From the NCBI RefSeq assembly GCF_002155425.1, contig NZ_MUYG01000005.1, positions 62,001-126,000 of the forward strand: DNA of 64,000 nucleotides, given 5' to 3'. The first letter of the stretch is position 1. Each line of letters begins with the position of its first letter. This stretch comes from Erythrobacter donghaensis. Its GTDB lineage: Bacteria > Pseudomonadota > Alphaproteobacteria > Sphingomonadales > Sphingomonadaceae. The notes beneath the pieces are model-generated. The model did no database searches. It was not told the DNA's origin and was given only the letters and a program-made list of their open reading frames with translations. The position numbers and the translations under genes are program-made. This document shows, piece after piece, positions 1 through 64,000 of this stretch.

Positions 1-609
1 CTCGGGTCGGGGAGCGGGGTGCTGATCGCGCCCGATATCATCGTTACCAATGCCCATGTAATCGAGGACGGGCAGCGCTTCGAAATCGGCCCCGCGCGCG
101 ATGTCGCGGTGACGCTGGCGGTCGACGTGCAGCACGATCTCGCGCTGCTGCGCTGCCAGACGCGCGGCGAGCCGCTGCCGATCCGCATCGGATCGCCGCT
201 GTTTCTGGGCGAGGACATCATGGCCGCCGGCTTTCCGCTGATCGACGTGCTGGGCGCCGATCTCAAGGTCACCACCGGCAATGTCTCGGGCCTGACCGGG
301 GGCGGGGGCGACGTCTCGCGCTTCCAGTTTTCCGCGCCAATCGGATCGGGATCATCGGGGGGCGCGATCATCGACGAGTTCGGCAATCTGGTCGGCGTGA
401 CCTCGGCCAGCCTCGCGCATGATAATATGCGCAACCGGGGATCGATCTCCGAGAACGTCAATTTCGGCATCCGCGCCGCGCTGGTCTATGAAATGGCGGC
501 AGCGGCGGGGGCGGATCTGCCTCCGATGGCGGTCTCGACCGACAATCTGCGCCGCAACGTGGTGGCGCGCGCGCGCAATGCGGTGGTTCCCATCATCGTC
601 CATGCCTGA
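1..609 (+). CDS. Trypsin-like serine protease, 5' end missing
   Basis: The reading frame is open from the first base, so the gene begins left of the window; the GTG at 19 is internal to the conserved fold. The visible 202 residues cover most of a chymotrypsin-fold domain: TNAHV carries the catalytic His (codon at 55), HDLALL the Asp (136) and GSSGG the nucleophilic Ser (355). No PDZ domain follows, so it is not a full DegP. The stop overlaps the next start by 8 bases, which suggests co-transcription with the Ter-type operon downstream. The substrate is unknown. It could act as a stress-activated protease of that system, but this is inferred only from position. Confidence 0.85.
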   Translation, partial: LGSGSGVLIAPDIIVTNAHVIEDGQRFEIGPARDVAVTLAVDVQHDLALLRCQTRGEPLPIRIGSPLFLGEDIMAAGFPLIDVLGADLKVTTGNVSGLTGGGGDVSRFQFSAPIGSGSSGGAIIDEFGNLVGVTSASLAHDNMRNRGSISENVNFGIRAALVYEMAAAAGADLPPMAVSTDNLRRNVVARARNAVVPIIVHA

Positions 610-1744
610 GGATGCGCCGGGCCGGGTCAAGGTCGATCTGCCGACCGGCACGCTGGTGCTGCACGATGTCGCGCCGGAGCGGGTTGCCAACCTGTGCCAA
701 TTCGCCGCACGTGCCAATCCCAAGCGGGGCTTCCTGATCGTTTCGACGGTGCTCGGGCGGCACCTGCCCACGCCGCCGCAGGCCCTGCGCGCCGCCGCCG
801 ATGCACTCGCCGCGCAATTGCCGGGCGATCTGCCCGAACCCGTGCTGTTCTGCGGCATGGCCGAGACCGCGACGGGGCTGGCGCAAGCGGTCTGGGCGGC
901 ATGGCGCGCGCGGCATCCGGGGGCCGAAAGCGCCTATGTCCAGTCGAGCCGCCAGACCGTCACGGGCGCGCGCATCCTGTGCCGGTTCGAGGAAGACCAC
1001 AGCCACGCCGCCAGCCACATGGTGCAGGTCAGCACAGAGGTTGAGCCCATGCTCGCCGCCGCGCACAGCCTTGTCATCGTCGACGACGAATGCAGCACCG
1101 GCGCGACCTTTGTCGAGGCAGCCGAGGCGCTGGTGGCGGCGCTCCCGCAGATCGAACGGGTCGCCTGCGCCAGCCTCACCGATTGGAGCGCAGGAGCCTT
1201 CCTCGCGCGTATGCCGCGCCCCGCCAGCGCCCATTCGCTGATCGCGGGGACGCTGGAATGGACGCCGGGGGCAGGGCAGGTCGCAGCAAAGCTCGCCCCC
1301 ACCGCCAACCGCCACGGCACCGCGCCCGCCAGCGGAATGCGCAGCCGCACCGGGCTGCTCGCACCTGAGGCCGCCATCCGCGCGCCCATCACAACCGCGC
1401 CGGCCGAGCGCGTGCTGGTGCTGGGCGACGGCGAACACGCCTACGAGGCGCTGTGCATCGCCGAGGACATCGCCGCGCAGGGGGGCGTGCCCGCGCTCCA
1501 GTCGATCACCCGCACTCCGGCGCTGCTTGGCCATGCGATGCGCAGCGTCGCCACGCTGGCGGACGCCTATGGCTCGGGCGCGACGTGCCATGTCTACAAC
1601 CTCCTCGCCCACGACCCCGCGCGCATCGTGATCGCCGCCGAGATTGAGGGCGGGCAGGCCGAGGCGCTGCGCGGCTGGCTCGCCGAAGCGGGCAGCGACG
1701 CTGTGGTGGAGCTGGCGCTGTGCCGCTATGGCGAGGCCCCGTGA
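602..1744 (+). CDS. Phosphoribosyltransferase with C-terminal TRSP domain (Ter-associated)
   Basis: A 380-aa protein. The N-terminal half is an orotate-PRTase-like domain with a clear PRPP-binding loop, VDDECSTGAT, near residue 160. The C-terminal part (about 265-380) looks like the TRSP domain known from Ter gene clusters; the name-giving motif appears here as TRTP in SITRTPALLG. In the published model of Ter systems this enzyme takes part in making a nucleoside-like metabolite; the real substrate is unknown. ATG 602 was chosen because it overlaps the protease stop and starts right before conserved sequence; the frame is open further upstream but runs inside the protease gene. The next gene overlaps by GTGA. 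Confidence 0.85.
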   Translation: MPEDAPGRVKVDLPTGTLVLHDVAPERVANLCQFAARANPKRGFLIVSTVLGRHLPTPPQALRAAADALAAQLPGDLPEPVLFCGMAETATGLAQAVWAAWRARHPGAESAYVQSSRQTVTGARILCRFEEDHSHAASHMVQVSTEVEPMLAAAHSLVIVDDECSTGATFVEAAEALVAALPQIERVACASLTDWSAGAFLARMPRPASAHSLIAGTLEWTPGAGQVAAKLAPTANRHGTAPASGMRSRTGLLAPEAAIRAPITTAPAERVLVLGDGEHAYEALCIAEDIAAQGGVPALQSITRTPALLGHAMRSVATLADAYGSGATCHVYNLLAHDPARIVIAAEIEGGQAEALRGWLAEAGSDAVVELALCRYGEAP

Positions 1745-2496
1745 CCGCGCTTACCCCCCTGATTCTCGCCGATCTCGACGACAGCCTGTTCCAGACCCGC
1801 GGCAAGTGCGGCGACTGGCCGGAGGCGCGCCTGCGCCCGATGAGCCGCCTCGTCGATGGCGCGCCGAGCGGCTATGCCACTCCGCCGCAGCAGGGCTTGC
1901 TGGCATGGCTGGCGCATGGCGAGGTCGTCCCCGTCACGGCCCGCAGCCGCGCGGTTCTGGCGCGGGTCGATATCGCGCAGGCCCCGGCGATCTGCGCCAA
2001 TGGTGGCTGCATCCTCACCGCCGAAGGCACGCCCGACAGGGTGTGGCACAAGCGGCTCGAAGCGCTCGCCGCGGCGGGCACGCCCCCGGCGGCGCTCTAT
2101 CCGCAGCTCACCGACACGCTCGACAGCGCCGCCTTCCGCCACTGGATCGTGAGCGATGGGGGGCTCGACCTCTATATCGTCATCAAGAGCAATCTGGGGG
2201 ACGAAGCGGGTCTCGCCGCGCTGGCCGAGGCGCTGGCGGAGCGCCTGCCCCAAGGCTGGCGCATCCACGCCAATGGCAACAACCTCGCCTTTCTGCCGCC
2301 CTGGCTGAGCAAGCGCGCGGCGGTGCGATACTGGCTCGAAGCCGTGCGCCGCGATACGCCCGAGCGGCTGGTGGTGGGGATCGGGGATTCGTGGTCCGAC
2401 GCGGGCTTTCTCGACCTTTGCCATATGGCGATGATCCCGACGCAGGCGCAACTGTGGCAGCACATCGCGCGCGGGCACAGCTGGATCGACGGATGA
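1741..2496 (+). CDS. HAD-superfamily phosphatase of the Ter-type biosynthetic operon
   Basis: A 251-aa HAD hydrolase. Motif I is DLDDSLFQT close to the N-terminus, with both aspartates, and the late acidic motif is GIGDSWSD near residue 215, typical of Cof/SPP-like phosphatases. The GTG at 1741 overlaps the upstream stop as GTGA; an earlier in-frame GTG at 1720 is possible but would give a longer overlap. HAD enzymes are regular members of Ter-linked biosynthetic operons, where they are proposed to dephosphorylate the phosphoribosyl product of the neighbouring PRTases. The downstream gene overlaps by ATGA. Substrate unproven. Confidence 0.85.
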   Translation: MTALTPLILADLDDSLFQTRGKCGDWPEARLRPMSRLVDGAPSGYATPPQQGLLAWLAHGEVVPVTARSRAVLARVDIAQAPAICANGGCILTAEGTPDRVWHKRLEALAAAGTPPAALYPQLTDTLDSAAFRHWIVSDGGLDLYIVIKSNLGDEAGLAALAEALAERLPQGWRIHANGNNLAFLPPWLSKRAAVRYWLEAVRRDTPERLVVGIGDSWSDAGFLDLCHMAMIPTQAQLWQHIARGHSWIDG

Positions 2497-3566
2497 GCGG
2501 CTTTTCCGGCTCCTACGCGCCCGAGGATGTGACCTTCCTGCTGAAGCCCGCCGCGGTCGCGCTGACGGGCGTGGCGGAAAAGGAGGCGCTGATCCAGTCG
2601 GGCGCGCGGCATTATTCCGAGATGCTGTCGGAAGAGCGCTTGCCCGACGACCGCTATCTCGCGCTCTACCGCGCGGCGCTGGCGCGCAATGGCGGGCGCT
2701 TGAGAGCCGATGTCGAGACACTCGCCGATGCCATCGCCGCGCGCCCTGAGACCGCGCGCAGTTGCACGATCATCTCGCTCGCCCGTGCGGGCACGCCCAT
2801 CGGCGTGCTGCTGCGCCGTGCGCTGGTTCGGCGCGGGCTCGATGTGGCGCATTATTCGATCAGCATCATCCGCGGTCGCGGGATCGACCGGGTGGCGCTC
2901 GCCCACATTGCCGCGCTGCGCGGGACGGCGGATGCGGTGTTCGTCGACGGGTGGACGGGCAAGGGCGCGATTACCGGGGAGCTCGAGGCGAGCCTTGCCG
3001 ATGGCACTGCGGGCTTTGCGCCCTTTCTCGCGGTGATCGCCGATCCGGCGGGCTGTGCCAGTCTGGCGGCGACCTCGGAGGATTACCTGATCCCCTCCGG
3101 CATCCTCGGCGCGATCGTCTCGGGGCTGTTCAGCCGCTCGGTGCTGTCGGAAGATCTGGTGGGGCGGGGCGAATTCCACGCCTGCCGCCACCTCACCGAG
3201 CACGCCGCTGCCGACCAGTCGCGTGCCTTCGTCGATGCCATCGAGGCCGCGCCCCTGCCGCAGCAGACCTTTCCGGGCTGGAGCCCCGAAGGCGCGCGCG
3301 AAAGCCGCGCGGCCTGCACCGCGCTGGTGGAAGGGCTGATGAGCGAATACGCCGTCACCAACGTCAACCGCATCAAGCCCGGCATCGCCGAAGCGACCCG
3401 CGCCGTGCTGCGCCGGGTGCCGCACGCGGTGTTCGTGCGCGATCCGAATGATGCGGAAGTGGCCCATCTGCTGCACCTTGCCGATCAAAGCGGCGTAGAG
3501 GTGCACCAGCGGGAACTCGGAAACTACCGGGCCGTAACCCTGATAGCCAAGGCTGGAGACGCATGA
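2493..3566 (+). CDS. StiP-family PRTase with C-terminal PELOTA RNA-binding domain
   Basis: A 357-aa protein. Residues about 90-260 match the second PRTase family of Ter clusters (databases often label it 'cysteine protease StiP'): SLARAGTPIGVLL, HYSISIIRGRGID and VFVDGWTGKG are its hallmark stretches. The last roughly 70 residues (RIKPGIAEATRAVL onward) resemble the PELOTA-type RNA-binding domain that usually ends this family. Its start and stop overlap both neighbours by ATGA, so translation is probably coupled across the operon. Known of the family: association with TerD/TelA systems. Inferred: action on a nucleotide-like substrate, perhaps with RNA binding. Confidence 0.85.
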   Translation: MSGFSGSYAPEDVTFLLKPAAVALTGVAEKEALIQSGARHYSEMLSEERLPDDRYLALYRAALARNGGRLRADVETLADAIAARPETARSCTIISLARAGTPIGVLLRRALVRRGLDVAHYSISIIRGRGIDRVALAHIAALRGTADAVFVDGWTGKGAITGELEASLADGTAGFAPFLAVIADPAGCASLAATSEDYLIPSGILGAIVSGLFSRSVLSEDLVGRGEFHACRHLTEHAAADQSRAFVDAIEAAPLPQQTFPGWSPEGARESRAACTALVEGLMSEYAVTNVNRIKPGIAEATRAVLRRVPHAVFVRDPNDAEVAHLLHLADQSGVEVHQRELGNYRAVTLIAKAGDA

Positions 3567-4480
3567 TGACCAAAGCCGTCGACCTGGGGGCCACGCTCTA
3601 CATCCCGGTGCAGCACCCGCGCCTGCCCGAGCTGCTGGCGGGGGCCAATCCCGATCTGCGCTCGGTGGTGATCTGTCTGGAGGATTCGCTGCACGAGGCG
3701 GACGTGGGCGCCGCGCAGGAGGTGTTCACCGCGATCCTCAGGATGCTTGAGGCGGTGCCGCCGCAGCTGATCGTCTATACCCGCCCGCGCTCGCCCGCCA
3801 TGCTCAGCTGGATGCAGGCGCAGCCGGGGATCGCGCGGCTGGCGGGCTTCGTCTTGCCCAAGATCACCACTGCGAACCTCGCCGACTGGCTGGCGCGGCT
3901 GGAGGGTTTCCTGCACGGGATCATGCCCACCATCGAGAGCGCCGAGGCTTTCGACCGCGCCGCGCTCACCCGGCTGGCGGGCGCGCTGGCGCCGCTGGGC
4001 GAGCAGGTTCATGCGGTCAGGATCGGCGGGAACGACATCCTCAACGTCCTCGGCGTGCGCCGCTCGCGGGAGCGGACGGCCTATGACGGGCCGCTCGGCC
4101 TCGCCATCTCCACCATGGCAAGCGTGTTCCTGCCCGAGGGGCTGGCGCTGTCGGCCCCGGTGTTCGAGCATTACGCCCAGACCGATCTGCTGCGTGAGGA
4201 AGTCGCGCGCGATCTCGAGCATGGCCTGCTCACCAAGACCGCGATCCACCCCTCGCAGGTGGCGATCATCCACGAGGCGTTGCGCCCCGCCGCCAGCGAG
4301 GTCGAGGACGCGCGCGCGATCCTTGCGCGCGAGGCGCGGGCGGTGTTCGGGCAGGGGGGCAGCATGTGCGAGCCGACCACCCATGCGCGCTGGGCCGCAG
4401 GCGTGCTCGACCGGGCAGGCGTGCATGGCATCGCCGGGGCCGCACCGGGGCTTCCGCAAGCGCCCACCCGGGTCGCCTGA
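3563..4480 (+). CDS. HpcH/HpaI aldolase / citrate-lyase beta (CitE)-like protein
   Basis: A 305-aa TIM-barrel lyase of the CitE family. LYIPVQHPRLPELL near the start, SVVICLEDSL and IMPTIESAEAF are the recognisable family stretches, and the acidic residues of CLED and IES are likely Mg-binding. Two ATG codons in tandem (3563 and 3566) are possible; the first overlaps the upstream stop as ATGA. CitE-like enzymes are a standard part of the Ter-associated operon, where a carbon-carbon bond reaction on a CoA or nucleoside-linked precursor has been proposed. The ATP-grasp enzyme often found in such operons is not in the visible part of this one. Confidence 0.85.
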   Translation: MMTKAVDLGATLYIPVQHPRLPELLAGANPDLRSVVICLEDSLHEADVGAAQEVFTAILRMLEAVPPQLIVYTRPRSPAMLSWMQAQPGIARLAGFVLPKITTANLADWLARLEGFLHGIMPTIESAEAFDRAALTRLAGALAPLGEQVHAVRIGGNDILNVLGVRRSRERTAYDGPLGLAISTMASVFLPEGLALSAPVFEHYAQTDLLREEVARDLEHGLLTKTAIHPSQVAIIHEALRPAASEVEDARAILAREARAVFGQGGSMCEPTTHARWAAGVLDRAGVHGIAGAAPGLPQAPTRVA

Positions 4481-4496
4481 CTCCGCCCGAGCGACC

Positions 4497-5456
4497 GTGC
4501 CCGTCCCCGCCATCTCCAAGCGCCGTCATGCGGAACTGGCCGGGCAGGCGCTCAAATATGTCGCCGAACTGGCGCAGATCGAGCCCTTGAGCCCGGCCTT
4601 CGACCACAAGCTCGAAGCCATCCACACACTCGGTAGCGACGAAATCGCCGCGCTCGGCGCGCGCCATGCGGGCAGCCTCGCCCATGTCGCGCCGCCGCCG
4701 ACCGATGGCATCGCCGCCGCGATTGCCGCGCTGCGGCGCATGGCCGAGAGCCTCGAACCGCTGCGGCAAGGCAATCTGGCGGAAGGCGGCAAGCGCTTCG
4801 GACTGTTCGCCGCCAAGCCCGATCCGGCGGCCTATTTCCGCCGCTACCGCGCCGCGCAAGGCGGCATCGAGGCGGCGCTCGCCCGCCTCACCCGCGAGCG
4901 TGACGGGCTGCTGCGCGCCAATGTCGCGCTCGAGGTGGAGCGCGCCAGCCTCGCCGCGCCGCTGGCGGTGCTGAGCGAACAGACGCTGTTTGCGCAAGAA
5001 GTCGCGCTCACGCTCGAAGCGCGGGCCGATACGATGGCGGCGCGCGAGCCGATGCGCGCGCAGCGGCTGCGCTCCGATGCGCTCCACGCGGTGCGCAGCC
5101 GCCAGCGCGATATCGCAGAAGCCCGCGCGCTCGCCCAGCAGGCGGTGGCGGCAAGGGAGATCGTCACCGATACCAACCGGCGCCTTGTCGAGGGCATCGA
5201 ACAGGCGACCGAGACCATGGTGCTGGTGCTGCGGACCGCCATCGTCGCCGCCCGCCTGATTGCCCGGCAGGAGCTGGTGCTCGACGGGATCGCCAGTCTC
5301 AACCGCGCGGCGAGCAACCTCATCGCCAGCGACGAACCGGTCTGCGCCGAGGCAGACGCGGCTGCCTTGCAGGAGGCCTTCGCGCGGCTTTACCACGCAC
5401 TCGACCAGCTTGATCACGAGCGCGCGGCGATCACCACCCTTTCCCCAAGCGGTTAG
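4497..5456 (+). CDS. TelA-family toxic anion resistance protein
   Basis: A 319-aa, largely helical protein matching the TelA/KlaA family. Diagnostic stretches are GGKRFGLF (about residue 100), then coiled-coil segments, the ERASLAAPLAVLSEQTLFAQEVAL region, and RQRDIAEARALAQQAVAAREIV; the C-terminal TNRRLVEGIEQATETMVLVLRTA region is also typical. The start was set at GTG 4497, 16 bases after the CitE-like gene; the frame is open upstream but lies inside that gene. TelA proteins accompany Ter proteins and are linked to tellurite and other stress tolerance by an unknown mechanism. Its position at the end of the PRTase-HAD-StiP-CitE set supports reading the whole block as a Ter-type stress module. 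Confidence 0.85.
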   Translation: MPVPAISKRRHAELAGQALKYVAELAQIEPLSPAFDHKLEAIHTLGSDEIAALGARHAGSLAHVAPPPTDGIAAAIAALRRMAESLEPLRQGNLAEGGKRFGLFAAKPDPAAYFRRYRAAQGGIEAALARLTRERDGLLRANVALEVERASLAAPLAVLSEQTLFAQEVALTLEARADTMAAREPMRAQRLRSDALHAVRSRQRDIAEARALAQQAVAAREIVTDTNRRLVEGIEQATETMVLVLRTAIVAARLIARQELVLDGIASLNRAASNLIASDEPVCAEADAAALQEAFARLYHALDQLDHERAAITTLSPSG

Positions 5457-5512
5457 CCGGTCTAAAGACACCTCCGTCAGCCCCTCGCCGGGCAAAGGAG
5501 ACGTCAAGGGCC

Positions 5513-5995
5513 GTGGGTCTGTTCGAAACGCTCAGGAAGATGTTCGCCGCGCCCGATGTGGAGCCTGCGCCGCCGGCCCGGTCTGCGCCGGCCCCCGCTG
5601 CTCCGCAGCGCCCGGCCTTCGACTACAGCGACGCGCGCATCCCTACCGGCGCGCGCGAGAAGATCGCCGGGATCCTCGCCAGCCTCGACGAGGTCGAAGC
5701 GATGATGGACCGCGAACAGGTGCAGGCGGTCAGCCGCACTGAGATCGAGCTGATGCGCGGCGAACACCTGCCCAAGCTGGTCAAGAGCTACATCGACATT
5801 CCCCCCGCGCACCGCGCCGAGATTTTCCGCACCACCGGCAAATCGGCGAGCTTCATCCTCGAGGAAAGCCTCGAGGCGATGCAGGGCCGGATCGACGAGA
5901 TCGCGCGCAATCTCGCGCAGCACGATCTGGATGCCTTCGCCAGCAACGCGGCCTTCATCAGCCGCCGCTACAGCGACAATGATCCCTTCCGCTAG
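5513..5995 (+). CDS. Unrecognised 160-aa protein downstream of telA
   Basis: I do not recognise the family. The protein begins with GTG, has a proline/alanine-rich linker at residues about 15-40 (PAPPARSAPAPAAPQRP), and then a mostly helical domain with many charged residues: IPTGAREKIAGILASLDEVE, then MRGEHLPKLVKSYIDIPPAHR. It has no signal peptide or membrane segment. It follows telA by 56 bases on the same strand, so it may be the last gene of the Ter-type operon; in Bacillus telA homologues sit next to xpaC, but I cannot show that this protein is an XpaC homologue. Its stop codon overlaps that of the convergent YciI gene (CTAG). Confidence 0.7.
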   Translation: MGLFETLRKMFAAPDVEPAPPARSAPAPAAPQRPAFDYSDARIPTGAREKIAGILASLDEVEAMMDREQVQAVSRTEIELMRGEHLPKLVKSYIDIPPAHRAEIFRTTGKSASFILEESLEAMQGRIDEIARNLAQHDLDAFASNAAFISRRYSDNDPFR

Positions 5996-6279
5996 GCCCA
6001 GTCGCCCAGCAGCGGGGTGAATTCGTCCACCCGGATCAGCTGCCACACCCCGCCGGTGAGGTAGGGATCGTCTGCCAGCAGCGCGCGCGCGGCGGCTTCG
6101 TCTTCGGCCTTGACGATCAGCAGCGAGCCGATGATCAGGCCATCCGCGCGCTTCAACGGGCCGACGATCACGAAATGCTCGGCATTGGCGTGGATGAATT
6201 CGAGATGCGCGGGGCGATGGATCGCGCGCAGCCGTCCGCCGTCTTCGCCGTCGCGGCAGTGAAAGCAGAACATCCGCAT
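5992..6279 (-). CDS. YciI-like protein
   Basis: A protein of about 95 aa of the YCII-related (dimeric ferredoxin-like) family: FCFHCRDG at the start, RPAHLEFI, a central GPL, then DPYLTGGVW and a C-terminal RVDEFTPLLG. Members are small soluble enzymes or accessory proteins, a few of them dehydrochlorinases or hydrolases; the role here is unknown. I prefer the ATG at 6279, which sits 8 bases after a GGGGG ribosome-binding sequence; the frame extends to a TTG at 6300. It converges on the Ter-type operon and is transcribed away from putA. Confidence 0.8.
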   Translation of the reverse strand: MRMFCFHCRDGEDGGRLRAIHRPAHLEFIHANAEHFVIVGPLKRADGLIIGSLLIVKAEDEAAARALLADDPYLTGGVWQLIRVDEFTPLLGDWA

Positions 6280-6358
6280 TCGTGTGGCCCCCATGAACAA
6301 GGCCGGACGCTACCCGCAAGGCGTGGCCGGGGCAAGGGAGGCCGGACCGTTGCAAAGA

Positions 6359-6375
6359 CTGCGCTTGAAGCGCAG
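6359..6375. promoter_or_regulatory. Inverted repeat in the putA upstream region
   Basis: CTGCGCT-TGA-AGCGCAG, a perfect 7-base inverted repeat 55 bases before the putA start codon. It could be an operator for a proline-responsive regulator. No regulator gene is adjacent, and GC-rich palindromes also occur by chance. Confidence 0.3.
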
Positions 6376-6429
6376 CCTTGCGGGGTTCAGAGCGCCGCAA
6401 ATCCCCCGAATCGTTTCAGGTAACACTCT

Positions 6430-9400
6430 ATGGCCGACTACACCGCCCCCTCCAGCATCGACCGCGCCGACCTTCGCCGCGCCTATCGTCAGGACGAGGA
6501 GGCCTGCATCGCCGAGCGGCTGGAGCAGGCCGCGCCGGCGGCGCGGGTGCATGATGCGGCGGCGGGTCTTGCGATCGACCTGATCGAGGGCGCGCGCGCC
6601 AAGAAGGCGAGCGGGATCGACGCCTTCCTCCAGCAATATGGCCTCGATACCGAGGAAGGCATCGCGCTGATGTGCCTTGCCGAAGCGCTGCTGCGCGTGC
6701 CCGATGCCGCGACCGCCGATGCGTTGATCCGCGACAAGATCGGGAGCATCGAATGGGGCGAGCATCTCGGCGAAAGCTCCTCCACCTTCGTCAACGCGGC
6801 GACCTTCTCGCTGATGCTGACCGGCGAAGTGCTCGATCCGCCCGAGGCGCGCCAGCGCGGCATGGGCGGGGTGCTCAAGCGCGCGATTAACCGGCTGGGC
6901 GAACCAGTGATCCGCACCGCGACCGCGCAGGCGATGAAGATTCTGGGCGGCCAGTTCGTCTTCGGCCGCACTATCGACGAAGCGCTGAAGCGCGCCGCGC
7001 CCGAACGCGCGCGCGGGATTACCCACAGCTTCGACATGCTCGGCGAAGCGGCGATGACTTTTGAGGATGCCGAGAAATACCGGCAGGCCTATGAAGGCGC
7101 GCTCACCCGGCTGGCGCGCGAAGCGGGGGCGGGGGTCGTCGCGTCGCCGGGGATCTCGGTCAAGCTCTCGGCGCTGCATCCCAAATACACGATCTTCCAC
7201 GCGGAGCAGACGCGCGCGGACATGGTGCCGGTGGTGAAGGCGCTGGCGCTGAAGGCGCGGGATGCCGACATCCACTTCACCATCGACGCTGAGGAGGCCG
7301 AGCGGCTGGAACTCAGCCTCGACATCATCGAGGCACTGGTCGCCGATGACGAGCTGTTCCAGCGCCCCGATGGCAGCCGGTGGGAAGGCTTCGGCCTTGC
7401 CATTCAGGCCTATCAGAAGCGTGGGCTTGCGGTGTGCGACTGGGCGGGCAAGCTGGCCCGGCGGCACGGGCGCAAGCTGTTCGTGCGGCTGGTGAAGGGC
7501 GCCTATTGGGACAGCGAGATCAAGCTCAGCCAGGTGGGCGGCTATACCGATTACCCGGTCTTCACCCGCAAGGTCGCGACCGATGTCAGTTACCTCGCCT
7601 GCGCCGCGCGGCTGTTTGAACACGCCGACGTGATCCACGCCGCTTTCGCCACGCACAACGCCTACACCATCGGCGCGATCAAGAGCATGAGCGAGGGCAA
7701 GCCTTTTGAGTTTCAACGCCTGCACGGCATGGGCGAGGAAGTTTACGAGGCGCTCCACGCGATCGAGGGCAACCGGAAGACGCCGGTCAGGATCTATGCG
7801 CCGGTCGGCGGGCACAAGGAATTGCTCGCCTATCTGGTGCGCCGGTTGCTGGAAAACGGGGCCAATACCAGCTTCGTCAACCGCATGGGCGATGCCGATA
7901 TTCCGGCGGAAGAACTCGTGGGCGATCCGGTGGCGGAGCTTGCCGCGATGAGCCCGCGCCGCAATCCCGCCATCCCGCTGCCCAAGGACATCTTCGGTGC
8001 GCGCCGGAACAGCGCCGGGATCGACCTCAGCGACCCGACCGTGCGCGAGCCGCTGATGGAGCGGCTGACCGCGCTCGAGAGCAAGCCCTGGCGCGCCGAG
8101 CCGACGTTCCTCGCCAGCACCGCCGGGGAAATCGCCCCCATCACCATGCCGCACGATCTCTCCGTGGTGATCGGCACCCGCCGCGATGCGACCGCAGAGG
8201 AGGTGGACGCCGCTGTCACCCGTGCTGCCGCGATCCAGCCCGGCTGGGACTCGCTCGGCGGAGAGGCGCGCGCGCTACTGCTCGAGGAAGCTGCCGACCT
8301 GTTCGAGGCGCATACCGACGAATTCCTCAGCCTGTGCCAGCGCGAGGCGGGCAAGACCCTGCTCGACGCGGTGCTCGAACTGCGCGAGGCGGTGGACTTC
8401 CTGCGCTTCTACGCTGCCGAAGCGCGCCGGCAGTTCGCTGCGCCCACCATCCTGCCCGGGCCGACGGGGGAGGAGAACTCGCTCTCGCTCCACGGGCGCG
8501 GGGTGTTCGCCACGATCAGCCCGTGGAACTTCCCGCTGGCGATCTTCACCGGCATGGCCGCCGCCGCGCTCGCCGCGGGCAATGCGGTGATCGCCAAGCC
8601 TGCCGAACAGACCCCGCTGATCGCCGCGTTGGCGGTGAAGCTGTGCCACGAAGCGGGCATCCCGGCCGAGGCTTTCCAGCTACTCCCCGGCGCCGGGCCG
8701 GTCGGGCAGATGATCACCGCCCACCCCAGGCTGGCGGGTGTCGCCTTCACCGGATCGACCGAGACCGCGCAGGCGATCAACCGCACGCTCGCCGGGCGCG
8801 ACGGCCCGATCGCTACGCTGATCGCCGAGACCGGCGGGCAGAACGCGATGATCGTCGACAGCTCGGCCCTGCCCGAACAGGTGGTGCGCGACGTGCTGGC
8901 GAGCGCTTTCCAGAGCGCGGGGCAGCGCTGCTCGGCCTTGCGGGTGCTTTACCTTCAGGACGACATCGCCGACCCCATGCTGGCGATGATCCGCGGCGGG
9001 TTCGAGGCGCTGAACATTGGCGATCCGGCGGATTTCGCCACCGATGTCGGCCCGGTGATCGACCCCGACGCGCAGGCGCGGCTCGAACGCCATGTCGCGC
9101 GCTGCCTCGCCTCGGAACGCACCGTCACCCGCTTGCCGCTCCCGCCGGGGGTGGAGAAGGGCTGCTTCGTCGCGCCCACCATCGTCGAGATCGGCGGGAT
9201 CGGCGATCTGGCGCGCGAGCATTTCGGCCCCGTCCTCCACGTCGCGCGCTTCAAGGCGAGCCAGCTCGGGCAGGTGGTCGAGGACATCAACGCCAGCGGC
9301 TACGGCCTCACGCTCGGCCTGCACAGCCGCATCGCCGAAACGCGGCGCTTTGTTCAGGCGCGTGCCAGAGTGGGCAATTTCTACGTCAACCGTAACCAGA

Positions 9401-9564
9401 TCGGTGCGGTGGTGGAAAGCCAGCCCTTCGGCGGCGAGGGGCTTTCGGGCACCGGGCCCAAGGCGGGCGGGCCGCACTACCTCGCGCGCTTTGCCACCGA
9501 ACGGGTGATGACCATCGACACCACCGCCGCGGGCGGCAACGCGAGCCTGCTGGCGGCGGGTTGA
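6430..9564 (+). CDS. putA: Bifunctional proline dehydrogenase / glutamate-semialdehyde dehydrogenase PutA
   Basis: A 1044-aa enzyme that oxidises proline to glutamate in two steps. Residues about 140-450 form the FAD-binding proline dehydrogenase barrel (VSPGISVKLSAL, FVRLVKGAYWDSEIK). Residues about 500-1010 are the NAD-dependent aldehyde dehydrogenase, with ISPWNFPLAIF, catalytic Glu800 in AETGGQN and nucleophile Cys834 in SAGQRCSALR. The N-terminal ribbon-helix-helix DNA-binding domain of trifunctional PutA (E. coli, about 1320 aa) is absent, so it is unlikely to repress its own gene. The length fits the short bifunctional class. It stands alone, with 11 bases to the next gene. Confidence 0.97.
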   Translation: MADYTAPSSIDRADLRRAYRQDEEACIAERLEQAAPAARVHDAAAGLAIDLIEGARAKKASGIDAFLQQYGLDTEEGIALMCLAEALLRVPDAATADALIRDKIGSIEWGEHLGESSSTFVNAATFSLMLTGEVLDPPEARQRGMGGVLKRAINRLGEPVIRTATAQAMKILGGQFVFGRTIDEALKRAAPERARGITHSFDMLGEAAMTFEDAEKYRQAYEGALTRLAREAGAGVVASPGISVKLSALHPKYTIFHAEQTRADMVPVVKALALKARDADIHFTIDAEEAERLELSLDIIEALVADDELFQRPDGSRWEGFGLAIQAYQKRGLAVCDWAGKLARRHGRKLFVRLVKGAYWDSEIKLSQVGGYTDYPVFTRKVATDVSYLACAARLFEHADVIHAAFATHNAYTIGAIKSMSEGKPFEFQRLHGMGEEVYEALHAIEGNRKTPVRIYAPVGGHKELLAYLVRRLLENGANTSFVNRMGDADIPAEELVGDPVAELAAMSPRRNPAIPLPKDIFGARRNSAGIDLSDPTVREPLMERLTALESKPWRAEPTFLASTAGEIAPITMPHDLSVVIGTRRDATAEEVDAAVTRAAAIQPGWDSLGGEARALLLEEAADLFEAHTDEFLSLCQREAGKTLLDAVLELREAVDFLRFYAAEARRQFAAPTILPGPTGEENSLSLHGRGVFATISPWNFPLAIFTGMAAAALAAGNAVIAKPAEQTPLIAALAVKLCHEAGIPAEAFQLLPGAGPVGQMITAHPRLAGVAFTGSTETAQAINRTLAGRDGPIATLIAETGGQNAMIVDSSALPEQVVRDVLASAFQSAGQRCSALRVLYLQDDIADPMLAMIRGGFEALNIGDPADFATDVGPVIDPDAQARLERHVARCLASERTVTRLPLPPGVEKGCFVAPTIVEIGGIGDLAREHFGPVLHVARFKASQLGQVVEDINASGYGLTLGLHSRIAETRRFVQARARVGNFYVNRNQIGAVVESQPFGGEGLSGTGPKAGGPHYLARFATERVMTIDTTAAGGNASLLAAG

Positions 9565-9574
9565 GGGGAGCACG

Positions 9575-10279
9575 GTGCCAGGCAGTATCAAGGTCGCCAG
9601 CTACAACATCCACAAGGGTGTCGGCACCGACCGCAGGCGCGATCCGGCGCGCATCCTCAATGTGCTCAATGAGGTGGGGGCGGACATCGTCTGCCTGCAG
9701 GAAGCCGACCTCAGGTTCGGCTCGCGCGCGGCGGTGCTGCCGCGCTTTTTGATTGAGAGCCACACCGATTACGTCCCCGTGCCGCTCGACGTGCAGCACG
9801 ATTCGATGGGGTGGCACGGCAATGCGATCCTGGTGCGGCAGGGCATCGCCGTGGAGAGCCATGACATCATCCACATCCCCTGCCTCGAACCGCGCGGCGT
9901 GGTGACCGCGCGGGTGCGGATCGGGGAGGTCGGCCTTTCGGTTTTCGGGATGCATCTCGACCTGTCTGGCCTGTGGCGCGCGCGGCAGGCGAAGACGATC
10001 GCCGCGCTGGGCGATGCGGCGCGCGGGGAGGGGCCTACGGTGCTGATGGGCGATCTCAACGAATGGCGCGCGTCGGCCGGGGCATTCCGCGAGTTCGCCC
10101 GGCATTTCGCGCTGCTCGATCCCGGCCCGAGCTTCCCCAGCCGCAGCCCGCTGGGACGGCTCGACCGGATCCTGCATTGCGACCGGCTGCGGGTGACAGA
10201 CTGCGGCGTCCACCGCAGCCAGCTGGCGACGATTGCCTCCGATCACCTGCCGGTGTGGGCGGAGTTCATGCTGGAGTAA
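9575..10279 (+). CDS. Endonuclease/exonuclease/phosphatase (EEP) family protein
   Basis: A 234-aa metal-dependent phosphodiesterase or nuclease of the EEP family. Visible motifs in order: KVASYNIHKGVG (N-terminal Asn), CLQEADLR (metal-binding Glu), FGMHLDLS, GDLNEWRAS (catalytic Asp and Asn) and a C-terminal ASDHLPVWAEF with the catalytic Asp-His pair. There is no signal peptide, so it should be cytoplasmic. It starts with GTG 11 bases after putA and may be co-transcribed with it. The substrate (DNA, phospholipid or sugar phosphate) cannot be deduced. Confidence 0.9.
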   Translation: MPGSIKVASYNIHKGVGTDRRRDPARILNVLNEVGADIVCLQEADLRFGSRAAVLPRFLIESHTDYVPVPLDVQHDSMGWHGNAILVRQGIAVESHDIIHIPCLEPRGVVTARVRIGEVGLSVFGMHLDLSGLWRARQAKTIAALGDAARGEGPTVLMGDLNEWRASAGAFREFARHFALLDPGPSFPSRSPLGRLDRILHCDRLRVTDCGVHRSQLATIASDHLPVWAEFMLE

Positions 10280-10348
10280 TCGGTTCTGCGAGACAACCGC
10301 AAGGTGGCGCGCGTGCGGCCATGTCGATCCAACGGGAGGAGAGCGGCG

Positions 10349-10726
10349 ATGCAATTTCCGAGACTTGGCGCGCTGCTCGCCGCTGCGCTGCTGACCACCA
10401 CGGCGCAGGCCGAGCCGCCGCTGTTCCAGAACCGCACCCCCGCGCCGCCCAAGGCCGAGAACGTCCCGGGCCTGCCCGGCGCCGCCAACGACCGCGCAAT
10501 CCGCGCCCGCGCCAATCTCGAGGCGCTGATAGCGGGCCGCCTGTCGACCGCCGACCTTTCGGCCCAGGAACTTCAGGACGTCATCGATTTCGAGCAAATG
10601 GTGCGCGGCGAGCAGGTGATCGACAACCGCACGCCCCAGCAGCAGTGCATCGACGCAGAAGTGCGCCGCAACGGCGGCCGCCCGACCCAGCTGGCGTGGC
10701 AGGTGATCCGGCTGAAGTGCCGCTAG
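10349..10726 (+). CDS. Small secreted protein of unknown function
   Basis: A 125-aa protein with a clear signal peptide: a short basic start (MQFPR), a hydrophobic core (LGALLAAALLTTT) and a likely cleavage after AQA. The mature part is rich in Arg, Gln and Asn. It has one cysteine in QQQCIDAEV and one in the last three residues (KCR), which could form a disulfide. The ATG at 10349 was chosen for the strong GGAGGAGA ribosome-binding site 7 bases upstream. I do not recognise the family. Similar small exported proteins with a QxCIDxE stretch are annotated as hypothetical in Sphingomonadales, as far as I recall. Confidence 0.75.
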   Translation: MQFPRLGALLAAALLTTTAQAEPPLFQNRTPAPPKAENVPGLPGAANDRAIRARANLEALIAGRLSTADLSAQELQDVIDFEQMVRGEQVIDNRTPQQQCIDAEVRRNGGRPTQLAWQVIRLKCR

Positions 10727-10832
10727 GGGCGGGAGCCGCGGTTTTTTGGGGGGAGTTTGGCCCCCCAGCCGACCGTCGCCCCGTGCTTCACAAGGGGCTT
10801 GGCTTGCAAGCTGGTCCAATTAAGATGCTGTA

Positions 10833-11687
10833 ATGACGTCACCACGTAAGCATCATTATCTTCCTGAATGGTATCTATCACGTTGGAAAAGGGCGTGGGG
10901 TTCTGAGGAGGTTATTTGGGAGTTTGGTCGCGTTGGGCCTGAAAGACTGCTGCACTCGCGCTATCGGCATCCTGCTGCCACGGGCTACGCGATTGACCTT
11001 TACACAATTCCAGACGCTCCACCGAGCCAAGCTGCACGGATTGAAACTGAATTTCTTCAGGTAATTGATGATCGTGGGGCCAAGGCTGTGTCGATGGCTG
11101 AACGCAATGAAATTGCTAGTGTTCAGGATAAGGGCGCTTTAGTTCAGTTCTTACTTTCCATGCTCCATCGATCGCCTGATCGGATTGCGTATCTTGAGGG
11201 TAGGCTAGCCGATGATCTCAGTTCAAATCCTCTTTTTGAGGGACAGCAATCCTCGTATTTTCGAGCTGCGGCTTTGGACGTGTTTACTGATTTGGTACAA
11301 TCTCAGGTCATGATCGACCGGATGATGCAGCTATCAGCGTTTGTAATCACGCTGCATCAGAGCGCCCACGACCTTTTGACAAGTGACAATCCATTGATGA
11401 TATCGAATGGAATGGCTCATCGTGATGCCTTTGTCATGCTCCCAATTGATCCGCGTAAGATATTGATATTGGCTGAGAACGTGGACATCCCAAAGCACAT
11501 GGCGGGACATGATGGAAAGACCTTGGCTAAAGCGATCAACGATGCAGTTGTTGTTCAGGCCAAAAAACTAGTTTTTGGGGCTGACCGTAGGCAGTTGCGA
11601 TTCATAGATAATCGGCTGAGTCGTCCTAACCATCATCTCGCGCGAGCAATTGATCCAATCATGGGATTGGTGAAATGGAAGATCTAA
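10833..11687 (+). CDS. DUF4238 domain protein, probably acquired
   Basis: A 284-aa protein that opens with the DUF4238 signature KHHYLPEWYLSRW and keeps the later family stretch LLTSDNPL (about residue 187). The function of DUF4238 is not established; such genes are scattered and often lie in variable genome regions or near defence genes. The base composition is visibly lower in GC than both neighbours, with many A/T third positions and codons such as TTA, ATA and AGA that neighbours avoid, so horizontal transfer is likely. No transposase or integrase is attached. There is no convincing ribosome-binding site in front of the ATG. Confidence 0.85.
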   Translation: MTSPRKHHYLPEWYLSRWKRAWGSEEVIWEFGRVGPERLLHSRYRHPAATGYAIDLYTIPDAPPSQAARIETEFLQVIDDRGAKAVSMAERNEIASVQDKGALVQFLLSMLHRSPDRIAYLEGRLADDLSSNPLFEGQQSSYFRAAALDVFTDLVQSQVMIDRMMQLSAFVITLHQSAHDLLTSDNPLMISNGMAHRDAFVMLPIDPRKILILAENVDIPKHMAGHDGKTLAKAINDAVVVQAKKLVFGADRRQLRFIDNRLSRPNHHLARAIDPIMGLVKWKI

Positions 11688-11764
11688 ACTGATGAGCCGT
11701 CGATAAGGGGGATAGAATCCGCCCCGCCCTTGCCCCCGCGCGCGCCATCGGGAATCCCTTTCGC

Positions 11765-12319
11765 ATGGCGATTCTCTCCGACAAATGGATCCGCGCACAG
11801 GCGCTCGAACACGGCATGATCGAGCCTTTTGTCGAAGCCCAGCGGCGCGACGGGGTGATCTCCTATGGCCTCTCGTCCTACGGCTATGACGCGCGGGTTG
11901 CGCCGGAGTTCAAGATCTTCACCAATGTCGACAGCTCGGTGGTCGATCCCAAGCAGTTCGATCCGAAAAGCTTCGTCGACCGCGAGACCGATTGCTGCAT
12001 CATCCCGCCCAATTCCTTCGCGCTCGCCCGCACGGTCGAATATTTCCGCGTGCCGGAAGATGTGCTGGTGATCTGCCTCGGCAAGAGCACCTATGCGCGC
12101 TGCGGGATCATCGTGAACGTCACCCCGCTGGAGCCGGGCTGGGAAGGGCACGTGACGCTGGAATTCAGCAACACCACCCCGCTGCCTGCCAAGATCTACG
12201 CCAATGAAGGCGCGTGCCAGTTCCTGTTCCTGCAAGGCAACGAGCGCTGCGAGACCAGCTACAAGGACCGCGCGGGCAAATATATGGGCCAGCGCGGGGT
12301 GACGCTGCCGCGGCTCTAG
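11765..12319 (+). CDS. dcd: dCTP deaminase
   Basis: A 184-aa enzyme converting dCTP to dUTP for thymidylate synthesis. The start [27 protein letters not shown], the nucleotide-binding [10 protein letters not shown], and [19 protein letters not shown] (catalytic Glu region) match Dcd closely over the full expected length. It has its own short upstream region after the acquired DUF4238 gene. Confidence 0.97.
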
Positions 12320-12428
12320 GGCTGCGGCTTCGGGGCGCTTTCCTACAGGCGGTCAGGCGGGTTAGCCTTTGGCGTTTCCGCGTTCGAAAGGCCCCAAGTG
12401 CTGTGACAAAGGCCCCGCTCCCCTGTCC

Positions 12429-12511
12429 GTCCGCTTTGACGAAACTGGCGCAAACCACTGATATTATTCGGCCCTTTGGGGCTTCGCAAAGCGGACATGG
12501 TGTCCGCTTTG
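12429..12511. repeat. Triple GTCCGCTTTG element (inverted/direct repeats)
   Basis: The 10-mer GTCCGCTTTG occurs at 12429-12438, as its reverse complement at 12487-12496, and again in direct orientation at 12502-12511. The last two copies form a perfect 11-base hairpin with a TGG loop (12487-12511). The element lies in the non-coding stretch 12320-12596 between dcd and the reductase gene. It resembles the short palindromic intergenic repeats common in alphaproteobacteria; a role as transcription stop is possible, but there is no T run. Confidence 0.6.
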
Positions 12512-12596
12512 TAACGCTTATTGCGCGCGCAACGATGGCCTTTGACACGGGCGCGGCGCGATTGCATGGCTGTGGCAGAGACAAGGGAGACCAAAC

Positions 12597-13772
12597 ATGA
12601 GCACCCGCGAATTCGACATCATCGTCTATGGCGCCACCGGCTACACCGGGCGGCTGGTGGCGGAATACATCGCCACGCACTATGGCAGCCGCGAAGACGG
12701 GCCGAAGTGGGCGATGGCCGGGCGCAGCCTTGCCAAGCTGGAGGAGGTGCGCGGGTCTATCGGTGCGCCTGCCACCACCCCGCTGGTGGTCGCCAATGCC
12801 GATGACAGCGCCGATCTTGAGGCGATGTGCAAGCGCACCCGCGTCGTCCTCACCACGGTCGGCCCCTATCAGCTTTATGGCGACAAGCTGGTCGCGGCCT
12901 GCGTCAAGACTGGCACCGACTATGCCGACCTTTGCGGCGAGCCCGCATGGATGGCCGAGAAAATCGCCGAGCACGAGGCTGCGGCAAAGGCCAGCGGGGC
13001 GCGCATCTGTTTTTCGTCGGGCTTCGATTCGATCCCCTTCGATCTCGGCGTGATGATGACCCAGAAGGCCTGTGTCGAAAAATTCGGCACACCCGCCCCG
13101 CGCATCCGGGGTCGGGTGCGCGCGATGCAGGGCACCTTCTCGGGCGGCACCGCGGCGAGCCTCGGCGCGACGATGAAGGCGGCGGCCAAGAGCCCCTCGC
13201 TGATCAACGTGCTGCGCAATCCCTTCGCGCTCACGCCGGGCTTCGAAGGGCCGGACCAGCCTTCGGGCATGATCCCTTCGTATGAGGACGACCTCGGGAA
13301 GTGGTCCGCGCCCTTCGTGATGGCGCCGATCAACACCAAGAACGTGCACCGCACCAATTTCCTGCTCGGCCACCCCTATGGCACCGACTTCAAGTATGAC
13401 GAGATGATGCTGACCAGCCCCGGCGATGCGGGCAAGGCGGCGGCGCAGGCGGCGCTGGAGTTCATGAAGAACCCCTTCGGCTCCAAGCCCCCCAAGCCCG
13501 GCGAGGGGCCGAGCAAGGAGGAGCGCGACAACGGCTTCTACGACGTGGTCTTTGTCGCCGACATGGCCGATGGGCAGCGCCTGCAATTCGGCGTCAAGGG
13601 CCGCTACGATCCGGGCTACGGCTCGACCAGCCGGATGCTGAGCGAGACCGGAATTGCGCTGCTGACCTGCGACAAGCCGGGCGGGATCGGCACGCCGGGC
13701 AGCTTCCTCGGCGAAGATCTGGTCAAGCGGCTGGAGGAGCACGCCGAACTCACCTTCGCGGTGGAGGCCTGA
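12597..13772 (+). CDS. Saccharopine dehydrogenase-like NAD(P)-binding oxidoreductase
   Basis: A 391-aa protein with an N-terminal Rossmann fold: DIIVYGATGYTGRLVAEYI, then GRSLAKLEEV. FSSGFDSIPFDLGVM and GTFSGGTAASL are typical of the saccharopine-dehydrogenase-like family that includes mycobacterial trans-acting enoyl reductases. True lysine-pathway saccharopine dehydrogenases differ in their C-terminal half, so an acyl or lipid substrate is more likely. It is a single gene, preceded by AAGGGAG and followed by a stem-loop shared with the convergent TonB receptor gene. Confidence 0.88.
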   Translation: MSTREFDIIVYGATGYTGRLVAEYIATHYGSREDGPKWAMAGRSLAKLEEVRGSIGAPATTPLVVANADDSADLEAMCKRTRVVLTTVGPYQLYGDKLVAACVKTGTDYADLCGEPAWMAEKIAEHEAAAKASGARICFSSGFDSIPFDLGVMMTQKACVEKFGTPAPRIRGRVRAMQGTFSGGTAASLGATMKAAAKSPSLINVLRNPFALTPGFEGPDQPSGMIPSYEDDLGKWSAPFVMAPINTKNVHRTNFLLGHPYGTDFKYDEMMLTSPGDAGKAAAQAALEFMKNPFGSKPPKPGEGPSKEERDNGFYDVVFVADMADGQRLQFGVKGRYDPGYGSTSRMLSETGIALLTCDKPGGIGTPGSFLGEDLVKRLEEHAELTFAVEA

Positions 13773-13776
13773 CACG

Positions 13777-13808
13777 AAAAAGGGGCAGTCGGCGCGACCG
13801 ACTGCCCC
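13777..13808 (-). terminator. Rho-independent terminator of the TonB receptor gene
   Basis: An 11-base perfect stem (GGGGCAGTCGG with CCGACTGCCCC, loop CGCGA); on the minus strand it is followed by five T. It lies between two convergent genes and probably serves both. Confidence 0.85.
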
Positions 13809-13842
13809 TGATTGCGACCCTGGGGGCACGCAAAGTTACGGA

Positions 13843-16041
13843 TCAGAAGCTCATCCGGATGCTCGCGCGGAAATTGCGGCCCACCAGCGGCACGAAGTCC
13901 TTGGTGAAGCTGGCATGGCGGCGGCCATTGACATCGAAGATGTTGTCGGCGGCGAGTTGCAGGGTGACGTTCTGATTGTCCGCCAGCGGACGCCAGGCGA
14001 TTAGCGCGTTGACCAGCGTGAAGCTGTCGGTCGGGGTTTCGAAGGCGGCGATGCGGTCCTGTTCGCCAAACCACTGCACCTCGCCGCGCACGTCGAAGGC
14101 GCCTGCCTGTGCTTCCAGAGCGCCGAGCAGGCTGAGCGGCGGAATGCGCGGAACGGCGGTGCCATCGGCCAGCTCCGCCTCGACATAGGAAGCGCGCAGA
14201 TCGGTCAGCAGGCGGAAGCCTTCGGTGTCGATGATCGGGTAATTGAGTTCCGCCTCAAGGCCCCAGAAGTCGGCATCCTGCTGGAGATACTGGAACACCG
14301 GCAGGTCGTCCTCTTCCTCCCCGGTTTCCTCGAGGAAGATGTAGTTGTCGAACCACTGGCGATAGGCGGTGAGGTTGAAGGTCCCTGCGCCGATCGAACC
14401 GCGGGCATAGGCTTCCAGCCCCCATGCGCGCTCGGTGCGGAGGTCCGCATTGCCGATCTCGAAGGCTTGCGTGGCGATATGCGGGCCGTTGGAGAACAGC
14501 TCCTCGGCGCTGGGAGCGCGTTCGGCGCGTGAGCCGTTGATGCCGATGCGCAGGCCCGGGGTGCCTTCGTAGACGAGGCCGAGGGCGCCCGAGACGGTGT
14601 CGTAATCGCGCGCGATGCCGAGGGTCTGGGCCTCGACATTGGTGAACTCGGCCCGGGCGGCGGCTTCGATCTGGATCGGGCCGGTGCCCAGCTCCTGCAA
14701 GGTGAACAGCGCGACCTGCTCGGTCAGGTTGGGCGGAACATAGGCTTCCGCCCCTTCCGCGAAGAAATCGCGATGGAGATATTGCACCCCGCTCGACCCG
14801 CGCAGCATTCCGCCGGTGTTCTGCACCAGCTCGGCGCGCGCTTCGATGCTGGTCGAATCGAACACCGTGCCGACCTCGGCACCTTCGAATTCGGTATGGG
14901 TGTAGTCCGAATAGCCGACCCGCAGCTTCAGCCGCTCGAAAGCGCCGTCGCCGAGGAAGACATCGCCCTTGAAGTCGGCGCGGAACTGCTTGAGCCCGAT
15001 GGTGACGAGTTCTTCGCCCTCCTCCTCGCCGCCTTCTTCTTCCTCGCCTTCCTCGCCGTGGTGGTGGCCCGCGCCGGGGCGGGTTGGCACGCCGTAGGTG
15101 GTGTCATACCAGCCCACAGCCGCGCCGAAGGTGCTCTCGCCAAGAATCAGGCCGAGGCCGGTGTTGATCGTCCAGCTTTCCATCGCCGAATTGGGCAAGG
15201 TACCGCGCTGGCCGGCGGCCTCGCGCAGTTCGGCAGCCTCTTCGAGCTCGCCCTCTTCCTCCTCCTCGGCCGCGTCGGCGAGCAGGTCGGCGCGCAGCGC
15301 GTCGGAGACCTGGAAGCCGCCGATCTCGGCATCATTGGTTTCGCGCCACGATCCGTCCACGTGGAACACGAGATTGCTGCCGATCCCGACATCGAGGCTG
15401 GCCGCCCCGGTGCGCAGGTCGGTGGCGCTGTCGACCCCGGCAAAGGCATCGAGGTGGAGGTTGTGGTCGGGCATCCGGGTGGGGATGCGCTTGTCGATCA
15501 CGTTGACCGCGCCGCCGATCGCCTGGCTGCCGTAGAGCAGCACTGCGGGGCCGCGCAGCACTTCGATGCGCTCCACCGTGATCGGCTCGATCGTGGTGGC
15601 ATGGTCGACCGAGGTGTTCGACACGTCGGACGTGCCCACGCCATCGACCAGCACGCGCACGCGCTCGCCCTGCTGGCCGCGCAGCACCGGGCGCGAGGAA
15701 CCGGGGGCGAAGCTGGTGGCCGAGACGCCGGGCAGCTTGGTGAGGAGGTCGCCGATCTGGCCGTTCACGGCATCGCGCTGGATGTCGCGGATTTCCACCA
15801 CGCTGGTGCCGGCCAGCACGTCCAGCTCCTTCAGGCCATTGGCGCTGACGATGATCGTGCCGGTGCGATCGCTCTGGCGGTTGTGGACGTCGTCCTCGAC
15901 CTGAGCGCCGGCGGGCTGGGCGGCGGCCTCCGCCTCATCCGGGGCGGTTTCGGCGAGAGCAGGGGTGGCAGTGCAGGCGAGGCCGAGCGCGGTGGCGAGC
16001 GCAAGGCGAGAGATGGCAGGGCTGGAGATCGTGAGGTTCAT
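13843..16041 (-). CDS. TonB-dependent receptor with His/Glu-rich loops (ZnuD-like)
   Basis: A 732-aa outer-membrane receptor: signal peptide ending ATPALA, a plug domain at about 60-170 (GTSVVEIRDI, VLRGQQGERVRVLVDGVG, RIEVLRGPAVLLYGSQAIGG), then a beta-barrel ending in a terminal Phe (IRMSF). Two segments are unusual: an acidic run of Glu at about 255-275, and GHHHGEEGEEEEGGEEEGEE around 325-345. Such His/Asp/Glu loops are known from the zinc receptor ZnuD, so divalent metal (zinc, possibly nickel or copper) uptake is the best guess. A perfect inverted repeat and a short AT palindrome lie just upstream. Confidence 0.9.
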   Translation of the reverse strand: MNLTISSPAISRLALATALGLACTATPALAETAPDEAEAAAQPAGAQVEDDVHNRQSDRTGTIIVSANGLKELDVLAGTSVVEIRDIQRDAVNGQIGDLLTKLPGVSATSFAPGSSRPVLRGQQGERVRVLVDGVGTSDVSNTSVDHATTIEPITVERIEVLRGPAVLLYGSQAIGGAVNVIDKRIPTRMPDHNLHLDAFAGVDSATDLRTGAASLDVGIGSNLVFHVDGSWRETNDAEIGGFQVSDALRADLLADAAEEEEEGELEEAAELREAAGQRGTLPNSAMESWTINTGLGLILGESTFGAAVGWYDTTYGVPTRPGAGHHHGEEGEEEEGGEEEGEELVTIGLKQFRADFKGDVFLGDGAFERLKLRVGYSDYTHTEFEGAEVGTVFDSTSIEARAELVQNTGGMLRGSSGVQYLHRDFFAEGAEAYVPPNLTEQVALFTLQELGTGPIQIEAAARAEFTNVEAQTLGIARDYDTVSGALGLVYEGTPGLRIGINGSRAERAPSAEELFSNGPHIATQAFEIGNADLRTERAWGLEAYARGSIGAGTFNLTAYRQWFDNYIFLEETGEEEDDLPVFQYLQQDADFWGLEAELNYPIIDTEGFRLLTDLRASYVEAELADGTAVPRIPPLSLLGALEAQAGAFDVRGEVQWFGEQDRIAAFETPTDSFTLVNALIAWRPLADNQNVTLQLAADNIFDVNGRRHASFTKDFVPLVGRNFRASIRMSF

Positions 16042-16072
16042 GGGGCTTCCCGTTGCTTTTCTCAGAGAGGTA

Positions 16073-16083
16073 TTATGAGATAA
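16073..16083. promoter_or_regulatory. AT-rich palindrome upstream of the TonB receptor
   Basis: TTAT-GAG-ATAA, 31 bases before the receptor start. It is short but the only AT-rich dyad here, and could be a Fur/Zur-type half of an operator or overlap the promoter. It does not match a Zur box I can quote with certainty. Confidence 0.3.
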
Positions 16084-16113
16084 CGTATCACGCGACTAGC
16101 GCCGCGTGATACG
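16084..16113. promoter_or_regulatory. Perfect 11-base inverted repeat, candidate operator
   Basis: CGTATCACGCG and CGCGTGATACG are exact reverse complements, separated by 8 bases, 43-72 bases upstream of the TonB receptor ATG. There is no T run on either side, so it is a poor terminator for the autotransporter gene that ends at 16205. A dimeric regulator binding site is more likely. Confidence 0.6.
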
Positions 16114-16204
16114 AATGCAAGCGGAAAAAGGGTGGGCCGCTGACGACAGCCGACGAAGTGCGGCAGGTTTGCGACGGCGGCCCCGTGTCTTGGGCGTGAT
16201 TGTC

Positions 16205-19200
16205 CTAGAACGCCAGCTTGATCGCCGCACTCGCCGAGACCGCGCGCTCATCGCCCGCGATCAGCGCATCGAGGCTGCCGCCGAGCGACCAGCCGCCGCC
16301 CAGATCGACTTCGCCGCTGGCCGAGGCGACGAACCCGTGCTTGCTGCCGCGCGCGGGCAGGATAGTGAAAGCTTGCGGCGATCCGGCGAGCGTCATGGCG
16401 ACCGCGCTGTCGTCCCGCTTGCCGGTGAGATAGCGCAGGTCGACCAGCAGGCGGGCGCTGTCGCTGCGGTGCGAGACGAAGCCGCCCAGCGTCGCCCGTG
16501 TCCATCCGTCGCGCGCGCCGTCGCTGCTGAGGTCGAGCGCCCCGGCACCGGCTTCAGCGAAGGCGGAGAGCCGCGTGCGGCTGTATTCGATCCCCGCCGC
16601 CGGTCCGAAGGCCCAGCTGTCGCCGCCCATGCCGAAGCGCAGGTCGGCCGACAGCGCGGTGGTGCGGGTGGCGATCGCTGCCGAGGTCGCCCGGTCGATG
16701 CTGCCGAAGCGGATCGCGCGCGCGGCGGTGCCATCGGCAGAGGCGTGGCTCGCCGCCACGAACGCAGTCAGCCCTTTGCCGAGATCGCCATAGCGGGCGA
16801 AGCCGTCGATATGCCATCCGTCGAGCTCGGCGTGGGAGAGGCGGTCTGCGTTGTCGATGTCGTTGCTGATCCAGCCGCCACCGATCCCGGCGGCCCAGCT
16901 GTCATCCTCGCCATGATAATCGAGGCCGAGGCTCAGCCGCGTCTGGTCCTGCGTGAAGCGCGCGCCATTGCCGTCGGCGGAGACCCGCCCGCTGCGCAGC
17001 GTGCCTTCGGCCCAGGCGTCCCACCCCGGCTTGCCCGGCGCGGCGCTGCGGCGGCGGTTCGCGGCGCTGGCCAGCATGGCGCTGCGCTGGGCGCTTGCGA
17101 GCACGTCGGCATAGATCTCGCCCGAGGCGAGGTCGAAGGCGGCGCGCGCGTCCTCCGCATCGAGCAGCAGGATCGCGTTGTAGACCGCAAGACTGTCGGA
17201 GCCCGTGCTCCGATCCAGTTCCATCAACCCGCTCGCCGCTTGCCGCTGGTTGAAGGTCAGCGCGACGTCGGGGAACTGGCGCAGCACACTGAGCGTGAGG
17301 AAGGCGCGGCTTGAATCATAGCCCAGCGCGAAGTCGAGGAAGGCGGACGTCTCGACCAGCCCGGCAAAGGTGCCGGTCAGCGAACCCTCGGCCTCGACGA
17401 TGGTGAAGATGCTGCCGTCGACATAGTCGAGTTCCGGGCTGAGCAGGTTCACCTCCACCGTTCCCCCGGCGAGAACCACATCGCCCCCTGCGACGACCCG
17501 GTCGCCGCTGCCGTTCGCGGCGAGATCGACAAGGTAGCGCGATCCCGCCGCAAAGCTGAGATCGCCCGCGACATTGAAGGTGGCAGCCGCCGGGGCCGTG
17601 CCTGCGCCGGGGGCGAAGCTGCCGCCGATTGCGAGATTGCCGACCGTCCCGGTGCCCGTGAGCGTGGTGCCCGCGGCGGTCGCGAGCCGGCTGCTGCCGA
17701 CATCGCGGCCCAGCGTTCCGGTGAGGTTGAGGCCGCCCGCCATCAGGTTGAACAGGCCGACAAAGTCGCTGTGGGTGCCGCCGAGATCGAGCACGCCCGC
17801 CCCATCCTTGTCGATCCTGCCCGCGCCGCTCAGGATGCCGGAGAAGGTGCCGTTGCTCGTCTGGTTGAACAACAGCGTGCCCGGAGCATCGATCGCGATC
17901 GCGCCGCGCAGGCTGGTGGTGTCGCCCTGCAACCTGCCGCCCGCGACCGTGGTGCCGCCCGTATAGGTGTTCGCGCCGAGCAGGATCAGGGTGCCCAGAT
18001 CGGTCTTGGTCAGGCTGCCGCCACCGGTCAGCGCGGACGCGATCGTCGCGACGAACGCGCTGCCCTCGGCCGAGCCGTCACCCACGCGGATGATCGCGCC
18101 GGGCGCATCGAGCCGGATCGCGCCGCCAGTGACGGTGTAGCCGGTCGCAGCGAACTGGACGCCGTTGGCAAGGCTCACCTGACCTGCGGTGTTGTCGACA
18201 GTGACAGTGCCCGTCGCCGCCGACGGTATCGCCGCGAAGCGTGTCAGCGTCGCTGCGGACTCGGGGACTTCGGGTGCGCGGAAGATCAGGAAGTCGGCCG
18301 GATCGAAGACGCCGTTGTTGTTGGCCTCCAGCGTGGTCCAGTTGGTGGTGTCGACGGTCCAGGTGCCGCTTCCGCCATTGATCAGGCCATCGGCGGCGGT
18401 GTTGCCGCCATCCCAGAAGATGAAGTCGAAATCGGGGGTCGCGGCCTGTGCGAGCAGGTTGACCTGCCCCGCTGTCGCCAGATCGAGCGTCAGGCCGGTC
18501 AGTTCGAAACCGTCTGGGACACCACCGAATGCGAGCCCGTTGTCGGTCAGGGTGCCGCCGTAATTGATCAGCCGGTAAAGCCCGCTGCCGAAGCCGCCGA
18601 TGTTGCTGATGTTGAGCGTGCCGTCGAGCGTCAGATCGCCGCCCACGATGATGAGATCGCTGCCCGCGCCGGGAGCCTGATCGGGCAGGCCCAGCTCGAA
18701 ATCGAGCACCGAGCCCGCGCTCAGCACCAGATCGCCGCCGATGCGGAAGGTGCCGGCCGAATTGCCCGGCGCAAGCGTCGCATTGCCCAGCGTCACGTCG
18801 CCGCCGAAGGTGCCGGTGCCCGAAAGGCGGGCGTTCTCGAAGGTCGCGCGCGCCGCGTTTCCGCCAAGCGTCCCGTCGATCACGATGTCGCCGCCGCTGA
18901 CCGTCAGGAGGCCGCTATAGCCCGCGCTCGCCCCCGTCAGGCGCGTGCGTCCGGCCAGATGGTTGATCGCGCCCGCGCCGGTGATCGCCGATGCGATCAG
19001 GAAGTCCGTGCCGGTATGGTTGATGTCCAGCGTGTTGCCATTCGTCAGACCGACCGAGCCGACATTGAACGTGCCCGCTGCCCCGGCAGAACCGTCGGCC
19101 CGGGTGCCGATCGTCACCCGGTTGCCCGCCACGGAACCGAGGTTTAGCGAGCGCGCGGAAAAATCGGCATTGCGCAGGATCAGATCCGTGCCCGTGAACC

Positions 19201-21397
19201 GCAAGCCGATGCTGATGCCCCCTTCCGCCGACAGGGTGGAATTGTCGACCACAAGGCGGGTCGTCTCGATCTGCAGCCCGGAATTGAGGCCGCCGGTCAT
19301 GATCCAGCTGCTGCCATTGGTGATCGCCATGGTGCGCAGTACGCCGTTGAAGCCGAGCCCGTTGTCGCTCGGCCCGCGCGTGATGAGGCTCGCGCCGTTT
19401 TCGATCACCAGCGTTCCCACGGGTTCGCCCGCGCTTGCGCCGCCGAAGCTGATGTTGCCCGCCGTCTCGAAGAGGCTGCCTGCGCCGGAGACCAGCAGAT
19501 CGGTGTTCGGCCGGAACGAGGGGTTGATGCCCGACAGGCTCTGGAATCGCCCGCCATTGAGGATCGCGATGTTCACGTCCGACGCGCCCGCTCCGAAATC
19601 GAGCGCCGTCGCGCCAGAGGTGACCTGCCAAAGCGACCCTGCGCCGGTGACGGTCAGATTGACCGTGCTGCTGCCGCTGTTGTTGCCCAGCAAGGCGCGC
19701 CCGGTGACCAACCGCCCGCCGTTCTCGACAAGGATCGTCGAGCTCTGCCCGCCGAACCGCGAGACGAAGAAGTCGCCGGTCGCAAATTGCGAATTCACGC
19801 CCGAGATCGTCAGCAGGTTGGTCCGCGCCGCATTGGCGAAGTCGATTGCCTGAAAGCTGGCATTGCCGCCCGCCGATACGGTGATGTCGCCGCCAACCGT
19901 GGGCGCGCCCACCGCGATCAGCCGCGAATTGGCGCCGGTGACGATGAAATCTGCGCCGGCATCGGTAAACCAGTTGCCACCGCCCGTGCCATCGATCAGC
20001 CCGCCATTCTGCACCGTCACGGTGGTGCGGCCCGCCGTGCCCAAGCCAAGATCGAGCCGCCCGGTCAGCGTCCCGCCATCGACGAGGATCGTCCCGCCGC
20101 GCACCGAAAGCCCCGCGCCCGTCCCGCCGGTGAAGTTCACCTGCCCCCCGCTGCGCACGATCAGGCTGCGGCTGACCGGCCCGCCGATCGATCCCAGCGT
20201 GCTCAAGCCATTCGCCCGGACCGTGAATTCGCCCCCGTTCTCGATGATCACATCACCCACCGGCTGGCCCACCGTGGTCGCGTTGAAGTTGACCACGCCG
20301 CTGGTAAGCCACCGCGATCCCGCTCCCGAGACCAGCACAGAGGTGCCCTGACCCAGCGACCAGTTGCCGCTCGGCGTCACATCGTCGACCACCCCGCCAT
20401 CCAGCACGCGGAAGCTCACCGCATTGGTCCCCGCGCCCAATGCGCGCGAATTGCCCGGATTGATGGTCCAGCGGCTGCCTGCGCCCTGCACCATGACATC
20501 GAAGGTGGCCGGAACGCCGTTCGAGGCGAACCCGAAGCCGTTGCTGGTCAACTGCCCGCCGTTCTCCACCAGCAGAAAGCCGCCGGTCGCGCCATCGCCC
20601 TGCCCCATCAGGAACGGGCCCCCGCCCACCGTCAGGGCCGAACCCTGGCCGTTTACCCTGACCGAGGCGCTGCCCGAGCCCACGATCCTTTCGAAAGCTG
20701 CTGTGCCGCCATTCTGGACCGTGATCGTGCCCGCGCTGGAAAAGGCATTTTCGAGCGAGAAGCGCGACCCTGCGCCATCCACGATGATCGATCCGCCGCT
20801 TCCGAGGCTCCAACTCGAATTCAGGATATTCGCCTGATTGTTCAGGCCCGTGAAGTGCCCGCCAGCACGCACTTCGATTGCGCCGTTGATGGTGGCAGCG
20901 CCGGTCGATCGCCAGGTCGAATTCACGCCGTCGACAACGATCCGTCCCGAACCTTCGACCGTCAGGCGCGCACCCAGAAAGCTCCCGCCCTCGCGCACAT
21001 TGACCGTCCCGCCGACGGTGCTGCTGCCGCCCACGAGCCAGGCAGAATTCGCGCCAGTCACAGTGACTGTGCTGCCCGTCCCCAGAACGGCGTTGCCCGC
21101 GCCTGTCAGATTGCCGCCATTCCTGATGATGAACTGGGTCGCATCACGCAGTGTCAGATCGTTGATCGTGAATGTGCGGTTGTCGATGATTGGCTGGTTC
21201 GGCACCCGCTCGATGATGACATTGTCGGTCGGACCGGGGACGCTGTTCGTATCCCAGTTCGGGCCGTTCCCGAAATCGGAGTCGTTGTCGCCGTCCCATG
21301 TGGTCGATTGCGCCAAAGCCGGGCTTGCCAAGGCCAATGCCGCCGTTCCCGACAGAAGTATGGCGAAGCTGCGCGCGGTGATCTTCGGACGTGTCAT
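16205..21397 (-). CDS. Very large autotransporter (type Va) with repeat passenger
   Basis: A 1730-aa protein. After a signal peptide (LASPALAQ) comes a passenger of about 1400 residues built from parallel beta-helix repeats. A short unit of the form V-x-G-x-(N/G)-S-x-W recurs roughly every 40-60 residues (TGANSAWL, DGVNSTWR, QGAGSRWT, SGAGSRWL). Later there is a classical autotransporter-associated strand repeat, ANTYTGGTTVAGG. The last roughly 270 residues form the beta-barrel (from about WDAWAEGTLRSGR) and end in Phe, as expected for insertion by the BAM complex. The frame extends to 21484, but the ATG at 21397 has a GGGGGA site and directly precedes the signal peptide. Likely a surface adhesin. 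The upstream HTH-TPR gene may regulate it. Confidence 0.92.
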   Translation of the reverse strand: MTRPKITARSFAILLSGTAALALASPALAQSTTWDGDNDSDFGNGPNWDTNSVPGPTDNVIIERVPNQPIIDNRTFTINDLTLRDATQFIIRNGGNLTGAGNAVLGTGSTVTVTGANSAWLVGGSSTVGGTVNVREGGSFLGARLTVEGSGRIVVDGVNSTWRSTGAATINGAIEVRAGGHFTGLNNQANILNSSWSLGSGGSIIVDGAGSRFSLENAFSSAGTITVQNGGTAAFERIVGSGSASVRVNGQGSALTVGGGPFLMGQGDGATGGFLLVENGGQLTSNGFGFASNGVPATFDVMVQGAGSRWTINPGNSRALGAGTNAVSFRVLDGGVVDDVTPSGNWSLGQGTSVLVSGAGSRWLTSGVVNFNATTVGQPVGDVIIENGGEFTVRANGLSTLGSIGGPVSRSLIVRSGGQVNFTGGTGAGLSVRGGTILVDGGTLTGRLDLGLGTAGRTTVTVQNGGLIDGTGGGNWFTDAGADFIVTGANSRLIAVGAPTVGGDITVSAGGNASFQAIDFANAARTNLLTISGVNSQFATGDFFVSRFGGQSSTILVENGGRLVTGRALLGNNSGSSTVNLTVTGAGSLWQVTSGATALDFGAGASDVNIAILNGGRFQSLSGINPSFRPNTDLLVSGAGSLFETAGNISFGGASAGEPVGTLVIENGASLITRGPSDNGLGFNGVLRTMAITNGSSWIMTGGLNSGLQIETTRLVVDNSTLSAEGGISIGLRFTGTDLILRNADFSARSLNLGSVAGNRVTIGTRADGSAGAAGTFNVGSVGLTNGNTLDINHTGTDFLIASAITGAGAINHLAGRTRLTGASAGYSGLLTVSGGDIVIDGTLGGNAARATFENARLSGTGTFGGDVTLGNATLAPGNSAGTFRIGGDLVLSAGSVLDFELGLPDQAPGAGSDLIIVGGDLTLDGTLNISNIGGFGSGLYRLINYGGTLTDNGLAFGGVPDGFELTGLTLDLATAGQVNLLAQAATPDFDFIFWDGGNTAADGLINGGSGTWTVDTTNWTTLEANNNGVFDPADFLIFRAPEVPESAATLTRFAAIPSAATGTVTVDNTAGQVSLANGVQFAATGYTVTGGAIRLDAPGAIIRVGDGSAEGSAFVATIASALTGGGSLTKTDLGTLILLGANTYTGGTTVAGGRLQGDTTSLRGAIAIDAPGTLLFNQTSNGTFSGILSGAGRIDKDGAGVLDLGGTHSDFVGLFNLMAGGLNLTGTLGRDVGSSRLATAAGTTLTGTGTVGNLAIGGSFAPGAGTAPAAATFNVAGDLSFAAGSRYLVDLAANGSGDRVVAGGDVVLAGGTVEVNLLSPELDYVDGSIFTIVEAEGSLTGTFAGLVETSAFLDFALGYDSSRAFLTLSVLRQFPDVALTFNQRQAASGLMELDRSTGSDSLAVYNAILLLDAEDARAAFDLASGEIYADVLASAQRSAMLASAANRRRSAAPGKPGWDAWAEGTLRSGRVSADGNGARFTQDQTRLSLGLDYHGEDDSWAAGIGGGWISNDIDNADRLSHAELDGWHIDGFARYGDLGKGLTAFVAASHASADGTAARAIRFGSIDRATSAAIATRTTALSADLRFGMGGDSWAFGPAAGIEYSRTRLSAFAEAGAGALDLSSDGARDGWTRATLGGFVSHRSDSARLLVDLRYLTGKRDDSAVAMTLAGSPQAFTILPARGSKHGFVASASGEVDLGGGWSLGGSLDALIAGDERAVSASAAIKLAF

Positions 21398-21563
21398 CTT
21401 GGTTTCCCCCGGAATTCGAAGCGCTTGTCCATGATCGGATGGGCGCTGGAATTGCAGGGGAAATGTCACCCACGCTGGCGGCATTTCAAAGTGGCATGAA
21501 GTGGCAGGAGATGGTTTCTAGGGGCAGATTGCGGCGCAGCGCCGCGCTACTTCGGCGTCCGGG

Positions 21564-22892
21564 TCAGTTCTGGGCCATGCTTGGCGGCCGAAGCTTGCCG
21601 ATCAGATCCATGACGGGCCGATCACCGCGCCAGCGCTGGGTGAGGTAGCGGATTACCCAGGCACTGCCCCAGGTTTCGTTTCTGGCAACCGCCTTGCCAA
21701 GCAGTCGCAGGGTCGCCTCGCGATCATCGGCGGCAGTTGCGATCATTGTCGGCCAGGGGAGGAAGCTGCGCTCCCCCGAGGCGATTTCGGCCTCCATTGC
21801 GCGCACCAGCAGCGGCAGGACGGCATCGGGGTCTTGCGCCAAGGCGGCCGTCATGGCCTCGGCATGGGCGGTTTCGCGCTCCAGTTTACGGATGCGGGCA
21901 TGGGCGGCATATTCTTCGACGAAGCCTGCGATATTGCCCTGGTCGAGATAGACGATCGACAGGTAATCGCGCGCGGTCGCCAGTTCGGGGTCGCGCTGAC
22001 GGAGCGCTTCGAGCTTACGCTGCGCTGCGTCCACGTCGCCCTTGGCATATTGCGCCCATGCGAGGTCGACGAGGATCGGCACCGACGCCGGCTCGAGCAG
22101 GCGGGCCCGCTCCAGTTCCTTCAGACCTGCGGCGAAATCGCCGTTGTCGATGAGGATATTGCCCAGCCAGAAATGGGTCTGGGCCGATTGCGGCGCGGCG
22201 GCGATGGCTGCGGTGAAGCGGCGCATACTTTCCTGCCGGTTCCCGCGCCACCAATATTCGATGAAGCCGAGCGCGCGCAGGGCATCGGGATCCTCGGGAT
22301 TGATCCGCAGCGCGGCATCGGCGGCTTGCTGGGCGCGTCCGAAAGCGACCGGATCGCTCATCGAGCCGAATTCGCGGGCGAGAATATAGCTGTCGGCGAG
22401 GGCAGCGTGGGCGGGCGCAAAGCCGGGGTCGCCGTCGGTCACCTGCGTCAGCTTGGCGATCGCGGCGGTGATCGAAGCCTCGCTGCGCCGCGCCCAGTCG
22501 CTGCGCGCTTCCAGATAGATGCTGGCGAGGGCGGGGTCTTGCGGAAGGCCGGATGGCACTTCCGGCGTGCGGCCCTGCGAAAAGGCGAAGGCACCCAGAC
22601 TGATGACACCCAGCATCGCGGCCAGCGACAGGATAAGCCGCAACGGCCCCTTCCGGGCGGGCGATGCGGGGGAGGGGGCTGCGGCGGGCGGCGCTGGCTC
22701 CTGCGGCTCCGCTTCGTTTTCGGGATTTTCGGCGAGCCATGCGTCGAGCTCTTCGGTCAGCGCGAATACGCTGCCGCGCCCCTTGCCCGGAATCCGGTGC
22801 ACCGGCATCCCGCGATCTGCTTCCCAGCGAATGACGGTGGACCGTTCCCTCCCGAAATGCGCGCCGATCGCTTTCCAGCCGTCAAGCCGCAT
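21564..22892 (-). CDS. Membrane-anchored HTH-TPR protein, possible regulator
   Basis: A 442-aa protein with three parts. Residues 1-55 resemble a MerR/excisionase-type winged helix (LDGWKAIGAHFGRERSTVIRWEAD). After a Pro/Ala linker comes one transmembrane helix (about 85-105, LRLILSLAAMLGVISLGAFAF). From about 125 onward there are TPR-like helical pairs (for example PAHAALADSY, AQTHFWLGNIL, ASVPILVDLAWAQYAKGD). This is the layout of ToxR/CadC-like one-component sensors: cytoplasmic DNA-binding head, periplasmic sensor. It is transcribed in the same direction as the autotransporter, 166 bases upstream of it, so it may control that gene. The cognate DNA site is unknown. Confidence 0.8.
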   Translation of the reverse strand: MRLDGWKAIGAHFGRERSTVIRWEADRGMPVHRIPGKGRGSVFALTEELDAWLAENPENEAEPQEPAPPAAAPSPASPARKGPLRLILSLAAMLGVISLGAFAFSQGRTPEVPSGLPQDPALASIYLEARSDWARRSEASITAAIAKLTQVTDGDPGFAPAHAALADSYILAREFGSMSDPVAFGRAQQAADAALRINPEDPDALRALGFIEYWWRGNRQESMRRFTAAIAAAPQSAQTHFWLGNILIDNGDFAAGLKELERARLLEPASVPILVDLAWAQYAKGDVDAAQRKLEALRQRDPELATARDYLSIVYLDQGNIAGFVEEYAAHARIRKLERETAHAEAMTAALAQDPDAVLPLLVRAMEAEIASGERSFLPWPTMIATAADDREATLRLLGKAVARNETWGSAWVIRYLTQRWRGDRPVMDLIGKLRPPSMAQN

Positions 22893-23163
22893 CGCGCGGT
22901 CCGATCGCGATGATGTCCTTCACCCGGGTTTTGACGAAAGGGCGGGGAGAAAGGGCAGCAGGATGCATGAGGAAAGTGATCGCGCGCGCGAAACTCCGCA
23001 GTTTCCGATGTGGCCCCATTGAGTGCCGATTTTCGGGAGCCTGTGCAATCTGTTTCCGCTGCGGCGCAGCAATGGGACCTGCGGGGCGCGGCCAGCCCCA
23101 GGCATCGCCGACGCCCCGTGGGGCGCCCGATGCGGCGTGCTGGCACGATCATGTCGGAAAATA

Positions 23164-23238
23164 TGGAGCGGGCGAAGGGATTCGAACCCTCGACCCCAAC
23201 CTTGGCAAGGTTGTGCTCTACCCCTGAGCTACGCCCGC
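23164..23238 (-). tRNA. tRNA-Gly (GCC)
   Basis: On the minus strand a 7-base acceptor stem GCGGGCG/CGCCCGC, D-loop AGCTCAGGGGTAGAGC, anticodon loop CTTGCCAAG (anticodon GCC, glycine), T-loop GGTTCGAATCC and discriminator T followed by an encoded CCA form a complete cloverleaf of 75 bases including CCA. Confidence 0.97.
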
Positions 23239-23443
23239 TCACTGGCGCTGACAGAAGCCGCTGAATCGCGCGGTTCCTGCCGGAGAGGCGGCGCGATTAG
23301 CAGTGCCCTTCCCACCCTGCAAGCGCAAAATTGGCGCGATTGGGGCTTGATCGCATATGGCTTACCCGCCAGCACGAATGCGCGCTTCACATCGGCGCGC
23401 AAAGCCCCACATGGGGGCCAGACACACAGCAGGAGCAGATACC

Positions 23444-24388
23444 TTGGCCAGCATGGGACTGAGCATCGACGAACAGAAGGCGGTCGACCGTTTCCGCAAG
23501 GCGGTGGTGGAGCCTTCGCAGAGCAAGCTCGTCATCCTCGATTTCTGGGCCGAATGGTGCGGGCCGTGCAAGGCGCTGACCCCGGTGCTGGAGAAAGTCG
23601 CGGGCGAATATGCCGACAAGGGCGTGGTGCTCGCCAAGATCAATGTCGATGAGGAACAGTTCATCGCCGCGCAGTTTCAGGTGCGCTCGATCCCGACGGT
23701 CTATGCCATGTTTCAGGGCCAGCCGGTCGCCGATCTGACCAGCGCGCGCTCCGAATCGCAGCTGAAGGCCGCGCTCGATCAGCTGCTCGCGCAATTGCCG
23801 GTCGAGGGCGGGGATGCACCCGCTGCCGGCGGCGCGCCGCAGGGGCCTTCGCCCGAGGAAATCGCGCAATTCGTCAAGCTGGGCGAAGAGGCGCTGTCCG
23901 CCGGTGACGCGCAGCGCGCCGCCGGGATCTTCGCGCAGATCACTGAATTCGCCGAGGGCAATGCCCCCGCCCACGCGGGCCTCGTGCGTGCACTGGTGAT
24001 GCTGGGCGAGGTCGACAACGCGAAGCAGGTGATGGAGGTGATCGAAAGCGATCCGCGGCTCGCCACCGATCCCGCGATCGCGCCGGCTCGCAGCGCGCTG
24101 GAACTCGCGGGCACCCGCGTCGATGATGGCGAGTTGGCCGCCCTGCGCGCTGCCGCTGCCGCCGCGCCCGAGGATATGGACGCGCAATTCGCGCTCGCCG
24201 AAGCCGCCTTTGCCGCCGGGAGCCGCGACGAGGCTGCCGACACCCTGCTCGCCATGATCGCCGTAGACCGCGAATGGAACGAGGGTGCGGCGCGGGCGAA
24301 GCTGCTCAAGATTTTCGAGGCCACAGGCTTGGAGGACGAATGGGTCGTCGGCGTCCGTCGCCGCCTGTCGCGCGTATTGTTCGGATGA
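23444..24388 (+). CDS. ybbN: Thioredoxin-domain co-chaperone YbbN/CnoX
   Basis: A 314-aa protein: an N-terminal thioredoxin domain with the redox motif WAEWCGPCK (about residue 40) and the cis-proline SIPTVY, followed by a C-terminal TPR-like helical domain (PSPEEIAQFVKLGEEALSAGD onward). This is the YbbN/CnoX layout. In E. coli CnoX lacks an active thioredoxin cysteine pair and protects substrates for GroEL under oxidative stress; here CxxC is intact, as in Caulobacter-type proteins. I chose the TTG at 23444 because AGGAG lies 8 bases before it; ATG 23453 has too long a spacing. The stop overlaps the next start. Confidence 0.9.
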   Translation: MASMGLSIDEQKAVDRFRKAVVEPSQSKLVILDFWAEWCGPCKALTPVLEKVAGEYADKGVVLAKINVDEEQFIAAQFQVRSIPTVYAMFQGQPVADLTSARSESQLKAALDQLLAQLPVEGGDAPAAGGAPQGPSPEEIAQFVKLGEEALSAGDAQRAAGIFAQITEFAEGNAPAHAGLVRALVMLGEVDNAKQVMEVIESDPRLATDPAIAPARSALELAGTRVDDGELAALRAAAAAAPEDMDAQFALAEAAFAAGSRDEAADTLLAMIAVDREWNEGAARAKLLKIFEATGLEDEWVVGVRRRLSRVLFG

Positions 24389-24996
24389 CCAAAAGGCTTT
24401 CCATCTTTCCCCTGACGGGCGCAGTGCTGTTTCCCGGCATGCAGCTGCCGCTCCACATCTTCGAGCCGCGCTACCGTGCGATGGTGGCCGATGCGATGAT
24501 CCGCGACCGGCAGATCGCGATGATCCAGCCCCAGCGCGCGGTTGACGGCGCGCCGCTTTTCGAGGTCGGCTGCGTCGGCCGGATCGGCGAGATTCAGGCG
24601 ATGGATGACGGGCGCTACAACCTCATCCTCGAAGGCACGTCGCGTTTCCGCCTGCTGCGCGAGCTTGATGTCGCCACGGCCTATCGCCAGGTCGAGGCCG
24701 AGATTCTGCCCGAGGACGAAAACGAGACCCTGACCCACGCCCAGCGCGGCGGGTTCGAGCGTGAGGCGCGCGCCTTTGCCGACCGGCAGGGCTATTCGGT
24801 CGACTGGGATTCGGTCGAGCGGCTCGATGATCGCTCGCTGATCAACGGCGTCTCGCAGATCGCGCCCTTTGATCCGGCCAGCAAGCAGGCGCTGCTCGAG
24901 ACCGAAACGCTCAACGAGCGCTGCGAATTGCTGGTGCAGCTGATGCAGTTCTTCGGCCGCACGGATGGCGACGAGGACATTGTGACGCTGCAATAG
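24385..24996 (+). CDS. LON peptidase substrate-binding domain protein
   Basis: A 203-aa stand-alone version of the N-terminal (LAN) domain of Lon protease. The start LSIFPLTGAVLFPGMQLPLHIFEPRYR is diagnostic, followed by GCVGRIGEIQ and LILEGTSRFRL. It has no ATPase or peptidase part. Such proteins are proposed substrate adaptors or regulators, but none is well characterised. It overlaps the ybbN stop by ATGA, so the two are likely made together, consistent with a protein-quality-control role. Confidence 0.92.
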   Translation: MTKRLSIFPLTGAVLFPGMQLPLHIFEPRYRAMVADAMIRDRQIAMIQPQRAVDGAPLFEVGCVGRIGEIQAMDDGRYNLILEGTSRFRLLRELDVATAYRQVEAEILPEDENETLTHAQRGGFEREARAFADRQGYSVDWDSVERLDDRSLINGVSQIAPFDPASKQALLETETLNERCELLVQLMQFFGRTDGDEDIVTLQ

Positions 24997-25002
24997 CGCG
25001 CG

Positions 25003-25401
25003 TCACAGCGTCAGACCAAGCCCGATCAATCCCAATCCGGTCAGGGCCTGCACCGCGCAGGCGAGCGTCATCGCACCCGGGCGGAAGCGCGGGGTGGTGG
25101 CGGCGGGCGCGGTCTGGCGCAGCTCCTGCCAGGTGGCGATCATCTCGCGGAACGCCGCCCTTTCGCGCAGCAGCAGGCGGCGGGCGATGACACTGCCGCC
25201 GATCAGCACGCAGCCGCTCGCCAGGCACGCGGCTTTTGCGCCAAGGCCCAGCGGCGTGTCCTCGATCAACACCAGCACCGCCAGCGCGAAACTCCACGTA
25301 AACCCGCAGACCGCAAAGAAAAGCGACTGGAAATGGCGGCGGTTCGCTGCTTGAACGGTGTAATAGGCGAGGCCAGTATTTTCGTTCACGGTGGCTCCCA
25401 T
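25003..25401 (-). CDS. Small integral membrane protein, unknown
   Basis: A 132-aa protein with three or four predicted membrane segments: SLFFAVCGFTWSFALAVLVL, LGAKAACLASGCVLIGGSVIA, and a C-terminal LACAVQALTGLGLIGLGLTL; a basic, amphipathic stretch (RRLLLRERAAFREMIATWQEL) lies between them. The start was placed at ATG 25401 (a GTG at 25389 is possible), because the longer frame would run deep into the divergent radical SAM gene. Start regions of the two genes overlap by a few dozen bases. I do not recognise the family. Confidence 0.65.
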   Translation of the reverse strand: MGATVNENTGLAYYTVQAANRRHFQSLFFAVCGFTWSFALAVLVLIEDTPLGLGAKAACLASGCVLIGGSVIARRLLLRERAAFREMIATWQELRQTAPAATTPRFRPGAMTLACAVQALTGLGLIGLGLTL

Positions 25402-25432
25402 CGGGTTGCTCCAGCGCAAGGGAATAACGCAG

Positions 25433-26926
25433 TTGCGGATCGTGCTCATCAACATTCCGCATCCGGCGATCGGCAGCCGTATCCCGCGCGAGCAATTGCC
25501 GCCGCTGGGCCTGCTGTCGGTCGGCGGGCCGCTGATCGACGACGGGCATGAGGTGCACCTCATCGACGGTGAGTTCGGCCCGATGCCGCTGACGGCGATT
25601 GTTGCCGAGGCGGCGGCGCTGGCACCTGATGTGGTGATGTTCGGCCATTCGGGTTCCTCCTCGGGCCATCCGATCATCGCCGCCTGCGCCGAGGCGGTGC
25701 GCGCGCGGATGCCCGAGGCGACGATTGTTTATGGCGGGGTCCATCCGACCTATTTCTGGCGCGACATCCTCGCCGCCGAGCCGTGGGTCGATGTGATCGT
25801 GCGCGGCGAGGGGGAGGAGACCGCGCGCCAGCTCGCCCGCGCGCTGGCCGGGCAAGCCGCGCTTGATGCAGTGCCCGGACTCGCCCTGCGCCAGAACGGC
25901 GCGCCCTTCGCCACCCCGGCGGCGCCGGTGATCAAGGATCTCGACGCCTATCGCATCGGCTGGGAGCTGATCGATCATGCGCGCTATTCCTACTGGGGCG
26001 GCAAGCGCGCGGTGGTGGTGCAATTCTCGCGCGGGTGCCCGCACCTGTGCACCTATTGCGGCCAGCGCGGCTTCTGGACGCGCTGGCGCCACCGCGACCC
26101 GATCAAATTCGCGGCCGAGATCGCCCGCCTCCACCGCGATCACGGGGTCGAGGTGTTCAACTTCGCCGACGAAAACCCCTCGGCCGGGCGCAAGGCGTGG
26201 AAGGCGTTTCTCGAGGCGCTGATCGCCGAGGACATCGACGTCACCCTCGTCGGATCGACCCGCGCGGACGATATCGTGCGCGATGCGGAGTTCCTGCATC
26301 TCTACAAGAAGGCCGGGTTCGAACGCTTCCTGATGGGCACCGAAAACACCGACGAGGATACCCTGCGCCTGATCCGCAAGGGCGGCGCGACCACCACCGA
26401 CCGCGAGGCGATCCGCCTGCTGCGCCAGCACAATATCCTGTCGATGGCGACCTGGGTGGCGGGCTTCTCGCACCAGACCGACCGCGACATGTGGCACGCG
26501 CTCAAAACGCTGATCTCCTACGACCCCGACCAGATTCAGGCGCTCTATGTCGTCCCCCATCGCTGGACGCCCTATTACGCCGAGGCGACCGAGCGGGATG
26601 TGGTGCAGCCCGACCGCAGCAAGTGGGATTACAAGCATCAGGTGCTCGGCATGGCGCATATGCCGCCGTGGCGGCTGTTCCTGTGGGTCAAGGCGATCGA
26701 GGCGGTGATGCAGCTGCGCCCGCGCGCGCTCCGGCGGCTGATCTGGAACCGCGAGGCCAAGATCCGCCACGCGATCCGCTGGTATTACCGCATGGGCCGC
26801 CGGGTCTGGCTGCACGAGGTGCGCGAATTCCTGCTCCGCGACCGCACCCGGTCGACCGGCGTCAGCGTCGAGCGCTTTGTCGGGGCGAGCCTCGCTGCCG
26901 AGGAAGAGGCGATGCAGGCGCGGTAG
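25433..26926 (+). CDS. B12-binding radical SAM protein, BchE-like
   Basis: A 497-aa protein. The N-terminal cobalamin-binding fold starts RIVLINIPHP and contains YGGVHPTYFW and DVIVRGEGEE. The radical SAM core carries the cluster motif RGCPHLCTYCGQ (CxxxCxxC, about residue 205), then RHRDPIKF and FADENPSAGRKA. The pattern strongly recalls BchE, the anaerobic Mg-protoporphyrin ester cyclase (GGIH-T, IVRGEGEE, RGCP--C-FC-Q--FW--R-RDP). However, the first 25 residues (PPLGLLSVGGPL) differ from classical BchE, and the protein is shorter. TTG 25433 has an AGGGA site and places the fold correctly. It may be a bacteriochlorophyll enzyme in an aerobic phototroph; other B12 radical SAM functions remain possible. 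Confidence 0.8.
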   Translation: MRIVLINIPHPAIGSRIPREQLPPLGLLSVGGPLIDDGHEVHLIDGEFGPMPLTAIVAEAAALAPDVVMFGHSGSSSGHPIIAACAEAVRARMPEATIVYGGVHPTYFWRDILAAEPWVDVIVRGEGEETARQLARALAGQAALDAVPGLALRQNGAPFATPAAPVIKDLDAYRIGWELIDHARYSYWGGKRAVVVQFSRGCPHLCTYCGQRGFWTRWRHRDPIKFAAEIARLHRDHGVEVFNFADENPSAGRKAWKAFLEALIAEDIDVTLVGSTRADDIVRDAEFLHLYKKAGFERFLMGTENTDEDTLRLIRKGGATTTDREAIRLLRQHNILSMATWVAGFSHQTDRDMWHALKTLISYDPDQIQALYVVPHRWTPYYAEATERDVVQPDRSKWDYKHQVLGMAHMPPWRLFLWVKAIEAVMQLRPRALRRLIWNREAKIRHAIRWYYRMGRRVWLHEVREFLLRDRTRSTGVSVERFVGASLAAEEEAMQAR

Positions 26927-27025
26927 CTGCCGAGTCAGCGCCCGGCTGCGCCTGCGTCATTTACCCCATGTTGCAGTGCGACAATTCGCTTGGAGTCGCT
27001 TGCGCCAGGCGTATTCTCGCCGCCG

Positions 27026-27844
27026 ATGACCATCACCGCCACCCTCGCTTTCGCGCTCCCGGCCTTGCTGCTTGCCGGGGCAGGTGCCGGCTTTGCGGGC
27101 GGGCTGTTCGGGATCGGCGGGGGCTTCGTGGTTGTCCCGGCGCTGATGCTGCTGCTGCCGCTGCTGGGGGTCGCGCCGGACCAGACCGCGCATGTCGCGG
27201 TGGGCACTTCGCTCGCCTCGATCATCTTCACCTCGATCCGCTCGACCCGCAGCCACGCGCTGCGCGGCGCGGTCGATTTCGACCTGCTGAAGGGCTGGGC
27301 GGTCTGGGTGGTGCTGGGGACGGGGGTCGGCACGCTGTTTGCCGACATGGTGTCAGGCGCACTGCTGGCGCTGATCTTCGGCGTGGGGGTGCTGTCCTTC
27401 GCGGTCTATTTTCTGCTTCCCGCGCGGCAGGGGGATCCGCTGTTCGCCGCCTTGCCTTCAGGTCTGCCGCGCGCCGGAATCGCCAGCGCGCTGGGCGCGT
27501 TCTCGACCCTGCTCGGGATCGGTGGCGGGACGCTCACCACCCTGACGATGACCGTCTGTGGCACCCCGATCCACCGCGCCATCGGCACGGCGGCCGGGAT
27601 GGGCGCGGTGATCGCCATCCCGGCGACGCTCGGCTTCATCCTGATCGGGCTGGGCGAAAGCGGCCTCGGCTGGGGCGCGCTGGGCTATGTCCACCTGCCC
27701 GCCGCCATCGTGCTGATTGCCACCTCGGTGCTGTGTGCGCCGCTCGGCGTGGCGGCGGCGCACACGCTGTCTCCGGCGATCCTGCGCCGGGTGTTCGGTC
27801 TCTATCTCACGGTCATCGGCGTGCTGATGATCGCCAAGTTCTGA
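27026..27844 (+). CDS. TauE/SafE-family anion (sulfite) exporter
   Basis: A 272-aa membrane protein with eight hydrophobic segments. The two family repeats each begin with a glycine-rich signature: GGLFGIGGGFVVVPAL near residue 27 and GIGGGTLTTLTM near 170, with AVGTSLASI and AIGTAAGMGA after them. TauE/SafE proteins export sulfite, sulfoacetate or related organic anions, or take up some substrates. The start was set at ATG 27026. No sulfur metabolism genes are adjacent, so the substrate is open. Confidence 0.9.
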   Translation: MTITATLAFALPALLLAGAGAGFAGGLFGIGGGFVVVPALMLLLPLLGVAPDQTAHVAVGTSLASIIFTSIRSTRSHALRGAVDFDLLKGWAVWVVLGTGVGTLFADMVSGALLALIFGVGVLSFAVYFLLPARQGDPLFAALPSGLPRAGIASALGAFSTLLGIGGGTLTTLTMTVCGTPIHRAIGTAAGMGAVIAIPATLGFILIGLGESGLGWGALGYVHLPAAIVLIATSVLCAPLGVAAAHTLSPAILRRVFGLYLTVIGVLMIAKF

Positions 27845-27877
27845 CCCCCTGCCACCCTGATCCGAAGGAGTTCTCCG

Positions 27878-29008
27878 ATGCCAACCAACCGCCGATCCTT
27901 TCTCGCCGGTGCCGGGCTTGCCGGCGGCCTCGGTGCCCTGCCGCTGAGCGGGCTGAGCGCTGCGGCGACGAGCGCTGCGGTCGAGCCCGATTTCGGGCCT
28001 AAGATCGGGCAGGCGCTCTTGAGCCGCAACGAGAACCCCTATGGTCCCGCACCCTCGGCGCTGCGGGCGATTGCCGATACCGCGAAGATGGGTTGCTATT
28101 ATGCCGATCGCGGCCAGCAGCGCCTGACCGCGATGATCGCCGAGCGCCACGGGGTCACGCCCGCGCAGGTGGTGGTCGGCGAAGGATCGACCGAGATCCT
28201 GTGCGCCATCGCGCTCGCCTGGGGGCGCGAGGGGTCGATCCTCTGCCCCGATCTGTTCTGGGACACGACCGCGCTTTATGGCGAGCGGCAGGGAGTGTCC
28301 CTGCTGCGCGTGCCGCTGGCGCAGGACATGAACGTCGATCTCGCCGCGATGCAGGCCAAGGTGACAGACGGCGTGGCGCTGGTGCAGATCTGCAACCCCA
28401 ACAATCCCACCGGGATGCTGATCGCGCCCGCCGCGCTGCGCAGCTTTGCCGCCGCCGTCACCCCCACCGCGACCCTGCTGGTGGACGAGGCCTATAACGA
28501 GCTGACCGACCGGCCCGAGGACAACTCGATGATCGATCTGGTGCGCAGCGGCGCCGATGTGATCGTGTGCCGCACTTTCTCCAAGATCTACGGCATGGCC
28601 GGGCTGCGGGTCGGCTATGCCATCACCAGCGAGGCCAATGCCAAGCGCATCCAGTCCCACATGATGAGCTTCGGCGGCAATCTCGCCGGGCTGGCGGCGG
28701 CGATTGCGAGCTATGACGACACGCCCTTCCTCGACCAGTCGCGCGCGGCGGTGTTGGAGGGGCGGGCGATGATCGTCGATGCGGTCGCCAAGGCCGGGCT
28801 GACCGCGCTGCCCTCGCAGACCAATTTCGTGTTCGTGAAGGTGCCCGATGCCAACAGCCTGCGCGATGCGATGGCCGAGAAGGGGATCGCCATCCGCGGC
28901 GCCTATGGGCCCTGGGCAGGCTATTCGCGGGTGAGCACGGGCAGGCTCGAGGATGTCTCCCGCTATGCCGCAGCGCTGCCCGAACTGGCGCAGCGCCTCT
29001 GGGCCTGA
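27878..29008 (+). CDS. HisC-like PLP aminotransferase with Tat signal
   Basis: A 376-aa fold-type I aminotransferase resembling histidinol-phosphate aminotransferase: SRNENPYGPAP near the start, NPNNPTGML (substrate and cofactor region), DEAYNE, and SKIYGMAGLRVGY with the PLP-binding Lys. Unlike HisC it begins with a twin-arginine signal, NRRSFLAGAG, a hydrophobic stretch and an Ala-rich cleavage region. It may therefore be exported folded, with its cofactor, to the periplasm. An AAGGAG ribosome-binding site supports this start, so the signal is real rather than an upstream over-extension. Substrate unknown. Confidence 0.9.
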   Translation: MPTNRRSFLAGAGLAGGLGALPLSGLSAAATSAAVEPDFGPKIGQALLSRNENPYGPAPSALRAIADTAKMGCYYADRGQQRLTAMIAERHGVTPAQVVVGEGSTEILCAIALAWGREGSILCPDLFWDTTALYGERQGVSLLRVPLAQDMNVDLAAMQAKVTDGVALVQICNPNNPTGMLIAPAALRSFAAAVTPTATLLVDEAYNELTDRPEDNSMIDLVRSGADVIVCRTFSKIYGMAGLRVGYAITSEANAKRIQSHMMSFGGNLAGLAAAIASYDDTPFLDQSRAAVLEGRAMIVDAVAKAGLTALPSQTNFVFVKVPDANSLRDAMAEKGIAIRGAYGPWAGYSRVSTGRLEDVSRYAAALPELAQRLWA

Positions 29009-29027
29009 GGCGACGGCTGAAAGTGGT

Positions 29028-29894
29028 CTAGGCGAACAGCCGCGCAGCCACCGCGTCGAGCTTGGCCATCAGCGCGGGATCATGCTCGTCGGGCGCGGTG
29101 ATCAGCGCATCGTCCAAGGCGGTGTCGATGGGTGACGGCTCGCGCTCCTCGGGCAGGGCGGCGATGAAGTTCTGCACCATCGTCCGTGCAAGCGCGCCGT
29201 TGGCCTGCATCTGCCCGACAACCTGCGCAACGTCGACCGCTTCGCCCTCGCGCCAGCAATCGTAATCGGTGATCATCCCGACGAGCGCATAGGGAAGCTC
29301 CGCCTCGCGCGCGAGTTTGGCTTCGGGCATCGCGGTCATCCCGATCACGTCCGCGCCCCATGCGCGGTACATCCGGCTTTCCGCACGGGTCGAGAATTGC
29401 GGGCCTTCCATCGCAAGATAGGTCGCCCCGACGGCGACCTTGCCCTTGGCTTCGGCAATCGCGTGGGCGGCCATGTCCGACAGGCGCGCGCAGACCGGAT
29501 CGGCCATCGAGACATGGGTGACGAAACCGCTGGTGTAGAAGGTGCCGGGCCGCGCGACGGTGCGGTCGATGAACTGTTCGACGACCGCAAAGCGCCCCGG
29601 CTCCAGCTCTTCGCGCAAGCTCCCCACCGCGCTGATCGCCAGAATGTCGGTGCAGCCCGCGCGCTTGAGCGCATCGATATTGGCGCGCGAATTCAGCTCG
29701 CTCGGCGCAATCGGGTGGCCGCGGCCGTGGCGCGGGAGGAAGCGCACCTTGACCCCGCCCAGCGTGCCGAACAGGATCTCGTCGGAAGGATCGCCCCACG
29801 GCGTATCGATCGCGATCCACTGCGTGTCCTCCATGCCGTCAATGGCATAGAGCCCGGATCCCCCGATGATCCCGATGCACCACTCGCTGGCCAT
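29028..29894 (-). CDS. mtnP: S-methyl-5'-thioadenosine phosphorylase
   Basis: A 288-aa enzyme of the methionine salvage pathway that cleaves methylthioadenosine with phosphate. The start WCIGIIGGSGLY, LPRHGRGHPIAPSELNSRAN (phosphate site), AISAVGSLREEL, YLAMEGPQFSTRAES and MTAMPEAKLAREAEL match the MTAP group of purine phosphorylases over the expected length. It lies 33 bases downstream of the GST gene on the same strand and may be co-transcribed with it. Confidence 0.96.
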   Translation of the reverse strand: MASEWCIGIIGGSGLYAIDGMEDTQWIAIDTPWGDPSDEILFGTLGGVKVRFLPRHGRGHPIAPSELNSRANIDALKRAGCTDILAISAVGSLREELEPGRFAVVEQFIDRTVARPGTFYTSGFVTHVSMADPVCARLSDMAAHAIAEAKGKVAVGATYLAMEGPQFSTRAESRMYRAWGADVIGMTAMPEAKLAREAELPYALVGMITDYDCWREGEAVDVAQVVGQMQANGALARTMVQNFIAALPEEREPSPIDTALDDALITAPDEHDPALMAKLDAVAARLFA

Positions 29895-29927
29895 GCGCCC
29901 CGTTACCCTCTCTCTTGTCTCAACGCC

Positions 29928-30632
29928 TTAGGTCAGGTCGAAGCGGGTGGGCAAGGCCTTGCGGATGATCTTTTCCGCTTGTTCGTAAGGTTCCGCGATC
30001 AGCGGCAGGGCCTGCATCGCGGCAAAGTGCGCGGCAACGCCGGGCCACTTGTCCAGCGGAGTCTCGGCCACCAGCGACACCTGCATCAGCACGCAGGCCA
30101 CCGTGATGTCGGCAATCGACAGCGCATCGCCTGCGAAATAGGCTCGCCCGCCGAGCCGCGTTTCGAGCACATCGAACACCGGCGGCAGCTGGTTCGCCCA
30201 CGCATCGCGCGCCTTGTCGAGATCGGGTTCCTGCCCCTTGCTGATGGCAAAGAAGATCGGCCGGAAGATCCCGAGGCCGCCCGCCATGGCGAGCGTGGTG
30301 TCCGCGAATTCCTCGATGAACAGCGCTTGCGCATGAGCCATCGGCTCTTCCGGATAGAGCGCCGGGGCAGGGTGCTTTTTCTCGATATAGGCGCAGATTG
30401 CCGAGGAATCGGGGATCGTCCCGGCCAGACCTTCTTCCGCCACGCTGCGATCGCGCAGCACCGGAATGCGCTTCATCGGCGAAATTTCGACGAACCACGG
30501 CGGGGGCGCGAAGATGTTGATCGCCTCGACCTCGTAAGGCACGCCCTTGGCGATGCACATTCCCGCGGCCTTGCGCACGAAGGGTGAAACCGGGCTGCCG
30601 TAGATTATCAGATCGGGGCGCGAGTCACTCAT
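29928..30632 (-). CDS. Glutathione S-transferase family protein
   Basis: A 234-aa protein with an N-terminal thioredoxin-like GST domain (LIIYGSPVSPFVRKA; SPFVRK holds the likely catalytic Ser) and an all-helical C-terminal domain (FAGDALSIADITVACV is the conserved N-capping box region). The frame runs to 30707, but ATG 30632 is followed directly by the conserved strand and was chosen. Substrate class not determinable. The 193 bases to the divergent aldehyde dehydrogenase gene should hold both promoters. Confidence 0.9.
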   Translation of the reverse strand: MSDSRPDLIIYGSPVSPFVRKAAGMCIAKGVPYEVEAINIFAPPPWFVEISPMKRIPVLRDRSVAEEGLAGTIPDSSAICAYIEKKHPAPALYPEEPMAHAQALFIEEFADTTLAMAGGLGIFRPIFFAISKGQEPDLDKARDAWANQLPPVFDVLETRLGGRAYFAGDALSIADITVACVLMQVSLVAETPLDKWPGVAAHFAAMQALPLIAEPYEQAEKIIRKALPTRFDLT

Positions 30633-30825
30633 GCGGCATCTCCGTGCATTGTCTCTCCGGCCGCATCCATAGCCGCGCGCAGCAATAGCGCAATCGCCAG
30701 TCGCCACGCGTCGCCGCGCCGCCTACACTCGCCGCCACAGCCGCGATTGCGTTTTGCAATCGGGCGCGCCACTTTGCGCGGGAGTGAGACGACTCCCCCA
30801 ATCAGAGGACGAGAGAGGACACATA

Positions 30826-32253
30826 ATGGTCACCCAGTACAAGAACCTCATCAACGGCAAGATGGTCGCGACCGACCGGATGCTCGATGTCGTCAACCCC
30901 GCAACCGAGCAGGTGATCGGTCAGGTCCCCGCTTGCGGCAAGGCCGAGCTGGACGAGGCCGTCGCTGCCGCGCGCGCCGCGTTCAAGACGTGGAAGAACA
31001 CCCCGATCGAGGAACGTCGTGCCGCGATCCAAGCGATTTCGGGCGCGATCAAGGCCAATGCCGAGGAGCTTTACCGCCTGCTCACCAGCGAGCAGGGCAA
31101 GCCGCACGATCAGGCCAAGGGCGAGATCTATGGCGCAGCCGCGATGAGCGCGGCGCAGTCCACGCTCAGCCTCGATGACGAGATTAACGAGGACAGCGAC
31201 ACCCGCCTCAGCCGCACCCGCCGCGTGCCGGTGGGTGTGGTCGCAGGGATCGTGCCGTGGAACTTCCCGGTGATGATGGCGATCCAGAAGATCGCGCCCG
31301 CGATGCTCTCGGGCTGCACCATCGTTTTGAAGCCCTCGCCCTTCACCCCGCTCACCACGCTGCGCATCGCCGAGCTGATCGCGGACAAGGTGCCGCCGGG
31401 CGTGGTCAACATCATCACCGGCGAGGACGACCTCGGCCCGCTGATGACCAGCCACCCCGATATCGACAAGATCACCTTCACCGGCTCGACCGCGACCGGC
31501 AAGAAGATCATGGAAGGCGCCTCGGCCGATCTCAAGCGCATCACGCTCGAACTGGGCGGCAACGATGCCTCGATCGTGCTCCCCGATGCGGACCCCAAGA
31601 AGGTCGCCGAGCAGCTGTTCTGGTCGAGCTTCTCGAACGCAGGCCAGATCTGCGTCGCGGCCAAGCGCGTCTATATCCACGAGGACATCTATGACGAGCT
31701 TTCGGCGGCGATCGTGGAATATGCCAAGACCGTGACCGTCGGCGACGGCGCGCAGCAGGGCACGGGCGTCGGCCCGATCCAGAACAAGAAGCAGTACGAA
31801 CGCGTGCTCGAGCTGATCGAGGACGCCAAGGACAATGGCTACAAGTTCCTGCTGGGCGGCAATGTCGACCCCTCCGGCACCGGCTACTTCGTGCCGCTGA
31901 CCATTCTCGACAACCCGCCCGAAGATGCGCGGATCGTCGCCGAGGAGCAGTTCGGCCCGGTCATGCCTCTGATGAAGTTCTCCTCGGAAGAGGAAGTCAT
32001 CAGCCGCGCCAACAACTCCGAATACGGCCTCGCCGGCGCGGTGTGGACCGGCAACCCGGACAAGGGCGTCGAAATCGCCGAGCAGCTCGAAACCGGCACG
32101 GTGTGGATCAACGAATATCTCCACCTCTCCCCGTTTGCGCCTTTCGGCGGGCACAAGCAGTCGGGCTTCGGCGCCGAATACGGCAAGGAAGGCCTGAAGG
32201 AGTTCACCTATGCGCAGGTGATCACGGTCAAGAAGGACAACGTTCCGGCTTGA
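30826..32253 (+). CDS. NAD(P)-dependent aldehyde dehydrogenase
   Basis: A 475-aa aldehyde dehydrogenase. Visible motifs: VAGIVPWNFPVMM, FTGSTATGKKIM (NAD site), LELGGNDASIV (general base Glu) and NAGQICVAAKRV (nucleophile Cys, about residue 275), with EEQFGPVMPL and PFGGHKQSGFGAEYG at the C-terminus. Closest in character to the broad aldehyde / succinate-semialdehyde / betaine-aldehyde group; the exact substrate cannot be assigned. The ATG at 30826 follows AGAGAGGAC. Confidence 0.93.
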   Translation: MVTQYKNLINGKMVATDRMLDVVNPATEQVIGQVPACGKAELDEAVAAARAAFKTWKNTPIEERRAAIQAISGAIKANAEELYRLLTSEQGKPHDQAKGEIYGAAAMSAAQSTLSLDDEINEDSDTRLSRTRRVPVGVVAGIVPWNFPVMMAIQKIAPAMLSGCTIVLKPSPFTPLTTLRIAELIADKVPPGVVNIITGEDDLGPLMTSHPDIDKITFTGSTATGKKIMEGASADLKRITLELGGNDASIVLPDADPKKVAEQLFWSSFSNAGQICVAAKRVYIHEDIYDELSAAIVEYAKTVTVGDGAQQGTGVGPIQNKKQYERVLELIEDAKDNGYKFLLGGNVDPSGTGYFVPLTILDNPPEDARIVAEEQFGPVMPLMKFSSEEEVISRANNSEYGLAGAVWTGNPDKGVEIAEQLETGTVWINEYLHLSPFAPFGGHKQSGFGAEYGKEGLKEFTYAQVITVKKDNVPA

Positions 32254-32300
32254 TCATTGGCCCTGTGGCAGGCACCGTGCACGCAAAGGGAGGGATGATC

Positions 32301-33080
32301 ATGCGTAATGCTATCAAACTGTTGACCGCTGCCGTGCCGGGGCTTGCCATTGCCGGACTGGCCGGAGCCATGCTGCTGGCCCCGGCCGCCCCGGCGGATG
32401 CGCAGAGCATGGGAGACCTGCTGGGGGCGGGGAAGAAGGTCGTGCAGGCGGCGACCGTCTCGGATGCGGAGATCGTGGCCTATTTCGGCCAGATGTCCGA
32501 CGAGATGGACCAGAAGAACCCGCTCGCTCCTGCCAAGAGCCCCCACGCCGTCCGGCTCGCCAAGCTGACCCAGGGGCTCAAGAGCTATGACGGGCTGACG
32601 CTCGACATTCAGGCCTATCTTGTCGACGAGGTGAATGCCTTCGCCATGGGGGACGGCACGGTGCGGGTCTATTCCGGGCTGATGGACAGGTTCACCGATG
32701 ACGAGGTGCGCTGCGTGATCGGGCACGAGATCGGACATGTGAAGCTTGAACACGGGCAGAAGCGGCTGAAGCGCGCGCTCCAGCAGGATGCCGCGCTGAG
32801 CGTGGCGGGCACGGCCAGCGGCGGGGTGCGGCGCATCGCGGATTCGCGGCTCGGCGGGCTGATCCAGAACGTGATGTATGCCCAGCACTCGCAGGCCGCC
32901 GAGACGCAGTCCGATGACTATGCGCTGACCTTCATGGCCGCCAATGGCTATGACCGGATGGCCTGCGCGACCGCGATGGACAAGCTTGCGGCGATGGGCG
33001 GCGGGGGCGGGATTGCCTTGTTGCAAACCCATCCCAATCCGGCCAGCCGAGCCAAGCGGATGCGCAAGCAGATCGGTTGA
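32301..33080 (+). CDS. Secreted M48-family metalloprotease
   Basis: A 259-aa protein: signal peptide (LLTAAVPGLAIAGLAGAML, cleavage near ADAQ), then a Zn-peptidase with HEIGHVKLEH (HExxH about residue 149) and a downstream QAAETQSDDYAL (third zinc ligand Glu). NAFAMGDGTVRVYSGLM is typical of the BepA/LoiP group, which degrades misassembled outer-membrane proteins in the periplasm. It is much shorter than BepA and lacks the TPR part, so it is closer to LoiP/YcaL. ATG 32301 has AGGGAGGG 6 bases upstream; ATG 32295 would be too close. Confidence 0.9.
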   Translation: MRNAIKLLTAAVPGLAIAGLAGAMLLAPAAPADAQSMGDLLGAGKKVVQAATVSDAEIVAYFGQMSDEMDQKNPLAPAKSPHAVRLAKLTQGLKSYDGLTLDIQAYLVDEVNAFAMGDGTVRVYSGLMDRFTDDEVRCVIGHEIGHVKLEHGQKRLKRALQQDAALSVAGTASGGVRRIADSRLGGLIQNVMYAQHSQAAETQSDDYALTFMAANGYDRMACATAMDKLAAMGGGGGIALLQTHPNPASRAKRMRKQIG

Positions 33081-33108
33081 TCCGTTCGGTGCCCGTCCCT
33101 CAGCCCGC

Positions 33109-34452
33109 ATGATGGACGCGGACACCCTCGTCGCCGGTCTTGACCGGGTGATGGCGCGTGTGGGCCTCGGCGCTGTGTCGTCGGAGCCGAAGCGCCTGAC
33201 GGGCGGGGCGGTGATGGAGAGCTGGCGGTTTTCCGCTGGCGGCTGCGATTACGTCCTGCGCCGCGCGCCGAGCCTCGCCTTCATGGAGGGGCGGCCTTAC
33301 GGGCACGCCACCGAGGCAGCGCTGATCGAGGCGGCGCGTGCCAAAGGCGTGACCGCGCCGGAAGTGGTGGCGGTGCTGGAGGAGGCGGACGGGCTCGGGA
33401 GCGGCTTCGTGATGCGAGCGCTGCCGGGGACGGCTGATCCCAAGGTCATTCTGGCCTGCGACGACCCCGATGGGCTGCTGCGCGGCATTGCCCGCGACCT
33501 CGCCTGCATCCACCGCTTGCGGCAAGCGGATGTGCCCGAGGGCGTGCCGGTGATGGATTACCGCGCCGCCATCGCCGACCTCAAGGCGCAGTTCATCGAG
33601 GCGGGCGGGGATCGCCCGATCATCGCACTCGGCCTCAAGTGGCTGGAGGACAATTGCCCGCCTAAGGTCGAACCCGTCCTCAACCACGGCGATTACCGAA
33701 TGGGCAATCTGCTGGTCGAAGGCTCGGCTCTGACCGGCGTGCTCGACTGGGAAATCGCCCATTTCGGCGATCGCCACGAAGACCTCGCCTTCGGCTGCAT
33801 GGCGGTGTGGCGCTTCGCCCGCTATGACCGGCCCGCGCTGGGGCTGGGGTCAATTACTGATTACATCGCTGCCTACGAGGCCGAGGCGGGGGTCACCATC
33901 GACCCCGCACGCTTCCGTTTCTGGACGATCTACCGCACCGTGTGGTGGGCGCTGGGATGCCTCAAGATGGCGGCGCAATGGCGCTCGGGCGCGGACCGGA
34001 TGCTCGAACGCGTGGTGATCTCGCGCCGGACGAGCGAGCAGGAGCTCGATCTGCTGCTGCTGCTGGAGGAGGACGCGCCGGAGGAGGAGCGTAAACCGAT
34101 CCGGAATGCGACAGTGTTCGGGGATGGATCAGGCGAAGCGACCGAGGCAGAACTCGCCGAGGCTGTAAGCGAGTGGTTGGGCACAATCAAAGACCGATTG
34201 GAAGGGCATGACCGGTTCCAACTTGCAGTCGCTCGCAATGCCTTAGGAATCATAGCTCGCGAATCTAGACAACCGACCTGGAATTCGGTCCCAGAGATGA
34301 GTGCCGAGATTCTATCTAGCGACATTTCGCCATTCGAAAATCCCGGCCTGCTCGCTGAGTTTCGCAGATACGCGCTTACGAAAGTTTCGAACGATTCCCC
34401 AAAGTATCCTGCGCTCGCTGCGGCATGGAACAAGTGGACCGGAGAGGAATAA
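33109..34452 (+). CDS. APH-type kinase fused to DUF6285
   Basis: A 447-aa two-domain protein. Residues 1-310 form an aminoglycoside-phosphotransferase-like kinase of the kind found beside acyl-CoA dehydrogenases (cf. ACAD10/11): RRAPS, then LNHGDYRMGNLLV (catalytic Asp) and GVLDWEIAHFGDR (metal Asp). Residues about 345-447 match DUF6285 (ELAEAVSEWLGTIKDRL, FQLAVARNALGIIARE), which is normally a separate small protein encoded next to the kinase. The DUF6285 part (from about 34110) has clearly lower GC and different codon use from the kinase part. The acyl-CoA dehydrogenase follows by 1 base, so they probably act together on 4-hydroxy-acyl or similar substrates. Confidence 0.88.
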   Translation: MMDADTLVAGLDRVMARVGLGAVSSEPKRLTGGAVMESWRFSAGGCDYVLRRAPSLAFMEGRPYGHATEAALIEAARAKGVTAPEVVAVLEEADGLGSGFVMRALPGTADPKVILACDDPDGLLRGIARDLACIHRLRQADVPEGVPVMDYRAAIADLKAQFIEAGGDRPIIALGLKWLEDNCPPKVEPVLNHGDYRMGNLLVEGSALTGVLDWEIAHFGDRHEDLAFGCMAVWRFARYDRPALGLGSITDYIAAYEAEAGVTIDPARFRFWTIYRTVWWALGCLKMAAQWRSGADRMLERVVISRRTSEQELDLLLLLEEDAPEEERKPIRNATVFGDGSGEATEAELAEAVSEWLGTIKDRLEGHDRFQLAVARNALGIIARESRQPTWNSVPEMSAEILSSDISPFENPGLLAEFRRYALTKVSNDSPKYPALAAAWNKWTGEE

Positions 34453-34453
34453 C

Positions 34454-35740
34454 ATGGACTTCGCCATCCCACCCGACCTGCAAACCTATCTCGCCGAACT
34501 CGACGCCTTCATCGCCGCCGATATCAGACCGCTCGAACAGCAGGACGACAACATCCGCTTTTTCGACCACCGCCGCGAGTACGCGCGCACGGACTTCGAA
34601 GCGGGCGGGCTCCCCCGGCACGAGTGGGAGGAACTGCTCAAGGAAGCCACCCGCCGCGCGGACAAGGCGGGCCATTGGCGTTTTTCCGCCCCCAAGCGTT
34701 ATGGCGGCAAGGACGGCAGCAACCTCTGGATGGCGGTGATCCGCGAGCATTTTGCGAGGGCGGGCCTCGGGCTGCACAACGATTTGCAGAACGAGCACTC
34801 GATCGTGGGCAACTTCCCCTTCGTCGCCATGTTCGACCAGTGGGGGACGGAAGAGCAGAAACAGGAATTCATTCTCGGCGGCTTCGAGCGCACCCGCCGC
34901 GTCGCTTTCGGCCTCACCGAACCGCACCACGGATCGGACGCCACGCACATGGAAACCCACGCGGTGCGCGAGACCCGAGACGGGGTGGATGGCTGGCTGA
35001 TCAACGGCGAGAAGATGTGGATCACCGGGATGCACGTCGCCACCCACTGCGCGATGTTCGCGCGCACGTCGGGCAAGGCGGGGGATGCGAGCGGGATCAC
35101 CTGTTTCCTCGTCCCCAATCCCACCGAGGGGCTCAGGATCGAGGAGTGGATGTGGACCTTCAACATGCCCACCGACCACCCGCGCCTCAGTGTTACCAAT
35201 GTCTGGGTGCCCGACAGCGCGATCCTCGGCGTCGAGGGGCGCGGCCTCGCGCTGGCGCAGAGCTTCGTCCACCAGAACCGCATCCGGCAGGCGGCGTCGA
35301 GCTGCGGCGCGGCGCTCTATTGCATCGACGAGAGCGTGAAATACGCCCGCGAGCGCAAGCCCTTCGGCGAGGAGCTGGCGCGCAATCAGGCGATCCAGTT
35401 CCCGCTGGTGGAGCTTGCCACGCAGGCGGAAATGCTGCGCCTCCTCATCTTCAAGACCGCATGGGAGATGGATAACATGCCCCACGAACAGATCGAGAAG
35501 ACCACCTCGGACAAGGTCTCGATGTGCAATTACTGGGCGAACCGTCTGGTGTGCGAGGCAGCGGACCGGGCGATGCAGGTCCACGGCGGCATCGGCTATT
35601 CGCGCCACAAGCCGTTCGAACACATCTACCGCCATCACCGCCGGTATCGGATCACGGAAGGGTCTGAGGAGATCCAGATGCGGAAAGTGGGGGCCTATCT
35701 GTTCGGCTATCTCGGGCCGAAGCGGGGGATGTACGGGTGA
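34454..35740 (+). CDS. Acyl-CoA dehydrogenase
   Basis: A 428-aa flavoprotein of the acyl-CoA dehydrogenase family (ACAD10/11-like group by context). Visible signatures: FGLTEPHHGSDATHM (substrate and FAD site), INGEKMWITGM, RIRQAASSCGAAL, MQVHGGIGYS and the C-terminal RITEGSEEIQMRKVG. It introduces the alpha-beta double bond into an acyl-CoA; chain specificity unknown. It follows the kinase-DUF6285 gene directly and its stop overlaps the next start by GTGA. Confidence 0.95.
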   Translation: MDFAIPPDLQTYLAELDAFIAADIRPLEQQDDNIRFFDHRREYARTDFEAGGLPRHEWEELLKEATRRADKAGHWRFSAPKRYGGKDGSNLWMAVIREHFARAGLGLHNDLQNEHSIVGNFPFVAMFDQWGTEEQKQEFILGGFERTRRVAFGLTEPHHGSDATHMETHAVRETRDGVDGWLINGEKMWITGMHVATHCAMFARTSGKAGDASGITCFLVPNPTEGLRIEEWMWTFNMPTDHPRLSVTNVWVPDSAILGVEGRGLALAQSFVHQNRIRQAASSCGAALYCIDESVKYARERKPFGEELARNQAIQFPLVELATQAEMLRLLIFKTAWEMDNMPHEQIEKTTSDKVSMCNYWANRLVCEAADRAMQVHGGIGYSRHKPFEHIYRHHRRYRITEGSEEIQMRKVGAYLFGYLGPKRGMYG

Positions 35741-36195
35741 GCGAGAAACTTCGATCAGTCCTGACCGTCTTGCTTGTTGCGATCTTGATTGCCGGGAGTG
35801 TCGCGTTGACTGCGCCTCAAGCGGACAAGCAAACCGAAACCTTTCACGGGGTTTGGCGCGACGGGTTCGAAACCGCCGATTTTTATGAAGGGTTTTCCTC
35901 CTCAAATTTGCCTTTCCCGGATGAGGCTCCTGACGGGTGGCTAAGTTTTGAAGAAGGAGTCTGGCCGTCGGACAGCCGTTCACCCGATGATCCGGACTGG
36001 GATCGACACGCCCTGTTCGAGATCACATTCGAAGGTCGTCGGGTCCCAGGGCAGGCTGGCCACCTTGGGCAGTATCCGGCTGAGTACGTCGCCCAGCGCG
36101 TAATCGCGCTTGAACGAATTGAGCAATTCGATGTCGGTTTGAATGCTCCCAAGCCTGCACCAGCGCCTAAAAGACCAACGGCAACCGACGAATGA
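35737..36195 (+). CDS. Unrecognised protein with one N-terminal membrane segment
   Basis: A 152-aa protein starting with GTG in a GTGA overlap with the dehydrogenase stop. Residues 6-26 (LRSVLTVLLVAILIAGSVAL) form a signal anchor or signal peptide. The rest is acidic and rich in aromatic residues (GVWRDGFETADFYEGF, WPSDSRSPDDPDWDRH) with a Pro-rich tail. No known domain recognised. Like the DUF6285 segment before it, it has lower GC than the neighbours. Probably exported or membrane-attached. Confidence 0.7.
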   Translation: MSEKLRSVLTVLLVAILIAGSVALTAPQADKQTETFHGVWRDGFETADFYEGFSSSNLPFPDEAPDGWLSFEEGVWPSDSRSPDDPDWDRHALFEITFEGRRVPGQAGHLGQYPAEYVAQRVIALERIEQFDVGLNAPKPAPAPKRPTATDE

Positions 36196-36208
36196 CGATT
36201 GTAGCCGG

Positions 36209-37171
36209 CTAACCCCGCCGCCGCCACCACCCCGCCAGCACGCTCCCGATCACCACATGCCACACAGCCGAGATGGCCGCGGGGACGGGCGCAAGCGCGG
36301 CTTGCGTCACATCGGCGAATTGCGCCGCGAAGGCGGGGGTCTTCGCCAGCCCTGACCCGAGGCCCGAATTCTGCATCCCGACCTCGATGCTGATCGTCCG
36401 CGCCTCGACTTCGCCGAGGCCCAGCACCCGCGCCAGCGCATAGCCTAGCGCAAATCCCAGCGCGTGGAGCAGGAAGGTCGCCAGCAGCAGCATCCCTGCG
36501 TGCTCCATGATCTGCGCCTTGGAGCCGCCGACGATCCCGCCCACGATCAGGATCACCAGCACGATCGCCACCAGCGGCAACACCGCGCCGACCCGCTCGG
36601 CGGCGCGCGGGAAGAGGCGGTTCAGCAGCGTCCCCACCACCACCGGCAGCAACACGATGCTCACCATGTTGAGAAGCAGGTTCCAGCGATCGATCTCCAC
36701 ATAGGCCCCCGCCAGCCACCCCGTCAGCAGCGGGGTCAGCACCACCGCGGCGAGGGTCGAGGCCATCGTCATCGCCACCGACAGCGCGACATTGCCGCGG
36801 GCGAGAAAGGCGACGATGTTCGATGCCGTCCCGCCCGGACAGCAGGCCACCAGAATGAGGCCCACCGCCAGCCCCGGCTCCAGCGTCAGCGCCTTGGCAA
36901 TCGCGAAGCCTGACAGCGGCATCACCACGAATTGCAGGCCCACCCCCGCCAGCAGCGCGCGCGGCAGGCGGGCAAGGGCGCGGTAATCCGCGAAGCTCAG
37001 CGTCAGGCCCATCGCCAGCATGATCGTGCCCAGCGCGAGGCTCAGCAGCGGCTGCCCGGCGACCGAAATCCGCCCGTCGGTCATCCAGGTGAAGCCCTCC
37101 GGCCAGACCCACGCCAGCGCCACGCCCAGCACCGTCAGCGCAGCGAAATTGTTGGTGATCACGCGCAGCAT
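36209..37171 (-). CDS. Bile acid:sodium symporter (BASS) family transporter
   Basis: A 320-aa inner-membrane protein with nine or ten hydrophobic segments. CCPGGTASNIVAFLARG and EVGMQNSGLG are the crossover motifs that bind Na+ and substrate in the BASS fold. Bacterial members import or export organic anions such as pantoate, pyruvate or sulfur compounds. Convergent with the preceding gene, and divergent from the transglutaminase gene. Substrate open. Confidence 0.93.
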   Translation of the reverse strand: MLRVITNNFAALTVLGVALAWVWPEGFTWMTDGRISVAGQPLLSLALGTIMLAMGLTLSFADYRALARLPRALLAGVGLQFVVMPLSGFAIAKALTLEPGLAVGLILVACCPGGTASNIVAFLARGNVALSVAMTMASTLAAVVLTPLLTGWLAGAYVEIDRWNLLLNMVSIVLLPVVVGTLLNRLFPRAAERVGAVLPLVAIVLVILIVGGIVGGSKAQIMEHAGMLLLATFLLHALGFALGYALARVLGLGEVEARTISIEVGMQNSGLGSGLAKTPAFAAQFADVTQAALAPVPAAISAVWHVVIGSVLAGWWRRRG

Positions 37172-37302
37172 GGCCCGAATGTTCGACTCCCCCGAAATCT
37201 GCGCCCCATAATCGCACAGTGTGGCACGCCAGCGCCGCTGCGACCCCTAGCAATATCTTTCGCTCTCGCTAGTCTGCGCGCTTGAAAACAGGGAGACTTT
37301 CG

Positions 37303-40086
37303 ATGCGCCTTCTCGCCGCCGCCTTGCTTGCGGGGACTGCCAGCGTGGCGGCTCATGCCGGGGAGACCGTGCTCTACGATACCACGCCCGCGTGGGTCGA
37401 AGTCGCCCCGGTGGCACCGCGCGCGCCCAGTTCGAAGGCGATCATCGTGCTGCTCGACCAGCAGGCCCTGATCGAGGAAGGGCGGCTCACCACCTATGCC
37501 GATACCGCCATCGCGCTCGATTCGCCCGAGGCGCTCACCCAGTTCGGCACGCTTCAGGCGAGCTGGATGCCCGACAAGGGCGATCTGATCGTCCACCGGG
37601 TCGAGCTGATCCGCAAGGGCGAGGTGATCGACGTGCTGGCGGGCGGGGCGCAGTTCGAGGTGCTGCGGCGCGAGGCGGGGCTGGAAAGCCGCCTCGTCAG
37701 CGGGGCGCTGACCGCGACGATGGCCGTGCCGGGGGCAAAGCTGGGCGATGTGCTGCGGCTGTCCTATTCGGTCACCCTGTCCGATCAGGCGATGGGCGAG
37801 CATGTGCAGTGGCAGGCCGGGCTGGTGGCCGATCCCTTCCCGCTGGAAAAGGGGCGCGTCTCGGTCTCATGGCCCGAGACCCTGCCCGTCACCCGGCTGA
37901 AGTTCGGCAAGGCGGTGGTGGCCGATCCGGTCGCGAAGGACGGTTTCCTCACCTGGACCGCCGTGCTCCCCGCGCCCAAGGGCGACGAGATGCCGGGCGA
38001 TGCGCCTGCGCGCTTCCAGATCGGGGAGCTGATGCAGGTGTCGACCTATGCCGATTACGCGGCGGTCTCGCGCAATCACGCCCCGCATTATGCCACGGCA
38101 GGCAAGGTCAAGCCGGGCGGAGAGCTCGCCGCGCGGATCAAGGGGATTGCTGCGGCCAGCCCCGATCCGCTGACCCGCGCTTCGCTCGCGCTCAGGCTGG
38201 TGCAGGACGATATCAGCTATCTGATGAACGGCATGGCGGGCGGCAATTACATTCCGCAAAGCCCGGAAGAGACGTGGGAGAAGCGCTTCGGCGATTGCAA
38301 GGCGAAGTCGCTGCTGCTGCTCACCATCCTGCGCGAGCTGGGGATCGAGGCCGAGGCGACGCTGGTGCGCACGCAGGGCGGCGATGTGCTGCCGAGCCTC
38401 GTGCCGATGCCGGGCAATTTCGACCATGTGATCGTGCGCGCGGTGATCGGCGGCACGAACTACTGGCTCGACGGCACCACCTCGGGCGTCAGGATCGATA
38501 CCATCGACGAAGTGCCGCGCTTCTTCCATGCCCTGCCGCTGCGCGAGGACGGCGCGGAGTTGATGCCGCTCGACACGCGGGTGCAGGCGACGCCCGACCG
38601 AGTGGTGCGCGTGGCGCTGGATCATAGCGCGGGGCTGCTGGTGCCGGGCACCTTCGATCTGACCGTGGAGTATCGCGGCGCGATGGGCGCATTTTGGCGC
38701 AGCTTTGCCGATCAGGGCACCGAGGAGATGCGCAAGGCCGCCGTCAGCGCGGAGGCCGGGCAGGTGATCGGCGAGGTGCAAGTGATCGACCACGCGATCC
38801 GCTATGACGCCGACAAGGGCGTCGCCACGATCACCGCGCGCGGGATCATCGACAGCGCATGGGAGCGTGACGGCAAGGATTACCGGCTCGAACCGCCCGC
38901 GCAGGCCGCGCGCGCCGTCGGCTTTTCCGCTGACCGCACCCGCGCGGCATGGCGGGCGATCCCGGTCACACTCAACGGACCCGAATATTACACCAGCACC
39001 GCCGAGATCCTGCTGCCCGAAGATCTGGAGGGCGTATCGCTCCAGGGCAGCGCCGCGCCGGTCAACACCACCATCGGCGGAGTCGAACTGGCGTCGGACG
39101 CGCGGCTGGACGGGCGGCGGCTAACTGTGACGCAATCGATGCGCACCCGCGACGAGGAACTGCCCGCCGCCGCGATCGGCACCGCGCGGCGCGATCTCAA
39201 CCGCTTCGAACGGCAATTGCCGGTGCTGCGGACCTCGGGCGAGGTGCGCGAGCTGTGGGAATATTTCGGCAAGGACCGCGCGCGCCTCTCCACGCTTGAG
39301 GCGATGTATGACAAGGCCGTCGCCCGCGCCAAGACCGACGATGCCTATCCGTTGCTGGCCCGCGCGACTTTCCGCAGCGCGATCTACGATCACACCGGCG
39401 CGCTCGCCGATGTCGAGGCGGCGATGGAAATTGCGGATTCGCGCGACCTGCGCCTCGCGCGGGCCGGGCTGCTGCGCGAACTGGGCGACATGGCAGGCGC
39501 GCTCGCCGATCTCGAAGAGGCCGAGGCGCTGCAACCCGATGGCTCGACCTATTACGACCAGATCGAGCTGCTCGCGCTGCTCGGTCGGCCGGCGGACGGG
39601 GTGGTGCTGGCCGAGGATTTTGACGCGCTCACCAAGGAGCGCAGCGAAGGCGTGCAGGTGATGGCGACCGCGCTGGGCTGGCAGGGGGCGGCCGAGGAAG
39701 GGCTCGACCTGCTTGACGGGCTGGTGGCGCAGCGGCCCACCGATGGCGCGCTGCTCAACACCGCGTGCTGGCAGGCGGCGATCTGGGCCAAGGTCGATGC
39801 CGCGCGGCTGGAGACCTGCACGCTCGCGGTCGAAAAGAGTGAAAACGCCGCCGTTGCGCTCGACAGCCGGGCGCTGGCGCATCTGCGGCTGGGCAATCTC
39901 GCGGCGGCCAAGGCGGATATCGACGCGGCGCTGCTGGCCGAGCCCGGTCAGGTCGAATCGCGCCTGCTGCGCGGGATCATCCGGCGCGAGATGGGCGATG
40001 CCGCAGGCAAGGACGAGATCGCGCTGGCGCTGAAGATGCGCCCCTCGCTGGCGGCGACCTACAAGGCCTTCGGTCTGAAATTTTAA
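37303..40086 (+). CDS. DUF3857 / transglutaminase-like / TPR protein, secreted
   Basis: A 927-aa protein. A signal peptide (LLAAALLAGTASVAAHA) is followed by a DUF3857 beta domain (about 40-280) and a transglutaminase-like core with GDCKAKSLLLLTIL (Cys, about 332), FDHVIVRAV (His, about 374) and WLDGT (Asp). A further beta region follows, then TPR-type repeats from about 670 to the end (ADLEEAEALQPDGSTYYD, AVALDSRALAHLRLGNLAAA). ATG 37303 follows GGGAGA. Function unknown: such proteins are periplasmic and could be peptidases or crosslinking enzymes. It stands alone, just before the flagellar locus, and converges with fliA (stop codons overlap). Confidence 0.88.
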   Translation: MRLLAAALLAGTASVAAHAGETVLYDTTPAWVEVAPVAPRAPSSKAIIVLLDQQALIEEGRLTTYADTAIALDSPEALTQFGTLQASWMPDKGDLIVHRVELIRKGEVIDVLAGGAQFEVLRREAGLESRLVSGALTATMAVPGAKLGDVLRLSYSVTLSDQAMGEHVQWQAGLVADPFPLEKGRVSVSWPETLPVTRLKFGKAVVADPVAKDGFLTWTAVLPAPKGDEMPGDAPARFQIGELMQVSTYADYAAVSRNHAPHYATAGKVKPGGELAARIKGIAAASPDPLTRASLALRLVQDDISYLMNGMAGGNYIPQSPEETWEKRFGDCKAKSLLLLTILRELGIEAEATLVRTQGGDVLPSLVPMPGNFDHVIVRAVIGGTNYWLDGTTSGVRIDTIDEVPRFFHALPLREDGAELMPLDTRVQATPDRVVRVALDHSAGLLVPGTFDLTVEYRGAMGAFWRSFADQGTEEMRKAAVSAEAGQVIGEVQVIDHAIRYDADKGVATITARGIIDSAWERDGKDYRLEPPAQAARAVGFSADRTRAAWRAIPVTLNGPEYYTSTAEILLPEDLEGVSLQGSAAPVNTTIGGVELASDARLDGRRLTVTQSMRTRDEELPAAAIGTARRDLNRFERQLPVLRTSGEVRELWEYFGKDRARLSTLEAMYDKAVARAKTDDAYPLLARATFRSAIYDHTGALADVEAAMEIADSRDLRLARAGLLRELGDMAGALADLEEAEALQPDGSTYYDQIELLALLGRPADGVVLAEDFDALTKERSEGVQVMATALGWQGAAEEGLDLLDGLVAQRPTDGALLNTACWQAAIWAKVDAARLETCTLAVEKSENAAVALDSRALAHLRLGNLAAAKADIDAALLAEPGQVESRLLRGIIRREMGDAAGKDEIALALKMRPSLAATYKAFGLKF

Positions 40087-40805
40087 GCCCCCTCCAGCAG
40101 CGCGCGCAGGTCTTTCAGGGCCTTGGCGCGCAGCTGGTGGACGCGCGGCACGCTGACTTCGAGCACGGCGGCGATTTCGGTGAGGTTCAGCTCCTCGACG
40201 AAGAACAGCTGGAGCACCAGTTTCAGCCGGTCGGGCAGTTGCACCATCGCCGCGATCAGCCGCTCGCGGTCTTCGGAAGCGCACAGCGCCTCGAACGGGT
40301 CGGGATCGTCGCTGGCGAAGGCGAGGCTGCTTTCGTCATAGGCGTCGTCAATCGGGGTCATCCGCACGCCCGAGGCTTCGATGGCGAGCAGTTCGGCGTC
40401 CGAGACATCCATCGCGCGGGCGATCTCGGCGCGGCTCGGTTCGCGCCCCAGCGACCCGCGCAGCGCGGCCAGCGCGCGTTCGTAGCCCGATCGGCGCGCG
40501 CGGGCGGTGCGGCTGTCGTGGGCGACGCGGCGCACTTCATCGAGCATCGCGCCGCGCACCCGGATCTTGGCATAGGCGGCAAAGCCATCCTCGGTCGGCC
40601 CGGCGTGACGCTGGGCGCATTCGGTGAGCGCGAGGATCCCGGCCTGCACCAGATCCTCGATCTCCAGCCCCTCGCGCCCGCGTCCGTTGATGTGCCAGGC
40701 GGTGCGGCGCACCAGCGGCAGGAACCGGCGCACGCGGTCCTCGACCTCGGCGCGCGAGGGCGCATAGGGGGCAGGGTGGGCGAAGCCGGCGTGATCGTGC
40801 TTCAT
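40083..40805 (-). CDS. fliA: Flagellar sigma factor FliA (sigma-28)
   Basis: A 240-aa sigma factor of the FliA/WhiG type. Region 2 has EIEDLVQAGILALTECAQRH and FAAYAKIRVRGAMLDEVR, region 3 LGREPSRAEIARAMDVS, region 4 ELNLTEIAAVLEVSVPRVHQLRAKAL. It should transcribe late genes such as flagellin and be held by FlgM, encoded nearby. It is the last gene of the transglycosylase-flhA-fliA operon and overlaps the flhA stop by ATGA. Confidence 0.95.
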   Translation of the reverse strand: MKHDHAGFAHPAPYAPSRAEVEDRVRRFLPLVRRTAWHINGRGREGLEIEDLVQAGILALTECAQRHAGPTEDGFAAYAKIRVRGAMLDEVRRVAHDSRTARARRSGYERALAALRGSLGREPSRAEIARAMDVSDAELLAIEASGVRMTPIDDAYDESSLAFASDDPDPFEALCASEDRERLIAAMVQLPDRLKLVLQLFFVEELNLTEIAAVLEVSVPRVHQLRAKALKDLRALLEGA

Positions 40806-42916
40806 GCGGCCATCCCCTCCGGCGCGCCGAGGGCGGGGGCTTCGGCAGGCGCACCGATCGTGCCGACGACCGCAATCGGCTGGGCCGCGGGCAGTTCGGC
40901 GATGGAGAGCACCAGACAGCGCGGCGCGCGGGTCTTGAGCAGGGCGGCGAGCGCGCGGCGGGCGGGCGGCTGGACGATCAGCGCGATGGCCCCGCGCTCG
41001 GCATCGGCGACGGCGTTGATCTCGCGCAGGATCATGCTGCCGCAATCGGGCTCGATCAGCGGCTGGCCGGTGGCCGGTTCGACCATCCCGCCGAGGATCG
41101 CGGCCTCGAGCCCGGCATCGAGCGTGACGACCTTCAGCGCCTCGTCCGGACCGACGATGCGCGCCACCAGTCGCGCCGAAAGGTCGGCGCGCACGGCGTC
41201 GATCACGGCGTCGAAATCGGTGGTGGTCTGGAGCGCCAAAGCCAGCGAGGTGAACAGCGGCTGCGGATGCGACAGCCCGATCCCATCGGCCAGCAGCGCG
41301 CGCAGGGTGCGGGTCAGCGCGGGCAGCGGCAGCGGGTCGGGCGTCACCGCCTCGACCAGCGCAGGCGAGCGCGCCTTGAGCCCTTCCACCCAGTCGCGCA
41401 CTTCGTCGGGGCCGAGCAGCTGGTGCGCCTCGGCGAGCAGCGCCTGATTGGCATGGGTGGCGATGACCGAGGCGGGGTCGACCACCAGAAAGCCCTCGGC
41501 CACAGCATGATCGCGCGCGGCGGGCGCAATCCACAGCGCGGGGCAATCGAAGGAGGGATCGCGCGTCGGCTCACCGGTCAACCCGTGGCCGGGGCGCACG
41601 TCGCCCGCGTCGATGGCGAGCAGCTTGCCGGGGCGCACGCTCCCGCGCGCAATGCTCACGCCCCCCATCAGCACGGCGTAATCCTGCGCCGCCAGATCGA
41701 GCGAATCGCGGATCCGGAACTGCGGCAGCACGAAGCCGAGATCGCGCGAGAGCTGCTTGCGGATGCCGGTGATGCGGGTGATCAGCGGCGACCCTTGCGC
41801 GGCGTCGACCAGCCCGACGATGCCATAGCCCAGCTCAATCGTGACCAGCGTCGCATCGGCCACATCGGCGAGGGCGATGTGATCCGGAGAGACCTCGTCC
41901 ACCGGCTCGGCGAGCGGGGCGGGGGCATCGGCGCGCTGCTTGAGCTGCCACCAGATCGCGGCGGCGATGGCCGCGCCGGGCAGGAAGATCGCCTGCGGCA
42001 TGGCGGGCACCATCCCGATCGCGCCGAGGATCAGCGCCACCGGCAGCCACCCGCGCGGATCGGCGAATTGCCCGCCGATCTGCCCCGTGAGATCGCGCTG
42101 GTCGGAGACGCGGGTAACGATGGCGGCAGCGGCAATCGACAGCAACAGTGACGGCACCTGCGCCACCAGCGCATCGCCCACTGCGAGCGTGACATAGGCC
42201 TCGCCCGCCTCGCCCGCGCTGAGGCCGTGGGTCAGCATCCCGATAGCAAAGCCCGCGACGATGTTGACGCCGAGGATCAGCAGCGCGGCGACCGCATCGC
42301 CCTTCACAAACTTGCTCGCACCATCCATCGAGCCGTAGAAATCGGCCTCGACCGTGACCTCGCGCCGCCGCTCGCGCGCTTCGTCGGCGGTGACGAGGCC
42401 TGCGGCGATATCGGCGTCGATCGCCATCTGCTTGCCCGGCAGCGCATCGAGCACAAAGCGCGCGGAGACTTCCGAAACGCGGCCCGCGCCCTTGGTGATG
42501 ACGATCATGTTGATGATCATCAGGATCGCGAAGACGAATAGGCCGACGACGAAGTTGCCGCCCACCAGAAAGGCGGCGAAGCTCTCGATCACGTGCCCTG
42601 CCGCCGCGCCGCCTTCGTGGCCGTGGACCAGCACCACGCGGGTCGAGGCGACGTTGAGCGCGAGCCGCAGCAGAGTTGCGAACAGCAGCACGCTGGGGAA
42701 GCTGGAGAAATCGAGCGGACGCCTTGCGTTGAGAGCGACCATCAGCACCGCGATCGAAATCGCGATGTTGAGCACGAAAGCGATGTCGAGCAGCAGCGCC
42801 GGGATCGGCAGCACCATCAGCGCCAGCAGCGCGAAGATGCCAAGCGGCAGGCTCAGCGCGGCAGGCAGGCCGCCGAGCCGGGCGAGCACGGGCCGGGACA
42901 TAGCGGATGCGGTCAC
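40802..42916 (-). CDS. flhA: Flagellar export gate protein FlhA
   Basis: A 704-aa component of the flagellar type III export gate. The N-terminal half has about eight membrane segments with the FHIPEP-type loop (TRVVLVHGHEGGAAAGHVIESF, then RFVLDALPGKQMAIDADIAAGL, the most conserved part); the C-terminal half is the cytoplasmic nonamer ring that docks chaperone-substrate complexes. GTG 42916 overlaps the upstream stop as GTGA; ATG 42901 is an alternative start. flhB is not in the window. Confidence 0.96.
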   Translation of the reverse strand: MTASAMSRPVLARLGGLPAALSLPLGIFALLALMVLPIPALLLDIAFVLNIAISIAVLMVALNARRPLDFSSFPSVLLFATLLRLALNVASTRVVLVHGHEGGAAAGHVIESFAAFLVGGNFVVGLFVFAILMIINMIVITKGAGRVSEVSARFVLDALPGKQMAIDADIAAGLVTADEARERRREVTVEADFYGSMDGASKFVKGDAVAALLILGVNIVAGFAIGMLTHGLSAGEAGEAYVTLAVGDALVAQVPSLLLSIAAAAIVTRVSDQRDLTGQIGGQFADPRGWLPVALILGAIGMVPAMPQAIFLPGAAIAAAIWWQLKQRADAPAPLAEPVDEVSPDHIALADVADATLVTIELGYGIVGLVDAAQGSPLITRITGIRKQLSRDLGFVLPQFRIRDSLDLAAQDYAVLMGGVSIARGSVRPGKLLAIDAGDVRPGHGLTGEPTRDPSFDCPALWIAPAARDHAVAEGFLVVDPASVIATHANQALLAEAHQLLGPDEVRDWVEGLKARSPALVEAVTPDPLPLPALTRTLRALLADGIGLSHPQPLFTSLALALQTTTDFDAVIDAVRADLSARLVARIVGPDEALKVVTLDAGLEAAILGGMVEPATGQPLIEPDCGSMILREINAVADAERGAIALIVQPPARRALAALLKTRAPRCLVLSIAELPAAQPIAVVGTIGAPAEAPALGAPEGMAA

Positions 42917-43950
42917 AGGCCGAAGGCTTTCAGACGATCATAGGCGCGGCGCACCTGCGGCGGGGCGGCTGTGGGGTCAGTGCCGAAGGTCGCACCCAGA
43001 ATCTGCGACATCGCGGGCCGCTGCGGCGCGCGTGCGGGCAGCGCGGATTGGGTGAGGGCGGGCGGGAAGCCGGGGCCGAACACCTCCTCGTCGGCGATCA
43101 GATAGGGCACGGGGGTGAAGCTTGCTGCAGCCGGGCTGACGGCAAAGGCGGCAGGGCCGGACGCGGCGGCGTAATCGGCGCGGGCGAAGCGCACGGTGCG
43201 CCCGTCGCTGGCGCGGGCCAGCGCGCGGCCGAGCTTGCCGTCGATCACGTCCATCACCTGCGCCAGACTGCGCGGGCTCCCGTCGGGCGCGAAGAATATG
43301 CCGCGATTGGCGGCGGCGGGCCGGGCAAACAGCGCGGCGGCGTTCTGGCCGGGATCGGCCTGCAACTCGCTCAGAAACCGCCCCGCGCCGCCCGCGCCTA
43401 GGAAATGGGCGAGGTAAAGTTCGGCATGGCTCGGCTGGCGGCCGAGGATCGGCATCAGATGCGCGCGGTTATCCTCGGCGAGGCCCGCCGCCATCAGACT
43501 GGCGATACGGGGATCGTTGCGCAGCGCCAGAATCGCCTCACGCCGGGTGGGGTCGGCGACCCAGGCATTCCCCGAGGCGGTCATCTCGATCTGGTCGGCC
43601 ACGTCGCCGAGGCCAAAGCGGGCCCCGTGCTGCTTCATAGTGCCGAGCCAGGTGCTGTCGATGAACTGGTAGAGCCCGGTCGCGCTCGAGGTCGCGGCGC
43701 GGGCCGTGGGGTTCATTGCGGATTCGACCTCGGCCTGCGCAAGGAGGTAATCGAAATCGACCGTGGTCGCGGCGGCGGCCTGCGCGATGGCGGATTCGAC
43801 CGGGGTATCGGGCGCAGCGATCTGGCGGGCGGCGGGCACGGCGCGCCCTTCGATCGCGGTAGCGGCGGCAGCATGGACGCGCGCGGCGGCTTCGAACCCG
43901 GCGCGGATACCGCCTGCGGGCAGGCCCGATGTAGGAGAAGACTGGCTCAC
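42913..43950 (-). CDS. Flagellar lytic transglycosylase (SltF-like)
   Basis: A 345-aa protein with an SLT domain at about 60-215: AQAEVESAMNP carries the catalytic Glu and is followed by SSATGLYQFIDSTWL, the usual order in soluble lytic transglycosylases. The C-terminal third is proline/alanine-rich with no clear domain. I see no strong signal peptide, as with SltF and FlgJ-type enzymes that need a special export route. FlgJ in this cluster lacks a muramidase domain, so this enzyme probably opens peptidoglycan for the rod. GTG start with GGAGGG upstream; a sigma-54 promoter lies 57-72 bases before it. Confidence 0.85.
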   Translation of the reverse strand: MSQSSPTSGLPAGGIRAGFEAAARVHAAAATAIEGRAVPAARQIAAPDTPVESAIAQAAAATTVDFDYLLAQAEVESAMNPTARAATSSATGLYQFIDSTWLGTMKQHGARFGLGDVADQIEMTASGNAWVADPTRREAILALRNDPRIASLMAAGLAEDNRAHLMPILGRQPSHAELYLAHFLGAGGAGRFLSELQADPGQNAAALFARPAAANRGIFFAPDGSPRSLAQVMDVIDGKLGRALARASDGRTVRFARADYAAASGPAAFAVSPAAASFTPVPYLIADEEVFGPGFPPALTQSALPARAPQRPAMSQILGATFGTDPTAAPPQVRRAYDRLKAFGL

Positions 43951-44006
43951 ACGCCCTCCGCCTGTTGACGAGCGCGCGCGGGGTGCGGCGCTTTCAGGAG
44001 CGGATT

Positions 44007-44022
44007 TGCAAGCGGCGTGCCA
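44007..44022 (-). promoter_or_regulatory. Sigma-54 promoter of the transglycosylase-flhA-fliA operon
   Basis: TGGCACGCCGCTTGCA on the minus strand matches the -24/-12 consensus (TGGCACG-N4-TTGCA) at every conserved base, with GG and GC 10 bases apart, upstream of the gene starting at 43950. Confidence 0.9.
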
Positions 44023-44054
44023 GACCTTGGGGTGGCGGGCCTAGGTACGAACCC

Positions 44055-44417
44055 TCAGGCGCGGCCGGGGGTGTAGGTTGCGCGCGGGGCACCCCGCCCG
44101 CCGCCCAGCGCTGCGATCCGCGCCGCGACATTGGCGGCGAGCAGATTGCGCACCCGGCGGTTGACCTCGTTCAGCTGCCGCGCGGTCTCCGCCAGTGTGC
44201 GGGTCTCGCTGTCCAGCTTCTGCGGGCCGAGATCGGCGAGCGCATCGCACAGCGCCTCCTTGTCCCGCGCCGCGCCGATCAGGTCGTCGGCATCAAGCGC
44301 GGCAAGCGCTTGCCGCTCGCGCTCGAGCACGGCAATCATCTGCCGCAGCCCTGCCGTCAGCGGATGGGCCGGTTCGGGGCGGGCGGGCGGCGCGGCGGGG
44401 ACGAGAATTTCGGCCAC
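44055..44417 (-). CDS. flgN: FlgN-type flagellar export chaperone
   Basis: A 120-aa helical protein in the FlgM-FlgN position. The coiled-coil LRQMIAVLERERQALAALDADDLI followed by KEALCDALADL has the FlgN pattern (FlgN chaperones the hook-junction proteins FlgK and FlgL). Sequence conservation in this family is weak, so the call leans on gene order. GTG start 4 bases after the flgM stop. Confidence 0.75.
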   Translation of the reverse strand: MAEILVPAAPPARPEPAHPLTAGLRQMIAVLERERQALAALDADDLIGAARDKEALCDALADLGPQKLDSETRTLAETARQLNEVNRRVRNLLAANVAARIAALGGGRGAPRATYTPGRA

Positions 44418-44421
44418 CGGC

Positions 44422-44733
44422 TCAGCTCCGCTCGGGCAGCGACAGGCTGACCTGCGCGGCGATCATGGCATCGGCGATCTTGGTCGGCACCAGCGGGTAG
44501 GATCCGTCGCGCAGCGCCTCGCGGATCTGGGCGACACGCTCGGCGTCGACCGGCGGGGCGGCGGTGGCGGTATCCGGGGCGGAGACTTCGAGGCTGATCC
44601 CGGTGGCAGGCGCAGGGCTGCCGGCCACCGGGGCGGCTGGGCGCGGGCGCGCCTCGATCTGCGCGCGCTCGCCCGCCGCGACGGCGCGGGCTGCGCTGAT
44701 GCCGGACAATTTGCTCAGTTCGACAGAGGGCAT
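44422..44733 (-). CDS. flgM: Anti-sigma-28 factor FlgM
   Basis: A 103-aa protein with a disordered Ala/Pro-rich first half and a C-terminal helical sigma-binding part: VDAERVAQIREALRDGSYPL then KIADAMIAAQ, the FlgM signature. It should hold FliA inactive until the hook is complete and FlgM is exported. AAGGA lies ahead of the ATG. Operon order is flgA-flgM-flgN, as in many polar-flagellated bacteria. Confidence 0.88.
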   Translation of the reverse strand: MPSVELSKLSGISAARAVAAGERAQIEARPRPAAPVAGSPAPATGISLEVSAPDTATAAPPVDAERVAQIREALRDGSYPLVPTKIADAMIAAQVSLSLPERS

Positions 44734-44811
44734 GGCGATGTCCTTCGAATGGGTTGCTGAAGGCGAGAACGGCGGCGCGCCGGGGGGTTTAAGAGGGCGT
44801 AAAAAGGATTT

Positions 44812-45360
44812 TCAGCCGGCCGGGATGACGGCGAGGCCGGGGCGCTCGATCCGCGCGCGGATCGGCTCGGCCTTGCGGCTGGTGCGCACCTCGATCCAGT
44901 CGCCGACGCTGCCCGCTTCAACCGCTTCGCCCGCCTGCTGGACGCTGAAGCCGCGCCCGCGCACCATTACGGTGATGGCATCGCCGCGCTTCACCACCGG
45001 TGCGGGCCTTGCTGCGCCCGGACTGCTGCCGGGGGCGGGGTTGATGGCGACGAAGATGCGCCAGCTTGTCTGTCCGGCGCATTCGACCTGCACTGCGGTG
45101 CGTGCCACCGTATGCCAGCTGACCGCGAGCGGCACGGCGCAAGGCGCCAGCTGGAGCCTGCGGTCGCTCGCCATGCGCGCGCCGCCCGGTGCGCCGATGT
45201 CGGCTCCGGTGAATTCGGCCACGGCCTGGTCGATCGTGGCCGGATCGGTGACGGCAGGCAGGCTTTGCGCGGCAAGGTGCTGGTCGCATTGCGCCAGCAG
45301 GATCGGCACGGCCAGCGCGCTCAGCCGCCAGCCAACATTGCCGGGTTGGGTCATCTCCAC
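44812..45360 (-). CDS. flgA: Flagellar P-ring assembly chaperone FlgA
   Basis: A 182-aa periplasmic protein with a hydrophobic N-terminal export segment (LSALAVPILLAQ). The C-terminal SAF-like domain is clear: PVVKRGDAITVMVRGRGFSVQQAGEAVEAGSVGDWIEVR. It helps FlgI form the P ring. GTG 45360 or ATG 45354 may be the start. First gene behind a sigma-54 promoter. Confidence 0.9.
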   Translation of the reverse strand: MEMTQPGNVGWRLSALAVPILLAQCDQHLAAQSLPAVTDPATIDQAVAEFTGADIGAPGGARMASDRRLQLAPCAVPLAVSWHTVARTAVQVECAGQTSWRIFVAINPAPGSSPGAARPAPVVKRGDAITVMVRGRGFSVQQAGEAVEAGSVGDWIEVRTSRKAEPIRARIERPGLAVIPAG

Positions 45361-45407
45361 TTGTATCCGCTCCTTGTTCTGCGCTGGGTCTGCGCTGGCG
45401 GGAACGG

Positions 45408-45423
45408 AGCAAGGACCATGCCA
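45408..45423 (-). promoter_or_regulatory. Sigma-54 promoter of flgA-flgM-flgN
   Basis: TGGCATGGTCCTTGCT on the minus strand: GG and GC are 10 bases apart and only one base of the -24 box deviates. It lies 48-63 bases upstream of the flgA start. Confidence 0.85.
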
Positions 45424-45507
45424 AGACCCGCCCTAGGTAAACTCCCGAGGCGACCGGGCGCGGTGGGTTAAGCATGGCGCGCTAGAACGGCGAGCAAAGT
45501 TTCCATC

Positions 45508-46611
45508 ATGTTGGTCGCGGATACTCCCATGCCCTTTGCCACCGGCTATCTTTCCCGCTCCGCCCGCCACCGGGCCAAGGACGAAGACCCCTCGCAAGCC
45601 TCCGCCCCCGCGGGCGGGCGCCGGGCCGAAGCGGCGCGGCGGGACCTGCTCGACAGGATCGCCGATTTCGTTGTCCGCCACGATCTCGCCGTCACCGCGC
45701 CCAATATGGCGACCTTGTGCGGCGCGCTGTCGGGCGCCAATCCTGAGCTGGCGGGCGCGCTGGTGCGGCGCGAGGCGGCGGGGGAGCCGATCGACCAGCG
45801 CTGGCTCGACACGCTGGCGCGGCTCGACCCCGACGGGCACAGCCGCATCGCCGCTTTCGAGACGCTGGGCGATAAGCTCGAACAGACGCTGCTGCGCTTT
45901 GCCCAGACCACGCGTGCCGCGCAGACCGAGACCAGCGACCACCGCGGCGCGATCGGCGAGCAGATCGCAGCGCTCGCTGGGCCCGAGGGGCTGGCACAGG
46001 TGATCGACCTCTCGCGCGCGATGATCGCCCGGATCGAGCAGATCGAGGCCGCGATGGCGCGCAGCGAGGCCGAGGTCGCCGCCTTGCGCCAGAGCCTCGC
46101 CATGGCGCGGATCGAGGCCGACGTCGACCATCTCACCGGCCTGCCCAACCGCCGCGCCTTCGAGCGCAAGCTGGCGGCGGCCGCTCTGGAAGCCCGCGAG
46201 GCGGGCGCGCCGCTGAGCCTCGCTTTCTGCGATGTCGATCATTTCAAGGGGATCAACGACCGCCACGGCCACGATGCGGGCGACCGCGTGCTGTGTGCGC
46301 TGGCGGCGCATTTCAGCGAACAGGCGGGCAGCGCCGCCTTCGTCGCGCGCCATGGCGGGGAGGAATTCGTGCTGCTGTTCCCCGGACTCGGCAAGGATGC
46401 CGCCAAGGGCCGGCTCGATGCGATCCGCCGGGCGATTGCCGCGCGCGCCTTGATGAACCGCGACACCGGCCAGCCCTTTGGCAAGGTCACGTTTTCGGCC
46501 GGCGTGGCCGAAGTGACCGAGGATGCCGACACTCGCAGCGCCCTCGCCCGTGCCGACGCTGCGCTCTACCGCGCCAAGCAGCAGGGCCGCAACCGGGTGG
46601 AGCTGGGCTAG
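45508..46611 (+). CDS. GGDEF diguanylate cyclase in the flagellar locus
   Basis: A 367-aa protein. The N-terminal half (1-195) is helical with no known sensor domain and ends in a coiled coil (RIEQIEAAMARSEAEVAALRQSLAMARIEA). The C-terminal GGDEF domain is complete: DHLTGLPNRRAFE, FCDVDHFKGINDRHGHDAGD and the active-site motif GGEEF near residue 283. The RxxD inhibitory site usually found five residues before it is absent, so product inhibition may be lacking. It should make cyclic di-GMP, which controls motile versus sessile life. It sits alone between two minus-strand flagellar operons. The start could also be ATG 45529. Confidence 0.92.
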   Translation: MLVADTPMPFATGYLSRSARHRAKDEDPSQASAPAGGRRAEAARRDLLDRIADFVVRHDLAVTAPNMATLCGALSGANPELAGALVRREAAGEPIDQRWLDTLARLDPDGHSRIAAFETLGDKLEQTLLRFAQTTRAAQTETSDHRGAIGEQIAALAGPEGLAQVIDLSRAMIARIEQIEAAMARSEAEVAALRQSLAMARIEADVDHLTGLPNRRAFERKLAAAALEAREAGAPLSLAFCDVDHFKGINDRHGHDAGDRVLCALAAHFSEQAGSAAFVARHGGEEFVLLFPGLGKDAAKGRLDAIRRAIAARALMNRDTGQPFGKVTFSAGVAEVTEDADTRSALARADAALYRAKQQGRNRVELG

Positions 46612-47069
46612 TCTGGCTCGCTGACCGCAGTGTCATAGGCGAGGCTGGCATAGGTCTCGTCCGTCGTTCCGGCATGGATGATCGTGCGCACCCGCGCGCC
46701 CGTTTCGCGCGCTTCGGCGGCAAGGGCTTCCGCACGCGACCAGGCTGCGGCTTCCTTGCCGGGGGTGTGGATCGCAAAGATTGTCAGCGTCGCGCGCGGA
46801 TCGGGGGCCTGTGCGGCCAGCCATTCGCCAAGGCCGGGGCCGCCGGGCACGGGACGGAACAGCGCCTGCGCCGCGTCGATCTGCGGCGCGGGGAGCCCGC
46901 GCGCGTCCTTCTCGCGCGCCTCACCATAGGCCAGCCGCGCGCCGCTTTCGGCCTCGGCAGCGGGCAGGGCGGAGAGTGTCAGCAGGAACAGGATCAGCGC
47001 CAGATCGGCGATGATCAGCTGCCAACCATTGCCGCCACCACGCGCCGGAGTGGAGGTGATCCCAGTCAT
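46608..47069 (-). CDS. Truncated MotB-like membrane protein
   Basis: A 153-aa protein with one N-terminal membrane helix, WQLIIADLALILFLLTLSAL. It has the same WxxxxAD pattern as the MotB stator helix of this genome (WKVAYADFVTAMMAFFLLLW), including the aspartate that carries the ion in MotB. The periplasmic part is short and does not show a proper OmpA peptidoglycan-binding domain; TIFAIHTPGKEAAAWSRAEALAAE has only a faint resemblance. The start overlaps the upstream MotA/ExbB-like gene (ATGA), so the two form a pair. It could be an ExbD/TolR-like partner or an accessory stator. Confidence 0.7.
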   Translation of the reverse strand: MTGITSTPARGGGNGWQLIIADLALILFLLTLSALPAAEAESGARLAYGEAREKDARGLPAPQIDAAQALFRPVPGGPGLGEWLAAQAPDPRATLTIFAIHTPGKEAAAWSRAEALAAEARETGARVRTIIHAGTTDETYASLAYDTAVSEPD

Positions 47070-47743
47070 GCCACCCCCCGCAGGTGCGCGCGGCGCGCCT
47101 TGGCCGCGCTGTCGATCGCATCGATCTGTGCGGTGAACCAGTCGGCCAGTGCCTCGCGGTCCTCTTCCTCGGCGAGCCCGCGCCGCTCGATCGCGCTGGC
47201 GAGGGGGTAGCACAGCAGATGCGCGATCAGCGCGCCGTAGAGCGAGGTCAGCACGGCGGTGGAGACGGCGGCCATGATCGCCGCCGCCGCGCCTGCGCCT
47301 TCGGGCGCGGTGCCGAGCTGCGTGAGGCCATAGAGCGTCCCGATCAGCCCGAACACGGGCGCAAGTTCGCCCGCCCACATGAACACCTGCGCGGCGCTCA
47401 CCCGGCGCGCTTCCTCCAGCGCGCGTTCGGCGCGGCGCACCGAGGCGAGCGAGTCGATCACCCCGTGGCGCAGATAGGTCTCGAGCATCAGTCCCAGCGC
47501 GCGGTCGGGCGGCAGGACGGGATCGGCGCGGTGATGACCATCGCGCTGGATCGCGTTCACCGCCTGTGCCAGCGCGCGGCGGTTTGCCTCCAGCCGGAAG
47601 CGCGCGCGCACCAGCCCGCCCGCCGCACCCAGCGCCGCGCCGAAATCGCGCCATCCGCAGCGCGCCACGGTGGCAAGCACGGTTCCGGCGACCACGATCG
47701 CCAGCGCACCGGGATCGAGCAGCGGGTTCAATGTCGGCGGCAT
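47066..47743 (-). CDS. MotA/TolQ/ExbB-family proton channel protein
   Basis: A 225-aa membrane protein with three to four helices. GELAPVFGLIGTLYGLTQLG and AIMAAVSTAVLTSLYGALIAHLL are the two channel-forming helices of the MotA/ExbB family; a cytoplasmic loop with RRAERALEEARRV lies before them. It differs from the MotA encoded at 55951 in length and sequence, so it is not a recent copy. ATG 47743 follows AGGAGGG; the longer frame to 47764 was rejected. Divergent from flgB. Possible roles: a second stator, or an energiser of an unknown envelope process. Confidence 0.82.
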   Translation of the reverse strand: MPPTLNPLLDPGALAIVVAGTVLATVARCGWRDFGAALGAAGGLVRARFRLEANRRALAQAVNAIQRDGHHRADPVLPPDRALGLMLETYLRHGVIDSLASVRRAERALEEARRVSAAQVFMWAGELAPVFGLIGTLYGLTQLGTAPEGAGAAAAIMAAVSTAVLTSLYGALIAHLLCYPLASAIERRGLAEEEDREALADWFTAQIDAIDSAAKARRAHLRGVA

Positions 47744-47907
47744 GGGTGTCCCTCCTTGTGGCAACGCCAGTCAGAACGGCCGCGAAACCAGCCGATTAAG
47801 CGCGCCGGACGGGCGGCAGGGGTTTGCCCTGAGCTGCGCGCGGCAAACGGCAAGAACCTGCCGCCCTGCCCTGCGACCTGCCGCCCTCGTGCCGGTGCAG
47901 CGGGGTT

Positions 47908-47923
47908 TGGCACGCTTCCTGCT
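47908..47923 (+). promoter_or_regulatory. Sigma-54 promoter of the flgB operon
   Basis: TGGCACGCTTCCTGCT: full -24 box, GC at -12, spacing of 10 bases between GG and GC, 55-70 bases upstream of the flgB start. It probably drives the long flgBCDEFGHIJKL run. Confidence 0.88.
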
Positions 47924-47977
47924 GTTCAGGCTGCGAGCTTGCGGGGATGGGCCTCGCAGCCAAGGAAAGGCAGCCTC

Positions 47978-48331
47978 ATGAACGAGCGACTTTTCGGTAT
48001 CCACGGCGCCGCGCTGACCTTGCGGTCGGAACGGATGGGCGTGATCGCGTCGAACATCGCCAATGCCGCGACCCCCGGATACAAGGCGCGCGACATCGAT
48101 TTCGGCGCGGCGCTCGATGCCCGGCTGGCCAATGCCCGCGGGCAGGCGAGCCTCGGCGGCGACACCCGCCTGCTGTTCCGCCGCCCGACCATGCCCTCGC
48201 TCGATGGCAACACGGTCGAACTCGCGCGCGAACAGGTCGCCTTTGCCGAAAACGCGGTGGCTTACTCCGCGACGCTCAGCTTCGTGCAGGGCAAGGTCAA
48301 CACCATCACCCGCGCGCTGAAGGGCGAGTGA
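47978..48331 (+). CDS. flgB: Flagellar proximal rod protein FlgB
   Basis: A 117-aa rod protein. The N-terminal helix with LTLRSERMGVIASNIANAATPGYKARDIDF is the flagellar rod/hook signature; the C-terminal AFAENAVAYSATLSFVQGKVNTITRAL forms the partner helix. ATG 47978 with AAGGAAAGG upstream. First gene of the rod-hook operon. Confidence 0.95.
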   Translation: MNERLFGIHGAALTLRSERMGVIASNIANAATPGYKARDIDFGAALDARLANARGQASLGGDTRLLFRRPTMPSLDGNTVELAREQVAFAENAVAYSATLSFVQGKVNTITRALKGE

Positions 48332-48333
48332 CG

Positions 48334-48744
48334 ATGCCCGACCGCCAGCCCATGACGCTGTTCAGCCTCACCACCCGCGCGATGAGCGCGCAGATGGTGC
48401 GCATGAACACCGCGACATCGAACCTCGCCAATGCCGGGTCGGTCTCCACCACCGAGGAGGGCGCCTATCGCCCGATCCGCGCGGTCTTCGCAACCGAGCT
48501 CGACCGCGCCTCGGGCCTTGCCGGGGTGACCACCACCGGGCTGGTGCGCGCCGAGACCGCACCGACCAAGCGCTACGACCCCTCCCACCCGCTCGCCGAT
48601 GCGCAAGGCAACGTGTTCGAAGCCCCCGTCGATGAGACCGCCGAGATGGTCGAGATCATGGACGCCTCGCGCCAGTACCAGAACCTGGTGCAGGCGCTCC
48701 AGACCGCCAAGCAGCTGATGCTCGAAACCCTGAGGAGCCAGTAA
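48334..48744 (+). CDS. flgC: Flagellar proximal rod protein FlgC
   Basis: A 136-aa rod protein: FSLTTRAMSAQMVRMNTATSNLANAGS at the start, NVFEAPVDETAEMVEIMDASRQYQNLVQAL near the end, matching FlgC. The segment between carries KRYDPSHPLAD, typical of the family. Two bases after flgB; its TAA overlaps the flgD ATG. Confidence 0.95.
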   Translation: MPDRQPMTLFSLTTRAMSAQMVRMNTATSNLANAGSVSTTEEGAYRPIRAVFATELDRASGLAGVTTTGLVRAETAPTKRYDPSHPLADAQGNVFEAPVDETAEMVEIMDASRQYQNLVQALQTAKQLMLETLRSQ

Positions 48745-49064
48745 TGGATAGCACCGCCATCAATCCGGCAGCGCAAACGACGCTCGACCGGCTCAATACC
48801 CCCTCGCGCATCAACGGCGGCGGGTTGCAGTCGCTCGGGCAGGCCGATTTCCTGCGCCTGCTGACCACCCAGCTGACCTTGCAGGACCCGCTGGAGCCGA
48901 CCGACAACAAGGAGATGCTGGCGCAGATGGCGCAGTTCTCAGCGCTCGCCGCGACCACCGAAAGCGGCGCGACGCTGGAGGACATCTCCGGCAAGCTCGA
49001 CCGGTTGATCGCCGCGCAGGAAGCCGTGGCGCGCGCCGTCACCCCTTCCGCTCCGCAACCCTGA
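48744..49064 (+). CDS. flgD: Hook cap protein FlgD, short form
   Basis: A 106-aa protein containing only the conserved N-terminal half of FlgD: LGQADFLRLLTTQLTLQDPLEPTDNKEMLAQMAQFSALAATT. The C-terminal FLN/Tudor-like domains of typical FlgD (220 aa or more) are missing. The reading frame closes cleanly with no sign of frameshift in the next 30 bases, so this is probably a genuine short form that still nucleates hook assembly. Confidence 0.88.
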   Translation: MDSTAINPAAQTTLDRLNTPSRINGGGLQSLGQADFLRLLTTQLTLQDPLEPTDNKEMLAQMAQFSALAATTESGATLEDISGKLDRLIAAQEAVARAVTPSAPQP

Positions 49065-49100
49065 ACCCCTCTTACGTCCCGCTGAAAGGATCATAGCCCC

Positions 49101-49916
49101 ATGTCGTTCTTCACTTCCCTGTCCGGCCTGCGCAACGCCGAGACCGATCTGCGCGTCATCGCCAACAACATCGCCAACGCCGAGACGGTGGGCTTCAAGA
49201 AAAGCTCGGCGCAGTTCGCCGATCTTGTCGCCACGGGTTCCGCCACCGATCCGCGCCGCAGCCCCGGCATCGGCGCGACGATTGCCGGGATCACGCAGGA
49301 CTTCGTGCTCGGCCCGCTCGAACAGACCGGTCGTGCGCTGGATCTGGCGATCGACGGTGACGGGTTCTTCGCGCTCGCCAATCCGTTTTCGGGCGATGTC
49401 AGCTACAGCCGCAACGGCAATTTCCGCCTGACCGCGGTGGGCGAGCTAGAGGACAACTGGGGCAACCGCCTGCAGGCCTATCCGGTCGATCCGGCAGGCA
49501 ACCCGACCTCGACCGTGCCCGCCGATGTCAACGTGCCGATCGTTAACGGCGCGGGCTCCTCGCTCGCCAATGTCACCATCAATGTGCGCGGGATCGTGAT
49601 TGCGGCCTTCTCGGACGGCAGCACCGAGCCGGTGGGCCAGGTTGCGCTCGCCACCTTCCCCGCTCCCAACGGGCTGCGCTCGATCGGCCAGACCAAATGG
49701 CAGGCGACCGGCGAAAGCGGCGCGGCGGTGTTCGGCAATCCCGGCCTTGGCACCTATGGCGAGATGATCAGCGGCGCGCTGGAGCGTTCCAACGTCGATC
49801 TGGCCGAGGAAATGGTCTCGCTGCTCACGGCGCAGCGCAACTTCCAGGCCAACGCCCGCGCGATCGACACCGCGACGCAGATCACCACCACCACGCTCAA
49901 CCTGCGCCAGCAGTAA
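49101..49916 (+). CDS. flgE: Flagellar hook protein FlgE, short form
   Basis: A 271-aa hook/rod-family protein: MSFFTSLSGLRNAETDLRVIANNIANAETVGFKKSSAQF at the N-terminus (a hook-type start) and FLAE-type middle strands (YSRNGNFRLTAVGELEDNWGNRLQAYP). The C-terminus is SNVDLAEEMVSLLTAQRNFQANARAIDT. Position between flgD and flgF identifies it as FlgE, but it lacks the large outer domain that brings most FlgE to 400 aa or more. Alternatively a rod-like paralogue with the true hook gene elsewhere. Confidence 0.85.
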   Translation: MSFFTSLSGLRNAETDLRVIANNIANAETVGFKKSSAQFADLVATGSATDPRRSPGIGATIAGITQDFVLGPLEQTGRALDLAIDGDGFFALANPFSGDVSYSRNGNFRLTAVGELEDNWGNRLQAYPVDPAGNPTSTVPADVNVPIVNGAGSSLANVTINVRGIVIAAFSDGSTEPVGQVALATFPAPNGLRSIGQTKWQATGESGAAVFGNPGLGTYGEMISGALERSNVDLAEEMVSLLTAQRNFQANARAIDTATQITTTTLNLRQQ

Positions 49917-49919
49917 GCG

Positions 49920-50666
49920 ATGGACCGGCTGATCTACACCGCCATGACCGCGATGAACGCGGCGATGGACCGGCAGCGGGTGACGGCGAACAACCTCGCC
50001 AACGCCAGCACTCCGGGCTTTCGTCAGGAGATCTTCGCGGTCACTCCGGCGACGCTGAAGGACGGATCGCTGGAGGCCCGCGCCATGGCGCGCGGCAATG
50101 TGCGCGGGGCGGATATGAAAACCGCCCGCGTGGTGCCGACGGGCAATCCGCTCGACGTGGCGCTTGAGGGCAAGGCGCTGATCGCGTTCCAGTCCCCCGA
50201 CCGGCAGGGCGAGATATACTCGCGGCGCGGCGACCTGCGCGTCGCGGCCTCGGGTGTGCTGGAGAATGGCGAAGGGCTGGCGGTGCTGGGCGAAGGCGGC
50301 ACGCCGATCACGGTGCCGCCGGGGTTCAGCATAAGCCTTGCCGCCGATGGCACGATCCTCGCCAGCGATCCGGCCGCGCCCAATGCCGCTGCCGAAGCGA
50401 TCGACCGCATCCGGCTGGTCAATCCCGAAGGCAGCCCGCTCGCCAAAGGGATCGATAGCTTTCTGAAGGTGCCGAACGGCGGTGTCCTTCCCCCCGATCC
50501 CACTGCCCGGCTCAGCACCGGGGCGCTCGAAATGTCCAATGTCGAAACCGCCGATACCCTCGTCCAGATGATCGAGGCGCAGCGCGCCTTCGAACAGCGC
50601 GCCAAGATCATCGCCACCGCAGGTACGCTCGATGAAGCCTCCAGCGGCCTGATGTCGCTGCGCTAA
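49920..50666 (+). CDS. flgF: Flagellar rod protein FlgF
   Basis: A 248-aa distal-rod-family protein: LIYTAMTAMNAAMDRQRVTANNLANASTPGFRQEIFAV at the start, EMSNVETADTLVQMIEAQRAFEQRAKII at the end. The length and the Met-rich N-terminus fit FlgF. Three bases after flgE. Confidence 0.93.
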   Translation: MDRLIYTAMTAMNAAMDRQRVTANNLANASTPGFRQEIFAVTPATLKDGSLEARAMARGNVRGADMKTARVVPTGNPLDVALEGKALIAFQSPDRQGEIYSRRGDLRVAASGVLENGEGLAVLGEGGTPITVPPGFSISLAADGTILASDPAAPNAAAEAIDRIRLVNPEGSPLAKGIDSFLKVPNGGVLPPDPTARLSTGALEMSNVETADTLVQMIEAQRAFEQRAKIIATAGTLDEASSGLMSLR

Positions 50667-50684
50667 GAACAGGAGAACCGACCC

Positions 50685-51476
50685 ATGCCCACTTCCGCTC
50701 TTCACGTCGCCCGCACGGGCCTCGAGGCGCAGGATGCGCGGATGCGCGTCATCGCCAACAACCTTGCGAATATCGGCACCACCGGCTTCAAGCGCGACCG
50801 CGCGGACTTTGCGACGCTCGCCTATCAGGAACAGCGCGTGGCGGGGCAGGCCTCGACCGGGCAGACCGCCTATGCGGTGGGGCTCAATTTGGGCACAGGC
50901 GTGCAGGTGCAGGGCACCGCGCGGATCAGCACGCAGGGCACGCTCAGCCGCACCGACAACCCCTTCGACCTCGCGCTGGATGGCGACGGGTTCTTTCAGG
51001 TGGAACTGCCGCCGGGCGGCCAGATCGGCTTCACCCGCGCAGGCAATTTCGCGCTGGCGAATGATGGCACGCTGATCACCGCGCAGGGCTATGCGCTGCA
51101 GCCGCCGGTGCAGATCCCGGCCGGGGCGCAGTCGATCTCCATTGCGCCCGACGGCACGATCAGCGCGATCACCCCCGGCAATGCCGAGCCGACGCTGCTC
51201 GGCCAGCTGACCGTGGCGAGCTTCGTTAATCCGGGCGGCCTGCGCGCGATTGGCGACAACTTCCTGGTCGAAACCGCTGCCTCCGGCCCCGCCGAACTCG
51301 GCTTTGCGGGCGAAAACGGGCGCGGGCAGATCCGGCAGGGGATGCTCGAAAGCTCCAACGTCAACGTGGTCGAGGAGCTGGTCGAAATGATCGAGGCCCA
51401 GCGCGCCTACGAGATCAATTCCAAGATGGTGAGCGCGGTCGACGAGATGCTGCGCAACGCCAACCAGACATTGTGA
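50685..51476 (+). CDS. flgG: Flagellar distal rod protein FlgG
   Basis: A 263-aa protein. SALHVARTGLEAQDARMRVIANNLANIGTTGFKRDRADF and the C-terminal ESSNVNVVEELVEMIEAQRAYEINSKMV are diagnostic of FlgG. It builds the distal rod and polymerises beneath the hook. An AGGAGAA site precedes the ATG. Confidence 0.96.
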   Translation: MPTSALHVARTGLEAQDARMRVIANNLANIGTTGFKRDRADFATLAYQEQRVAGQASTGQTAYAVGLNLGTGVQVQGTARISTQGTLSRTDNPFDLALDGDGFFQVELPPGGQIGFTRAGNFALANDGTLITAQGYALQPPVQIPAGAQSISIAPDGTISAITPGNAEPTLLGQLTVASFVNPGGLRAIGDNFLVETAASGPAELGFAGENGRGQIRQGMLESSNVNVVEELVEMIEAQRAYEINSKMVSAVDEMLRNANQTL

Positions 51477-51484
51477 GAACTGCC

Positions 51485-52201
51485 ATGAAGGGTCGGATCA
51501 TCATCCTCGCCGCGCCGCTGCTGCTCGCTGCGTGCGGCGGGCTGGGCGGCAAGGGGCCGCAGGCGGGCTTCACCGCGCCGCCGCCGCCCGGCGCGGCGAT
51601 GGTCGCTGCCGGGGCGAGCGATCCGCTGGCGGTGGCCGCGCCGCAGCCGATGGTGCCTGCCACCAGCGCGGGGGCGATCTTCCAGACCGGGACGGGCTAT
51701 TCCGGCCTCGTCGTGGGCACCCGCGCGCGCCAACTGGGCGATATGGTGACGATCATCCTCACCGAAGCGACCACCACCACCAAGAGCACCACCGGCAAGA
51801 CCAGCCGCGAAGGGAGCTTCGGAATCACGCCCCCTGCGGCCGGCCCGCTCGATTTCCTGAACCCCGAAGCCCTTAAAGCTGCGGCGCAAGGGTCGTTCAC
51901 GGGTTCGGGCAATGCCGCGCAGCAAAGCCGCCTCAATGGTGCGGTCGCTGTGACGATTGCCGCGATCTACCCCAACGGGACTGCCGAAGTGGTCGGAGAA
52001 AAGCAGATGATGTTCAGCCAGGGAGACGAGTGGGTGCAATTCGCCGGCCGCATCCGGCTGATCGATATCGACGCCGACAACCGCCTCGCCTCATCGCAGG
52101 TCGCCAATGCCCGGATCATCTATTCGGGCAAGGGCGCCGTGCAGCAGGCGAGCCGTCCGGGCTGGCTCAGCCGCTTCTTCAACATGATCTCGCCGTTCTG
52201 A
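51485..52201 (+). CDS. flgH: Flagellar L-ring lipoprotein FlgH
   Basis: A 238-aa outer-membrane lipoprotein. The signal sequence ends in the lipobox LLAACGG; later VVGTRARQLGDMVTIILTEATTTTKSTTGKTSR and GEKQMMFSQGDEWVQFAGRIR are typical FlgH. ATG 51485 starts the signal peptide correctly; the frame's upstream GTG overlaps flgG. Confidence 0.95.
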   Translation: MKGRIIILAAPLLLAACGGLGGKGPQAGFTAPPPPGAAMVAAGASDPLAVAAPQPMVPATSAGAIFQTGTGYSGLVVGTRARQLGDMVTIILTEATTTTKSTTGKTSREGSFGITPPAAGPLDFLNPEALKAAAQGSFTGSGNAAQQSRLNGAVAVTIAAIYPNGTAEVVGEKQMMFSQGDEWVQFAGRIRLIDIDADNRLASSQVANARIIYSGKGAVQQASRPGWLSRFFNMISPF

Positions 52202-52214
52202 GAGGGCCGCACCG

Positions 52215-53330
52215 ATGAACCGCATCCGTATCCTCGCGCCGATCCTCTATATCCTGATCGCACTGGTTGCCGGGCACATGCCCGCGCCTGCTGCGGCCGA
52301 GCGCATCCGCGATCTCGGCCAGTTCGAAGGCCTGCGCGCAAACCAACTGACCGGCTATGGCGTGGTTGTCGGCCTCGCGGGTACGGGCGACAACAACCTG
52401 CAATATGTGACCGAGGCGATGAAGGGGGTGTCCGGGCGGCTGGGGCTGCAATTGCCGCCCGGTGTCTCGCCGATCCTGCGCAATTCCGCCGCGGTGATCG
52501 TGACGGCGGAACTGCCTGCCTTTGCCAAGCCGGGGCAGCGGATCGACATTACCGTCTCGACCCTTGGCCAGGCGCTCTCCTTGCGCGGCGGGGCGCTGAT
52601 CCTCACGCCGCTCTACGGTGCGGACGGGCAGATCTACGCGATGGCGCAGGGCAATGTCGCGGTGGGCGGCCTTGGCGTGACGGGCCGTGACGGATCGCAG
52701 GTCAGCGTCAATGTCGCCACCGTGGGCCGGATCGCCGATGGCGCCACGGTGGAGCGCGCGGTGGCGACCGGGTTCGACCTGTCGCCGACCTTGCGCTTCA
52801 ACCTCCACAAGGCCGATTTCCTCACCGCCGCGCGGGTGCGCGATGCGATCAATGGCCGCTATCCCGGCATTGCCACCATCGCCGACGGGGTGAGCATCGA
52901 GCTGGCCCTGCCGCAGGGCAACGACATGCGATCTGGCCTGATGGCCGAGATCGAGATGCTTGCCGTCACGCCCGCGCCGGTCGCGGCGAAAGTGATCGTC
53001 AATTCGCGCACCGGAACCGTGGTGATCAACGATGCCGTGCGCCTCGCGCCCGCAGCGATCAGCCACGGCAAGCTGGTGATCCGCATCGACGAGAACCCCG
53101 CGATCGTCCAGCCCGCGCCCTTCAGCCGGGGCGAGACCACGCAGGAGGAATCCTCCGACATCACCGTCGAGGAACGCTCCGACCGGGTCGCCTACATGCC
53201 CGCCGCCGCTTCGCTGACCGAGATCGTCGATGCGCTCAACCTGCTGGGCGTGGGCGCGTCGGACCTGGTGGTGATCCTCGAAAGCCTCAAGCAGGCGGGC
53301 AGCCTGCAAGCCGAAATGGTGGTGCTGTGA
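52215..53330 (+). CDS. flgI: Flagellar P-ring protein FlgI
   Basis: A 371-aa periplasmic ring protein with a signal peptide (ILYILIALVAGHMPAPAAA). ERIRDLGQFEGLRANQLTGYGVVVGLAGTGD is the highly conserved start of mature FlgI, and VIINDAVRLAP and LVVILESLKQAGSLQAEMVVL end it. Its stop overlaps the flgJ start by GTGA. Confidence 0.97.
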   Translation: MNRIRILAPILYILIALVAGHMPAPAAAERIRDLGQFEGLRANQLTGYGVVVGLAGTGDNNLQYVTEAMKGVSGRLGLQLPPGVSPILRNSAAVIVTAELPAFAKPGQRIDITVSTLGQALSLRGGALILTPLYGADGQIYAMAQGNVAVGGLGVTGRDGSQVSVNVATVGRIADGATVERAVATGFDLSPTLRFNLHKADFLTAARVRDAINGRYPGIATIADGVSIELALPQGNDMRSGLMAEIEMLAVTPAPVAAKVIVNSRTGTVVINDAVRLAPAAISHGKLVIRIDENPAIVQPAPFSRGETTQEESSDITVEERSDRVAYMPAAASLTEIVDALNLLGVGASDLVVILESLKQAGSLQAEMVVL

Positions 53331-53662
53331 TCCGCCCCCTTTCCCCCTCGGGCGTCCCTGCGCCCGGTAGCGCGGCCCGTACCGGCCAGCCCCCCTTCTC
53401 TCCGGAACGGGCCGCGCTGCGTGAGGCCGCCGAAGGCTTCGAGGCGATCATGATCCGCAAGATGCTCGCCAGCGCGCGCGCCTCCAGCTTTGCCGAGGAC
53501 GCGCCGCTGACCGGCGGCGGGCTCAAGCAGTTCGAAGCGATGCGTGACGAACACTTCGCCGAAATCGCCGCCAATTCCGGCGCCTTCGGGTTTGCCCGGA
53601 GTATCGAGGCCAGCCTCGCGCAACACCTGCCCGCTAAAGCTGCGGATCAAGGGGACAGCTGA
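53327..53662 (+). CDS. flgJ: Rod-binding protein FlgJ, without muramidase domain
   Basis: A 111-aa protein matching only the rod-scaffold half of FlgJ: EAAEGFEAIMIRKMLASARASSFAED and GGLKQFEAMRDEHFAE. The glucosaminidase/muramidase half found in enterobacteria is absent, as in many alphaproteobacteria. The separate SLT gene at 42913-43950 probably supplies the lytic activity. GTG start overlapping flgI; its TGA overlaps the flgK ATG. Confidence 0.93.
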   Translation: MIRPLSPSGVPAPGSAARTGQPPFSPERAALREAAEGFEAIMIRKMLASARASSFAEDAPLTGGGLKQFEAMRDEHFAEIAANSGAFGFARSIEASLAQHLPAKAADQGDS

Positions 53663-55002
53663 TGCCAACCGCGATTTTCACCATTGCCCGATCCGGCCTC
53701 AGCGCCAGCCGCCGCAGCCTCGAGCTGACGGCGCAGAACATCGCCAATGCCTCCAACCCCGACTATTCGCGCCGGGTGCTGACGCAGGGCGAGCTGGTGA
53801 TGACAAGCTCGATCGGCACCAATGCGGTCGACTCGCTCGGCGGCGTGCGCCCCGGGAGCATCGAGCGTGCGGAAAGTTCGCTGGTGCAGCGTCAGGCGCG
53901 CGATACGTCCTCGGCGCTGGCAGCGGCGGAGGCCGAATTCTTCGCGCTGCGCGAGGCCGAAAGCGCGCTCGAAACTTCAGGCGTGTTCACCGGCATCGTC
54001 GATTTCGAAGCCGCGCTGACCCGGCTCCAGAACAACCCGACTGAACCCGCGCTGAGGCTCTCGGCGGTCGAGGCCGGGCGCAAGATGGCGGGCAATTTCC
54101 GCATCGCCAACGGCACGCTCGCCAATGCCCGCAGCCTCGTGCAGGCCGAAGTCAGCGCCGAGGTGCTGACCGTCAACGAGCTGGCGGGCGAGCTGGCCAA
54201 GATCAACGCCGATCTGGTCGGCTCGCGCGAGGGCACCGCCGGGCGCGCGGCGCTGCTCGATGCGCGCGACAAGGCTCTGCGCGGGCTGGCGGAGGAATTC
54301 GGCCTCGAGCCGACCATCAACGCCAACGGCACCGCCGACGTGATGCTGACCGGCACCCCGCCCGTGGCGCTGGTGACCGGTTCGGTCACGCAGCCGGTCG
54401 CGGTCACCTATGCCGCCGATGGCACCGCCAGTTTCACCGTGGGCGGCACGGCCTTTGCGCCTGCCAGCGGAGCGATGGCGGGTCGGGCAGCGGCGCTTGG
54501 CGAGATGGCGGGGCTGCAAACCGGGCTCGATGCTCTGGCCGCTTCGGCGATCGGCCTCGCCAACACCGCGCAGGCCAATGGCGCCGGGCTCGACGGTTCG
54601 CCGGGTCAGCCGCTGTTCGGCGGCACCGGAGCGGGCGATATCGACGTGGTGCTCGCCTCTGCCGATGGCCTCGCCACCGCTCCGGCAGGCGCGCCTGCGG
54701 GCAGCCGCGACACGGCCAATCTCGCCGCGCTGATCGCCAGCTATGCCGGGCCCGGCGGGCCTGCGAGCGAGGCCGACGCCCTGCTGCTGGGCCTCTCCAG
54801 CCAGGTGTCCGCGCTCAACACCCGCGCCGAGGGCCTCAGCGTTGTCGCCGCCAGCGCCGAGGCCGAGCTGCTGCGCGAGACCGGGGTCGATCTCGATGAC
54901 GAGGCCGCCAATCTGGTGCGCCTGCAACAGGCTTTCGAAGCCAACAGCCGGGTGATCCAGGTCGCCGCGCAGCTGTTCGATACCATCCTCGACCTCAGAT
55001 AG
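53662..55002 (+). CDS. flgK: Hook-filament junction protein FlgK (HAP1)
   Basis: A 446-aa protein. IFTIARSGLSASRRSLELTAQNIANASNPDYSRRVLTQ is the FlgK N-terminal signature; the C-terminus VDLDDEAANLVRLQQAFEANSRVIQVAAQLFDTIL is equally typical. It forms the first junction layer between hook and filament and should be chaperoned by FlgN. Confidence 0.95.
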   Translation: MPTAIFTIARSGLSASRRSLELTAQNIANASNPDYSRRVLTQGELVMTSSIGTNAVDSLGGVRPGSIERAESSLVQRQARDTSSALAAAEAEFFALREAESALETSGVFTGIVDFEAALTRLQNNPTEPALRLSAVEAGRKMAGNFRIANGTLANARSLVQAEVSAEVLTVNELAGELAKINADLVGSREGTAGRAALLDARDKALRGLAEEFGLEPTINANGTADVMLTGTPPVALVTGSVTQPVAVTYAADGTASFTVGGTAFAPASGAMAGRAAALGEMAGLQTGLDALAASAIGLANTAQANGAGLDGSPGQPLFGGTGAGDIDVVLASADGLATAPAGAPAGSRDTANLAALIASYAGPGGPASEADALLLGLSSQVSALNTRAEGLSVVAASAEAELLRETGVDLDDEAANLVRLQQAFEANSRVIQVAAQLFDTILDLR

Positions 55003-55014
55003 GGAGCGCGCGCC

Positions 55015-55935
55015 ATGGGTTTCATCACCAATTCGACCGGCTCCTACTTCAACCGCTCGCTCGCGCAGATGGCCGATCTTCGCGCCGGGATCGAGCGCAC
55101 GCGCTCGCAGATCGCCACGGGCCGCAAGATCGAGCGCGGGTCGGATGATCCCGCCGCCGCCGCGCAGCTGCGCAGCATCGCCCGGCGCGAGGCGCTGGCC
55201 GGAGTCGAGGGCGATAACGCCGCCCGGCTCGGGCAGGATCTGGCTGCGGGCGCGAACGAGATCGAGGCGGTGACCGCGCTGCTGCAGCGCGCGCGCGAAC
55301 TGGCCCTGCAGGCCGCCAATGCCCCGCTCGGCCCGGACGGTCGGCAGGCGGTCGCCTTCGAGCTGGAGCAGCTGGGGCAGGAACTGTTCACCCGCGCCAA
55401 CGCCGTCTCGCTGACCGGCGAGCCGCTGTTCGCGGGGCAATCCTCGGGCGCGGCCTTCACCCGCGATGCGCTTGGCAATGTCACCTATGCCGGCACGCCC
55501 GAAAGCGGCGCCGTGCCGGTCGCACCGGGGACCGAAATCTTCCGCGGGTTGCCGGGCAGCGAAGTGTTCGAATTCAACCTCAATGGCACCCCCACCAGCG
55601 CCTTTGCCGTGCTCGGCGGGCTGGCGGCGGCGTTGCAGGGCGGCGCGGCCGATCCGGTCGCTGCGGCCAATGCCGCGATCGAGGGGATCGACGCCGCGCT
55701 CGATACCACCAACCGCGCAGTTACCATCCTCGGCACCCGCATGGCCTGGACCGAGCAGGTCGAAGCCCAGCAGGGCGAGCGCATGATCGTGCTGGCCGAA
55801 CGCCGCAGCCGGGTGGGCGATACCGACATCGCCGATGCCATCGCGCGCCTGCAGCAGACGATGACCGCGCTCGAGGCCAGCCAGGCCGCCTTCGCCCGCG
55901 TCAGCTCGCTGACCCTGTTCGACGCGCTGCGCTAA
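55015..55935 (+). CDS. flgL: Hook-filament junction protein FlgL (HAP3)
   Basis: A 306-aa flagellin-like protein. Near the start TGRKIERGSDDPAAAAQLRSIARR resembles the flagellin DDP motif, and the C-terminus IADAIARLQQTMTALEASQAAFARVSSLTLFDAL is the FlgL type. Its place after flgK confirms the name. 15 bases before motA. Confidence 0.94.
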   Translation: MGFITNSTGSYFNRSLAQMADLRAGIERTRSQIATGRKIERGSDDPAAAAQLRSIARREALAGVEGDNAARLGQDLAAGANEIEAVTALLQRARELALQAANAPLGPDGRQAVAFELEQLGQELFTRANAVSLTGEPLFAGQSSGAAFTRDALGNVTYAGTPESGAVPVAPGTEIFRGLPGSEVFEFNLNGTPTSAFAVLGGLAAALQGGAADPVAAANAAIEGIDAALDTTNRAVTILGTRMAWTEQVEAQQGERMIVLAERRSRVGDTDIADAIARLQQTMTALEASQAAFARVSSLTLFDALR

Positions 55936-55950
55936 GAGAGGGCTGGCGGA

Positions 55951-56814
55951 ATGTTTGTTGCCATTGGCATAGTCGTATTGCTCGCCATGGTGTTCGGCGG
56001 GTTCATCCTCGCTGGCGGGGCGATGGGCCCGGTGCTGAAGGCGCTCCCGCTCGAATTCATGATGATCGGCGGAGCGGCGACCGGCGCGACCCTGATCGGC
56101 AACTCGATGCACGAGATCAAGCTGCTCGGCGGCGGGCTGGGCAAGATCTTCAAGGGGCCGAAATATACCGATCAGGATCACATCGACGCGATCGCGCTGA
56201 CATCGAAGCTGATGAAGCTGCTGCGCTCCGAAGGCGCGGTGGCGCTGGAAAGCCATGTCACCGAGCCGGGCAATTCGACGCTCTTTTCCGAATACCCCAA
56301 GCTTCAGGCCGACCCGGTGGTGAGCGCGATGATCTGCGATCCGCTGACGCTGATGGTGGTCTCTTCGGGCACGCTCGATACCCACGCGGTCGAGGATATC
56401 ATCGACAATGCGATCAAGACCCAGCTGCACGAAATGGACGAGCCGCAGCACATGATCCAGTCGCTCGCCGATGCGCTGCCTGCGCTCGGGATCGTGGCCG
56501 CGGTGCTCGGCATCATCAAGACGATGGGCGCAATCAACGAGCCCCCGGAGATTCTCGGCAAGATGATCGGTTCTGCGCTGGTCGGCACCTTTCTGGGCGT
56601 GCTCTTGGCCTATGGTTTTGCCGGGCCGCTGGGCGCGCGGCTGAAGCAGATCAACGCGCACGACAGCCAGATCTTCCATTCGATCAAGCAGGTCATCATC
56701 GCCTCGCTGCACGGCTATCCGCAGCCGCTGGTGCTGGAAGCCGCGCGCTCGGGCCTGCCGCCTGCGCATCGCCCCAAGCTCACCGACCTGCTCGACATGA
56801 TGCGGGGGCGGTGA
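55951..56814 (+). CDS. motA: Flagellar stator protein MotA
   Basis: A 287-aa four-helix protein. VLLAMVFGGFILAGGAMGPVL is the first membrane helix; ALPALGIVAAVLGIIKTMGAINEPPEILGKMIGSALVGTFLGVLLAYG contains the conserved channel prolines and glycines of MotA. It forms the ion channel that drives rotation together with MotB, encoded next; the helix residues look proton-type rather than PomA-type, but this is not certain. Confidence 0.96.
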   Translation: MFVAIGIVVLLAMVFGGFILAGGAMGPVLKALPLEFMMIGGAATGATLIGNSMHEIKLLGGGLGKIFKGPKYTDQDHIDAIALTSKLMKLLRSEGAVALESHVTEPGNSTLFSEYPKLQADPVVSAMICDPLTLMVVSSGTLDTHAVEDIIDNAIKTQLHEMDEPQHMIQSLADALPALGIVAAVLGIIKTMGAINEPPEILGKMIGSALVGTFLGVLLAYGFAGPLGARLKQINAHDSQIFHSIKQVIIASLHGYPQPLVLEAARSGLPPAHRPKLTDLLDMMRGR

Positions 56815-56815
56815 G

Positions 56816-57724
56816 GTGGCGGATGGCCCTGCGGCGATCCCCGCGCCGATTATCGTCAAGAAGATCACGGTGGTCGAAGGCGGCCACCACGGCGGGGCGT
56901 GGAAGGTCGCCTATGCCGACTTCGTAACCGCGATGATGGCGTTCTTCCTGCTGCTGTGGCTGCTCGGCGCGACCGAGGAGAAGCAGCGCAAGGGCATCGC
57001 CGATTACTTTGCGCCCACGCTGGTCAAGATGCGGCAGGAAAGCGCCGGGTCGGACGGCTTGCTGGGCGGATCGTCGCTAACCGATCCGGACAATTATCCC
57101 AATGAAATGGGCCAGACCGGCACACGTTCGATCACTATCCCGCGCGGCGTCACCGGCGGCCCGACCGAAGGCGGCGGGCGCGGCGAGCTGGACGCCAAGA
57201 AGCTGAAGGAATTGCAGGACAAGATCGAACAGAAGCTCGTCCAGCGCCGCCAGCTGCGGCACCTCGCCAAGCAGGTGCGGGTGATGCGCGCGCCCGAGGG
57301 CATCCGCATCGACCTGATGGACAATGCCGATTTCTCGATGTTCGAACTGGGCACCACGATCCTCACCAAGGATGCGCGCGGGCTGCTGGAGGTGATGGCC
57401 GACACGCTGAAGGACGAGGCCGCCCCGCTGATCCTGCGCGGTCACACGGATTCGCTGCCCTGGCGCGGCGGGGTGAGCGCGAACAACTGGTCGCTCTCGA
57501 CCGGCCGCGCGGAAGCCACCCGTCAGGCGCTGGTGCTGGGCGGCGTGACACAAAATCGCTTTGCGCGGATCGAGGGCGTCGCCGACACCGAGCCGCTGAT
57601 CGGCGACAACCCCGCGGACCCGAGAAACCGTCGCATCTCGCTGCTGCTGCTCGAAGGGCGCGGCCCACGTCAGTCGGCAGCGGCACCGCCGGTGAAGGCA
57701 GCGAAGGTAGCCCCCGGACCCTGA
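56816..57724 (+). CDS. motB: Flagellar stator protein MotB
   Basis: A 302-aa protein: one membrane helix WKVAYADFVTAMMAFFLLLWLL with the essential ion-binding Asp (in YADF), a linker containing TRSITIPRGVTGG, and an OmpA-like peptidoglycan-binding domain (ILRGHTDSLPWRGG, NNWSLSTGRAEATRQAL, DPRNRRISLLLL). GTG start one base after the motA stop. A strong terminator follows. Confidence 0.96.
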   Translation: MADGPAAIPAPIIVKKITVVEGGHHGGAWKVAYADFVTAMMAFFLLLWLLGATEEKQRKGIADYFAPTLVKMRQESAGSDGLLGGSSLTDPDNYPNEMGQTGTRSITIPRGVTGGPTEGGGRGELDAKKLKELQDKIEQKLVQRRQLRHLAKQVRVMRAPEGIRIDLMDNADFSMFELGTTILTKDARGLLEVMADTLKDEAAPLILRGHTDSLPWRGGVSANNWSLSTGRAEATRQALVLGGVTQNRFARIEGVADTEPLIGDNPADPRNRRISLLLLEGRGPRQSAAAPPVKAAKVAPGP

Positions 57725-57764
57725 CCTTCTTCCGACGCGACGAGCCGTGATCAGGTCGACGCAA

Positions 57765-57810
57765 CGACAAAAAGGCCCCCGCGGTGCACCCCGCCGGGGC
57801 CTTTTTGTCG
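57765..57810 (+). terminator. Terminator of the flgB-motB run
   Basis: A perfect 15-base stem, CGACAAAAAGGCCCC with GGGGCCTTTTTGTCG, with a T run in the 3' arm on both strands, so it can act bidirectionally. It lies 40 bases after motB. Confidence 0.92.
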
Positions 57811-57907
57811 GGCGGCCCGGTGTCGGCTTTCGGGCAAGCGCCGTAGCATTCTGGATGGCCGGGAATGGGTGGAAATCGGAAATCGCGAAAGCTAGACAAT
57901 CGAGGCT

Positions 57908-58489
57908 ATGGACCACCCTCAGATGCTCACTGAAATTGACGTCAGCCAGCTTGCAGGCGCCTTCCCCATGTCGATGGGGACAAACGCGGTCGAAGCCGGA
58001 ATGGTGGTCCATGGCCTTCTTGATCCACGACAATGGGCCAACCAAGTGAGCCTTCTAGTTGGCGGAGAGAAAATACTCGTGCCACGACGGCTTCGATATA
58101 GCGAGGACCAAAGCACGCCCTCAAACGACAGCCCCATCGCGCAAATGGCCGCCTGTCTCCAAACTCAGAGTTCCAACGGCTTTGACCGTCAGCGTGCTTT
58201 GCGATCACTTCTACCCGCGGTGCAGCCATGGTCTGCACCCTTTGTGGTAACCCTGATCGGTGAGTATGTCGTCGAGATCATCGAGGACATCGCAGGTGCG
58301 ACCACTCCGTTAAATGTTGACGCGATGATCTCGTTTATCTCCGAAAATACGGACTATTGGAAACTGACTAAGCAGCGCGTCGCCAGTTACTGGAATGTCT
58401 ACTACAGACATAAATACACAAAGCTGAATTACCCCGGATTTCAGCTAGTGAGGACACTTGAGACTGGCCTACGCGCACGCGCTGCATGA
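57908..58489 (+). CDS. Orphan AT-richer gene inside the flagellar locus
   Basis: A 193-aa protein that I do not recognise. It is soluble, with no signal peptide; the middle has LPAVQPWSAPFVVTLIGEYVVEIIEDI (probably helical) and the C-terminus is basic and aromatic (YWNVYYRHKYTKLNYPG). Its base composition is lower in GC than the flagellar genes (codons such as ATA, TTA and AAA are frequent), and it is separated from motB by a strong terminator, so it is likely an insertion rather than a flagellar component. The repeat-like stretch behind it may be part of the same event. Confidence 0.65.
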   Translation: MDHPQMLTEIDVSQLAGAFPMSMGTNAVEAGMVVHGLLDPRQWANQVSLLVGGEKILVPRRLRYSEDQSTPSNDSPIAQMAACLQTQSSNGFDRQRALRSLLPAVQPWSAPFVVTLIGEYVVEIIEDIAGATTPLNVDAMISFISENTDYWKLTKQRVASYWNVYYRHKYTKLNYPGFQLVRTLETGLRARAA

Positions 58490-58823
58490 TGTCCGGTTTG
58501 GGGTCGCTAGCTGAACGACAGCGTTTTCCTCTACGGGTCCCGAAGCCGAGGTGCTTTCCTACGCAAGGGCGATCTCCCAGCCTTGCGGTAATGCCACGAC
58601 CGCACGCCGCGCTTTGCATCAGCACGAACCGCCTTCCAGCGGCTGTCAGCGCGAAGCCGGTATCTTCTCTCTGGACACTGTCTCAAGTGTCTCCAACACG
58701 CGCGCAACTCGGCTGTCTGAGGGTGCACGATGACCGAGCCGTCACACGCCAAAAAGCCCGGAGCCTTGCGGCTCCGGGCTTGCTTGGCCCGCCCCCAGGG
58801 GAATGGGGCGGGTGCGGGAAGGA
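58490..58823. other. Non-coding stretch between the orphan gene and flagellin gene
   Basis: 334 bases without a convincing gene. The first part (from 58490, TGTCCGGTTTGGGGTCGCTA and on) resembles a dispersed intergenic repeat of alphaproteobacteria that yields spurious reading frames such as MSxLG...; I know this pattern only from memory. The right end holds the flagellin terminator (58751-58781). Confidence 0.5.
58751..58781 (-). terminator. Terminator of the flagellin gene
   Basis: A 12-base perfect stem (AAGCCCGGAGCC with GGCTCCGGGCTT, loop TTGC); on the minus strand it is followed by a run of T. It lies 43 bases after the flagellin stop. Confidence 0.9.
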
Positions 58824-59651
58824 TTAGCGCAGCAGCGAGAGCACGTTCTGCTGCGACTGGTTGGCCTGCGCCAGCATCGCGGTCGAGGCCTGGCCGAGGA
58901 TCTGCGCCTTGGCGAGCGCGGTGGTTTCCACCGAGTAGTCGGTGTCCTGGATCCGCGAGCGGGCGTCCGACAGGTTGGTCGAGACGTTGGTGAGGTTGTT
59001 CACCGCCGACTGCAGGCGGTTCTGGCCGGCACCCAGCGTGGCGCGGGCGCTGTTGATCGCATCAAGCTCGGTGTCGACCGAACCGATCAGCGTGTTGGCC
59101 GCAGTCGCGGTCGAGACGTCGTAGGAGCCCGCCGCACCGCCGTTCGCGGCGAGGCTGGTGAGGTCGGCCATGGCCAGGGTCACGGTGTCGGTGCCATTGG
59201 CGCCGGCCTGAATGTCGACCGTCGCGGTGCTGGCGTCGAACAGGACCACGCCGTTGAATTCGCTGTTGGTGATGACCTGGCCAATCTGCGCGGTCAGTTC
59301 GTCCACTTCGACCTGCATGTAGGCACGGTCAGTCGCGTCTTCGTAGGTGCCCGAGGCCGACTGGACAGCCAGTTCGCGGATGCGCTGGAGCATGTTGGTC
59401 ACTTCGTTCAGCGCGCCTTCGGCGGTCTGCGCGAGGCTGATGCCGTCATTGGCGTTGCGGATGCCCTGCTGCATGCCGCGGATCTGCGAGGTCATCGAGG
59501 TGGCGATGGCGAGGCCGGCGGCGTCGTCTGCGGCGCTGTTGATGCGCTTGCCCGAGGACAGGCGCTCCATTGCGGTGCCGAGCATCTTGCCCGCAGCCAC
59601 AGCGGAGTTGGTGGCGCGCAGGGCCGAGGTGTTGGTGTTGATCACGTTCAT
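58824..59651 (-). CDS. fliC: Flagellin
   Basis: A 275-aa flagellin. N-terminal D0/D1: MNVINTNTSALRATNSAV, RLSSGKRINSAADDAAGLAIAT. C-terminal D1/D0: AINSARATLGAGQNRLQSAVNNL and ALAKAQILGQASTAMLAQANQSQQNVLSLLR. The variable middle is short (about 170-200), so the filament surface is minimal. The frame extends to 59750, but ATG 59651 is the conserved start and has GGGAG before it. It is the only flagellin gene in the window. Confidence 0.97.
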   Translation of the reverse strand: MNVINTNTSALRATNSAVAAGKMLGTAMERLSSGKRINSAADDAAGLAIATSMTSQIRGMQQGIRNANDGISLAQTAEGALNEVTNMLQRIRELAVQSASGTYEDATDRAYMQVEVDELTAQIGQVITNSEFNGVVLFDASTATVDIQAGANGTDTVTLAMADLTSLAANGGAAGSYDVSTATAANTLIGSVDTELDAINSARATLGAGQNRLQSAVNNLTNVSTNLSDARSRIQDTDYSVETTALAKAQILGQASTAMLAQANQSQQNVLSLLR

Positions 59652-59707
59652 TGTCAAAACTCCCGAATGGTCAGGCAGGACGAATTGGCCCGTCGCTGCT
59701 GGCCCAT

Positions 59708-59733
59708 AGAGCGGCCGTGATCCGGGATGTTTA
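59708..59733 (-). promoter_or_regulatory. Sigma-28-like promoter of the flagellin gene
   Basis: On the minus strand TAAA, 14 bases, GCCGCTCT, compared with the usual TAAA-N15-GCCGATAA. The -35 box is exact, the -10 box half matches, and the spacing is one base short. It fits FliA control, but is not proof. Confidence 0.5.
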
Positions 59734-59944
59734 AGCGGAAAAATTTTCATCGCGAAAACAGTCGATTGATTGGCGGCTGACAGTGTGTTGACCGCACAGG
59801 GCGATCCCGCCGCCGCTCGGGCCTAGGTGTTCCTCGCAGGGCCAATAGGGGAAGCTACGGGGGCTTAAATTTGCCTCGCGTCCAGCCTGTATGCGGCAGA
59901 GCTTTGCCACACACACCGGCAACCAGACGACAACAGGGGCAAGC

Positions 59945-61243
59945 ATGACGAAACCGGCGATCAGCGCGGGGCAGGGCGAAATGCCCGCGGGCGCGCATGA
60001 TATCCTCATCAACATGACCGTGCCGCTGATGGGCGGGCGCTGGCAGCGCGACCGGATCGTGCTGGGCGAGAGCCTGCCGCCCACCATGGCCGCGGCCATC
60101 GCGCGCAGCGGCAAGGTGGCGATTGCGCTGTCGCCCGCCGCCTCGCCCGCCATCGCGCTGAACGGCACGGGGCGGATCGCGCTCGCCTATGATCCCGCCG
60201 CCCCCGCAGCCGCGCGTCCGGCGCTGATCGCGGCCTCGGCGCAAGGCGGCTGGCCGGTGGCGGGCGACCCGCAATCGCTGGCGCTGCTGACGCTGGCAGA
60301 GCGCATCGCCGCGAGCGACATTCCCGTCCTTCTCGAAGGCCCGACCGGAACCGGCAAGGAGGTGCTGGCGCGCTTCGTCCACAATCTCTCCGGCCGCGCA
60401 GATGGCGCTTTCGTGGCGGTCAATTGTGCTGCCATGCCCGAAGCGATGCTGGAGGCGCTGCTGTTCGGCCACAAGAAGGGCGCCTTCACCGGCGCGGCTG
60501 AGGCGGGCGAGGGGCTGTTTCGCGCGGCGGACGGCGGGACGCTGTTGCTCGACGAGATCGGCGAACTGCCGCTGGCGCTGCAATCCAAGCTTCTGCGCGC
60601 GCTGCAGGAAGGCGAGGTTCTGCCGCTGGGCGCGACCCGGCCGGTCAAGGTCGATTGCCGGATCATCGCCGCCACCAACCGCGATCTTGCCGCCGAAGCC
60701 GCCGCCGGGCGGTTCCGCGAGGATCTGCTCTACCGCCTCAACGTCTTTCCCCTGCGCCTCCCGATGCTGCGCGAGCGGGCGGCGGATATCGCCCCGCTCG
60801 CCTTTGCGATGCTGCTGCGCCATGCGCCCCAGACAGCCCCCGGCGCGCCGGGCCAGCCGGGCTGGATCGCCGATGCGGCGCTAGCGATGCTCGAAGCGCA
60901 CGCCTGGCCGGGCAATGTCCGCGAGCTCGAAAACGTCATCCGCCGCGCGCTGCTGCTGGCGGGCGAGGCGGAAGTGATTGGGCCGGAGCATATCATCTTC
61001 GACACCGCGGTGCGCCCCGTCGCCGATGCGGCCCCGGCGCTTGCGCCGCGCGGCCCGGCGCAGTGCTCGCTATCGGATGTCGCCTTTGCCTCGGAAGCGC
61101 GGGCGATCCTCGACACGCTCAGCCGCCACGGCGGCAATCGTGCGGCGACCGCGCGCACGCTCGGCATCTCCGAACGCACGCTGCGCTACCGCCTCGCCTC
61201 GATGCGCGGGGCGGGGATGCTGGCGGCGGGAGGTGCGGCATGA
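59945..61243 (+). CDS. Sigma-54-dependent activator (FlbD/FlrC-like) without receiver domain
   Basis: A 432-aa AAA+ activator. Walker A GPTGTGKE is at about residue 131, the sigma-54 contact loop GAFTGA at about 179, Walker B LLLDEIGELPLALQ, and the arginine-finger region FREDLLYRLNVFPLRLP. The C-terminal Fis-type helix-turn-helix is NRAATARTLGISERTLRYRL. The N-terminal roughly 115 residues do not look like a response-regulator receiver (no phospho-acceptor Asp context), unlike FlbD or FlrC. It probably drives the sigma-54 promoters seen at 44007, 45408 and 47908. It overlaps fliE by ATGA and so sits in the basal-body operon. Confidence 0.92.
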   Translation: MTKPAISAGQGEMPAGAHDILINMTVPLMGGRWQRDRIVLGESLPPTMAAAIARSGKVAIALSPAASPAIALNGTGRIALAYDPAAPAAARPALIAASAQGGWPVAGDPQSLALLTLAERIAASDIPVLLEGPTGTGKEVLARFVHNLSGRADGAFVAVNCAAMPEAMLEALLFGHKKGAFTGAAEAGEGLFRAADGGTLLLDEIGELPLALQSKLLRALQEGEVLPLGATRPVKVDCRIIAATNRDLAAEAAAGRFREDLLYRLNVFPLRLPMLRERAADIAPLAFAMLLRHAPQTAPGAPGQPGWIADAALAMLEAHAWPGNVRELENVIRRALLLAGEAEVIGPEHIIFDTAVRPVADAAPALAPRGPAQCSLSDVAFASEARAILDTLSRHGGNRAATARTLGISERTLRYRLASMRGAGMLAAGGAA

Positions 61244-61605
61244 ACCCCGTGGGTCGCGCCAGCTTCGGGATCGAGGACGTGATGGCGCTGCGCAGCCAGG
61301 TGCTCGCGCGCAGCAGCGCGCTGCGGCAGGTGCGCGCCGCCAGCGAGGCGAACGGTGCCATGCAGGCCCCGACCCGCGCGCCGGGCGCAGGCTTTGCCGA
61401 TACGCTGCACACGGCGCTGAAGCAGGTCAACGCGGTGCAGGAACATTCCTCGCAAATGCAGGTCGCCTATGAACGCGGGGCAGTGACCGACATCGCGCAG
61501 GTAATGCTCGCGCGGCAGGAGGCGGGCGTGGCTTTCGAGGCGACCTTGCAGGTGCGCAACAAGCTGCTCAACGCCTATCAAGACATCATGCGGATGGGGG
61601 GCTGA
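61240..61605 (+). CDS. fliE: Basal-body hook adapter protein FliE
   Basis: A 121-aa protein. The C-terminal half FADTLHTALKQVNAVQEHSSQMQVAYERGAVTDIAQVMLARQEAGVAFEATLQVRNKLLNAYQDIMRM is the FliE domain, which links the MS ring to the rod. Overlaps the activator gene by ATGA. Confidence 0.94.
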   Translation: MNPVGRASFGIEDVMALRSQVLARSSALRQVRAASEANGAMQAPTRAPGAGFADTLHTALKQVNAVQEHSSQMQVAYERGAVTDIAQVMLARQEAGVAFEATLQVRNKLLNAYQDIMRMGG

Positions 61606-61608
61606 TAG

Positions 61609-63273
61609 ATGGCCGAGGCTGCACTTCCCGTCCCCGCCGACATCCCCGGCCTGCCCGCTGCGCCGCAAGCTGCAAGCGGCTGGCGCACCATGCTGCCGCC
61701 GCCGCTGGCAGGCTTCGTCAGCCAGCCTGCACTCGCCCGCGCTTTGCCTGCGATGGGCGGGCTCGGCGCGGTCGCAGTGGCAGGCGCGCTGTGGATGGCG
61801 ATCTCGTCCGGCCCCGACCGGGTGCTCTACGCGAGCCTTACCGATGCCGAGCGCGCCAAGGTGGTCGAAACGCTCGAAGCGGGCGGGATCGACTACGGTA
61901 TCGACAACGGGACCGGCGCGATCACCGTGTCGGAAGGCGACGCCTACCGCGCGAAGATGCTGGTCGCGAGCAATGCCGGGATCGCCGCGCCCGAGGGGGC
62001 CGAGGCGATGCTCGACGCGATGCCGCTCGGCACCTCGCGCACGCTGGAAGGCGAGCGCCTGCGACTGGCGCGCGAACGCGAGCTGATGCTGACGATCAAG
62101 GAGATCGACGGGATCGAGAGCGTGCGCGTCCACCTCGCCACGCCCGAACGATCGGCCTTCGTGCGCCAGACCAACCCGCCGTCCGCCTCGGTCATGGTGC
62201 GGCTGGTGAGCGGGCGCAGCCTGTCGCAAACGCAGGTCGAGGCGATCGTCAATCTCGTCGCGGCCAGCGTGCCGGGGATGAGCGCCGACGCTGTGCGGGT
62301 GGTCGATCAGAACGGCCGCCTGCTGTCCGACCCGCGCGAGGCGGCGGGCGAGGGGCTGACGCTGCAGCGCGAGCATGAGGCGAAGCTTGCCCAGCAGATC
62401 GACGCGCTGCTCACGCCCCTGCTGGGGGAAGGCAACTTCTCCGCGCAGGTGCAGGTCGAACTCGACACGCAGGAAGTCACCACCGCGCGCGAGACCTATG
62501 AGAAGGAAGGCGCGATCCGGGCCGAGAGCGCCCGCAATGCGACCCGCACCGGCGCTGCGCCCGCAGGCGGTGTGCCGGGCGTTCCGGCCAATACGCCGCC
62601 GCCGCAGGCCGAGCTGGTCGACGGCGCGCCCAACCCCGCACCGCCCGCAGCGCCGGGCAGCGCGACCGACACCGAAACCGCGACCGATCGCTCTTACGAA
62701 TTGGGCCGCGAGGTCGCCGTCACCACCGCCGGGCCGGGGACTTTGAAGAAACTCTCGGTCGCGGTCGCGGTGAGCGATGCCGCGCTGAAGGCCGCCGCGC
62801 CGATGACCGCGCAGCAATTGCAGGCGCTGGTGAGCGCCGCCGTGGGTGCCGATACCCAGCGCGGCGACCAGGTGCAGGTCGTCGCGAGCAAGTTCGAGCC
62901 CGCCGATCTCGAGCCGCCCGCCTTCTACGAAGCGCCGTGGTTCGCGATGCTGGTGCGCTATGGCACCGCGCTGCTGGCGGTGCTGCTGGTGCTGCTGCTG
63001 GCGGTGCGCCCGCTGATCGGCAAGCTCAAGGGCAGGGGTGAAGCTTCGGCGCCTCCCGCCGATGGCGCTGACGGCACGCTGCTGGCCGGGCGAGCGGAAG
63101 ATGCCGACAACGCGCCCGACGCTGACAACACCGGCGCGGCGATTACCGATCTGCCGCGTCAGGTCGAACTCGCCCGGCGGCTCGCCGTGCAGCAGCCCGA
63201 ACGCGCGGTCGAAGCGCTCCAGCGGATGCTCGAAGCGCCCGACAGCCCGCAGCCGGAGGCACAGGCGGCATGA
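61609..63273 (+). CDS. fliF: MS-ring protein FliF
   Basis: A 554-aa protein of the flagellar MS ring. Membrane helices at about 45-65 (GGLGAVAVAGALWMAI) and 445-468 (VRYGTALLAVLLVLLLAVRPLI) flank the periplasmic ring domains (DRVLYASLTDAERAKVVETL, ALPLGTSRTLEGERLRLARERELMLTIKEIDGIESVRVHLATPE-type stretch). The last 40 residues form the FliG-binding tail (LPRQVELARRLAVQQPERAVEALQRML). The stop overlaps the fliG start. Confidence 0.96.
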   Translation: MAEAALPVPADIPGLPAAPQAASGWRTMLPPPLAGFVSQPALARALPAMGGLGAVAVAGALWMAISSGPDRVLYASLTDAERAKVVETLEAGGIDYGIDNGTGAITVSEGDAYRAKMLVASNAGIAAPEGAEAMLDAMPLGTSRTLEGERLRLARERELMLTIKEIDGIESVRVHLATPERSAFVRQTNPPSASVMVRLVSGRSLSQTQVEAIVNLVAASVPGMSADAVRVVDQNGRLLSDPREAAGEGLTLQREHEAKLAQQIDALLTPLLGEGNFSAQVQVELDTQEVTTARETYEKEGAIRAESARNATRTGAAPAGGVPGVPANTPPPQAELVDGAPNPAPPAAPGSATDTETATDRSYELGREVAVTTAGPGTLKKLSVAVAVSDAALKAAAPMTAQQLQALVSAAVGADTQRGDQVQVVASKFEPADLEPPAFYEAPWFAMLVRYGTALLAVLLVLLLAVRPLIGKLKGRGEASAPPADGADGTLLAGRAEDADNAPDADNTGAAITDLPRQVELARRLAVQQPERAVEALQRMLEAPDSPQPEAQAA

Positions 63274-64000
63274 GCCTTGAGGATGCCCTGAACGACACGG
63301 CCCCCGCCGCACCGCCGCCCGCGCTGCTCAGCCGGGTGGACCGCGCCGCGGTGTTCCTGATGCTGCTTGGCGACGAGGAGGCGACCAGCCTGCTCGCGCG
63401 CCTCAGCCCGGCCGAACTCGAAAAGCTCGGCGCGGCGATGATGCAGCTGGGCGAGATCGAGCAGCCGCACATGGCCGAAGCGCTCGCCGATTTCGCGGGC
63501 GAGGCGGCGCGCGAGCTGCTCCCCCGCCGCGGGCGCACCGACCGGGTGCGCAGCCTGCTCGATAAGGCGCTGGGCCCGGCCCGCGCCGACTCCATGATGC
63601 AGCGGATCGAGCCCGATGCCCCCCCACGCAGCCTCGAGCTCGCGCAATGGCTCGCGCCTGGCGTGCTGGTGCGCCTGATCCTCGACGAACATCCGCAGGT
63701 GATCGCCGCACTGCTGCTGCTGATCGAGCCCGAACCCGCTGCCGAAGTGCTCGCCATGCTCCCGCTCGAACTGCAATCGCTGGTGGTCGAGAGGGTCGCC
63801 AAGAGCGGGTCGATTTCCGCGAAGGCGATCGCCACGATCGACACGCTGCTGACCCAGCGCATCACCGCCACCTATGGCACTGCTCCGCTGCTGATGGGCG
63901 GCCCGCGCGAGGCGGCGAACCTCATCAATCTGGCTGCGGGCGAGCTGCGGAGCACCGTGCTCCCCGCCATCGCCGAACGCGATGCGCCGCTGGCCGAGCG
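63270..64000 (+). CDS. fliG: Flagellar switch protein FliG, 3' end missing
   Basis: 243 complete codons are visible before the window ends. LLSRVDRAAVFLMLLGDEEATSLLARLSPAELEKL is the N-terminal FliF-binding domain, and LILDEHPQVIAALLLLIEPEPAAEVLAMLPLELQ is the EHPQ middle domain that contacts FliM. The C-terminal torque domain lies beyond the edge. ATG 63270 overlaps the fliF stop. Confidence 0.95.
   Translation, partial: MSLEDALNDTAPAAPPPALLSRVDRAAVFLMLLGDEEATSLLARLSPAELEKLGAAMMQLGEIEQPHMAEALADFAGEAARELLPRRGRTDRVRSLLDKALGPARADSMMQRIEPDAPPRSLELAQWLAPGVLVRLILDEHPQVIAALLLLIEPEPAAEVLAMLPLELQSLVVERVAKSGSISAKAIATIDTLLTQRITATYGTAPLLMGGPREAANLINLAAGELRSTVLPAIAERDAPLAE

What the first reader, a model, noticed from the sequence alone, without database searches (positions are those of the whole stretch)
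1..5995. Ter-type stress module with a trypsin-like protease at its head
Seen: protease, TRSP-PRTase, HAD, StiP-PRTase-PELOTA, CitE-like lyase and TelA genes joined by overlapping starts, plus an unknown 160-aa protein at the end. Known: this gene set was described in comparative genomics as a Ter-associated pathway for a nucleoside-like metabolite, whose product has never been identified. Inferred: the protease, with intact triad, overlaps the PRTase gene and may belong to the system as an effector. The usual ATP-grasp and TerD/TerC genes are not visible and may lie left of the window.
Basis: partly seen in the sequence, partly recalled or inferred. Interest (0 to 1): 0.75.

Follow-up and report, generated by a model that had tools for sequence, protein, structure and literature searches.

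The report
Protease built into Ter stress operon
A bacterial stress-response operon thought to make an unknown nucleoside-like signal carries, at a nearly fixed position in several bacterial groups, a protease fused to one of the system's own sensor-type domains, which offers a concrete handle on what the signal does.

Summary
The finding is real, and its main inference is largely right. The window cuts the protease gene. The whole gene (window -554 to 609, 387 aa) encodes a divergent TerD-like domain, a linker and a trypsin-like domain with His, Asp and Ser intact. Directly upstream lie four TerD-family genes and terC. The usual ATP-grasp gene (PF15632) was not found in this genome, but precedes the protease in at least 18 of 24 related loci.

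Linkage is strong. In the host family, 3 of 119 genomes have StiP over cut-off; among listed matches only these 3 have the TerD-trypsin gene. In Pseudomonas, 26 of 26 TerD-trypsin copies lie 1,972-2,006 bp upstream of StiP; 26 of 32 StiP copies have it. Elsewhere most StiP operons lack it. Two such loci keep truncated remnants in place. It is under purifying selection.

The TerD-trypsin architecture is in print (2008, one P. syringae protein, uncharacterised). The listings of nine full-text searches showed nothing on its operon linkage; the key 2012 Ter paper could not be read.

Best reading: a cytosolic, TerD-tethered protease, the proteolytic output of the Ter pathway, perhaps gated by its metabolite. 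Gating and substrate are inferred.

The parts
1..609 (+). C-terminal part of the TerD-like/trypsin fusion protease. The whole gene is 387 aa, L006:5446-6609 (C9:61446-62609; window -554 to 609). Catalytic His204 codon 55-57, Asp231 codon 136-138, Ser304 codon 355-357. Outside the window, directly upstream on the same strand, belong also (locus L006, position = window + 6000): terD 1201-1782, double-TerD gene 1839-3017, terC/DUF475 3062-4126, terD 4206-4784, terD 4853-5434
   Evidence: Trypsin_2 1.9e-22; TerD in relatives; triad columns in 26 of 26 proteins aligned, own included; fold of the protease domain. Upstream genes: PF02342 6.7e-45, 5.2e-26, 7.7e-84, 6.9e-72 and PF04332 7.9e-108
602..1744 (+). 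PRTase_2-TRSP phosphoribosyltransferase
1741..2496 (+). HAD-type phosphatase (GTG start)
   Evidence: PF12710 4.7e-5, below cut-off; HAD-IIB subfamily models, weak
2493..3566 (+). StiP domain with C-terminal PELOTA_1 (L7Ae-like RNA-binding) domain
   Evidence: PF11202 1.7e-91, PF15608 2.9e-27; weak L7Ae matches in PDB, best E 0.0019
3563..4480 (+). CitE-like C-C bond lyase
   Evidence: PF15617 1.7e-75
4497..5456 (+). TelA family protein (GTG start)
   Evidence: PF05816 3.8e-31
5513..5995 (+). 160-aa helical protein, conserved companion of TelA, no named family
   Evidence: no Pfam or NCBIfam family at E 0.01; weak scattered matches at E up to 5; 12 of 13 homologues found have a TelA hit in the same stretch; helical model, no PDB match at E 0.001

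Best explanation
The protease is a dedicated subunit of a Ter stress-response system. It is a soluble cytosolic protein. An N-terminal domain derived from TerD, without TerD's conserved acidic motifs, tethers it to the Ter machinery and holds or releases a C-terminal trypsin-like domain. The PRTase-TRSP, HAD, StiP/PRTase-PELOTA and C-C lyase enzymes encoded with it are thought to make a nucleoside-like signal. The most likely logic is: stress leads to metabolite; a TerD-type domain, possibly the protease's own, senses it; the protease is unleashed on a cellular or Ter target. Shown: the fusion, the intact triad, the fixed operon position, co-occurrence with StiP, purifying selection. Inferred: cytosolic location, gating, identity of the trigger, substrate.
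For: Fusion: Pfam TerD over cut-off in relatives (L039 1.4e-12, L038 8.3e-8); their profile finds PDB TerD 2kxt at 7e-16; profile comparison of nine relatives' N-termini with TerD 98.4%, and of the eight Erythrobacter-type N-termini, own included, with those 97.1%. Triad columns kept in 26 of 26 proteins. Linkage: 3 of 3 StiP-positive genomes among 119; 26 of 26 copies in Pseudomonas, 1,972-2,006 bp from StiP; 24 of 80 StiP loci, that is 24 of the 75 with at least 1.5 kb before TRSP. Truncated remnants at the same place in L062 and L068. dN/dS 0.17-0.22. No membrane-type hydrophobic stretch. Published view that Ter PRTases and HAD make a nucleotide-type signal and that TerB/TerD might sense it (PMC7824862, passages); TerD listed among nucleotide-derivative binders (PMC7159879, passages).
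Against: No ligand, substrate or proteolytic activity is shown. The protease is optional: it is missing at 6 of 32 Pseudomonas StiP copies, at 51 of 75 usable StiP loci including every enterobacterial one in the set, and, among listed rows, in 11 of 12 StiP-positive genomes of the phylum sample. On plasmids 2,562 records match StiP but 135 match the Pseudomonas-type protease. No clear substrate gene tracks it: the only annotated-type genes enriched beside it are TelA and the 160-aa gene, in 11 of 26 protease-bearing loci, all alphaproteobacterial, so kinship may explain it. The best trypsin matches outside Ter loci are in proteins that mostly look exported, so the domain is not from a known effector lineage. 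In E. coli terC plus terD or terE sufficed for tellurite resistance without the biosynthetic half or the protease (PMC8779313, results section). The own TerD-like domain matches TerD itself only weakly (52%; no Pfam hit).
Confidence: 0.5

Rival explanations
1. Quality-control or maturation protease of the Ter machinery: the TerD-like domain brings it to TerD/TerC assemblies, where it trims or degrades Ter subunits; it does not respond to the metabolite.
For: TerD-related domain on the protease and TerD/TerC genes in the same operon; protease domain structurally closest to HtrA/Deg proteases, Z about 20; terCD expression alone stunts E. coli and terA or terZ relieves it (PMC8779313, results section), so dosage control would be useful.
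Against: Most Ter operons in the set lack it (51 of 75 usable StiP loci), so it is not needed for assembly. In relatives with ATP-grasp it stands between that gene and TRSP, inside the biosynthetic half; in our locus it stands between terD and TRSP, which does not decide.
Confidence: 0.3
2. Proteolytic switch acting on the biosynthetic enzymes themselves (turning metabolite synthesis on or off).
For: 8-nt overlap with TRSP in the window and close spacing to TRSP in most protease-bearing loci; co-occurrence with StiP rather than with TerD alone.
Against: The same enzymes work, presumably, in loci without the protease; in L054 and L055 a ~1.1-kb gene separates it from TRSP, and L056 and L057 have a gap of that size.
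Confidence: 0.12
3. Chance neighbour or hitchhiker of an unrelated operon.
For: Occurs in a minority of StiP loci (24 of 75 usable).
Against: 26 of 26 Pseudomonas copies at nearly the same distance from StiP; TerD-derived N-terminus; presence in two distant parts of the StiP tree.
Confidence: 0.02

Closest known systems
Ter-associated nucleoside-like-metabolite operon (Anantharaman, Iyer and Aravind 2012; recalled and via citing papers, the paper itself not held)
   Same: PRTase_2-TRSP, HAD, StiP/PELOTA, C-C lyase, TelA, TerD, TerC
   Different: carries a TerD-like/trypsin protease in the operon; ATP-grasp gene not found
TerD-Tryp protein YP_273108.1 of Pseudomonas syringae (PMC2605481, 2008, passages)
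   Same: same domain order; called functionally uncharacterised there. That it equals the copies at StiP operons in P. syringae-group loci (L085, L087, L100; grouping recalled) is inferred, not checked by accession
   Different: listed as a lone architecture; the passages seen do not mention an operon
ter operon of plasmid pRBL16, Pseudomonas citronellolis SJTE-3 (NZ_CP015879.1; PMC8779313)
   Same: annotated gene order ATP-grasp, trypsin-like peptidase, PRTase, Trehalose-6-phosphatase (HAD position), StiP, lyase, HAD, two terD, terB, terC, two terD
   Different: has ATP-grasp and TerB; the published genetics covered terZABCDE, and a term search of the main text held found no protease, peptidase, StiP or ATP-grasp
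HtrA/Deg family (DegS, DegP)
   Same: protease-domain fold, Z about 20
   Different: no PDZ match in Pfam, no membrane-type segment; TerD-like domain instead
Trypsin-like proteases fused to defence proteins (Hachiman, AVAST, Lamassu, DRT; PMC12799240, abstract and passages)
   Same: trypsin domain fused to a system-specific domain; PADLOC RT-Protease_XI match 1.2e-17 for the Pseudomonas copy, 1.1e-10 for the own copy
   Different: no partner nuclease or reverse transcriptase recognised in the locus; the own copy scores higher with a DegP model (58 bits) than with RT-Protease (39 bits)

Membership tests
Ter-associated biosynthetic operon | PRTase_2 with TRSP, StiP with PELOTA, C-C bond lyase in one operon | tested here: met
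Ter-associated biosynthetic operon | HAD phosphatase in the operon | tested here: inconclusive
   PF12710 E 4.7e-5 but below curated cut-off; weak HAD-IIB models below cut-off; same position as the phosphatase gene of pRBL16
Ter-associated biosynthetic operon | TerD and TerC genes adjacent | tested here: met
Ter-associated biosynthetic operon | ATP-grasp PF15632 gene (usual; not treated here as defining, since 5 of 24 protease-bearing loci showed none) | tested here: not met
   only CarB matches in the genome (the model also rings in 13 of 14 control genomes); no tblastn match in L003, L004, L006; relatives
TerD domain family (N-terminal half of the protease) | sequence match to TerD profiles | tested here: inconclusive
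   own copy: no Pfam hit, hhalign 52% to TerD; homologues: Pfam TerD over cut-off in the 2 tested, 98.4%, own type to these 97.1%
TerD domain family (N-terminal half of the protease) | conserved acidic motifs (DLDAS; GDN.TG.G.GDDE) | tested here: not met
   invariant in the 8 TerD proteins of A6, not seen in the 20 rows (by eye); that these bind calcium is recalled
Trypsin (S1) peptidases | fold and His-Asp-Ser triad | tested here: met
   activity not tested
HtrA/Deg proteases | PDZ domain and export to the periplasm | tested here: not met
   no PDZ match in Pfam scans; highest 19-residue hydropathy mean 1.38, at residue 252, not at the N-terminus
Signal-gated defence proteases | activation by a nucleotide-type signal | not testable with these tools
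   needs biochemistry

The most novel reading that the evidence does not exclude
The TerD-like/trypsin protein is the receptor and effector of the never-identified Ter metabolite: its degenerate TerD domain binds the product of the PRTase/HAD/StiP/lyase pathway and switches on intracellular proteolysis, making these Ter operons a second-messenger-type system with a protease output.
Probability: 0.25. Interest if true: 0.85.

Novelty: new variant of a known kind. Interest (0 to 1): 0.56.

Why it matters
The product of the Ter biosynthetic operon has been predicted since 2012 but, as far as I know (recalled), not identified, and its receptor is unknown. A protease that carries a TerD-derived domain and sits with the biosynthetic genes gives a measurable output (peptidase activity) with which to fish for the metabolite. 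The Pseudomonas-type protein matches 135 plasmid records, 126 of them Pseudomonas and 127 covering at least 80% of the query. I looked at the gene neighbourhood of one, pRBL16, a plasmid shown to confer high tellurite resistance (PMC8779313, results section), so a tractable environmental model strain exists.

Tried and rejected
Tried without result: a named family for the 160-aa protein. There was no Pfam or NCBIfam family at E 0.01, only weak scattered Pfam matches over 12 members (best 0.0032), no TerD relation, no PDB match at E 0.001 by fold, and best E 0.16 by sequence. I suspected XpaC from memory and could not confirm it. A co-occurring substrate or pro-nuclease: none recognised among the gene clusters printed (top 40 and last 14 shown); TelA and the 160-aa gene are enriched, but only in alphaproteobacteria. 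The own protease in phages: no match at 1e-5. The own protease in plasmids at 1e-15: none, although the Pseudomonas type is common there. A first trypsin profile drifted onto TerD domains after iteration and was discarded; counts use the un-iterated profile. Foldseek and VIA rows covered mainly model residues 179-357, so they say nothing on the N-terminal domain.

Rejected: ATP-grasp present elsewhere in the genome (the match is CarB). Protease as a chance neighbour. Best extra-Ter trypsin matches as known effectors: they mostly look exported, judged by eye from hydrophobic N-termini in the 15 proteins extracted from 16 loci.

Limits: mostly only 4 candidates per genome were scored (9), and the match lists were cut. 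ATP-grasp absence in other loci rests on open reading frames, checked by tblastn in 12 stretches. The StiP tree is a quick one with several long branches. The 2012 Ter paper is not held, so what it says of trypsin domains is unknown to me. The listings of nine paper searches (several listings capped) showed no report of the operon linkage.
Full report
What is there. Window 1-5995 holds seven co-directional genes: the end of a trypsin-like protease, PRTase_2-TRSP (602-1744), a HAD phosphatase (1741-2496), StiP-PELOTA (2493-3566), a CitE-like C-C lyase (3563-4480), TelA (4497-5456) and a 160-aa protein (5513-5995). Pfam supports each except the last; the HAD match is below its curated cut-off. 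The protease and TRSP genes overlap by 8 nt and the next three junctions by 4 nt (read).

The left side. The window is C9:62001-126000 of a 3.37-Mb genome in 11 contigs. Reading the neighbouring DNA shows TerD, a double-TerD protein, TerC/DUF475, TerD and TerD, then the protease 11 nt after the last terD gene. In locus L006 (position = window + 6000) these are 1201-1782, 1839-3017, 3062-4126, 4206-4784, 4853-5434 and 5446-6609. The full protease is 387 aa. The expected ATP-grasp gene was not found: PF15632 matches only an 1,108-aa frame that is carbamoyl-phosphate synthase large chain, whereas two true members from relatives score 117 and 134 bits, and tblastn with nine ATP-grasp proteins finds nothing at 1e-4 in the own-locus stretches L003, L004 and L006.

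The protease. The C-terminal half is a trypsin-like domain whose predicted structure (whole model mean pLDDT 78.6, pTM 0.54) aligns to DegS/HtrA at Z about 20, rmsd 2.0-2.4 over 156-161 residues for the five leading rows. The His, Asp and Ser columns are conserved in all 26 proteins aligned, own included. The N-terminal half gives no Pfam hit in our protein at E 1, but the relatives from Croceibacterium (L038) and genome G057 (L039) match TerD over its cut-off. Profile comparison gives 98.4% between the N-termini of nine relatives and eight TerD proteins, 97.1% between the eight Erythrobacter-type N-termini and those relatives, and only 52% directly to TerD. The relatives' profile finds the TerD structures in the PDB (2kxt, 7e-16). 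The acidic motifs invariant in the TerD proteins compared are missing by eye. There is no hydrophobic segment of membrane type: the highest 19-residue mean is 1.38, at residue 252; a cytosolic place is inferred.

Linkage. Host family: StiP over cut-off in 3 of 119 genomes (11 of 119 at E 0.001, the other 8 partial and below cut-off). In the same sample the protease matches reach into the N-terminal half (from residue 105 or before) in those 3 alone among the listed rows; the other listed rows begin at residue 146 or later (list cut). G041, of the same genus, shows no StiP match and only trypsin-domain matches. In the two other positive genomes the gene order from terD to lyase is the same; G057 has an ATP-grasp gene between terD and the protease. 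Phylum sample: StiP over cut-off in 12 of 398; among the listed rows a full-length TerD-trypsin appears only in the own genome, so 11 of the 12 seem to lack it (list cut, mostly 4 candidates scored). Pseudomonas sample: TerD-trypsin 26 copies in 23 of 199 genomes, StiP 32 copies in 29 of 199; 26 of 26 proteases have StiP downstream on the same strand at 1,972-2,006 bp, and 26 of 32 StiP copies have the protease.

Among 80 named StiP loci, 24 carry the protease, or 24 of the 75 with at least 1.5 kb before TRSP. They are sphingomonads and Asticcacaulis, Pseudomonas and a Burkholderia. The ATP-grasp gene lies directly before the protease in 18 of these 24 by a simple spacing rule; in L057 it overlaps the predicted protease start and was missed by the rule, and in five (L053, L063, L070, L095, L110) none was found. 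Of 14 genomes searched whole, the four whose locus has the protease show it, nine show nothing at 1e-40, and that of L062 shows a trypsin-only match. In L062 a C-terminal 43-residue remnant, and in L068 an N-terminal 73-residue remnant, stand directly upstream of TRSP, so in those lines the gene was lost. On a quick StiP tree (82 loci, 77 labelled) presence needs at least 7 changes and falls in two parts of the tree. Between our gene, E. ramosus and E. oryzae, dN/dS is 0.17-0.22 over the whole gene, 0.22-0.31 in the TerD-like part and 0.12-0.20 in the trypsin part.

Plasmids. The Pseudomonas-type protein matches 135 plasmid records, 126 of them Pseudomonas, 127 covering at least 80% of the query, while StiP matches 2,562 records, mostly enterobacterial and 130 Pseudomonas; the own protease found none at 1e-15. 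Pseudomonas citronellolis pRBL16 shows ATP-grasp, trypsin-like peptidase, PRTase, a phosphatase, StiP, lyase, HAD, terD, terD, terB, terC, terD, terD in order; other plasmids were not opened. Curing this plasmid lowered the tellurite MIC from about 250 to about 40 ug/mL, and terC with terD or terE sufficed in E. coli (PMC8779313, results section). A term search of its main text found no protease, peptidase, StiP or ATP-grasp.

How it likely works. Published proposals, seen in passages, hold that the PRTases and HAD enzymes of Ter systems make a nucleotide-type signal, that TerB and TerD might sense it (PMC7824862), and that TerD might recognise specialised nucleotide derivatives (PMC7159879). 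A protease with a TerD-derived domain in the biosynthetic operon fits a signal-gated proteolytic output. A related principle is shown experimentally for trypsin-like proteases that activate a pro-nuclease in Hachiman and AVAST (PMC12799240, abstract and passages), but no such partner was recognised here. Against this, most Ter operons in the set do without the protease, and its best trypsin matches outside Ter loci mostly look exported. I therefore give the effector reading 0.5, a maintenance role in the Ter complex 0.3, a switch on the enzymes 0.12, and chance 0.02.

The 160-aa protein. Homologues were found in 13 loci including ours, 12 with a TelA hit in the same stretch; the predicted model is helical (mean pLDDT 81.5) and has no PDB match at E 0.001. 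It is probably a TelA partner of unknown family.

Novelty. The TerD-Tryp architecture is in print (PMC2605481, one protein, passages). The listings of nine full-text searches showed no report of its operon linkage, but the 2012 paper that defined the Ter pathway is not held. I rate it a new variant of a known kind.

Noticed in passing
L054:6942-8006, L055:6994-8049: A ~350-aa gene with a DUF4236 domain (PF14020, tested in L054 only) sits between the protease and TRSP in some sphingomonad loci; pRBL16 also has a DUF4236 gene beyond the ter genes. L056 and L057 have a gap of the same size there.
   Followed up: partly
L062:8019-8144 and L068:7734-7952: Truncated remnants of the TerD-trypsin gene directly upstream of TRSP: the C-terminal 43 residues in Bradyrhizobium iriomotense, the N-terminal 73 residues in Azomonas.
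   Followed up: partly
L062, L076, L118: Rhizobial StiP/TRSP modules with no TerD or TerC hit in the stretch held: the pathway apparently can stand without neighbouring Ter genes.
   Followed up: no
L106:13300-13938 and its cluster: A vWA protein (PF00092), perhaps TerY-like (recalled), is in 11 of 51 usable loci without the protease and 0 of 26 with it; kinship may explain it.
   Followed up: partly
L134-L147, L153: Trypsin-like proteins with varied N-termini, mostly exported-looking by eye (some with Sel1-like repeats), share the trypsin domain and an NINFAIK-like tail with the Ter protease.
   Followed up: partly
window 2493-3566: Pfam describes StiP as a cysteine protease, but the conserved DGWTGKG loop looks like a PRPP-binding loop (recalled motif), fitting the phosphoribosyltransferase reading; the C-terminal part weakly matches L7Ae structures.
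   Followed up: partly
window 6430-9564: A large gene downstream looks like proline-utilisation protein PutA and bounds the operon (read by eye, no search run).
   Followed up: no
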